Assembly: GCA_014376935.1 (NCBI GenBank)
Contig: JACMQO010000119.1
Location: forward strand, 1 to 35,171
From: Bdellovibrio sp.
Lineage (GTDB): Bacteria; Bdellovibrionota; Bdellovibrionia; Bdellovibrionales; Bdellovibrionaceae
Direction of reading: 5' to 3'
Length of the DNA stretch: 35,171 nt
Below are positions 1 to 35,171 of this stretch, piece after piece. The notes under the pieces were generated by a model. The model was given only the letters and a program-made list of their open reading frames with translations, ran no database searches and had not been told where the DNA came from. Position numbers and translations under genes: made by a program. Positions within the stretch are counted from its first letter, which is position 1. The number at the start of each line of letters is the position of its first letter.

Positions 1-37
1 AAATACCAATTAAAGCGGCCGTAAGTATTGATTTCAT
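1..37 (-). CDS. N-terminus of an exported protein (partial, runs off the window)
   Basis: Only the first 12 codons lie in the window. The minus strand has an ATG at 37-35 with an AGGAG ribosome-binding site about 6 bases upstream. The peptide reads MKSILTAALIGI, which looks like the start of a Sec signal peptide (a lysine, then a hydrophobic run). Nothing can be said of its function. It diverges from the FAD oxidoreductase gene across about 350 bases. Confidence 0.55.
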   Translation of the reverse strand, partial: MKSILTAALIGI

Positions 38-393
38 ATCGACTCCTGTCTAAATGAATTAAATTTTCTGGATAGAACACCTATCTTTTAAATTGAATAA
101 AGCAAGAGCCTTGCCATGCGAGTTTCGATAAGGATGATTTGGATCGGGCAATAAAATTTTTTACGAGTCATAACTCCTCGGGATGTTCTTTAATTCCCCA
201 TTCCAGAAAGATGAAAAGTGATTTATAAGAAGAATAAAAAATGAATCGCTATTCTCAATTCGTTTTCAGTTGTGTGTTGAATTCATTTCAAAAAAGGTTA
301 AACAAGCTATGAATGGCCGATTTATAAAATTTGTTTCCATGTATTGCCTTGAATAGCTTGCATGTTTAAACCTTTGATTCTAGAAAAATTGTC
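38..393. other. Intergenic region between divergent genes, with an imperfect inverted repeat
   Basis: No gene was found in these 356 bases. They must hold the promoters of the two divergent genes, but I see no strong -35/-10 pair. The only clear structure is an inverted repeat: arms 296-310 and 353-372, with an exact core CAAGCTAT/ATAGCTTG (303-310 and 353-360), extended outward by GGTTAAAC against GTTTAAACC after a 3-base bulge. The loop is 42 bases, too long for an ordinary terminator. Confidence 0.5.
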
Positions 394-2073
394 ATGAAAA
401 AGAATCTTACAAATCGTCGCGAATTTATTAAATTCTCTGCTTTGACTTCTGCGGGAGTGGGCTTACTAGCTTCACCCAATATTTTAGCCGAAGCTTTATT
501 GCAAAATAAGATGCAGCAGGTTCTTGACGCAAGAAAATTAAATTATTCGATTCAGACGGTGGCTTTGAATAGTTCAAGCAGTACTGATTTTAACGGCGAC
601 AATATTGATAGACCCCATGAAATTTTATGGGATATCGATGGCTACGTAAAAACCAAGGGCGGATGGCCTCAAGTGGACCGCAAAGAAAAAGTCGTTGTTG
701 TCGGTGGTGGAATGTCGGGTCTGCTTTCGGCCTACTTACTGAAAGAGCACAAACCGCTTCTTTTAGAGCAAGATAATAAGTTTGGTGGTAATTCTAAGGG
801 CGAAATTTATAATAAGTCGGCTTATTCGATCGGCGCCGCTTACATCACTGTTCCGGATGAAAATTCAACTATTGAAAAAGTTCTTAAAGATTTAAATATT
901 TTTGATAAAGCGAAACTTGAAGAAGAAAAGGACGTTAAGTTTTTTTATAAAAATGAATTCCTAAAAGGCTTCTGGCAAGGTTCAACCGATCCGAAACGAG
1001 CCGATGAATTTATCGCGGTCGCGAACGAGATTAAAAGGATTTATGAAAATGAATACCCAGATATTCCTTTTAATCCTGAAGGCGCTGTTTCATTCGCGCA
1101 GTGGAAAGAATGGGACCAGATCAGTTTTCAAGATTGGCTTTTACAAAAATGGCCGAATCTACACCCGCACATTTTAGAATTTTTCCAACTGTACGGTTGG
1201 TCTTCATTTAACGGTTCGATCGATGAGCTATCGACGACACAGATGTTAAACTTCATTACTTCAGAATCGGTCGGTATTTTAGCGTTTCCGGCCGGCAATT
1301 CTTTGATCACGTTTCAGCTGCAAAAAACGTTAGAAGCTCATCAGTGTCCCGTTGAACCTAGTGCTTTTGTCATACAAGTCAAAACCACGGCAAATGGTGT
1401 TATCGTGACGTACGAAAACAGTGCGGGCCAATTGAAAGCTATTGAATGTGAACGCTGTATCGTGGCAGCACCAAAATTTGTGGCCAGTAAAATTGTTCCC
1501 GAAATCACCGATGAGCGAAATCGCCAAATCGCTAAGATCTCTTACCGAGGTTACATCGTGGCTAATGTCATATTGAATAAAAAAATTCAATCGGAAGGTT
1601 TTGATGTTTTCATGATGACAGGTGTGATGCCTGAAGCCCCTGCGGCGCTGTCGCCACCCGTTAAGGGGTTCAGTGACGTTTGCTTCGGAAGTTGGGCCCA
1701 GAACGATGCGGTGGATGAATCCGTGTTAACCTTGTATCGTCCGCTTCCTTACGATGGGGCCCGCCAATTTTTGTTTAGCCCAATGGCTTACGATAAAACG
1801 AAAGCGCAAATTGCGCCGGATCTAGATCTATTTTTAAAGCAGTTAGGTCTTTCAAATGCCGACGTAAAAGGAATTCGTTTAACACGCTGGGGACATTCGC
1901 TTCCCATCGCGCAAGTGGGCCTACTAACAAACGGATTATTAGATGCGATTTCGGCCCCGATCAATGAGCGTATCTATTTTGCAAACCAAGATAACTTTGC
2001 AAATCCTGCATTTGAAACAGCCTTTGCCGCGGCAGAGATAGCCGCCGCAGCTATTTCAAAGAAGCTAAGCTAG
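394..2073 (+). CDS. Tat-exported FAD-dependent amine-oxidase-like oxidoreductase
   Basis: 559 aa. Residues 7-32 form a twin-arginine signal (NRREFIKF, then a hydrophobic stretch), so the folded, cofactor-loaded enzyme should be exported to the periplasm. The Rossmann dinucleotide motif VVVGGGMSGL lies at 101-110, the ribose-binding Glu at 125, and a GGNSKG element at 131-136. The C-terminal segment (about 520-555, ANQDNFANPAFETAFAAAE) matches the FAD-closing end of flavin amine oxidases. About 100 residues separate the signal from the FAD domain, longer than usual. The substrate cannot be inferred. No strong Shine-Dalgarno is seen at this ATG, but the Tat motif fixes the start. A second, shorter Tat FAD protein lies at 32726-33850. 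Confidence 0.8.
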   Translation: MKKNLTNRREFIKFSALTSAGVGLLASPNILAEALLQNKMQQVLDARKLNYSIQTVALNSSSSTDFNGDNIDRPHEILWDIDGYVKTKGGWPQVDRKEKVVVVGGGMSGLLSAYLLKEHKPLLLEQDNKFGGNSKGEIYNKSAYSIGAAYITVPDENSTIEKVLKDLNIFDKAKLEEEKDVKFFYKNEFLKGFWQGSTDPKRADEFIAVANEIKRIYENEYPDIPFNPEGAVSFAQWKEWDQISFQDWLLQKWPNLHPHILEFFQLYGWSSFNGSIDELSTTQMLNFITSESVGILAFPAGNSLITFQLQKTLEAHQCPVEPSAFVIQVKTTANGVIVTYENSAGQLKAIECERCIVAAPKFVASKIVPEITDERNRQIAKISYRGYIVANVILNKKIQSEGFDVFMMTGVMPEAPAALSPPVKGFSDVCFGSWAQNDAVDESVLTLYRPLPYDGARQFLFSPMAYDKTKAQIAPDLDLFLKQLGLSNADVKGIRLTRWGHSLPIAQVGLLTNGLLDAISAPINERIYFANQDNFANPAFETAFAAAEIAAAAISKKLS

Positions 2074-2135
2074 GCTTGCGATCAATAAAGTCTTAATGTT
2101 AGTCTTTTGTAACAGAATTTTACGAAGGGCTTTCA

Positions 2136-2765
2136 ATGCAATTAATTGATATAATTTTACATCTGGATCAACACTTGGTGAACTGGGTTCAATTCTTCGG
2201 TCCCTATATCTATCTTATTTTATTTCTTATTATTTTCGCTGAAACGGGCTTAGTCGTGACTCCATTTTTACCCGGAGATTCACTTTTATTCGCCGTCGGA
2301 GCATTAACAGTTTTCGATGGAGCTTTAGATTTAACAACGATCTTAGTTTTATTGACCGCGGCAGCGATCATCGGTGATGGGGTTAATTACCATATTGGTA
2401 AATATTTAGGGCCTAAAGTTTTTGAGGGAAATTCGCGTTTTTTCAAAAAAGAACATTTAGTGCAAACAGAAGCCTTTTATCAAAAGTGGGGTGCTTTTAC
2501 GATCGTGGCCGCGCGATTTGCGCCGATCGTTCGAACTTTTGCGCCGTTTATCGCGGGCATCGGATCGATGCACTACAAAAAATTCTTATCTTATAATGTT
2601 TTAGGTGCGATTGCGTGGGTCTTTTCTTTTGTTTTAGCAGGTCATTATTTTGGTAATTTACCATTGATAAAAACTAATTTTCATATCGTGATTTTTGCGG
2701 TGATCTTCATTTCGATTTTACCGATGCTTATTCCATGGGTAAAATCGAAATATAAAAAAACTTAG
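2136..2765 (+). CDS. DedA family inner-membrane protein
   Basis: 209 aa with the DedA (SNARE-associated/VTT) fold. The N-terminal half has the re-entrant segment with ETGLVVTPFLPGDSLLF. The second half carries the signature ARFAPIVRTFAPFIAG with its conserved arginines and proline, followed by C-terminal hydrophobic helices. DedA proteins act in the inner membrane; characterised members recycle undecaprenyl phosphate or other polyprenyl lipids and support envelope homeostasis. The stop codon overlaps the stop of the convergent PCu(A)C gene by four bases, so there is no terminator between them. Which lipid this member handles is unknown. Confidence 0.9.
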   Translation: MQLIDIILHLDQHLVNWVQFFGPYIYLILFLIIFAETGLVVTPFLPGDSLLFAVGALTVFDGALDLTTILVLLTAAAIIGDGVNYHIGKYLGPKVFEGNSRFFKKEHLVQTEAFYQKWGAFTIVAARFAPIVRTFAPFIAGIGSMHYKKFLSYNVLGAIAWVFSFVLAGHYFGNLPLIKTNFHIVIFAVIFISILPMLIPWVKSKYKKT

Positions 2766-3217
2766 TGGTGACTTGGTTCTGTTTTTTGAGCGGCTCTGTC
2801 GATAACTTTAAAATCAAACTTTTCTTCGGTGCCGTTAATTAAAAAATCAACTTTGATCACGTCGCCGACTTTAATTTCGCTTGTTGCATCAAAAAGCATG
2901 ATGTGATGTCCGCCTGGTTTTAATTCTAAAGTTTGGCCGGCCGCAATCGTTAATTGCTCTACTTTCTGCATAGCCATACGGCCATCTTTTTCGATCGTTT
3001 CGTGCATTTCAACCGCTTTGAATGACTTTGCTTTTCTAATCATGATGACCGCGGGGCTTTTCGTAATGTTTTTTAAAGTCACGTATCCGCCAGTCGCATT
3101 AGAACCTTTTAGTGGTGCAAAAATGCGTGCGTCAGTCATTTCGATCACGGGGTTTGCTTCTGCAAAACTAAATTGCGAAGCCACCAAAATGCTGCTGATT
3201 AGAAGTAAATGTTTCAT
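2762..3217 (-). CDS. Periplasmic copper chaperone PCu(A)C
   Basis: 151 aa. A Sec signal peptide (about 1-19, ending FSFAEA) is followed by a PCu(A)C domain. The Cu(I) ligands of the family, H(M)X10MX21HXM, appear as His72, Met83, His105 and Met107 (PGGHHIMLF near 102-109). This family carries Cu(I) to the CuA site of cytochrome oxidase together with Sco1. The ATG overlaps the TGA of the upstream sco gene (ATGA), so the two should be translationally coupled. A short His pair closes the protein (PSHH). It is last in the three-gene minus-strand copper operon. Confidence 0.92.
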   Translation of the reverse strand: MKHLLLISSILVASQFSFAEANPVIEMTDARIFAPLKGSNATGGYVTLKNITKSPAVIMIRKAKSFKAVEMHETIEKDGRMAMQKVEQLTIAAGQTLELKPGGHHIMLFDATSEIKVGDVIKVDFLINGTEEKFDFKVIDRAAQKTEPSHH

Positions 3218-3795
3218 AGGTTTTCCTTTATTTTTTGCACGACACTTTCGGCCGAGCGTGGATTTGCAAGTGAATCTAAAACGTAACCTTTTTTATTTAA
3301 AAAGAAAATGCGGTCCGTATGCGCGATTGAATACCCTAAATATGATTTAGGATTTGGTTCAACCATGTAGCTGGCTCCGATTAGTTTCATAATTTTATCC
3401 ATTTGCTTAAGGCTGCCAGTTAAGCCGATAAATTTTGGATTAAATTGTAAAGCGTAGTCAGAAACACTTTTGGCCGTATCGTGTTCGATGTCAACGCTAA
3501 CAAAAGTTAATCGCACTTGGCTTCTTTCTTTATCGGTCAGCTGACGAAAAGCTTCGGCTGAAAACGACAGTGCCATGGGGCACACATCTGGGCACTTGAC
3601 GTAACCCACATAAAGTAAATTTAACGGCTTAGGATCATCGCTAAAATTCCAAACTCCTTTTTCAGTTAAGGCTGAAAAGTCTCCACCTAATTTCGGAGTT
3701 TGGCTGGCGTAAAATAACACGGCCCCCACAGTAAGTAAGCTGATAAGGGCCGCGATCATAAAACCAATGATAATTTTTTTAGGACGCAAAACCAT
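3214..3795 (-). CDS. Sco1/SenC family copper-binding thioredoxin-fold protein
   Basis: 193 aa. A single N-terminal membrane anchor (about 8-30) precedes a periplasmic thioredoxin fold. The Cu ligands are complete: CPDVCP at 68-73 (Cys68, Cys72) and His159 in SIAHTDRIFFLN. Sco proteins metallate or reduce the CuA centre of aa3/cbb3-type oxidases. It overlaps the upstream YtkA-like gene by one base (TAATG) and the downstream PCu(A)C gene by four (ATGA). The oxidase genes themselves are not in the window. Confidence 0.93.
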   Translation of the reverse strand: MVLRPKKIIIGFMIAALISLLTVGAVLFYASQTPKLGGDFSALTEKGVWNFSDDPKPLNLLYVGYVKCPDVCPMALSFSAEAFRQLTDKERSQVRLTFVSVDIEHDTAKSVSDYALQFNPKFIGLTGSLKQMDKIMKLIGASYMVEPNPKSYLGYSIAHTDRIFFLNKKGYVLDSLANPRSAESVVQKIKENL

Positions 3796-4223
3796 TACTC
3801 CGCAACTGTGACAGGAATGGTTAATTTGAAGGCCTGTGCATCAGCGATAAATTCTACTTGAACTAGCCATGGACCGCTCATCACAAACCATGCATTTGAG
3901 ATTTTAAATTGATTCGTTTCGTTCATCGCCGCAATTTCAACCGGTGCTGATCCGTGACTGTGTCCGCCCATATTCATCCATAAAGAGACTTTAAGTCCCG
4001 AGATCGGTGTTTCATTCGGCGTTGTGACATGCACGATAAATTCACCTTCGGTCGAAGTGTTAATAACGCTAACAAAATGAAGCGTAGCGCACACAGATAA
4101 GGCTGCATCAGCGCAGACGGCCGGAGTCGTATTTGATTCGTTCGTTTTCGCGAACTGGCCATCTTGGGCACGTGCAGTTAATCCGACCGTTAATAGTAAA
4201 GTGGCTAGTATCGATTTAAGCAT
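3795..4223 (-). CDS. Exported YtkA/FixH-like protein with a Met/His cluster
   Basis: 142 aa. A Sec signal peptide (about 1-19, ending LTARAQ) is followed by one small beta-sandwich-like domain. The core resembles YtkA/FixH-like domains: LWMNMGGHSHGSAPVEI (about 81-97) and a later MSGPWLVQVEF (115-125). Met83, Met85, His88 and His90 form a plausible Cu(I)/Cu(II) site. Two cysteines (37, 45) lie near the mature N-terminus. A good ribosome-binding site (AAGGA) precedes the ATG. It is the first gene of the copper operon, and a related domain is encoded on the opposite arm at 4929-5375. The metal role is inferred from context. Confidence 0.75.
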   Translation of the reverse strand: MLKSILATLLLTVGLTARAQDGQFAKTNESNTTPAVCADAALSVCATLHFVSVINTSTEGEFIVHVTTPNETPISGLKVSLWMNMGGHSHGSAPVEIAAMNETNQFKISNAWFVMSGPWLVQVEFIADAQAFKLTIPVTVAE

Positions 4224-4347
4224 AAATAGTCCTTTTTTTAATTAAGGTCTTTCAGATACCTTTTTTACGAACTTTTGGCACCTAAGTTTATTGGGTGCAA
4301 CACTATGTAGCGCTTCTCAAGACCTGGGTTATTTGCTAGAAGAGTTT
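4224..4347. promoter_or_regulatory. Divergent promoter region of the two copper/redox operons
   Basis: This 124-base gap must carry promoters for both arms. Two short inverted repeats are visible: AAGGT/ACCTT near 4244-4262 and GCACC/GGTGC near 4279-4299, the latter within an approximate TTGGCACC...GGTGCAA dyad. Either could bind a metal-responsive regulator, but neither matches a known copper operator closely. No clear sigma-70 promoter was seen. Confidence 0.35.
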
Positions 4348-4914
4348 ATGGTTTATATAATTTCATTTTTGACTCTATTTTCGCTTAATTTATCTGCAGC
4401 AACGGGTAGCCCCTCAATGACGGTTCCTGCTGAAGTCAAAGGTGAAAACCTTGTCACGGCCGTGGCCCAATCAGTCACGATTAAAGAAATCAAAGAAAAA
4501 GGAACGGTTATTGTATTCATGTCTGCAAAATGCCCATGTTCAAATAGCCATATGCCAGTTGTTAAAAAATTATCAGAGCAGCATAACGATTTTCAATTCG
4601 TGGTCGTGCATTCGAATTCGGACGAACCTATCAAAGAGTCTTCTGATTATTTTAAAAAGGCAAATTTGCCATTTACGGTGATTCAAGATGACGAAGCAAA
4701 AATCGCCGATCAGTTTAAGGCTTTTAAAACTCCACATGCTTTTGTTATCAGCCCGAAGGGTAAAATTTTATACCAAGGCGGGGTGACGGATAGTTCTAAT
4801 GCCGAAGCGTCTTCAAAAAACTTCTTAGCCGAGGCTTTAAATCAAATTTCTGAAAACAAACCGGTACTCGTTGCTGAAGGTCGCACTTTGGGCTGCGTGA
4901 TTTTACGAAAATAA
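4348..4914 (+). CDS. Exported redoxin (AhpC/TSA-like thioredoxin fold)
   Basis: 188 aa. I place the start at ATG 4348 because it gives a signal peptide at once (MVYIISFLTLFSLNLSA) and has a GAAGAG-like site upstream; an in-frame ATG at 4291 would add 19 unlikely residues. The thioredoxin fold has the active-site segment KCPCS (Cys62, Cys64) and a cis-Pro-like TPHAFVI further on. The tail carries a conserved-looking Gly-Cys (TLGCVIL), seen in related redoxins. It probably handles thiol or disulfide chemistry in the periplasm, perhaps for copper-site maturation. It opens the plus-strand operon. Confidence 0.8.
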   Translation: MVYIISFLTLFSLNLSAATGSPSMTVPAEVKGENLVTAVAQSVTIKEIKEKGTVIVFMSAKCPCSNSHMPVVKKLSEQHNDFQFVVVHSNSDEPIKESSDYFKKANLPFTVIQDDEAKIADQFKAFKTPHAFVISPKGKILYQGGVTDSSNAEASSKNFLAEALNQISENKPVLVAEGRTLGCVILRK

Positions 4915-4928
4915 AAAAAAGGTTCGTG

Positions 4929-5375
4929 ATGAAATATTTTTTAGTTCTAGTCATTTTATCACTGATTCAGTTTGGGTGCGCGCGTCCGAACTATCTTGAT
5001 TCAGTGAAACAAGATCAGCAGCAGACGGTGAACAGTGAAGTTTATAAATTAGCGTCAGCCTCTTTAGGTTTAGCTATTGACCTAGCGTTTGATAAAACTC
5101 CGAACGATAGCGACGAAAATACTTTTATTTTGCAGTTTCATCAACCCGGTAGTTCAGTCGCGGTCGGCGTAGATCAAACGATCGCTATTATCTTGTGGAT
5201 GCCAAGCATGGGGCATGGATCAAGTCCCGTCAAAATTCAAAAGATCGCAGATGGTATTTACCGCGTCACCAAAGTTTATTTCATTATGCCGGGCGATTGG
5301 GAAATTCGTTTACAGATTAAAGATCAAGAGACTTCAAATGTTATTGAACAGATCAATCAAAAAATTAGTATTTAG
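4929..5375 (+). CDS. YtkA/FixH-like lipoprotein (paralogue of the gene at 3795-4223)
   Basis: 148 aa from ATG 4929 (a GTG lies three bases earlier). The N-terminus MKYFLVLVILSLIQFGC suggests a lipoprotein with Cys17, though the lipobox is not ideal. The body carries LWMPSMGHGSSPVKI and then MPGDWEIRLQI, the same two motifs in the same order as in the protein at 3795-4223. Met and His in the first motif could bind copper. It starts 11 bases after the redoxin and its 3' end overlaps the next gene by 38 bases. Function is inferred only from similarity and context. Confidence 0.7.
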   Translation: MKYFLVLVILSLIQFGCARPNYLDSVKQDQQQTVNSEVYKLASASLGLAIDLAFDKTPNDSDENTFILQFHQPGSSVAVGVDQTIAIILWMPSMGHGSSPVKIQKIADGIYRVTKVYFIMPGDWEIRLQIKDQETSNVIEQINQKISI

Positions 5376-6261
5376 TTTTTTTCTTTTTATAGCACCCGTT
5401 ACGGCATTAGCAAGCGCTTGCTGCGGTGGGGGCTTTGCGATGCCGGCATTAATCACGGGCGACGACCACGCGACGGTGACGACATCGTATTCGTATTCAA
5501 AAGTCGATAGCGATGTGACCGACGCGGGCGTTTGGATTAAGCGTAACAATGATGATTTAACGTCTAAGGTTTTTAAGATAGATGGCGCTTTTGTTTTTGA
5601 TGATCGGTACCAGGCGGGTCTTTCTGTTCCGATTCAAACCCGCTCGAAGCAGGGCGGGTTTAGTGAAGACTCAACCGGTTTAGGGGATGTATCAGCTTTA
5701 GCCGGCTACGAATATTTACCAGATTGGGATTATAATCCGTGGCGTCCCCACGGAGTCGGATTTTTAACTTTAACGTTACCTACGGGTAAATCAATTCAAG
5801 AGACCCAAACAGTCTCGGGCATCGATGGTCGCGGGCGGGGATTTTGGGCCTTGGGTGTTGGAACGACGCTGACGAAAGCATGGACCGTGTGGGATGGCAA
5901 TTCGACTTTTGAAGTGCATCGCTCGTTTGATAAAACCGTTCATAACGCGCAAATTGATGGTACAATTAAGCCAGGTTACGGTGGCAGTTTCGTTATGGGC
6001 GCTGGGTACAACATTAAAGGCTTACGTTTAGGAACAACACTTTCTTGGAACTACGAAGACGCGATCAACGTGGTTGGTAATAATTCATCAGATGGGTCTG
6101 TTGAACGTTTTGCAACCGGAACAGTGTCTGCCAGCTACATGTTTAAAGAATCGTGGGCCGCGACAGCTAGCTATTCGGATCAAACATTATTTGGAGATCC
6201 GACACGGACGACGTTATCAAAAATTGTTGCCGTATCGCTTCAAAAAAGATGGACACGATGA
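5338..6261 (+). CDS. Outer-membrane beta-barrel protein with a CCGGG mature N-terminus
   Basis: 307 aa. I choose ATG 5338, inside the end of the lipoprotein gene, because it yields a proper signal peptide (MLLNRSIKKLVFSFFLFIAP, then VTALASA). The mature chain begins at or near CCGGG (Cys28, Cys29). The rest is rich in alternating amphipathic strands with Gly/Tyr/Trp/Thr, as in beta-barrels, and ends on a strand-like segment, VAVSLQKRW. Its place after a redoxin and a copper-type lipoprotein suggests metal passage or sensing at the outer membrane. I do not recognise a named family. Confidence 0.65.
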   Translation: MLLNRSIKKLVFSFFLFIAPVTALASACCGGGFAMPALITGDDHATVTTSYSYSKVDSDVTDAGVWIKRNNDDLTSKVFKIDGAFVFDDRYQAGLSVPIQTRSKQGGFSEDSTGLGDVSALAGYEYLPDWDYNPWRPHGVGFLTLTLPTGKSIQETQTVSGIDGRGRGFWALGVGTTLTKAWTVWDGNSTFEVHRSFDKTVHNAQIDGTIKPGYGGSFVMGAGYNIKGLRLGTTLSWNYEDAINVVGNNSSDGSVERFATGTVSASYMFKESWAATASYSDQTLFGDPTRTTLSKIVAVSLQKRWTR

Positions 6262-6497
6262 AATCAAAATCAGAAACAGAGATTGAATTTAAAAAATCAA
6301 AGACAACAATGAAAGCTTTTTTACGTTCTTTTTTAATGCCGACGTTGATTGGTAAGTCTTTGGTTTTGTATTTCGGAATTAATTATTCATTATCGCCTGA
6401 TGAAGGCTATGGGTACGGTTTGGCGGCGTCGATCGCTTTTACTTTTTGCTCTTTAGTTTTGTTTGCCTGGAAATATCGTAATCACGAAGAACTTTAA
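6258..6497 (+). CDS. Small two-helix membrane protein
   Basis: 79 aa from ATG 6258, which overlaps the stop of the beta-barrel gene as ATGA. A basic N-terminus (KSKSETEIEFKKSK) precedes two likely membrane helices (about 25-42 and 51-68). No family is recognised. Coupled translation with the beta-barrel gene suggests a shared role, for instance an inner-membrane partner. Confidence 0.6.
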   Translation: MKSKSETEIEFKKSKTTMKAFLRSFLMPTLIGKSLVLYFGINYSLSPDEGYGYGLAASIAFTFCSLVLFAWKYRNHEEL

Positions 6498-6554
6498 TTT
6501 CTAGAGGGCGGCATTTCGTTGCTTTTTGCGGCCGCATCATGAAAACTAAACCCT

Positions 6555-7856
6555 ATGACTGGAATACTAAACGCTCCCTTTGAGATTAAATATTTAGCGA
6601 CCGGCTTTTTTGCAGTCGCATTACTTCATACTTTTGTAGTTTCTTACTTTGCCAAATTATCCCATCAATACAAAGAAGGTTCGGCCGCCGAAGCTTTTTT
6701 TCACCTGATGGCTGAAGTAGAAGTCGTTTTTGGTTTTTGGGCTTTCTTGTTTTTAATGACGTGGGGCATTTTGTTAGGACCCACCGACGTTATTCACTAT
6801 CAGCAATCATTAAATATGACCGAGCCTTTATTTATTTTTTGTGTCATGATTTTAGCATCGACTCGGCCCGTACTGATGTTGGCTCGACAAACTATTTTAG
6901 CCATTAGCGGTCGTCTTGCGAAGATCATTCCCGTACCTGCGGTGACGCTTCAGTTCTACATTTTAATGACACTGGGTACCTTTTTAGGTTCGCTGATCAC
7001 CGAGCCTGCGGCGATTACGATCGCGGCTTTGTTACTATATAAAATGATAGATGCAGAGAAAATTGATCAGACGCTATTGTATGGATCTATTGGTTTACTT
7101 TTCGTGAATATTTCTGTTGGTGGTGCTTTAACCCACTTCGCGGCACCGCCCATTTTGGTGGTGGCGCGCACGTGGAACTGGGGATTGGTCGATGTTTTTT
7201 TAAATTTAGGTGAAGCCTCGATTGCGACAGTTTTAATAAATGCGACCTTGTTTACGGTTCTATTTCATAAAAAAATCAAGCAGCAGCTAAGCCCTTTGCA
7301 AACGACCACGGGTAAAATGCCGGTGTGGGTGACAGTCGCTCATTTATTATTTTTAGTGGCTTTCGTTGCGACGGCCCATTATGAAAAAGTATTTTTTGGA
7401 TTATTTTTAATTTTTATCGGGTTAACGACGGTGACGCGCAAGTACCAAGACGCTTTAAAATTTAAAGAAGCATTGCTCGTTGCATTTTTCTTAAGTGGTT
7501 TAATTGTTTTTGGTTCATTTCAAAGATGGTGGCTTGAGCCGATCATTTTAGCTTTGACCGAAAAAGCATTATTCTTTAGTGCCATTGCTTTGACCGCAAT
7601 CACTGATAATGCGGCTTTAACTTATTTAGGTTCGCAGGTTCCGAGTTTAACTGACGCATCGAAGTGGGCCTTAGTATCTGGAGCCATCACGGGAGGTGGT
7701 TTAACGATTCTAGCCAACGCGCCCAATCCTGCAGGCTTTTCGATATTAAGTTCTAAATTTCCAAGCAAAAGCTTGAATGCCGGAAAACTTTTACTGGCGG
7801 CCCTAGTTCCCACGCTGATTGCGACGGGTTGCTTTTTAATTCTTGGAAAATTCTAG
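6555..7856 (+). CDS. Putative Na+/H+ antiporter (NhaD/ArsB-like ion transporter)
   Basis: 433 aa, with about 11 hydrophobic segments. Two internal repeats carry ion-transporter-like re-entrant motifs: LITEPAAITIAALLLYK (about 144-160) in the first half and TDNAALTYLGSQ (about 347-358) followed by ANAPNPAGFSI in the second. These charged and Asn/Pro elements inside membrane segments resemble the NhaD/NhaB superfamily and the uncharacterised 'putative Na+/H+ antiporter' family. The ion specificity is not shown. A 57-base gap separates it from the small membrane protein gene, so it may belong to the same transcript. A hairpin terminator follows. Confidence 0.7.
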   Translation: MTGILNAPFEIKYLATGFFAVALLHTFVVSYFAKLSHQYKEGSAAEAFFHLMAEVEVVFGFWAFLFLMTWGILLGPTDVIHYQQSLNMTEPLFIFCVMILASTRPVLMLARQTILAISGRLAKIIPVPAVTLQFYILMTLGTFLGSLITEPAAITIAALLLYKMIDAEKIDQTLLYGSIGLLFVNISVGGALTHFAAPPILVVARTWNWGLVDVFLNLGEASIATVLINATLFTVLFHKKIKQQLSPLQTTTGKMPVWVTVAHLLFLVAFVATAHYEKVFFGLFLIFIGLTTVTRKYQDALKFKEALLVAFFLSGLIVFGSFQRWWLEPIILALTEKALFFSAIALTAITDNAALTYLGSQVPSLTDASKWALVSGAITGGGLTILANAPNPAGFSILSSKFPSKSLNAGKLLLAALVPTLIATGCFLILGKF

Positions 7857-7899
7857 TTCGTATTTTTATTAAGTGATTCGAAATTTCATTTTAGGCAAA

Positions 7900-7927
7900 A
7901 AAAAGGATGACCGAAGTCATCCTTTTT
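7900..7927. terminator. Bidirectional intrinsic terminator
   Basis: A perfect 12-bp stem, AAAAAGGATGAC/GTCATCCTTTTT, with a CGAA tetraloop and a T run at the 3' end on both strands. It lies between the convergent antiporter (plus) and small Ala/Lys-rich (minus) genes and can end both transcripts. Confidence 0.85.
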
Positions 7928-7951
7928 ACTGTTACAAAAAACTAAAATTAA

Positions 7952-8146
7952 TTAGTGAGTTGCTTCAGAAGCTTTTTTAGCTTTTTTACCTTTTTTGTGT
8001 TTCTTTTCAGCTTTCATTGCTGGAGCAGCTGGAGCTGCTTCAGAAACTGCAGGTGCAGCAGCAGGAGCAGCTGGAGCTGCGCCGTGTTCTTGAGCGTTAA
8101 CTGCGAACGAGAAAGCTAAAGCAGCGATGATAGTCATTAATTTCAT
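7952..8146 (-). CDS. Small secreted Ala/Pro/Lys-rich protein (Asr-like composition)
   Basis: 64 aa. It has a very good ribosome-binding site (AAGGAGAT, about 6 bases before ATG) and a clean signal peptide (MKLMTIIAALAFSFAVNA). The mature peptide is about 46 residues: first Ala/Pro repeats, then a lysine block (KAEKKHKKGKKAKK). The composition resembles acid-shock protein Asr of enterobacteria, but low complexity makes homology unprovable. It may be a polycationic envelope peptide. The strong site suggests high expression. Confidence 0.75.
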   Translation of the reverse strand: MKLMTIIAALAFSFAVNAQEHGAAPAAPAAAPAVSEAAPAAPAMKAEKKHKKGKKAKKASEATH

Positions 8147-8294
8147 AAGATCTCCTTATAGTTAAAGATTTAATTATCTTTAATTGTTGTTACAGAAATG
8201 TTAGCAGGGTTGCATTCAAACCAAATGAATGCGGGATTAAAAAAAATTAATTTGCAAAACGAGTCATTCGGCCGCGCCTAACTGTCTAGAATAT

Positions 8295-9740
8295 TTACGA
8301 AATCTTGTTGTGGGGCGGTAAGTTATGCACCTTGAAGACAAATAAGGTCCCTTTTCCGGGTTTTGGTTGTAGTCCCAGCTCGGCTTTGTGCAAAACCGCA
8401 ATTTTGTTGGCGATGGCTAGTCCAAGTCCGAACCCTTTTGTTTGGCCGCTGGGTGCTAAACGGCTAAAGCGATCGAAAATTACTTTTTGGTTTTCTTCCG
8501 GAATTCCGGGACCTTCATCTTCAATTTCGACAATCGTTTGATCTTGATTCCAAATCACGCGAATAAAGATCGGGCTTCCGACCGACGAATATTTGATCGC
8601 ATTTTCGATTAAGTTAAAAAATAAGTTAGATAAAAGATCGTAGTCGCCACGAACCTGCGAAGGCTGTGCATTTTCAATAATATCAAATTTGATGTGAATA
8701 TTTTTTGTCGTGGCTAACTTTTGTAGCCGAGCAATAACGTCGATTAAAATATCGTCAATCTCTATTTCAGAGAACTCTAAAGCGCCAAGTCCGGCATCGA
8801 TACGCGCTAATAAAAGCATATCTTTCACAATGCGGGTCAAATTTTTAACCTCTTCCAACGCGCTTGTTAGAAATTGCGGGTCGGGTGAATTGGTTTTTTG
8901 TTGCACTTCAATTTCACCGCGCAAAATAGTCAGTGGTGTCAGTAGCTGGTGGGATGCATCGGCGATAAAACGCTCTTGCGACTTAAAGGCTTTTTCGATC
9001 CGATCTAACATCGCGTTCTGGGTTTCTGCCAATTGTTTGATTTCATCTTTTGATTTTGGAAGTGGTACTCTTTGGGTTAAATCACTGGCATCAATACTGA
9101 TGGTTTTTTCAATGATATCTTTCACCGGGCGTAAAGCACGCGAAGAGAAATAAAATCCCGCAAATACGGCCACTAACAAAACGGCTGGAAGCCCCAACTT
9201 GATGATAAACTGCAAACTATCTAATTGTTTTTCAAAGGTTGTCATTGGCACCGCGATCTGTAAAAACAAATCAGGAGCCGCTACGCTGTCTAAAGGAAAC
9301 GTAATTAATCGGTATGATTCCGCTTCGGCGTCGGGTAACTTTTCGGTGTTGGTTAGTGTGCGGTAGGATGAATCCTGACCTTTTAATATTTTAGTAATAT
9401 CTTTTTTGAACGGAAATTGAAAATCCCCGAACTCTCCACTGCGAACTAAAATGTGGCCGGCCGTATCTTGCACTTGAATGAGCGCCGTTCCGGATGGGAA
9501 CGGAAAGATTTTTCCTTCATCAACTTTTAGGGGAGGGAACAATAAATTATCTTTCGTGCCGATTTCAATATTCTTAGAAACATCAACTGCATAATTATAT
9601 AAAGCATCGTCAAAGTCTTGAGCTAAAGAGTCATTTAAAAAATAGTATAAGAAACCAGAAAATAGAATCGTGGTTGTTCCAAATATAATGGCAAAAAGAA
9701 AAGTTAGACGTGTTCGTAGACTAATTGTCTTTAAGAACAT
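8295..9740 (-). CDS. Sensor histidine kinase (HAMP-HisKA-HATPase)
   Basis: 481 aa from ATG 9740; a GTG at 9749 is an alternative. By the longer numbering, two membrane helices (about 15-38 and 182-202) flank a periplasmic sensor of about 140 residues. HAMP follows, then the H-box ADASHQLLTPLT with phospho-acceptor His267, the N-box NLIENAIKYS, the G1 box DEGPGIP and the G2 box GFGLGLA. All catalytic motifs are intact. The start overlaps the response regulator by about 20 bases, so the pair is one two-component system. The signal is unknown; the co-transcribed LTA-synthase-like enzyme suggests an envelope stimulus. Confidence 0.95.
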   Translation of the reverse strand: MFLKTISLRTRLTFLFAIIFGTTTILFSGFLYYFLNDSLAQDFDDALYNYAVDVSKNIEIGTKDNLLFPPLKVDEGKIFPFPSGTALIQVQDTAGHILVRSGEFGDFQFPFKKDITKILKGQDSSYRTLTNTEKLPDAEAESYRLITFPLDSVAAPDLFLQIAVPMTTFEKQLDSLQFIIKLGLPAVLLVAVFAGFYFSSRALRPVKDIIEKTISIDASDLTQRVPLPKSKDEIKQLAETQNAMLDRIEKAFKSQERFIADASHQLLTPLTILRGEIEVQQKTNSPDPQFLTSALEEVKNLTRIVKDMLLLARIDAGLGALEFSEIEIDDILIDVIARLQKLATTKNIHIKFDIIENAQPSQVRGDYDLLSNLFFNLIENAIKYSSVGSPIFIRVIWNQDQTIVEIEDEGPGIPEENQKVIFDRFSRLAPSGQTKGFGLGLAIANKIAVLHKAELGLQPKPGKGTLFVFKVHNLPPHNKIS

Positions 9741-10398
9741 ATCCCACACCGACGACTGTTTGAATTAATTTTTTATTAAAAGGGGCATCGACTTTTTTTC
9801 GAAGTAAGTTGATGTAAACGTCGATCACGTTACTTTCTGAATCGAAAGAAATATCCCACACATGCTCTGTGATCGATGTACGACCCAAAGGACGTTCGGG
9901 ATTACGCAAAAAATATTCTAGCAAAGAAAACTCTTTAGCCGTTAAAACAATTTCTTGCCCTTGGCGCGTGACCTTGCGGTGTACTAAATCCATTTCAATT
10001 TCTGAATATTTTAAAATCGAATTCACACCTGATTTTGAATTATTGCGACGAAGAAGTGCGCGTACGCGGGCCAAAAGTTCGTCAAATGAAAATGGCTTTG
10101 TTAAGTAATCATCGGCTCCGGCATCAAGACCATGAACTTTGTCTTTTGTTGTCGATAGGGCAGTTAACATCAACAGTGGGCCGACGTAACCGTCGCGGCG
10201 TATATGCCGAGCCGTATCGATACCGCTTTGATCGGGTAACATGACATCTAAAATAACTAGATCGTATTCACTACTAGCCAAATAAGATTCGGCCGAAGCG
10301 CCGCTTTCAGCGATATCAACTGAATAGCCAACTTCATTAAAACCTTTTTTTAAAAATTGCGCCGTTTTGGCTTGGTCTTCAACGACAAGAATTCTCAT
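9721..10398 (-). CDS. OmpR/PhoB-family response regulator
   Basis: 225 aa. The receiver domain holds the acidic pair Glu7/Asp8, phospho-acceptor Asp51 in VILDVMLPD, Thr79 and Lys101 in LTKPF. A C-terminal winged-helix DNA-binding domain follows (about 127-223), ending VVGVGYVLKDN. The ATG overlaps the TGA of the upstream phosphotransferase gene (ATGA) and the 3' end overlaps the kinase. It likely regulates the operon it sits in or other envelope genes. Confidence 0.95.
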   Translation of the reverse strand: MRILVVEDQAKTAQFLKKGFNEVGYSVDIAESGASAESYLASSEYDLVILDVMLPDQSGIDTARHIRRDGYVGPLLMLTALSTTKDKVHGLDAGADDYLTKPFSFDELLARVRALLRRNNSKSGVNSILKYSEIEMDLVHRKVTRQGQEIVLTAKEFSLLEYFLRNPERPLGRTSITEHVWDISFDSESNVIDVYINLLRKKVDAPFNKKLIQTVVGVGYVLKDN

Positions 10399-12419
10399 GG
10401 GCTAATCTTAGATTGATGAAGGTAAGAGTCAAGTGATCCCATCAAGGCGCGGTACTTCTGCGCTAGGGCCGTATCTTCGGGCAATACTTTTTCAGTGGGG
10501 GCGTAGTTATAAGGCACAGTTGCTTCTAAGCTCGAGAACTGACCTTGCGAGCTAACAAAGACGCCCCTTTTTTGCATGAAGACTTCGCGACCTGCATTAA
10601 AAGCAAAACTTCCGTTCGGATTTTCAAAAAGCGATCGGCCAAAAGTTTGGTACGTGGTCTTGGGTAAGCTCAGCTCGTAAAGCGTCGGCCAAATGTCTTG
10701 ATGGCTTGCAAACGACTGTTTAAAATTCGCTAATTGAACCTGCGACAGTTGATTTTTAATTTCAGCTGGTAAGTGAATATAAAATGGAACGGCCGCGCGC
10801 ATAAACGTTTCGGTGTTCGTAAAATTTTTAATCCAAAAGGTGTGATCCGCGGTGGCGGCAATAATGGATTTCGAATTTAGTGATTCGTTATTTTTCATGC
10901 GATCTAAAAAATCACTTAAGGCATCTGATGAATATCTAAAGGTTGAAAAACGGCTGGCCGCCAACTTAAGATCGATCAATAAATTCTTCTCAGGAAATTG
11001 ATTTAAATCCAATTTGTGATCGATCGCTGATTTCGGTAATTCGTAAGGCGGATGATTTGTGGTTGTCATAACAACCATCAGTTGGGGTTTTGTCGCGTCT
11101 TTTAATGTCAGTTCGATAAACTTAAAGACGTCTTCATCGTAAACGCCCCAATCGTGTCGCCCGGCTGTTTCTAAACCAGCGCCAACTAATTTTTTCTCGA
11201 CATCAATTTCGCCTTCGACCACGTCGAATCCTTGGGTCAGTGCAAATTTATTCATATCGCGCCAGCCGGGATTACCGCCATAGATAAAATGTGTTTGGTA
11301 GCCCTGAGCTTTATAAATTTTAGCCGGCGACGTTGATAAGCCCGTGCTTAGGTATTCATTTTCAGTCATAAAGGCGCTGATCGGCCGCTGCGGAACGCCG
11401 GCTAATAAACAGCTTAACGAGCCTGTCGTTGCTCCGGTGGCTGATTGCATTTGGATATTGAGTAGGTCAGTTTCAAAATGTTTTTTCATTCCGCCGACCA
11501 GATCAAATTCGGGCTTTTGAAATTGCAGTCCGTAATAGCCCCAACTTTCCATGACCAATAAAACGACGTGCGGTTTTTCTGAAAGTTTTGGATTTAACTT
11601 CGTTTCGAGCTTGATGAAATCATAGCGGCTTTGACCAGGTGTTAATTTCTTTTGAAAATAGTCTTCAAAGGCTTGGTCTTCTTTACCTAGGTAGCCATAT
11701 TCGCGTAAGTTTGCATTCCAAGCGTTAGCGCCCGTATTCATGAGCTCTTGTTTTAATTTAATGGCGCGCGATAACGCGTGGGCCGAACTGTAACTTAAGG
11801 TATTTAAAAAAGGCCGGGTTGAAATCACCGTGTCGTGATCGCCCAAGGGAAATAAGGCGAAAGTGCCGCGCGCGCCAATAAAAAGTAAAACAAATACGAT
11901 GACGCGTGTACTTAAGAATGAAATGCGGTTTCCATACTCGGGTAGAATAGGAAATGTTTTTTGAATGACCTTATGAAAGAAGTAACCAAAAACGAAAGTC
12001 GCAAATAAAATCCCGCCCACGGGGTAGTTCTTCCAGAATGTTTTTATTAACGCCCACGTGTCGTCTTCGAAAAAACCGAACACAAGGACATTGATCCGGT
12101 CATTGTAGAACGAGTAATAACCGATGTCGATAATCAGCAGAAAACTCCAAATTGTTAAAGCGGCTTTCCATATATTGAGCGACCAGCTTTTTGGTAAAAT
12201 AAGGCTGACCAGCCAGAATAAAAACGTCAAATAGCAGATCGCACTCAGGTCGAAGCGAAACCCTAAGAAAAAGGCCCGTGCGATTTCAGAATAGGGGGTC
12301 GATGCTGTTATTTTTTGTAGTTCAGCAGGAGCTAACAGTATAAAAAAAACAAAACGCATGAGCGTTCCGACGAACGCCGCAGCGAAGATAACTTTTAGCC
12401 ATTGTTTAAGGGATTGCAT
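10395..12419 (-). CDS. LTA-synthase-family membrane sulfatase-fold phosphotransferase
   Basis: 674 aa from ATG 12419 (a GTG at 12449 would add 10 residues). About five N-terminal membrane helices are followed by a periplasmic alkaline-phosphatase/sulfatase-fold domain. Metal and nucleophile sites are visible: VVLLVMESWGYYG, the Thr in SATGATTGSLSCL, HDWGVYDED, TTTNHPPY and ATADHTFW. Gram-negative relatives transfer phosphoglycerol or phosphoethanolamine from phospholipids to periplasmic glucans or lipid A. A diderm makes no lipoteichoic acid, so the acceptor is unknown. First gene of an operon with a two-component system, which suggests stress-controlled envelope decoration. Confidence 0.85.
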   Translation of the reverse strand: MQSLKQWLKVIFAAAFVGTLMRFVFFILLAPAELQKITASTPYSEIARAFFLGFRFDLSAICYLTFLFWLVSLILPKSWSLNIWKAALTIWSFLLIIDIGYYSFYNDRINVLVFGFFEDDTWALIKTFWKNYPVGGILFATFVFGYFFHKVIQKTFPILPEYGNRISFLSTRVIVFVLLFIGARGTFALFPLGDHDTVISTRPFLNTLSYSSAHALSRAIKLKQELMNTGANAWNANLREYGYLGKEDQAFEDYFQKKLTPGQSRYDFIKLETKLNPKLSEKPHVVLLVMESWGYYGLQFQKPEFDLVGGMKKHFETDLLNIQMQSATGATTGSLSCLLAGVPQRPISAFMTENEYLSTGLSTSPAKIYKAQGYQTHFIYGGNPGWRDMNKFALTQGFDVVEGEIDVEKKLVGAGLETAGRHDWGVYDEDVFKFIELTLKDATKPQLMVVMTTTNHPPYELPKSAIDHKLDLNQFPEKNLLIDLKLAASRFSTFRYSSDALSDFLDRMKNNESLNSKSIIAATADHTFWIKNFTNTETFMRAAVPFYIHLPAEIKNQLSQVQLANFKQSFASHQDIWPTLYELSLPKTTYQTFGRSLFENPNGSFAFNAGREVFMQKRGVFVSSQGQFSSLEATVPYNYAPTEKVLPEDTALAQKYRALMGSLDSYLHQSKISP

Positions 12420-12460
12420 CGCTGAATAGGTTGCCTGAAGTTGGGCCACCGTGCAATAAA

Positions 12461-13516
12461 ATGTCTATGACAGACACATTACGTTTAACTCAGACTGTGC
12501 AAAAAGGCGGCTGTGCCGCTAAGGTTTCGGCGACCGAACTTAGACAAATTTTAGGGCAGGTGAAGTTTCCGCCCCAAAAAAGTGACATCTTAGTCGATGG
12601 ATCTTTAATGGATGACGCCGCGATTATCAAAATCAATTCTGAATTGGCCTTGGTGCAAACAATCGATTTTTTTACTCCCATTGTTGATTCTCCGTATTTG
12701 TTCGGACAAATTGCTTCGGCCAATGCGCTCAGCGACGTGTATGCAATGGGCGGAACGCCGCAAACGACGATGGCTGTTTTGGCGTTTCCGTTGACGGTGT
12801 TTTCACAAAAAGTAATTGCGGATGTGTTGCAAGGAGCCTGCGATAAAATTGCCGAGGCCGGCGCCACTTTAGTCGGTGGGCATTCGATTGATGATGACAC
12901 TTTAAAATTTGGTTTATCAGTCACGGGCTACGTTCATCCTGATAGAGTTTGGTCTAACGCCAAGGCTCAAGTGGGCGATCACTTAATCCTTACAAAGGCC
13001 ATCGGCACGGGCACGGCAACGGCCGCATTAAAGCGCAGCGAAGTGACCGAGTCTGAAATCAAGGCAGAGCTTGATTCGATGGCGCAATTAAATAAAGTGA
13101 TTCATCTTTTTAATAGTGACGAGCTTTCAGCTGTGCATGCGGCAACCGATATCACGGGCTTTGGCCTAAGCGGTCATTTGGTACAAATGGCGCGCGCTTG
13201 TGATAAAAAGTTTGTCTTAAGTTTTTCGAAAATTCCAAAATTTGAAAACACGTTCAAGTTTTTGGAAGCAGGATTTTTAACGAAAGCCCACCGGACAAAT
13301 GCAGATTATGTTCGTTCAGAAATCGAAGTGGGTCAGCTTTCGAACGTTCAACAGCAGCTTCTATTTGATCCGCAAACCAGCGGCGGACTTTTGTTGGCGG
13401 TTCATCCTTCGCAGTCGGCCAGCATGGTTGAAAAACTAAAACTCACTTTTCCGTTTACCAGCATCATCGGTGAAGTGAAAACAGCTTCTGATAAGCGACT
13501 TGAAGTTTCACTATAA
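12461..13516 (+). CDS. selD: Selenide, water dikinase SelD
   Basis: 351 aa from ATG 12461. It makes selenophosphate from selenide and ATP. The N-terminal loop has the catalytic pair as QKGGCAAK (Cys18 and Lys21); the codon is TGT, so this is the cysteine and not the selenocysteine form. Downstream are the AIRS-like features VDGSLMDDAAII and TQTIDFFTPIVDS (written LVQTIDFFTPIV), GGHSIDD and DPQTSGGLL. Only about 41 bases separate it from the divergent phosphotransferase start. Its stop overlaps the start of mnmH (TAATG), giving a selenium-tRNA operon. No selA or selB is in the window. Confidence 0.95.
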   Translation: MSMTDTLRLTQTVQKGGCAAKVSATELRQILGQVKFPPQKSDILVDGSLMDDAAIIKINSELALVQTIDFFTPIVDSPYLFGQIASANALSDVYAMGGTPQTTMAVLAFPLTVFSQKVIADVLQGACDKIAEAGATLVGGHSIDDDTLKFGLSVTGYVHPDRVWSNAKAQVGDHLILTKAIGTGTATAALKRSEVTESEIKAELDSMAQLNKVIHLFNSDELSAVHAATDITGFGLSGHLVQMARACDKKFVLSFSKIPKFENTFKFLEAGFLTKAHRTNADYVRSEIEVGQLSNVQQQLLFDPQTSGGLLLAVHPSQSASMVEKLKLTFPFTSIIGEVKTASDKRLEVSL

Positions 13517-14613
13517 TGAAAACCGTAACGATTGGTGACTTTAAAGCTGAACTTTTAAAAGGAACGCCGATCATCGATGTGCGTGCGGCGATCGAATTTA
13601 AGATGGGTTCGATTCCGGGTTCGATCAATATTCCGGTGCTAAACGATCAAGAGCGCCATGATGTTGGCACTTGCTTCAAGGTAAAAGGGCAAGCGGCTGC
13701 GATTGAATTAGGTCACCAGCTTGTTTCGGGTGAAAATCTGGAACAGAAGCGCAACGCCTGGAAACTTGAACTTGCTAAAAATCCTAACACCATTATCACT
13801 TGCTTTCGTGGTGGTTTAAGAAGCCAATCGACGCAAAAGTTTTTGCAAGACGTGGGTGTTGAAACCACGCGGTTAGCGAAAGGTTATAAATCAGCGCGGC
13901 AATTTTTTATTGATCATTTGCAAACTTTTTCGAATGAAACTCCGATGCTGATCTTATCTGGAACTACGGGTAGCGGCAAAACCCACGTGATCAATCAAAT
14001 TAAAGATGTTTATCCAACGGTTGATCTTGAAGGTTTTGCGCATCATCGGGGGTCTGCTTTTGGAGCTTGGTCGATTCCCCAGCCTGCGCAAGTGGACTTC
14101 GAAAATCGATTGTCATTAGCCACGATGAAGATTGCGGCCAGCCTTAACAGACCTTTACTGGTTGAAGATGAAAGTCGACTGATCGGTTCGTGCCATGTTC
14201 CCGAGTATTTCTTTTTAAAAATGCGTGAAGCGCCCTTAGTCTTAATCGACGAACCTGTCGCTGTGCGGGTCGAAAATATTTTTGAAGATTATATTTCGTC
14301 GTTGATTAACAAAGAATCCTCGGCCGAGCAGGCGACCGCCCTTTTTGCTAAATACAAAAACTCAGTGTTAAAAATTCAAAAAAAAATGGGTGGATTGCGC
14401 GCGCAAGAACTGTTGTTGGATCTAGGTGCGGCCGAGAATGATTTTACCCAGAACCAAGGCTTTGAAAAAAATAAAGTTTGGATCGAAAAGCTTTTAGTTT
14501 GGTATTACGATTCGATGTATTTATCGTCACTTGAACAACGTCGACCGAACATCCTTTTTAAAGGAACGCGTCAGCAGGTTACCGCTTTTCTTCAGGCAAA
14601 ATCTGAGCTTTAA
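13516..14613 (+). CDS. mnmH: tRNA 2-selenouridine synthase MnmH (SelU/YbbB)
   Basis: 365 aa, the normal family length. An N-terminal rhodanese domain carries the active Cys96 in TCFRGGLRSQ. A C-terminal P-loop domain starts with SGTTGSGKT (148-156). The enzyme geranylates 2-thiouridine at the tRNA wobble base and exchanges sulfur for selenium using selenophosphate, in tRNAs for Lys, Glu and Gln. Translation is coupled to selD. The 3' end overlaps the convergent EamA transporter gene by 35 bases. Confidence 0.95.
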   Translation: MKTVTIGDFKAELLKGTPIIDVRAAIEFKMGSIPGSINIPVLNDQERHDVGTCFKVKGQAAAIELGHQLVSGENLEQKRNAWKLELAKNPNTIITCFRGGLRSQSTQKFLQDVGVETTRLAKGYKSARQFFIDHLQTFSNETPMLILSGTTGSGKTHVINQIKDVYPTVDLEGFAHHRGSAFGAWSIPQPAQVDFENRLSLATMKIAASLNRPLLVEDESRLIGSCHVPEYFFLKMREAPLVLIDEPVAVRVENIFEDYISSLINKESSAEQATALFAKYKNSVLKIQKKMGGLRAQELLLDLGAAENDFTQNQGFEKNKVWIEKLLVWYYDSMYLSSLEQRRPNILFKGTRQQVTAFLQAKSEL

Positions 14614-15463
14614 AAATACTCGGGGCAAATAAGACAATTAAAGAAGCCGATATCAGTGCGAAGGCCATAAAGGCCTCGGGTGTTAAATTTTCTTTAAAGA
14701 CAAAATAGGCAATGATCGCGCCGATAATGGGTTCGACCAGCTTTCCACATGTCATCACGCTTAAATTCATAAACTGAACCAAGTAGGTGAACAGAAAATG
14801 CCCTAAGAAAGTGGGAACTAAAACCTGGCCGATGACCGAAAACCATGAAGCTTTTGCGTAACCGATAAAATTATTGCCGGTATAAAACGTGACCAGTAAA
14901 AACAGAAATGCACAGACAAAGTATTGAATGTTTGAAACGATCAGATTGGGGTATTCGGAGCGTGATCTTTTTCCGGCTAGCATAAACAGGGCGTAAAATA
15001 GGGCCGAGATCAGGGCCGAAAGATCTCCGTTGGCATTAGCGCCATGAAAGTGAAGCTGGTTGTAAAGTAGGATGACGACGGCTAAAGCAGCCAAGATATA
15101 GGCAAAGACAAGCCGAAGAGTTATTTTTTCTTTGAAAAACGCGATCGAACCCAGGGTTGACCAAACCGGTGTCGTTGCAAATAAAATCATCGTATTTGCA
15201 ATTGACGTGTTTTTTGCTGCATATTTGTAAGTCCAAAGGTGTCCGAAAAAGAATGCTCCGGATAAGGCCAACCACCACAGCCGTTTTTCAATCTTAGGAA
15301 ATGGTGTTCTTTTAACAACAAAGACCCATAGCCCAAGCAAAGCGGTGGCGATGCTTAATCGCCAAAAACCTAAAACTTCGACGGGCATCTGATTCAATTT
15401 TGCTAGGCTTGAAGACGTTGAAAGGCTTAGTAGTGCGATGAAATAAAGTAGTATGTGCGGCAT
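14579..15463 (-). CDS. EamA/DMT-superfamily transporter
   Basis: 294 aa with ten hydrophobic helices in two five-helix repeats, the classic DMT exporter layout. The first repeat contains FWRLSIATALLG and the second GKLVEPIIGAIIAYFVFKE, the usual EamA signature. DMT proteins move metabolites across the inner membrane; the substrate is unknown. It converges on mnmH with a 35-base overlap. The start ATG 15463 is the only good one. Confidence 0.88.
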   Translation of the reverse strand: MPHILLYFIALLSLSTSSSLAKLNQMPVEVLGFWRLSIATALLGLWVFVVKRTPFPKIEKRLWWLALSGAFFFGHLWTYKYAAKNTSIANTMILFATTPVWSTLGSIAFFKEKITLRLVFAYILAALAVVILLYNQLHFHGANANGDLSALISALFYALFMLAGKRSRSEYPNLIVSNIQYFVCAFLFLLVTFYTGNNFIGYAKASWFSVIGQVLVPTFLGHFLFTYLVQFMNLSVMTCGKLVEPIIGAIIAYFVFKENLTPEAFMAFALISASLIVLFAPSIFKAQILPEEKR

Positions 15464-15578
15464 GTTATGTGTTTGAAATCTGTAGGAATTCGATCATGCT
15501 TTATACTTACAAACAAGTTTATTTTATTAACATTAAAAAACAAAGTTTAAACGAAATCATAAATTGAAAGGATTCGTA

Positions 15579-16289
15579 ATGAAAAAATTTTTAGTTGTAG
15601 CCACTGTTGCTACTACCGCATTCGCACTAACAGCTTGTAACAAGCCAGATCTTAAGTCTGACAAGGGTCAAGCATCATACGCTATCGGTCAACAAATTGG
15701 CCAAAACTTAAAAGCACAAAACATTGATTTTGACGCAACGACATTAGCGGCTTCAATGAAAGACGCATCAACTGGTAAATCTGAGATGACTAAAGAAGAC
15801 ATCCAGAAAGCCATGATGAAATTACAAGAATCAGCAATGAAAAAACAGTCTGAAGAAGGCGAAGTTAACAAAAAGAAATCAGCTGAGTTCCTTGAAAAAA
15901 ACAAAACAGCTGAAGGCGTTAAAACGACAGCTTCTGGTTTGCAATACAAAGTCATCAAAGAAGGCGACGGCCCAGTTCCTAAAAAAGAAGACACAGTTAA
16001 GTGTCACTACACGGGAACATTGTTAAATGGCGAAAAATTCGATTCTTCTGTTGATCGTGGTCAACCGGCAGAATTTCCAGTTGGTGGCGTGATCGCTGGT
16101 TGGACTGAAGCCTTACAAATGATGAAAGTTGGATCTAAATATCAATTGTTCATCCCTGCAGAATTAGCTTACGGTCCATCTGGCCGCCCAGGTATTCCTG
16201 CGAATTCAGCTTTGATTTTCGAAGTTGAATTACTAGAAATCGTGAAAGCGGCTCCTGCAACTAAACCTGCTGCTAAAGCTAAGAAGTAA
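15579..16289 (+). CDS. FKBP-type peptidyl-prolyl isomerase lipoprotein (Mip/FkpA-like)
   Basis: 236 aa from ATG 15579, which has AAAGGA upstream; a TTG at 15564 is less likely. The lipobox ALTAC puts the lipidated Cys at 20. An N-terminal helical dimerisation domain (about 25-125, rich in Lys/Glu/Met) leads to the FKBP domain (about 130-220) with VKCHYTGTLLNGEKFDSS and IPAELAYGPSG. A Lys/Ala/Pro tail follows. It folds periplasmic or outer-membrane proteins. The codons look optimised, suggesting high expression. pdxH follows after 3 bases. Confidence 0.93.
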   Translation: MKKFLVVATVATTAFALTACNKPDLKSDKGQASYAIGQQIGQNLKAQNIDFDATTLAASMKDASTGKSEMTKEDIQKAMMKLQESAMKKQSEEGEVNKKKSAEFLEKNKTAEGVKTTASGLQYKVIKEGDGPVPKKEDTVKCHYTGTLLNGEKFDSSVDRGQPAEFPVGGVIAGWTEALQMMKVGSKYQLFIPAELAYGPSGRPGIPANSALIFEVELLEIVKAAPATKPAAKAKK

Positions 16290-16292
16290 TTT

Positions 16293-16886
16293 ATGATGAG
16301 CTTCGATTTTAAGAAAGATCCATTTGAAAACTTCTTAGAGTCGCTGAAACAAGCTCAAATTAAAGGAGTGCCTGACCACAATGCGATGGCACTTGCAACC
16401 GTGAATGAAAAAAATGAGCCCTCGGTGCGTATCGTCTTTTATAAGGGCCTAATTCGCAGAGGGTTTTCTTTTTATACCAATTATCTTGGGCATAAAGGGA
16501 AAGACTTAGAACAGAATAAAAATGTCTCTGTTAATTTTTTTTGGTCCCATTTAGATCAACAAATTCGCGTTGACGGTGTGGTTGAAAAATTAACGAATGA
16601 TGAATCAGATGCTTACTTCGCTTCGCGCGCACGTTTAAGTCAGATTGGTGCCTGGGCTTCAAATCAATCTGAAAAAATTGAATCCTTTGCCGCGTTTGAA
16701 GAAAAAATTGTTGCGATCGAGAAAAAATACGCTGGCCAAACGGTGCCGCGGCCTCCACATTGGGGTGGATATATTATTGTTCCGCGCGAAATCGAATTTT
16801 GGTTCGGTCGCAGCGGTCGCCTTCATGAACGCTACGTTTATGAAAAAAATAATCAAGACTGGAACCGTTTTTTACGTTCCCCTTAA
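16293..16886 (+). CDS. pdxH: Pyridoxamine 5'-phosphate oxidase
   Basis: 197 aa. It oxidises pyridoxine or pyridoxamine phosphate to pyridoxal phosphate with FMN. Family motifs are present: PSVRIVFYKG and GFSFYTNYLGHKGKDL (FMN and phosphate binding), RVDGVVEKL, SRARLSQIGAWAS, PRPPHWGGY, and the C-terminal WFGRSGRLHERYVY. The last residues differ slightly from the usual W-x4-L-x-P end (DWNRFLRSP). An ATG at 16296 is an alternative start. It lies 3 bases after the FKBP gene and 24 before pcp. Confidence 0.93.
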   Translation: MMSFDFKKDPFENFLESLKQAQIKGVPDHNAMALATVNEKNEPSVRIVFYKGLIRRGFSFYTNYLGHKGKDLEQNKNVSVNFFWSHLDQQIRVDGVVEKLTNDESDAYFASRARLSQIGAWASNQSEKIESFAAFEEKIVAIEKKYAGQTVPRPPHWGGYIIVPREIEFWFGRSGRLHERYVYEKNNQDWNRFLRSP

Positions 16887-16910
16887 TTTCTATTCAATAA
16901 AGAATTTCAA

Positions 16911-17528
16911 ATGAAAATATTAATTTCTGGTTTTAAGCCATTTTTAGGTCAAAAAATAAATCCAAGTCAAAAAATTGCGTTAGATTTGCAAGATCAGTTT
17001 GCTGACGTCATTTCTATTGTTTTACCGGTCGAATACAAGCAAAGTTTTTGGTTGCTAGAACGTGAAATACAAAATGTCGAACCTGACTTCGTGATTATGA
17101 TTGGTCAGGCCGCAGGGCGCACAAACGTTTGTTTTGAAAAAATCGGATTAAACTGGGTGCAGTCACGTCATGCAGATGAAGCGGGTGTAAAACCTGAATT
17201 TGGTGCGATTGAAAAAGCAGAACCTTTGGCGTTGATGACCCCATTTCCGGTCGATCAGCACTTTGAAAAATTAAAGGCCAAGGGGTTGCCGGTTGAAATT
17301 TCTTTTTCAGCGGGAGCTTATGTTTGTAATGATCTGTATTTTAGAATTTTAAATGAATTTAAAACTTTGAAAGCCGTCTTTATTCACGTTCCTCTTGTAC
17401 CCGAGCAATTAGATGCGACGAATCCAAATCAAATGGATCCTGCGTATCCAAACCAAACCGCGTCTTTAGATTATGCGACTCAGTTAAAAATTATTACCGA
17501 GCTAGTGCATAGCGTACGGGGAAATTAA
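16911..17528 (+). CDS. pcp: Pyroglutamyl-peptidase I (C15)
   Basis: 205 aa. It removes N-terminal pyroglutamate from peptides in the cytoplasm. The fold opens with KILISGFKPFLGQKINPSQ. The catalytic triad fits Glu76 (GRTNVCFEKIGLN), Cys139 (SAGAYVCNDLYF) and His159 (AVFIHVPLVPEQ). The 3' end overlaps the convergent apaG gene by 27 bases. It probably shares a transcript with pdxH. Confidence 0.92.
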   Translation: MKILISGFKPFLGQKINPSQKIALDLQDQFADVISIVLPVEYKQSFWLLEREIQNVEPDFVIMIGQAAGRTNVCFEKIGLNWVQSRHADEAGVKPEFGAIEKAEPLALMTPFPVDQHFEKLKAKGLPVEISFSAGAYVCNDLYFRILNEFKTLKAVFIHVPLVPEQLDATNPNQMDPAYPNQTASLDYATQLKIITELVHSVRGN

Positions 17529-17891
17529 ATAAAATTCTGGAATTTCAACTTGAAACGGTTCGCCGTCATCGCTGATGAAATGGAAATAACCTTTCATGCT
17601 GCCGGATGGAGTCCTTAATGGGCACGCGCTATCGTATTCGAAGGCTTGGTCGCCGTGAATACGGGGCTGAAGGCCGACGATGCCAGGGCCGCGGACTTCT
17701 TCGACGTGACCAAAAGCATCGGTGATAATCCAGTGGCGGCTCATCAGCTGAGAGACCTGGTTGCCTTTGTTTTTGATCGCGATTTTATAAGCAAAAAAAT
17801 AACGATTTTGATCCGGTGCTGATTCTGATTCAACGTAAACGGATGTTGCGTGGATTTCGAATTGTGGAATCTGTACTTTTTTTAAACTCAT
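17502..17891 (-). CDS. apaG: ApaG domain protein
   Basis: 129 aa, the full family length. Key segments: RYFFAYKIAIKNKG, LMSRHWIITDAFGHVEEVRG, GPGIVGLQPRI and a final SMKGYFHFISDDG. ApaG is a fibronectin-III-like beta-sandwich linked to Co2+ resistance and Mg2+ flux in enterobacteria; its biochemical role is not settled. It follows the EEP hydrolase gene by about 14 bases on the same strand. Confidence 0.95.
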   Translation of the reverse strand: MSLKKVQIPQFEIHATSVYVESESAPDQNRYFFAYKIAIKNKGNQVSQLMSRHWIITDAFGHVEEVRGPGIVGLQPRIHGDQAFEYDSACPLRTPSGSMKGYFHFISDDGEPFQVEIPEFYLISPYAMH

Positions 17892-17906
17892 ACATTAAAA
17901 ATCGCA

Positions 17907-18923
17907 TCAATTGGGCAGGTTTTCAAGACTAAAAAACAAAGGATAGTGATCCGATGGCAATAAGCCCTTAGCTTCAATAGAAGTGGGTGTGTTGATCGCG
18001 GCACCTAAATGGTCTGTGTATTTGTACACGTAAGTTTCATTCGCATTTAAATGCGGCCAAAGTTTTTTTGGTAAAAAGCAATAGTCTATTTGTTTACCAT
18101 CAGCTTTTCCCCCGTTCTTAATTTGAAAAAACGTCGAACGATTTTCAATACTTATTCCCGCAATTTCAAAAATATCTTCAAGGTCTGTTTCTTGATAGAT
18201 GGGCATAAATTCTAGATCAGGCGTCGATTTTCCGGCATAACCGTTCAAGTCGCCGCACAGTAAGATCGGGCAGTTTGGATGTTGTGATTCAAGTTCTTTA
18301 TAAATGTGAATCGCCGTGCGCAGCTCTGCGCCACGACGTTCAACGCCGCCCGGGTCAATACGTTCAGGATCAAGGCGCGATTTTAGATGCGTTAATAAGA
18401 TGATTAAAAAGGGATGGTTGCGATCTTTTGTAAACAACCGAAGTTCGGCACAATCTCTGGAAAAAGTGTGCGAAGCCGCTTTAATTTTAAAACCGTGGGC
18501 TTGCGAAGTTAGTTCGTGGGGATACAAAAAGTTTAAAGCTCGATTTTTATTGCTAATAATATCATAAAAGTAAGGTTGCTGTTTCTTGACCAAATAACCA
18601 ATGTCGATATTGCGGTCTGAATTACCTTCGATTAATACCGGAGAGTATTCGGAATTCAAAAATAGGACATTGAAGTTTTTTAAAGACTCAAGTCCGCCGA
18701 CTTCGCAGATCATCAGTATGTCGGGTTTTTCAAGTTGAACCAGTTTAGCAATTTCTAAACATTTTTTTAGAGGCTTGTTGTAGTACACAGATGTCGATAA
18801 TTTTTGCCAATCAGACTCGTTCAGTGATTTATAGTTTTCTGGGATAGGATGATCGAAAAGCAGAAATAAATTCTCAACGTTAAATAGCCCTAATTTTATC
18901 TTCAATGTTGATTTGTTCGTCAT
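17907..18923 (-). CDS. Endonuclease/exonuclease/phosphatase (EEP) family hydrolase
   Basis: 338 aa. All EEP core motifs are visible: LGLFNVENLF (Asn), LMICEVGGLESL (metal-binding Glu), LLCGDLNGYAGKS (Asp/Asn), QIDYCFLP and the terminal SDHYPLFFSL (catalytic Asp-His). No signal peptide is present, so it should be cytoplasmic. The family includes nucleases and phosphodiesterases; the substrate is not determined. It likely shares a transcript with apaG. Confidence 0.9.
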   Translation of the reverse strand: MTNKSTLKIKLGLFNVENLFLLFDHPIPENYKSLNESDWQKLSTSVYYNKPLKKCLEIAKLVQLEKPDILMICEVGGLESLKNFNVLFLNSEYSPVLIEGNSDRNIDIGYLVKKQQPYFYDIISNKNRALNFLYPHELTSQAHGFKIKAASHTFSRDCAELRLFTKDRNHPFLIILLTHLKSRLDPERIDPGGVERRGAELRTAIHIYKELESQHPNCPILLCGDLNGYAGKSTPDLEFMPIYQETDLEDIFEIAGISIENRSTFFQIKNGGKADGKQIDYCFLPKKLWPHLNANETYVYKYTDHLGAAINTPTSIEAKGLLPSDHYPLFFSLENLPN

Positions 18924-18963
18924 ACCTAAGGCAACATTGTACCAAATATCACGAGGTGAATAA

Positions 18964-20466
18964 ATGAGTATTCGTACTGTAACACAATCTTTATTAAGTT
19001 TTGAATTGAAATGGGCTGAAAAACCGCAGGGCGTAGTCTACATTCTAGGCGCTACGAACAAAAACAAGCTTCAATCCGAAGTGGCCAGCATCATTGATAG
19101 CCACGCTCATGATTTTCAAGTCAGTAAATTGCTAGATTCAGATAAGCGTGTCGTTCACTTTGTCGGCCGCAGCGGTCCGGTTTGGATTTTAAAAAATATT
19201 GAAGTTCCCAAAGGACAACATCAGGGAGTATTGGATGAATCTGCCTACGGTTGGTTTCGCGATCAAGCGGGAAGCGTTTTAACAAATAGCAAGAATCTAG
19301 GCGTTGAAAACCTACAGGTTTATTTTTCTCAAGCCAAAACAGACGAGATCGTTCGTGCCGTTGTAATTGGTTTTGAATTAGCGTCGTATCATTTTTTCAG
19401 TCTATTTACAGGCAAGAAGCTTGCGGCTTCTAAAATTTATTTGCAGTCTGACCTTATTAAGCTTTCAACGAAGATGATTTCTGAAGCGCAGACAGAAGCC
19501 GTTTGTGTGCAACTAGCGCGTCACTTAGTGAACTTGCCTCCAAATGAAATTGATCCGCACACGATCGAAGAATTAATTTTTAATGACTTAAAATTTCCGA
19601 ATACTAAAGTTACGGTCTGGGACGAAGATAAATTAGCCGAAGAAAATATGAATTTAATTTTAGCGGTTGGCGCGGGTTCAAAATCGCCTCCGCGTATGGT
19701 TCATTTAAAATACCGTCCTAAAAAAGCAAATTCAAAAAAGCCGATCGCTTTTGTTGGAAAAGGTATTACCTTTGATACGGGCGGGTTAGATATTAAACCG
19801 TCAGCGGGCATGCGTCTGATGAAAAAAGACATGGGCGGCGCTGCGGCTGTTTTAGCTTTAGCGTATTGGGTAGCGCAATCGGGTTACCCGCGCGCGTGTG
19901 ATTTCTATTTAGCGTTAGCCGAAAATTCGATCGATTCGCATTCGATGCGCCCAAGTGATCTTTATAAATCACGCGCGGGTTACATCGTTGAAATCGATAA
20001 CACCGATGCCGAGGGCCGATTGGTGTTAGCCGATGTGATGGATGTGGCCGCGAAACAAAAAGGTAAGGACGAACCAGAAATTCTAATCGATATCGCAACT
20101 TTAACTGGTGCCATCAAGGTCGCTTTAGGCGCCGATGTTGCTGGGTTATTTTCGAACGACGACCAATTAGCTTCGCAAATCGTAGCGGCCGGCCAGCAGG
20201 CTAGCGATCCGGTTTGGCGCATGCCTTTGATTCAAAAGTATTTTGCGACTCTAAATTCAAATTTTGCCGATTTTAGAAATTCGGGCGAAGGTTTTGGAGG
20301 GGCGATTACGGCGGCTTTATTCCTAGAGAAATTCTGCGCCGGTAAAAAATGGGCGCATTTAGACGTGTACAGTTGGACTGATAAATCGACGGGGGCCTTG
20401 GCCTCTGCAGGTGGCAGCGGGCAGCCCGTGCAGATGATGATTCAGTGGTTGAAAAATATCAGTTAA
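18964..20466 (+). CDS. pepA: Leucyl aminopeptidase (M17)
   Basis: 500 aa. The C-terminal catalytic domain keeps every metal ligand and catalytic residue expected of E. coli PepA: Lys266 and Asp271 (VGKGITFDTGGLDIKPS), Lys278, Asp289, Asp348 and Glu350 with Arg352 in the signature NTDAEGRL. The N-terminal domain (1-170) is divergent. It cuts N-terminal residues from peptides in the cytoplasm. A hairpin terminator follows. Confidence 0.95.
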   Translation: MSIRTVTQSLLSFELKWAEKPQGVVYILGATNKNKLQSEVASIIDSHAHDFQVSKLLDSDKRVVHFVGRSGPVWILKNIEVPKGQHQGVLDESAYGWFRDQAGSVLTNSKNLGVENLQVYFSQAKTDEIVRAVVIGFELASYHFFSLFTGKKLAASKIYLQSDLIKLSTKMISEAQTEAVCVQLARHLVNLPPNEIDPHTIEELIFNDLKFPNTKVTVWDEDKLAEENMNLILAVGAGSKSPPRMVHLKYRPKKANSKKPIAFVGKGITFDTGGLDIKPSAGMRLMKKDMGGAAAVLALAYWVAQSGYPRACDFYLALAENSIDSHSMRPSDLYKSRAGYIVEIDNTDAEGRLVLADVMDVAAKQKGKDEPEILIDIATLTGAIKVALGADVAGLFSNDDQLASQIVAAGQQASDPVWRMPLIQKYFATLNSNFADFRNSGEGFGGAITAALFLEKFCAGKKWAHLDVYSWTDKSTGALASAGGSGQPVQMMIQWLKNIS

Positions 20467-20504
20467 ATTAGAGCTAGATCCATTTTGGGTATGAAATTTA
20501 TGGA

Positions 20505-20532
20505 CGCGTCCCCCTCGGGACGCGGTTTGTTT
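20505..20532 (+). terminator. Hairpin terminator after the M17 aminopeptidase gene
   Basis: A perfect 8-bp GC-rich stem, CGCGTCCC/GGGACGCG (20505-20512 and 20517-20524), with a 4-base loop, followed by GTTTGTTT. The T run is interrupted, so efficiency may be partial. Confidence 0.65.
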
Positions 20533-20566
20533 CCCAAACTAGTTCTTATTTTAAGTATTCTAAGTT

Positions 20567-21349
20567 ATGAATTCACTCATGAACGAAACGGTGAATTCAT
20601 TTTCAGTCTTCTTAAAACAAGAATTACAAAGGCGTAAAAATAAAAATGCCGGGTATTCGTTACGGGCCTTTGCCAAGTCTTTAGGGTTAAGCTCTTCGTT
20701 TGTTTCAAAAGTTCTAAATGCAAAAAAAAACGTTTCTCAAGAAACAATGATGGCGATTGCATCTCGATTGTCAGTCGACGAAGACTCTTTGCACGACTAT
20801 TTAAGTCAGTTGCCGAATTTTAAATTAAAGAATATGGAGTTTGAAACCGTCGCGGTTGATCAGTTTCAGTATATTTCGGATTGGCATCATTTCGCGATTT
20901 TAGAAGCGGTTAGCTTAACAGATTTTAAAGCGGATATGAAGGATCAGTCGAAGTGGTTTGCCGAGCGCCTCAGTATTAGCGAAGAGCGGGCCTCGTCGGC
21001 CGTGCAGCGGTTAGTCCGTTTAGGTCTTTTAACTACCAACGACAAAGGGCAAGTTTTAGGAATCCAAAAAAATCACACAACGATTGGCGGGGTTCCGTCG
21101 TCGGCCAATCGCGAACATGAGCGACAACTTTTACAAAAAGCGATCGAGGCTTTAGAAGAAGTTCCTGTCGTGGACCGAAGCAATTCGTCGATGACGATGG
21201 CAATCCCCATGTCGCGCGTGAAAGAAGCCCGCGAAAAGATAATTGCCTTTCAAAGAGAAATGTCGACATTTTTGCAAAGAAAAGGAAAAAGAGATTCAGT
21301 TTATCAGTTGTCGATCGCGTTTTTTCCATTAACTAAAAAAATGAATTAA
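20567..21349 (+). CDS. DUF4423/TIGR02147-type transcriptional regulator
   Basis: 260 aa. An XRE-like helix-turn-helix opens the protein (about 25-75, AFAKSLGLSSSFVSKVLN). A second domain, DUF4423-like, follows, with ISDWHHFAILEAVSL at about 102-116 and the usual ending: REKIIAFQREMSTFL, then VYQLSIAFFPLTK. This family is numerous in Bdellovibrio and Fibrobacter; targets are mostly unknown. It lies 28 bases before the tandem-repeat secreted protein gene, its likely co-transcribed partner. An ATG at 20579 is an alternative start. Confidence 0.8.
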   Translation: MNSLMNETVNSFSVFLKQELQRRKNKNAGYSLRAFAKSLGLSSSFVSKVLNAKKNVSQETMMAIASRLSVDEDSLHDYLSQLPNFKLKNMEFETVAVDQFQYISDWHHFAILEAVSLTDFKADMKDQSKWFAERLSISEERASSAVQRLVRLGLLTTNDKGQVLGIQKNHTTIGGVPSSANREHERQLLQKAIEALEEVPVVDRSNSSMTMAIPMSRVKEAREKIIAFQREMSTFLQRKGKRDSVYQLSIAFFPLTKKMN

Positions 21350-21377
21350 GTAAAAAATAATAACCAAGGAGAAGAAA

Positions 21378-21806
21378 ATGAAAATTATTTTTGTAACTTT
21401 ATTAGCGGTATCAAGTTTAGCTTTTGGCGGGCAAGAAAATGCGGGTATCGGATACAACCTTTATAATCCGGGCGCTATTTACGAAGCGTTAAACGTTGAA
21501 GCGGTGGCCCTTAACCCAGGTGTCGCGGGTGTTGGACACTTTAGAAAAACAGTTGGTGGTTTAACTTGTGAGAAGTCGACTATTATTATGCCGAATGCTA
21601 AACCGAAATACTCTTGCGAAATTGATCAAAAAGCTGAGAATTTCGGAGCGATTTACGAAGCTTTAAAAGCTAAAGTAAAAGTATTAAATCCTGGTATCGT
21701 TGGCGCAGCCCGTTTACAGAAATCAGTCGGTGGTTTGTCTTGTATTAAAGCGACAATCGTCGTTCCACAAGCGAAACCTAGCTACTCTTGCACAATGGTT
21801 GATTAG
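21378..21806 (+). CDS. Secreted protein made of two cysteine-bearing tandem repeats
   Basis: 142 aa. The ribosome-binding site is strong (AAGGAG before ATG) and the signal peptide clear (MKIIFVTLLAVSSLAFG). The mature protein is two copies of one ~52-residue unit: 32-83 and 90-142. Each copy has GAIYEAL, then LNPG, then K-[TS]-VGGL-[TS]-C, and ends KP-x-YSC. Cysteines 64/80 and 122/138 have the same 16-residue spacing, consistent with one disulfide per repeat. No known family is recognised. It follows the DUF4423 regulator. Confidence 0.8.
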   Translation: MKIIFVTLLAVSSLAFGGQENAGIGYNLYNPGAIYEALNVEAVALNPGVAGVGHFRKTVGGLTCEKSTIIMPNAKPKYSCEIDQKAENFGAIYEALKAKVKVLNPGIVGAARLQKSVGGLSCIKATIVVPQAKPSYSCTMVD

Positions 21807-21828
21807 TACTTTATAAAAGAATGAAGCG

Positions 21829-21864
21829 TAAATAAAATCCCGATGTGAATCGGGATTTTATTTA
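21829..21864. terminator. Bidirectional intrinsic terminator
   Basis: A perfect 16-bp stem, TAAATAAAATCCCGAT/ATCGGGATTTTATTTA, with a GTGA loop. It has a T-rich 3' arm in both directions and separates the repeat protein gene (plus) from the 459-aa gene (minus). Confidence 0.85.
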
Positions 21865-21865
21865 T

Positions 21866-23245
21866 TTATAATTTAGCTACCAAGGCGTGAATACTTTCGG
21901 GAACCAATTTTTTCCAAGCAGAATCTTTTTTCTTAATTAATTTATTGACGTCGTCGGAATGAACAAAGATGTCGATCTCTTCGCACCCGGCGATATCTTG
22001 AATCATCTTATTTTCGATAAAGTGATTATAAATGTTTTTTACATCTGGTTTTGGAAAGAAGCTTTTCGTTAGTAAGCAAATTTCGTTTGTTTTATGTGGG
22101 TAAATGTAAAGGCGAGTGAAGCGACCTAAAAGTTTAGATAAACCTTCAAGTAACCCACCGCTTAAATCAAAGTAAAAACTTTCATCAAAAAGTTTTTCTA
22201 AGTGCGTAGCTCCGATGACAATTCCCAATGGCTTAGGCGTTGATAGACGAATGAATTCTTTCAATTGATAGAATAGTGTAAACTTAGTGACTAGGGTTGG
22301 TACCTGTAGTTTCGTTGCCATCTGCACGCGCTTAACGGCGTCTTCAGGTTCGACGTGGCGATTTTTAATACGGTTATCTAAAGTGAATTCGAAAAGGCCA
22401 ATCACGTCCGACGTTTTGAGTGAAAATTCTTTTTTAAAATGTTCGATCCCGCGTTTATAAATATCTAGATGCGTGTTGGTGATCGGATTAAAGAATCCAC
22501 GTTGAATAAGAATTGATTTTCCGAATAAGTAATCGCCCGGATTTTGTAAACGTCCGTGTTCATCCACCAAAATCGCTTCGGCCCAGCCGTGATCAACTAA
22601 TTTTAAATTAAATAAAATTTGGTCATACTTTTTAAAGGCATCTCCAAAGAACTCGATCACATCAATGGCTAAAGCATCTTTTTTGATTGAATCAAATAGG
22701 CCTGATAAAAAATCATCCGGATTTTTGTGTTCAAATAAGCACGAGTGAATCAAGTTAACACCTAGTTTACTAAGCGTTTCTTGTTGCTGTAATCGGTGTT
22801 TATCTAACATGCGTACGTGCAACATGACGGTTTGCGGTTCCGAGTTGGGCTTTGTTTGAAAGCGAACGCCTAACCACCCGTGACACGATTTTTTCGCGCC
22901 TTCTGATGAAGTCGCAACGGTATCGGCAAAACTAAAAAAACACGTTTTAGACCCACGGTTTTCAGATAAACGTTCGATCAATTTGGCGTACTCTTTATCT
23001 AACATTTTTTCTAACCGCGATAGGCAAACGTAGCGACCATTTTTTTCGCGGCCGTAAATGATGTCACTAAACGTCATGTCGTAAGCCGAGATTGTTAAGG
23101 CCACGGTTTGTGAAGCGCGACCGGCTTGAAAGAACTGGCGAGCGACTTCTTGGCCGGCACCGATTTCGGCGAATGAGCCGTAGAATAATGGGTCTACGTT
23201 GATGTCCAAAGCTTTTTCTAATGTTGTTTTTGAACGTGCGCGCAT
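21866..23245 (-). CDS. Conserved-looking cytoplasmic protein of unknown function (459 aa)
   Basis: 459 aa, no signal peptide or membrane helix. A GAGG site precedes ATG 23245. The N-terminus has a motif-like block DPLFYGSFAEIGAGQEVARQ (about 19-38) and later SAYDMTFSDIIYG (53-65), CHGWLGVRFQ (121-130) and LGVNLIHSCLF (161-171). In the C-terminal half the segment RGFFNPITNTHL (249-260) resembles the GxFxPxHxxH motif of nucleotidylyltransferases, but the His positions do not all match. I do not recognise a characterised family. The DUF502 gene lies 28 bases upstream on the same strand, probably one operon. Confidence 0.75.
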   Translation of the reverse strand: MRARSKTTLEKALDINVDPLFYGSFAEIGAGQEVARQFFQAGRASQTVALTISAYDMTFSDIIYGREKNGRYVCLSRLEKMLDKEYAKLIERLSENRGSKTCFFSFADTVATSSEGAKKSCHGWLGVRFQTKPNSEPQTVMLHVRMLDKHRLQQQETLSKLGVNLIHSCLFEHKNPDDFLSGLFDSIKKDALAIDVIEFFGDAFKKYDQILFNLKLVDHGWAEAILVDEHGRLQNPGDYLFGKSILIQRGFFNPITNTHLDIYKRGIEHFKKEFSLKTSDVIGLFEFTLDNRIKNRHVEPEDAVKRVQMATKLQVPTLVTKFTLFYQLKEFIRLSTPKPLGIVIGATHLEKLFDESFYFDLSGGLLEGLSKLLGRFTRLYIYPHKTNEICLLTKSFFPKPDVKNIYNHFIENKMIQDIAGCEEIDIFVHSDDVNKLIKKKDSAWKKLVPESIHALVAKL

Positions 23246-23273
23246 TCGGTACCTCGTGTTCGTCGTGAAGAAA

Positions 23274-23879
23274 TTATTTTTGATTCTGATCGATTTTAAT
23301 CCAGGCCGTTAAAGCCAAGCTCATCGCTTTTTCAACGGGGATATCGACGGACTCAAGTTCTGATTTATTAATTAATAACGTGTAACCACCTAGGCCATAA
23401 CTCATGGGAAAGTAAACGGCGATGCGGCCTTGAAAAATATCTGCATTTAACCCGGTGTCTTCAAAGTGTTCACGGGTCACAAGACCCATGGCTTTTTTTC
23501 CTTGGCCAAAATCGACAAGAACTACTTTTTGTAAATGGTTCGAATCATTTCCTTTCGAAAACAAATTCATCACATCACGCAGTGGAGAATAAACAACTTT
23601 GACCAAAGGAATTTCAGTTAATTTTTTTTGCAGCCAGTTTAAAACTCCGGCCGTTAATAAATTATTAAGCATCAGGCCAAGTAAGAAAATAATAACGATT
23701 GTTGCTAAAAATCCCACGCCTGGAAAGTAAGCATTCTCAGGAAGAACTTTGCGCAGAAAATTTCCTAATAAATTTTCAACGATGTTGATGCCGGCATAAA
23801 CGATATAAATCGTAACTGCCATGGGTAGAAAAGTGACCAGGCCGCTTATAAATATCTTTTTTATTTTATCCATCTTCAT
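23274..23879 (-). CDS. DUF502 family membrane protein
   Basis: 201 aa. Two membrane helices (about 9-30 and 53-77) are followed by a soluble domain. DUF502 features: ISGLVTFLPMAVTIYIVY, VGFLATIVIIFLLGLMLNN, PLVKVVYSPLRDVMNLF, and FPMSYGLGGYTLLI. ATG 23873 is an alternative start. The family is widespread but unexplained; a plant relative (COV1) affects trafficking. First gene of a likely two-gene operon with the 459-aa protein. Confidence 0.9.
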   Translation of the reverse strand: MKMDKIKKIFISGLVTFLPMAVTIYIVYAGINIVENLLGNFLRKVLPENAYFPGVGFLATIVIIFLLGLMLNNLLTAGVLNWLQKKLTEIPLVKVVYSPLRDVMNLFSKGNDSNHLQKVVLVDFGQGKKAMGLVTREHFEDTGLNADIFQGRIAVYFPMSYGLGGYTLLINKSELESVDIPVEKAMSLALTAWIKIDQNQK

Positions 23880-23995
23880 TGATGATTCACGAGGTCAAAA
23901 TACGAGTCAAGTAAGGCTTTTGGCTTGTCCTTTAGTTTAAATAAAATTAGGCTTGCTCATCAAAAATAATGCACTTTCTAACCTAGGATATCGCA

Positions 23996-25042
23996 ATGAA
24001 AACTCTAGTCTGTATTACGGCAATTCTATTAGCGGCAACAATCGCAACGGCGGCTCCTCGCATTGAATTAGGAGCTGGTGGTGGAACAACACACCCATTC
24101 GCAGGTGACACTTTCAAAAATCAAGCTTCGACGGGCGATTCGCAAATCTACTGGATTGGTTACGGCTTAACAAAGAATTGGGGACTTGAACTAGGTCTAG
24201 ATAACTTAGATTTCGACAATTTAAACACCAAACACCAAGCTTACAATTTGTCGGGTGTTTATCGTTTTGCGGCTGACACATTTATTCATCCGATTGCTAA
24301 ATTGGGTGTGGGCTCTGTTGAATCAAAATTAGTGACGGGAGAAAAAACGACGGCGCTTGGCGGAAAAGCAGCGGGCGGTATTGAGGCCGATTTCAAATAC
24401 GTATCATTCGGAGCTTTAATTAATTATCACTACTTCACTAAAGCTGGTGATGCAGACGTAACTAAAAATATGCAGGCTTTAACACCGGCGTTATTTATCA
24501 GTATTCACAATGCGACCGAGTACGCATCAAAATCAACTTCAGAAGCTCCGGCGGCTGTTGCGGCTCCGGTTGCGGCGACTGCAAAAAAAGATTCGGACGG
24601 TGATGGCGTTTCTGATGAAGATGACAAGTGCCCCAATACGCCAGCCGGTATTCTTGTGAATGCTTTTGGTTGCGCTGAAAAAGAAAAGGCTTCGATCAAA
24701 TTAAACATTGAATTTTTAGTTGCTAAAGCAACTTTTGATCCTTCATTTAACTCTGAGATTCAAAACTTAGCTAGCTTCATGCGCCGTTTTTCTGACACAA
24801 CAGTTGAAATCGCTGGTTATACTGATAACCAGGGTTTAGCAGCTAGAAATGCCTTATTATCGCAAAAACGGGCTGATGCAGTTAAAACGGCTTTGATTAA
24901 AGCGGGCGTAGAGCCAACTCGTATTCAAGCTAAAGGTTACGGCGAAGAAAAAGCCATCGCCGATAACAAAACGGCTGAAGGCCGTAAACAGAATCGCCGC
25001 GTAATGGCTGAAATTTCTGTAACGACAGATAAAAAGAAATAA
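23996..25042 (+). CDS. OmpA-family outer-membrane protein
   Basis: 348 aa. Signal peptide (1-20), an eight-strand-type beta-barrel (about 21-172), an Ala/Pro linker, one thrombospondin type-3-like calcium-binding repeat (199-218, DSDGDGVSDEDDKCPNTP), and a C-terminal OmpA domain (about 235-342) with EIAGYTDNQG, LSQKRADAVK and AEGRKQNRRV for peptidoglycan binding. It should anchor the outer membrane to the cell wall. A ribosome-binding site (AGGA) lies near. A terminator follows. Confidence 0.95.
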   Translation: MKTLVCITAILLAATIATAAPRIELGAGGGTTHPFAGDTFKNQASTGDSQIYWIGYGLTKNWGLELGLDNLDFDNLNTKHQAYNLSGVYRFAADTFIHPIAKLGVGSVESKLVTGEKTTALGGKAAGGIEADFKYVSFGALINYHYFTKAGDADVTKNMQALTPALFISIHNATEYASKSTSEAPAAVAAPVAATAKKDSDGDGVSDEDDKCPNTPAGILVNAFGCAEKEKASIKLNIEFLVAKATFDPSFNSEIQNLASFMRRFSDTTVEIAGYTDNQGLAARNALLSQKRADAVKTALIKAGVEPTRIQAKGYGEEKAIADNKTAEGRKQNRRVMAEISVTTDKKK

Positions 25043-25090
25043 ATTTTTTTCTAAAAATAAACGTCTCGGTCTGAGACAAAATGAAAATGA

Positions 25091-25116
25091 AAGGCGATCT
25101 GATAGATCGCCTTTTT
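25091..25116 (+). terminator. Intrinsic terminator after the OmpA-like gene
   Basis: Stem AAGGCGATCT/AGATCGCCTT (25091-25100 and 25104-25113), 3-base loop, then a run of T (25112-25117). A textbook rho-independent terminator. Confidence 0.88.
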
Positions 25117-25170
25117 TCTTTTTAAAACAATACTGTCTATTGAACGAATTGTTTTGAGAGAATTTTAACC

Positions 25171-25203
25171 AGGTCTTTAGTCCCTAGACCTTTGCCCCGA
25201 TAG
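25171..25203 (+). promoter_or_regulatory. Possible promoter/operator upstream of the subtilase-PilZ gene
   Basis: A dyad AGGTCT (25171-25176) / AGACCT (25186-25191) is followed by CCCGATAG (25196-25203), close to the GCCGATAA -10 element of sigma-28 (FliA) promoters. The -35 counterpart is poor, so this is only a candidate. Confidence 0.25.
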
Positions 25204-25252
25204 AATCTTAAGTGCTTTGTAGAGTCTTCGATCTAACATGGGGTGTACGTTG

Positions 25253-27124
25253 ATGAAGTTATTTTTAATTTACATGGTATCGATGTTTATTCCTTTTTCA
25301 TTCGCTCAGGCCCAAAGCCCCGTCGTTGCGGGGGAATATATCGTTAAAATGAAGGCGCAGGCCGGTGTAACGGCTAATTCGCGTATCAGCAAAGGTTTAA
25401 AGTTAGTCAGTAAATTAGGTTCTTCAGTCAGCGTGAAGCAAGCTTTCTGGGGTTCTACGATGATGCATATTCGCAGTGATTCTCAAGCTAGCATTGAATC
25501 GTTACGCGCAAATCCCGACGTTGAATTCGTCGAACCCAATTATATTTTAAGTTTAGAGCCAAATGATATTCAGCCGTTTGGTGTAGCTCCGCAAAATACG
25601 GATAGCTATGGCCAATCCGGCTCAGGCACTCAGGTCGCTCAGGCATGGAATATCGAAAAACCTTACAATCAAGGAACGAAAACAATCGTCGCCATTATCG
25701 ATACGGGTTTAGATACGACACATCATTTATTTGCGGACTCAAATGCGATTTGGGAAAATACTGTTGAAAGAAATGGTGTTGCCGGCGTCGATGACGATGG
25801 CAATGGTTATATTGATGATTTTAACGGATGGAACTACGTTGCTAACTCAAACAATGTCTACGATGACGACGATCACGGTACGCATGTGGCGGGCATCGTT
25901 CTAGGCGTTGGGCAAGATATTTTAAAATCCAGCGTTCGTGAATCTAAAATCGTCATTATGCCCTTGAAGTTTTTAGATTCGCATGGCTCAGGTACAACCG
26001 CTAGCGCAGTGAATGCGATTTACTACGCGGTCAACATGGGTGCCAAGGTTATTAATAACTCTTGGGGTGGGCCTTCATATTCAAAGTCTTTGCATGATGC
26101 TTATACTTACGCACACACGCATGGTGTTTTTATTTCATCAGCCGCCGGTAACGGAAATTCACAAGGTGTTGGCCAAAATAATGATTCGGTCGCGATGTAT
26201 CCCGCAAATTTAGATACTCCGAATAATATGTCCGTCGCGGCATCGACAGATTCAAATACAAAAGCATCATTTTCAAATTACGGAACCAGCGTTCAAGTGG
26301 CATCTCCAGGTGTATCGATCACTAGCTCTGTGCCGGGAACGGGCTGTGCGGCTCCGGGTTGTTTTCAGTTGATGTCAGGAACTTCCATGGCGGCTCCGTT
26401 CGTTGCGGGAATGGCGGCGTTAATTCTACGAGAAGCTCCGCAACTAACAGGGTACCAAGTTAAAAATATAATTATGAGTTCGGTCGACCTGTTTGCTTCC
26501 TTAAATAGTTACGTAGCGACGCAAGGTCGTGTGAATATCTATAAGGCCATTCAGAATGCGCAAACGCAAACTGGCACAGCCGCGTACAATCCAAATTATA
26601 CACCAGTTTATAAAACAGACCGAAGTATTGCTTCTGCGGCCGATAGCGCGGCGAAAGGCTGCGGATTAGTCAAAGCTGCTCAAGAAGTTTCTGATTCAGG
26701 CAAAGGTCCAACGAATGGTGTCGGCGGAAATATCGCCGTGATGTTCTTGATGATTTTATTACCATTATCGTTAGCATTTAGCCTGCGTAAAAAAGTTGAA
26801 GTTCCGGCCAATGCGGGAATCGTAAGACGTAAATTTGCGCGCTATAACTTAGCGAAAGATCTCGTGTTACAAATCGGTGACCAAGTGGTGAACGTGGCTT
26901 CAGAGACATTATCTTTGGGTGGCCTATCGTTTTCGGGTACCGAGGCAATGCAGATTAATAAAGGTGAAAAAATCAGAGTCAAAATCGTCGAGCTAGATCA
27001 CGAAGTTGAAGGTGAAGTTGTTTGGTGTTCGGCGAAACAATCTTACGGCGTAAAGTTCTTAACGATTTCAGATCAGCTGAAAGATCACTTTGCAGCATGG
27101 ACGGTGGGGTTAAGTCCAACGTAA
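25253..27124 (+). CDS. Membrane-anchored subtilisin-like protease fused to a PilZ domain
   Basis: 623 aa from ATG 25253, which has GGGGTG upstream (ATG 25238 is an alternative). In order: signal peptide (1-20); I9-type propeptide (about 27-100, ending VEFVEPNYIL); S8 domain with Asp150 (AIIDTGLD), His208 (DHGTHVAGI), oxyanion Asn300 (AAGNGN) and Ser378 (GTSMAAPFVAG); a Ser/Ala-rich linker with a CG motif (470-471); one membrane helix (about 493-511) followed by RKK; and a PilZ-like domain (about 525-621) with RRKFAR and ETLSLGGLSF. The predicted topology is protease outside, PilZ inside, so c-di-GMP could control the protease or its release. The PilZ signature is slightly degenerate. The hydrophobic stretch plus CG also looks like a C-terminal sorting signal. 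Confidence 0.88.
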   Translation: MKLFLIYMVSMFIPFSFAQAQSPVVAGEYIVKMKAQAGVTANSRISKGLKLVSKLGSSVSVKQAFWGSTMMHIRSDSQASIESLRANPDVEFVEPNYILSLEPNDIQPFGVAPQNTDSYGQSGSGTQVAQAWNIEKPYNQGTKTIVAIIDTGLDTTHHLFADSNAIWENTVERNGVAGVDDDGNGYIDDFNGWNYVANSNNVYDDDDHGTHVAGIVLGVGQDILKSSVRESKIVIMPLKFLDSHGSGTTASAVNAIYYAVNMGAKVINNSWGGPSYSKSLHDAYTYAHTHGVFISSAAGNGNSQGVGQNNDSVAMYPANLDTPNNMSVAASTDSNTKASFSNYGTSVQVASPGVSITSSVPGTGCAAPGCFQLMSGTSMAAPFVAGMAALILREAPQLTGYQVKNIIMSSVDLFASLNSYVATQGRVNIYKAIQNAQTQTGTAAYNPNYTPVYKTDRSIASAADSAAKGCGLVKAAQEVSDSGKGPTNGVGGNIAVMFLMILLPLSLAFSLRKKVEVPANAGIVRRKFARYNLAKDLVLQIGDQVVNVASETLSLGGLSFSGTEAMQINKGEKIRVKIVELDHEVEGEVVWCSAKQSYGVKFLTISDQLKDHFAAWTVGLSPT

Positions 27125-27156
27125 GTTTTTGAGATTAACATAAACATATTAAAACT

Positions 27157-27190
27157 AAAAAGCCCACTTTTCGAAGTGGGCTTTTTTTTT
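27157..27190. terminator. Bidirectional intrinsic terminator
   Basis: Stem AAGCCCACTT against AAGTGGGCTT with a TTCG loop (27170-27173), flanked by an A run on one side and nine T on the other. It ends both the subtilase gene (plus) and mgtE (minus). Confidence 0.88.
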
Positions 27191-27203
27191 GAAATCGCGC
27201 AGA

Positions 27204-28604
27204 TTAAAGTAGATTGCCCCGAAGGATAAGACTTGCGACCGTGAAGTAAATAATTAATCCCGTTACATCGACGATCGTGGCTACGGCCGGAGCCGAGGCC
27301 GAGGCCGGATCGAATTTTAATTTTCTTAAAATAAATGGTAACATGGATCCCGAAATTGTTCCCCACAGAACGACGCCCAAAACAGACAACGCGACCGTCG
27401 TGGCGATTAGGCCATAATGTTCGCCGTACATAGATTCGCGCCAAGGCCAAAAATAAATACGTATTAAACCAATCAAACCTAAGCCCGCGCCTAAAGCTAA
27501 GCCGGACGCAATTTCGCGAAACAGAACGCGTAGCCAGTCCTTTAACTTTACTTCACCCAACGCCATTGCGCGGATGATTAATGTCGAAGCCTGCGATCCG
27601 GAATTCCCCCCAGAACTGATAATTAACGGCAAGAACATCGCAAGCACCACGGCTTTTTCTAATTCACCCTGATAGTATCCTAACGCGCTGGCCGTGAACA
27701 TTTCACCGATGAAAAGAATCATCAACCAACCACCGCGCTTTTTAATCATCTGTAAAAAAGAAATCTGTAAGTACGGCGCATCTAGGGATTCTACGCCCCC
27801 TAATTTATGAATATCTTCGGTCACTTCTTCTTGCGTCACTTCGGCCACGTCATCAAACGTAACGATACCTACCATTTTATTTTGCGCATCGATAACCGGT
27901 AAGGCCATCAAATCTTGCTTATTGAAAATTTGCGAAATTGTTTCTTGATCAAGGTCGACTGAAATTTTGAAAACATCGGTGTGCATGATCTCAGATACTT
28001 TTTTATTCGGCGTCGACGCAAAAAGTTCTCGGAACGAAACCACGCCCAATAATTTTTGTTCTGGATCTAAAACGTACGAATAATAAACTGTCTCCACTTG
28101 CGTGCGGGCTTGAATACGGATGTAACTGATGGCTTCGTCGACGTTCATGTTCGGTCTTAAGCGGATAAAACGTGAACTCATTAGTCCGCCGGCTTTATCT
28201 TCAGAGTAAGCTAATAAGGCGGACACTTCGCGCTTTGTCTGAGGGTCTAATAATGAAAGATATTCTTCTTTTTGTTCGTCTTCGGAGACTTCTTGGATCA
28301 AATCGGCCGCATCATCGGGCGCCAATAAACGAACCCAAGAGCGCTTTTCTAGGGTCGAGCAGTCTTCGATTAGTTGCGATTGGTCCAAGGCTGTTAAGCT
28401 TAAAAAAAGCTCTTCGGCATCTGTACGTGGCAACTGAAAGAATTTCTCTTTACGGTCGGCTAAGGTCATCTGTGACCAGTGATCTTGCAAATGAATTAAA
28501 TTTTGAAAGTTTTGATCGACCTCAAAAGGTGTTTGCGCCTCTGGGGGATGAGAACTTGAAATATCACCGGTTGAATGAGAGGAATTGTTTTCGTCGTTTT
28601 CCAT
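27204..28604 (-). CDS. mgtE: Magnesium transporter MgtE
   Basis: 466 aa. After a polar N-terminal tail come the MgtE_N domain (about 35-140), two CBS domains (about 145-265) and five membrane helices (290-466). The pore signature ISSGGNSGSQASTLIIRAMA is at about 329-348. Cytosolic Mg2+ binding to the N and CBS domains closes the channel in characterised homologues. A near-perfect GGAGG site lies 6 bases before the ATG. The first 30 residues (Ser/Asn/Glu-rich) are longer than in many relatives. Confidence 0.95.
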   Translation of the reverse strand: MENDENNSSHSTGDISSSHPPEAQTPFEVDQNFQNLIHLQDHWSQMTLADRKEKFFQLPRTDAEELFLSLTALDQSQLIEDCSTLEKRSWVRLLAPDDAADLIQEVSEDEQKEEYLSLLDPQTKREVSALLAYSEDKAGGLMSSRFIRLRPNMNVDEAISYIRIQARTQVETVYYSYVLDPEQKLLGVVSFRELFASTPNKKVSEIMHTDVFKISVDLDQETISQIFNKQDLMALPVIDAQNKMVGIVTFDDVAEVTQEEVTEDIHKLGGVESLDAPYLQISFLQMIKKRGGWLMILFIGEMFTASALGYYQGELEKAVVLAMFLPLIISSGGNSGSQASTLIIRAMALGEVKLKDWLRVLFREIASGLALGAGLGLIGLIRIYFWPWRESMYGEHYGLIATTVALSVLGVVLWGTISGSMLPFILRKLKFDPASASAPAVATIVDVTGLIIYFTVASLILRGNLL

Positions 28605-28687
28605 GCGAGCCTCCGGGTCTACTTTAAGCCGAGCCCGCCGAGCGGACTCTATGTCGTACCAGTTTTATGATTTCATATCGAGGTTCT

Positions 28688-30439
28688 TTATAACCTAGCT
28701 TTTTCAAAAGCGCCAAGCACTTCTTTCGTTGGGCCTAATTTTTTTACCGAGCCATAATCTAACCATAAAATTTGGTTACAGTCTTCGACAGTCTGTAGAC
28801 GGTGGGCGATACGAATTTGGGTCTTTGAACTTAAGATATCCGTCAGCGCACGGTTCATTAATGTCTCTGAATGCGGATCAACGTTTGATGTGGCTTCATC
28901 AAAAATAAAAATTTCGGCCTTTTGCAAAAGCCCACGGGCTAAACTCATCAGTTGCTTTTCACCCATTGACAAATTTTGCCCTTTTTCAAAAATAGGGTCA
29001 TTCAATGAAAACTTAAGTCCAACTTGTTTCAAAATAGTTTCGATCTCGTGATTTGAATGGGCTTTGAATAAATCTAAGTTGTCACGAACGGTTCCGGTCA
29101 AAAAAAGTTGGTCCTGCGAAATTACCGAAAATAGGGCCCGGTGTTTTTCAACGTCGGCCTCGTTCTTACCGTTCACAAGCATGGCTCCGGCTTCGATGGG
29201 ATAAAGATGTAGGAGTGCTGAAATCAAAGTCGATTTACCCGAACCCGTGCGGCCGATAATACCTAGTTTTTCGCCATCTTTTAATTTAAATGAAATAGAG
29301 TTTAAAATAATATGTGATGATTTAGGATATCTAAACTGTAAATTTTCAACCTGCAGATGATAGTCCGAAGGCGGGCTTGTTAAATGGTCAGCTACGATTT
29401 TGCTGGGACGTGGTTTTTTGGGATGAGACGTCGTGAAGTCAGACTGCCACGGAAGCAGCGCACCCGGCTCGATATCAGATCGCAAGTATTCGTCCAATTT
29501 TTCAACCCCAACTAAGGCTTCTTCAAATTGTGAAAACCATTCAAAGAACATTTGTAAAGTATTCGTGGCTAACAAAGTAAAACTTAAAACGACGCTGGAT
29601 AAGCCGATTCCGATAATATTGTTGTGAATAAGATAAAGGCATAGAATTCCATTTAATGCAAAAAAGATTGCTGAAAGAACATTAAGCTCAAGTGAAAAAC
29701 GGGTCACGTTCCAGAAGACTTGAAATTTAGACGTTAAGTATTTTTGGTCATATTCTAAAAATTTATCCGTGAACATTTTTGTTTTGTCGTTTTGACGGAT
29801 AATGGCCGACCCTTGAACCGTTTCAGAAAAATGGGCGACGGATGGAGCCCGGTTCGTTGATAGATCACGCCGCGTTTGTCGCAGACGGTGTTGATTCTTT
29901 TTTAAAATAATAGAATACAACCAGAACGAAAATAAAATAGTCGCGATAAAATAAGGATGAATAAAAACCATCACGATGATGATTGAAATCAAATCAAAAA
30001 GAATCGACAAAAATTCGGCCAAAGGACCACCAAATAATCGAAAGACGTTGCCGTAATCGCTTGAAAAGCGCGTCGTGATACGCCCAACCGGCTGGTCATC
30101 AAAAAATGAAATCGGAAAACGCGAGACGCGGTAAGTTGTCTCGTCATAAATTCTAGAAACAGCTTGGGCTGAATACCGACTGAACAAAGTTCTAAATAAG
30201 ATCGTTAAAACGAAGGCTAAAATTAATATAAAAAATAGTTTCGTAGCGACCGTTTTTAAGTCGTCAGAAGTCATAACCGGATGTTGATCCATGAACTGAC
30301 CAATAATTTGCGCATTTGATAAAATTAAAAAGCGACCCAAGAAGCCCATGATTAAAGTCAGCATCAGCTTAACGATGAACGGGCGGTAAGCCTGTAGAAG
30401 CGTATCGTAAACTGTTTTTGAAAAGTTCATTTTTTTCAA
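28688..30439 (-). CDS. ABC exporter half-transporter, canonical ATP site
   Basis: 583 aa from TTG 30439, which overlaps the upstream stop (TTGA) and has AAGGGGA 5 bases before it; ATG 30430 is the alternative. Six membrane helices (about 20-310) and one nucleotide-binding domain. Walker A GRTGSGKST (396-404), signature LSMGE (490-494, third residue altered), Walker B IFIFDE with catalytic Glu515, and switch His546 (IAHRLQT). A long Pro/Ser-rich linker (about 322-360) joins the domains. It pairs with the next gene as a heterodimer. Confidence 0.92.
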   Translation of the reverse strand: MKKMNFSKTVYDTLLQAYRPFIVKLMLTLIMGFLGRFLILSNAQIIGQFMDQHPVMTSDDLKTVATKLFFILILAFVLTILFRTLFSRYSAQAVSRIYDETTYRVSRFPISFFDDQPVGRITTRFSSDYGNVFRLFGGPLAEFLSILFDLISIIIVMVFIHPYFIATILFSFWLYSIILKKNQHRLRQTRRDLSTNRAPSVAHFSETVQGSAIIRQNDKTKMFTDKFLEYDQKYLTSKFQVFWNVTRFSLELNVLSAIFFALNGILCLYLIHNNIIGIGLSSVVLSFTLLATNTLQMFFEWFSQFEEALVGVEKLDEYLRSDIEPGALLPWQSDFTTSHPKKPRPSKIVADHLTSPPSDYHLQVENLQFRYPKSSHIILNSISFKLKDGEKLGIIGRTGSGKSTLISALLHLYPIEAGAMLVNGKNEADVEKHRALFSVISQDQLFLTGTVRDNLDLFKAHSNHEIETILKQVGLKFSLNDPIFEKGQNLSMGEKQLMSLARGLLQKAEIFIFDEATSNVDPHSETLMNRALTDILSSKTQIRIAHRLQTVEDCNQILWLDYGSVKKLGPTKEVLGAFEKARL

Positions 30440-32088
30440 AATGTCCCCTTAATAAACGATTGGTATTTTTCGTCCTGTAAGAAAGCTTGCGAAGTTCCAT
30501 CAAATAAAATTTCGCCATGTTGTAAGTACACAATGCGGTCACAGTGTTGAAGCGCTGTAAACCGTTGGGTGGTTAGCAGTAAAGAATGGCCTGATTCGCG
30601 AAGTTTGATCAGCTCTTGAATCAATTTGTATTCAGTCGAGATATCGACCGCGCTGAGCGGATCATCCAGTAAAATCAATTTCTTTAAATTTTTAAACTGA
30701 CGGGCCAAGCTGACACGTTGTTTTTGCCCGCCAGATAAATTAAGTCCACGTTCACCGATAAATGTTTCTAATCCATTTTCAACGCGGTCTAATTCAAAAT
30801 CAAACTGCGCTTTTTTTAAAGCGGCCATGATGGCTTCATCTTCAGAGCGGGGCGATTGGTAATTGAAATTAACGTTATCACGTAGCGAAGCGCTCATCAC
30901 AAAGTACTCTTGCGGTATATAACTGCTATCCCCAATGAAGAATCGGGCTGCCTCGAAGGACGTTTCTTTCGCTAAAGACTTTAGGAATAAGCTTTTACCT
31001 GCGCCCACCGGCCCCACCAGGGCGATAATTTCTGGACGAGTCACTTTGAAATCTTCAATGTTTAGTAAGGGTTTGTTATTCAGGCTTAAGGTTAAATTTC
31101 TAACTTCAACTAAACTTTGCGGATCATGTTCTTCAGAATGAATGATTTCTTTTCTATTGATCAGGGTTAAAAATTCAGCCAAGCGTCGGTACGAAGTCCA
31201 CGCATCAAATAAAAAAGTGAAGAACCACGGAAGTTGCCTTAAAGGCCGCGATAAGAAGACCGTCGTAATCCATAGAAGGCCGATCAACTCAGCTTTATCT
31301 AAGGCCTTCGGTTCGATCCAAATAAAAAAAGCGATCACGGCTAAATTCAGCCAAAACGTCACGCTGGAAGAAATCGAATTCATCACTTGGCCGTTCGTAA
31401 CCATGGCGATGCGGTTGCGGGTTTCTTCGCGACGCTTTTTGATGATCGTCGTTTCAAAACCATCAATCCAATTTAGAATTTTTAGACCGCGAATGTTTTG
31501 AATCCATTCATTCACTAAACCCATGCGATCCGCAGCTAATTTTTTAAATTTAAAAAAGAAAATCGACTGACGATAAGCCATTGCGCCATTCAGAGCGATT
31601 AAAACAAAAATTAAAGTCAGACTCAGTTTTAAGGGTAGGCCGTAGAACGAACTTAAAAACCAAGGCGTTAGAATTAACGGAAAAAGCGTCGTAAAGCCAT
31701 ACGGTAAAGATTGCTCGAGCCAAACCGTCAAACTAGGAACATCGGTGGTATACAAAGAAACGATTTCGCCGACATTTCGATTTTGTAAGGTTAATGATTT
31801 CAATCTTAAAGTTTGCTCGTAGATTTTTTGCGCCAAAATTTTTTGGGCGTGGATGGATTCACTTTGTCCGACGAAGGCCGTCAGCTGATTAAATCCAAAA
31901 TAAACCAAGGCTAATAGAACGCAGTAAGCTAAAGTCAGATAATCTAGTTGGGTTGAAAACTGTTTTTGAAAATAGGGTAAAAGGAGTCCGCAAACCGAAG
32001 ATAAAAGGGCCAGCAAAACGATCGCTATGCGGTAACGAAAGCGATTAAAAAAAATAATACGTAAAAGTTCTTTTTGTCCTGCGGTCAT
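30436..32088 (-). CDS. ABC exporter half-transporter, degenerate ATP site (ABCC-like)
   Basis: 550 aa. Membrane helices at 15-310, then the nucleotide-binding domain: Walker A GPVGAGKS (359-366), signature LSGGQ (451-455), but Walker B reads LILLDDPLSAVD, so Asp476 replaces the catalytic Glu, and the switch His is Gln508 (LLTTQRF). LSGGQ here completes the canonical site of the partner, while its own site is degenerate. This is the arrangement of ABCC/MRP-type exporters. ATGA overlap with the oxygenase gene upstream and TTGA with the partner downstream indicate coupled translation. Confidence 0.92.
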   Translation of the reverse strand: MTAGQKELLRIIFFNRFRYRIAIVLLALLSSVCGLLLPYFQKQFSTQLDYLTLAYCVLLALVYFGFNQLTAFVGQSESIHAQKILAQKIYEQTLRLKSLTLQNRNVGEIVSLYTTDVPSLTVWLEQSLPYGFTTLFPLILTPWFLSSFYGLPLKLSLTLIFVLIALNGAMAYRQSIFFFKFKKLAADRMGLVNEWIQNIRGLKILNWIDGFETTIIKKRREETRNRIAMVTNGQVMNSISSSVTFWLNLAVIAFFIWIEPKALDKAELIGLLWITTVFLSRPLRQLPWFFTFLFDAWTSYRRLAEFLTLINRKEIIHSEEHDPQSLVEVRNLTLSLNNKPLLNIEDFKVTRPEIIALVGPVGAGKSLFLKSLAKETSFEAARFFIGDSSYIPQEYFVMSASLRDNVNFNYQSPRSEDEAIMAALKKAQFDFELDRVENGLETFIGERGLNLSGGQKQRVSLARQFKNLKKLILLDDPLSAVDISTEYKLIQELIKLRESGHSLLLTTQRFTALQHCDRIVYLQHGEILFDGTSQAFLQDEKYQSFIKGTF

Positions 32089-32690
32089 TTTCTAAACCAT
32101 CCTGTTAGCGACCACCGGGCCTGAGTGGCCGGTCGTACTTCATGTTCAAGGTCGCTTTTAAATATCACCATAGTACCCAGGGTTGGTTCAATTTCAAAAA
32201 TGACTTTTTCGTCACGATACCCGCAAAGGTGACCGCCGTAATCCGGGCGCCAGTTTTCATTTAAGTAAATCACGAAGCTAAAAAAGCGATGATTGTTTTG
32301 TTTGGTTTGGTCTGAATGGCGTTTATAGAATTTGTTGGGCTGATAAACAGCGTAGTGGCATTCGAAATGAGTTAAGCCAAAGCGAAAGTACTGACTGAGC
32401 TCTGACTTTATATTTTCTAAAAAAAATAGCAGTTGAACCTCGGTCGGTTCTTCAGACTTGTCCGTTACCCAGCACGTCATATCGCTACGTATCGCACGCA
32501 TCTCATTGGGTAAAATGGTGCTATTAGAAACAGCTTCTGCAACGGTGGCATCGCGAAATTCTTGATTTCTAAATCTGTTCTGTGCCGTTGACAGCAGGGC
32601 CTTACAGAAATCACGGGGAATTTCAAAGCGAGCCCAACCCTGCGAGTCGATCAGTTCAAAATTTTCGTGAAGATAATTTGTCTGTAACAC
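32085..32690 (-). CDS. 2-oxoglutarate/Fe(II)-dependent dioxygenase
   Basis: 201 aa from GTG 32690. An upstream ATG at 32819 would add 43 residues but run into the divergent FAD gene and reads like non-coding sequence, so I prefer the GTG. The jelly-roll core has Fe ligands His125 and Asp127 (KRHSDQTK) and His183 (LEHEVRP), and the 2OG-binding Arg192 (ATQARWSLTGWF), in the SM-20/prolyl-hydroxylase pattern. FVIYLNENW and GGHLCGYR also match. Substrate unknown. First gene of an operon with a heterodimeric exporter (ATGA overlap), so it may modify the exported compound. Confidence 0.85.
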   Translation of the reverse strand: MLQTNYLHENFELIDSQGWARFEIPRDFCKALLSTAQNRFRNQEFRDATVAEAVSNSTILPNEMRAIRSDMTCWVTDKSEEPTEVQLLFFLENIKSELSQYFRFGLTHFECHYAVYQPNKFYKRHSDQTKQNNHRFFSFVIYLNENWRPDYGGHLCGYRDEKVIFEIEPTLGTMVIFKSDLEHEVRPATQARWSLTGWFRK

Positions 32691-32725
32691 GAGCTTAATG
32701 TAGCATGGGGTCCGAGGGTTGAAAA

Positions 32726-33850
32726 ATGTCTTCTGAACGAACGCGCCGTGATTTTTTAAAGACCGGGTTATTTGGGTTAAGCAGCATGGCTGCGTTTTCA
32801 GCTTTAAGTGCGTGCTCAACTTTAGACGAATATATTTTCGACGACCAATTTGATTTGAAAGATCAGGTTCTTATTGTGGGCGGCGGTATCAGCGGCTTGT
32901 ATTTAGCTTACAAATTAAGACAAACCCGCACTGAATTTCGTTTACTTGAAGGTTCAAATTATTTCGGGGGGCGTGTTCGATCAGCGCAAGGCTTAGACTT
33001 TGGAGCCTCTCTATTTGATCGATCTGATGTGCATATGCAGCAACTGATCAAAGAGTTTAATTTAACGACTATTTCGGTTTCAAAAGATCACTTTGCCATT
33101 TCGGGCGGCGCAGAAATGGTTTCGCAAGCTTTACAAAATCGAATTGCGGGTCTTATGCCGTATCGCAGTCTTCGACTTCGTTGGAAGTTAGTTTCGATTC
33201 GCGTTAAAGATAATAAATACGAGACGGTTTTCGAGACGCCGAACGGACGCCGAACGATGCATTGTCGAAAAATCGCTTTAACTCTGCCTCCGGGGCAATG
33301 GTCAGCGGTGAATGGATTGCTGGATTTACCTGAAATGCTTTGGGCGCGAGATTGGTTAACGACTCTAACGCCAGAAAATATAACAAAAGTAAATGTCGTT
33401 GCCCCGAATACGGGTGGAGTTATGTCATTAGCGAATAAGAAAACACGCTCGGCTATTTTAGATAAAGATTCGCTGGCGGTAGTGGCAAAACCTTTAAAAA
33501 ATAATCAAGTTGGGCTTGAGTTTGAATATATCACGAAGCAAGTTTTGAATCCGAGTACATTTAAAATCGAATCTCCTAATAATTTAGAGATCGAAAAAAT
33601 TGTCGATTTAATTAATGCAAAAACGAAATTAGGCCTATCATTTAAAAAACTTAATTCAGATTCATTCTTTGACTGGTCATCAGTTGGTTTGATTCAGTCA
33701 GCTTATTTTAAAAATGATCGTCCGTTACCTGGAAACGTAAATAAGAATCCGCACTTTCAGGTTTTTGGCGATTACTCGGCTTCGAAAAAAGCGCACACCG
33801 TCGAGGGTGCGTTGCTTGAAGCCGATCGCGTCAGTTCTTTATTTGTTTAA
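32726..33850 (+). CDS. Tat-exported lipoprotein FAD-dependent oxidoreductase
   Basis: 374 aa. Twin-arginine motif RTRRDFLKTG, hydrophobic region, and lipobox LSAC with Cys30, so a lipoprotein exported folded. FAD domain: LIVGGGISGLYLAY (49-62), Glu75, and GGRV (81-84). The C-terminal end VFGDYSASKKAHTVEGALL resembles the flavin amine oxidase close. At 374 aa it is shorter than usual (450-500) and may lack part of the substrate domain. GAGGG lies 8 bases upstream. The 2OG dioxygenase diverges from it by about 35 bases. Confidence 0.82.
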   Translation: MSSERTRRDFLKTGLFGLSSMAAFSALSACSTLDEYIFDDQFDLKDQVLIVGGGISGLYLAYKLRQTRTEFRLLEGSNYFGGRVRSAQGLDFGASLFDRSDVHMQQLIKEFNLTTISVSKDHFAISGGAEMVSQALQNRIAGLMPYRSLRLRWKLVSIRVKDNKYETVFETPNGRRTMHCRKIALTLPPGQWSAVNGLLDLPEMLWARDWLTTLTPENITKVNVVAPNTGGVMSLANKKTRSAILDKDSLAVVAKPLKNNQVGLEFEYITKQVLNPSTFKIESPNNLEIEKIVDLINAKTKLGLSFKKLNSDSFFDWSSVGLIQSAYFKNDRPLPGNVNKNPHFQVFGDYSASKKAHTVEGALLEADRVSSLFV

Positions 33851-33873
33851 AAAAATGATCAAAGGAATAAAGT

Positions 33874-34539
33874 ATGTCTATTAAAAAATCTGCCTTAGAA
33901 GAAGCTACCGAAATTTTATCTCACGTTCGCCCATCACCGGTGGTCGAAAGCGCTTTTACAAAAGAAGAAAAAATTCAAAAGATTCAAAATAGCTTTCAAG
34001 AGATTATGCTGACTCTTGGTTTAGATTTAAAAGACGATAGCCTGAAAGAGACGCCGCACCGTCTGGCAAAAATGTACGTGAATGAAATATTTCAAGGTTT
34101 AGACGCGAATAATTTTCCGAAAATCACGGTGATTGAAAATTCGATGCAATATGATCAAATGGTTTGTGTTCAGGATATCGAAGTGATTTCAACGTGCGAA
34201 CATCATTTTCAGCCGATCGATGGTTTTGCGACAATCGCCTATATTCCTAATCAAAAGGTGATCGGCTTATCTAAAATTAACCGTATTGCCGATTTCTTCG
34301 CGCGACGCCCACAGGTGCAAGAGCGTTTAACGAAGCAGATCGCCGACTGCCTTCAGTATTTATTAAATACCGAAGACATCGCCGTTCATATCAATGCAAA
34401 ACACTACTGTGTGATTTCGCGTGGTATTCAAGACACACACAGTACGACCACGACGTCTGATTTACGCGGAGCCTTTAAACACCAAGCCACAACGCGCGCC
34501 GAGTTTTTAAGTCAGTGCCGAACTCGGTTTAATTCTTAA
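33874..34539 (+). CDS. folE: GTP cyclohydrolase I
   Basis: 221 aa. It converts GTP to dihydroneopterin triphosphate, the first step of folate synthesis. Zn ligands Cys108 and His111 ([12 protein letters not shown]) and Cys179 (HYCVISRG) are present, as is the signature [21 protein letters not shown] region (129-149; 20 residues from Val129). The ribosome-binding site AAAGGA is strong. It follows the FAD lipoprotein by 23 bases and may be co-transcribed with it. Confidence 0.95.
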
Positions 34540-34653
34540 GGTCATTTTATGCAGAAATAAAATTTAATACCTCCGACATTGCAAACATCTCGGTTGTTGT
34601 TAAGGCCTGTAACTAGCGTTGACCTGGCTAGCTATCAAAAAAATTTTAATGAT

Positions 34654-34868
34654 TATGAGATACCAGATACTTGGCGTCTTATGTACCTTGGCCCTATCCA
34701 GAGAACGCAGAGAATGTGGGATCGCGTCGGATAAAAGAAAAAACAGGCGCGGTGTATCTGGGAACTAGACCTTTTAAATTTGTTGATCCTAATATTCACG
34801 AGTCAGAAATGTGGAAGTTGACCAAAGAAGCTTGGCTTAGTTTTAAAGCTTCAGATTCAAAAAAATAG
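34654..34868 (+). pseudogene. Possible frameshifted small exported protein
   Basis: From ATG 34654 one frame gives MRYQILGVLCTLA, a plausible signal peptide, then turns into a low-quality Arg-rich run and stops. The frame reading from 34671 continues with protein-like sequence (YPENAENVG, then TGAVYLGTRPFKFVDPN) to a stop at 34868. A one-base shift near 34690 would join them into a ~70-aa exported protein. Alternatively it is a remnant or a real 65-aa protein with a TTG start at 34671. No known family; no convincing ribosome-binding site. Confidence 0.3.
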
Positions 34869-34885
34869 AACCCGAAGCTTTAAAA
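34841..34885. repeat. 12-bp inverted repeat between convergent genes
   Basis: TTTTAAAGCTTC (34841-34852) and GAAGCTTTAAAA (34874-34885) are exact complements with a 21-base loop. It sits at the 3' ends of the small plus gene and pepN. There is no proper T run, so terminator function is doubtful. Confidence 0.45.
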
Positions 34886-34887
34886 AA

Positions 34888-35171
34888 TTAAATACATTTC
34901 TCTAGTAATTCTCTTGAATTCTTAGAAAGGTTTGCGTCGGCTAACACACGAGTAATCTGGGCGACGGCCTTTTCTTTCTGTGTCGTCGGCAATTTTTTCA
35001 CAAATGTAAAGCTATTGCAAAGTCGTGCCGCTACTTGTGGATTCCACTTGTCGATACCTAAAATTTGATCGCAATTCCAAGCGTATGTCTGTCCGTCGTT
35101 ACTGTTAAAGGCCGCAAAGTTTTTACCGAATATTCCGTGAAAAGCGTAAATACTGTTCGGGTTTTTTCCGT
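34888..35171 (-). CDS. pepN: Aminopeptidase N (M1), C-terminal part
   Basis: The last 94 codons of a gene that enters from beyond the right edge. The reading frame ends at TAA 34890-34888. The segment KNPNSIYAFHGIFGKNFAAF, then NDGQTYAWNCDQIL and WNPQVAARLCNSF, matches the C-terminal helical domain of E. coli-type PepN (there NPNRIRSLIGAF and NPQVASRL). M1 aminopeptidases with this domain are zinc enzymes cleaving N-terminal residues. The catalytic HEXXH part lies outside the window. Confidence 0.88.
   Translation of the reverse strand, partial: GKNPNSIYAFHGIFGKNFAAFNSNDGQTYAWNCDQILGIDKWNPQVAARLCNSFTFVKKLPTTQKEKAVAQITRVLADANLSKNSRELLEKCI

Follow-up and report, generated by a model that had tools for sequence, protein, structure and literature searches.

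A subtilisin-like protease and a PilZ domain joined by what looks like a C-terminal sorting tag in Bdellovibrionia

How might a signal in the cytoplasm reach a protease that is exported from it? The question is raised by a 35,171-nucleotide stretch of DNA from a Bdellovibrio species (hereafter the window), in which one gene encodes a subtilisin-like (S8) protease and a PilZ domain in a single chain. A preliminary description took the product for an inside-out device, in which cytoplasmic c-di-GMP tunes an extracytoplasmic protease. The observation underlying that proposal is confirmed and its interpretation partly supported: the domain order, the topology and the PilZ fold stood, whereas allosteric tuning does not fit best, the joint between the two domains looking like a sorting tag common to proteins that have no PilZ domain.

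The features of the S8-PilZ gene and protein are collected in Table 1. Residues are numbered from the first of two in-frame start codons (628-residue numbering); the second is preceded by the better purine stretch. The S8 domain (residues 146–416) scores 174.8 bits against a Pfam cut-off of 21.8, and the catalytic triad and the oxyanion asparagine are all in place; an intact S8 domain behind a signal peptide had been described previously. Hydropathy reveals two hydrophobic peaks in the chain, namely the signal peptide and one helix, which bears out the single transmembrane helix followed by RKK. The full-length AlphaFold2 model is poor (pLDDT 54) and supports the order of helices and strands only.

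Table 1. Coordinates of the S8-PilZ gene, its protein features and the flanking hairpins in the window.
Feature	Position	Strand	Remarks
Coding sequence, S8 protease-GCG-transmembrane helix-PilZ	25253..27124	+	623 aa, or 628 aa from an earlier in-frame ATG at 25238
Predicted signal peptide MKLFLIYMVSMFIPFSFAQAQ	25253..25315	+	signal-peptidase-I-type end AQA; hydropathy peak, sequence
Propeptide, I9/fervidolysin-type prodomain	25316..25549	+	below Pfam cut-off here; above cut-off in relatives L042, L151 and L153
Peptidase S8 catalytic domain	25673..26485	+	Pfam E 3e-51; nearest solved structure deseasin MCP-01 (3vv3)
Catalytic Asp155	25700..25702	+	conserved column
Catalytic His213	25874..25876	+	conserved column
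Oxyanion Asn305	26150..26152	+	conserved column
Catalytic Ser383 (GTSMA)	26384..26386	+	conserved column
Invariant Gly-Cys-Gly, residues 474–476	26657..26665	+	47/47 family members; also in unrelated proteins
Single transmembrane helix, about residues 499–516	26732..26785	+	hydropathy peak at about residues 495–516
Invariant helix-breaking Pro509	26762-26764	+	within the transmembrane helix; family alignment
RKK, residues 517–519	26786..26794	+	positive-inside flank after the helix, cytoplasmic side
PilZ domain, residues 530–621	26825..27100	+	Pfam; AlphaFold2 and Foldseek
PilZ motif 1, RxxxR (RKFAR)	26828..26842	+	47/47
PilZ motif 2, TLSLGG	26906..26923	+	TxSxxG in place of [D/N]xSxxG; motif count in family
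Terminator-like hairpin 3' of the upstream OmpA-family gene	25089..25115	+	hairpin scan
Terminator-like hairpin between the S8-PilZ gene and the convergent mgtE-like gene	27157..27186		scan: - strand; palindrome also T-followed on +

The gene stands alone, with a hairpin on either side and a convergent gene downstream; because the upstream hairpin follows the OmpA-family gene, no read-through operon is expected. Operon or neighbor context was rejected as a clue to function, as the flanking genes lie on the opposite strand or behind terminators and the neighbors (mgtE-like, DUF502, ABC transporter pair) are conserved within the family only. The window also encodes a putative transcription regulator with HTH_3 and DUF4423 domains (20567–21349, + strand; E 4e-41); the 142-residue frame behind it (21378–21806) has no match above cut-off.

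The C-terminal domain is recognized as PilZ by both profile and fold. It scores 45.5–49.8 bits against a Pfam cut-off of 22.5, with an E-value of 1e-11 in the whole protein and of 5e-13 for the C-terminal part alone. Modeled by AlphaFold2, the last 114 residues (mean pLDDT 76) form a beta-barrel with a C-terminal helix, and the best matches in the PDB are PilZ domains solved with c-di-GMP (4xrn and the Alg44 entries 4rt0/4rt1; Foldseek probability 1.00, TM about 0.6). MotI/DgrA (5vx6) is near the top of the structural matches and is the sole match by sequence profile. RxxxR is present in all 47 members, and its two arginines belong to the roughly eight columns of the PilZ region that never vary; in motif 2, the serine and Gly-Gly are almost constant. 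The D/N position of motif 2 is occupied by threonine or serine in about nine tenths of the members, by D in three and by N in one. Binding of c-di-GMP by the domain is plausible. Inspection of motifs cannot settle it, because c-di-GMP is bound by PixB of Myxococcus, whose two PilZ domains are both substituted in motif 2, while PlpA has the motifs and does not bind (PMC8316039).

The substitution in motif 2 would also suit a PilZ domain that no longer senses c-di-GMP and instead serves as a docking module, placing the protease at a cell pole or in a complex through protein contacts. We find this improbable: pockets that have lost their function usually decay, yet RxxxR is retained throughout the family and the serine and Gly-Gly of motif 2 nearly so, and the altered motif 2 of PixB does not prevent binding. 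The window's own genome gives six GGDEF matches. Bdellovibrio has been reported to encode about 15 PilZ proteins and few enzymes that make c-di-GMP, the signal controlling its life-phase switches (PMC3271064). In B. bacteriovorus, expression of the pilZ genes Bd2524, Bd2545 and Bd3100 goes down on leaving attack phase (PMC2797640), but none of the three could be matched to the S8-PilZ gene; control of the protease by predation phase, as the preliminary description proposed, is a guess.

Nearly all larger genomes of the class Bdellovibrionia contain a single-copy S8-PilZ protein. When 60 relatives were searched with the C-terminal 174 residues, 56 of them, single-contig genomes included, gave exactly one match, with the same domain order, and nearly all matches in the 60 lie within open frames of 597–698 residues. 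This recurrence in single-contig genomes and across dozens of genera rules out an assembly artefact or a chance fusion. Among 369 genomes of the phylum, a profile of this C-terminal region (A2) found full-length S8-PilZ versions nowhere but in the order to which the window belongs and in one further family of its class; elsewhere in the phylum it matched separate PilZ proteins only. The S8 relatives outside the phylum, in the named genomes searched, do not align past about residue 490. Since the architecture is conserved class-wide, a link between a cytoplasmic signal and an exported protease is likely.

The S8-PilZ protein is absent from near-complete reduced genomes of 1.2–2.0 Mb (G231, G232 and G258–G260). 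In the wider set of reduced genomes of that size, all of one family (G231, G232, G238–G241 and G257–G260), the protease has been lost and one or two rhomboids are left. Most reduced genomes retain GGDEF proteins, one to three each, and we rejected protease loss as a sign of lost c-di-GMP signaling for this reason.

Between the protease and the PilZ domain lies an element that had escaped the preliminary description. In all 47 true family members (four unrelated rows were excluded from the count), a Gly-Cys-Gly motif, usually GCG[L/M]V, is found just before the helix. The stretch from this motif to the helix varies freely between 16 and 32 residues across the family, and the linker between protease and helix is rich in Gly, Ser and Pro and disordered. 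Pro509 of the helix is invariant.

A profile of the tail alone (A3), run on 30 relatives, matched other proteins too, and a second profile to which these bearers had been added (A4) found further ones outside its own building set (L223–L229 and L237). The same succession of GCG, linker, Pro-containing helix and basic residues stands at the extreme C-terminus of secreted proteins of the class that have no PilZ domain. These comprise other S8 proteases (L151, L153 and L157), an LPMO-like protein (L156), M10 matrixin metalloproteases (L164, L224 and L226–L229) and AgmC-like proteins of about 530 residues (L152, L154, L155, L223, L225 and L237), the three scanned of which gave no Pfam match. The matrixins are short, with about 250–300 residues. 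They are apparently the Bdellovibrionia counterpart of myxosortase-dependent metalloproteases; L164 weakly matches the NCBIfam model of that name (NF041905). A weak match was also obtained between L156 and NF043005, which is named after a Sorangium protein; both NCBIfam families are myxobacterial. In the window's own genome, profile A4 detected no second protein with a GCG tail.

Known tags of this tripartite architecture are LPXTG, PEP-CTERM, GlyGly-CTERM and MYXO-CTERM. Tags of this kind are found as one suffix on several unrelated secreted families in a lineage, and the tail described here occurs in this way on S8, M10, LPMO-like and AgmC-like proteins. The extreme C-terminal position is held by the PilZ-less bearers and not by the window protein, in which about 95 PilZ residues follow. 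No NCBIfam sorting-tag model scored above cut-off on the proteins scanned. Alternatively, GCG might not be processed at all, and its cysteine might serve as a site of S-acylation or of an intermolecular disulfide, leaving the protease dimeric or membrane-near with the helix and PilZ domain attached. In favor of such a role, the exported part contains no cysteines other than Cys475 and the close pair Cys370/Cys375. We consider this very unlikely, as families without a shared fold end in this same succession of motif, Pro-containing helix and basic residues, and a ‘sequence suffix’ on unrelated proteins is the published hallmark of sorting tags (PMC3237569).

The relation between tail and PilZ domain was followed in a maximum-likelihood tree of the S8 domain. 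A PilZ-less GCG protease of ‘Deltaproteobacteria bacterium GWA2_38_16’ (L042) falls just outside the S8-PilZ family (99/97), and directly downstream of it no PilZ remnant was found. Two further PilZ-less GCG proteases (L151 in G012 and L153 in G039) are nested within the family and retain the tail of GCG, helix and basic residues. The simplest reading of this pattern is that the tag came first, that PilZ joined later, and that two or more subsequent losses of PilZ left the tag in place; the root order rests on a single probable outgroup, L042, and is compatible with a loss in that lineage itself. The tail kept in PilZ-less proteases marks it as a functional unit without PilZ. One other candidate for a PilZ-less member (L041/L118) was discarded because its locus is broken by a contig end. 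The GWA2_38_16 locus (L042:1-274 and 6001-7563) carries two GCG-tailed frames, the PilZ-less S8 protease and a second frame at the locus edge. Given the same tail on unrelated PilZ-less proteins, the PilZ losses with the tail kept and the outgroup, the stretch that joins the protease to PilZ resembles a C-terminal sorting tag of the MYXO-CTERM/GlyGly-CTERM type for which NCBIfam has no matching model.

A joint that resembles a sorting tag predicts that the connection between protease and PilZ domain is cleaved. We tentatively favor a reading, whose chances we place somewhat short of even, in which the PilZ domain gates an intramembrane cleavage and so determines whether the protease stays tethered or is released. 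The S8-PilZ protein would be a membrane-held precursor, its protease exported by the signal peptide. The module of GCG, linker, helix and basic residues would hold the protease in the inner membrane and itself be the sorting tag, with PilZ in the cytoplasm directly behind it. An intramembrane protease, most plausibly a rhomboid, would cut near GCG or in the proline-broken helix. The freed protease would then head to the outer membrane or to the outside, possibly lipid-anchored through the cysteine, and a helix-PilZ stub would be left behind. Binding of c-di-GMP to PilZ would control whether or where the cut happens and hence decide between tethering and release. The sensor may thus set when the protease is let go and not how active it is.

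This proposal builds on observed features: the domain order, its conservation, the tag on unrelated proteins, the PilZ losses with the tag kept and the PilZ fold. It is favored by the constancy of GCG in all 47 members while the linker length varies, by the invariant arginines of PilZ together with the GGDEF matches in the genome, and by the invariant helix proline, which matches the helix-breaking proline that rhombosortase needs to cleave VesB, a serine protease of Vibrio (PMC11389362). It also has a precedent in the proposal by Haft that tag cleavage could be signal-gated, choosing between a tethered and a released enzyme (PMC3237569). Several points argue against it. Known tags of this type end the protein, and a 95-residue domain after the basic cluster is unusual and could block recognition; a dedicated sorting enzyme would have a single substrate in the window's genome, where no other tail protein was found; the D/N position of motif 2 is threonine or serine in most members; and rhomboids, considered below, are universal, with a candidate subfamily that is imperfectly co-distributed.

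The allosteric tuning of the preliminary description would have c-di-GMP on PilZ alter the pose of the intact chain, or its oligomeric state, and thereby switch a permanently membrane-bound periplasmic protease. The topology, the single helix, the conserved pocket arginines and the near-universal fusion in the class are all in line with it, as is Alg44, whose PilZ domain is one of the top structural matches and which likewise has a cytoplasmic PilZ domain and a periplasmic part in one single-pass chain. A disordered linker of variable length is, however, a poor transmitter of conformational change, and both the invariance of GCG and its presence on unrelated PilZ-less proteins are left unexplained. 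Because of the floppy linker and the unexplained motif, we rank this mechanism below gated release and regard it as unlikely.

If the tail is cleaved, which enzyme might be responsible? MrtX (NF040593) is absent from all 12 relatives' genomes searched, and CPBP proteases (PF02517) were detected neither in the window's genome nor in 39 of 60 relatives, being present in the other 21. With neither detected in the window's genome, we rejected a myxosortase as its processing enzyme; these two results also indicate that the tail is not part of a MYXO-CTERM system, though similar in look. In Gram-negatives, the other class of enzymes known to process such tags is the rhomboids. All 20 genomes tested contain at least one. 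The rhomboids scored with the rhombosortase model TIGR03902 all fall below its cut-off (28–48 bits against 84), and a rhombosortase equivalog was rejected accordingly.

One rhomboid subfamily (A5; about 310–370 residues, with an extra N-terminal region) is class-specific, almost universal in Bdellovibrionia and nearly co-extensive with the S8-PilZ protein. It is represented in the window's own genome (G000:C103:27677-28606; L245:1939-2931, - strand) and in relatives L246, L248, L250–L253, L255, L256 and L258, and no NCBIfam equivalog model scored above cut-off on its members. Both the A5 rhomboid and the S8-PilZ protein are missing from the near-complete reduced genomes G231, G232, G254 and G258–G260. 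The protease occurs without the rhomboid in G028, G057, G270 and G271, and the rhomboid without the protease in G201. The two distributions agree well but not perfectly, and both genome reduction and shared ancestry confound the comparison; we therefore keep A5 only as a lead to a dedicated enzyme. The universality of rhomboids and the imperfect match of A5 count against gated release.

A broader proposal, which we consider speculative and somewhat unlikely, would have Bdellovibrionia possess a GCG-helix-basic tag of their own that is processed by a rhomboid and not by a CPBP protease; the bearer in which the tag is best conserved would have a c-di-GMP receptor fused to it that directly licenses the release or surface delivery of the protease. 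If true, no earlier sorting tag would have had a signal gate built into it. A near-universal, single-copy protease with PilZ in the same chain offers a short, testable path from a signal to an exported enzyme; the literature searched yielded no report of a c-di-GMP receptor acting on a hydrolase outside the cytoplasm in Bdellovibrio. The GCG tail suggests that these bacteria have a surface-sorting system not described so far. The S8-PilZ protein also gives the 2011 idea of Haft a test case for which one protein suffices, the putative receptor being covalently attached to the tag.

The architecture as such is already known. A subtilase-PilZ protein of B. bacteriovorus, NP_969350.1, was catalogued in 2008 with ‘signalling’ as its likely role in a table (Tripathi and Sowdhamini, PMC2605481); that listing gives no GCG motif, tag, conservation or mechanism. 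The domain order is that of the window protein, of which NP_969350.1 is most likely an orthologue, given a single copy in almost every larger genome of the class. The literature searched mentions neither the conservation of one copy across the class nor the GCG tail or its occurrence on further secreted proteins, a statement to be taken with caution as coverage was partial.

Among known systems, MYXO-CTERM resembles the tail. It has an invariant cysteine within a motif of the general form GCGC, together with a helix and arginines, and is cleaved in a Cys-dependent manner by the CPBP protease MrtX (PMC11980579). The window protein shares with it (TIGR03901/NF040593) the signal peptide, the Cys-Gly motif with its invariant cysteine, the single helix and the basic cluster, and some bearer families correspond, such as the matrixin-type metalloprotease. 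By contrast, bearers number dozens per genome there and one to three here, PilZ follows the basic cluster in the window protein, and TIGR03901 gave no match above cut-off in 12 genomes, the window's own included, or in the tagged proteins scanned.

The GlyGly-CTERM protein VesB of Vibrio cholerae (TIGR03501/TIGR03902; PMC3237569, PMC11389362) is likewise a secreted serine protease with a pro-domain, a disordered Gly-rich linker, a Pro-containing helix and a basic end, and a rhomboid is the likely processor. It differs in having no cytoplasmic domain, and the curation criteria for GlyGly-CTERM require a Cys-free motif, whereas a cysteine is present here. With the TIGR03501 model, whose cut-off is 15.5 bits, the tail of one PilZ-less S8 protease (L157) scores 11.8.

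The preliminary description saw LapD-LapG logic in one chain. Cytoplasmic c-di-GMP does control the outcome of extracytoplasmic proteolysis in LapD-LapG, and a link between a cytoplasmic signal and the exported protease is likely here. That system differs in that it consists of two proteins, a degenerate GGDEF/EAL receptor and a sequestered cysteine protease, with neither PilZ nor a sorting tag. LapD-type receptor domains (degenerate GGDEF/EAL, HAMP and the periplasmic protease-binding domain) were not found in the window protein, where S8 and PilZ are the only Pfam matches above cut-off. LapD-LapG is a weak analogy, and Alg44 of Pseudomonas aeruginosa a closer one: its PilZ domain is N-terminal and its periplasmic part is not a protease, but a cytoplasmic PilZ domain is joined, as in the S8-PilZ protein, by one helix to an extracytoplasmic part.
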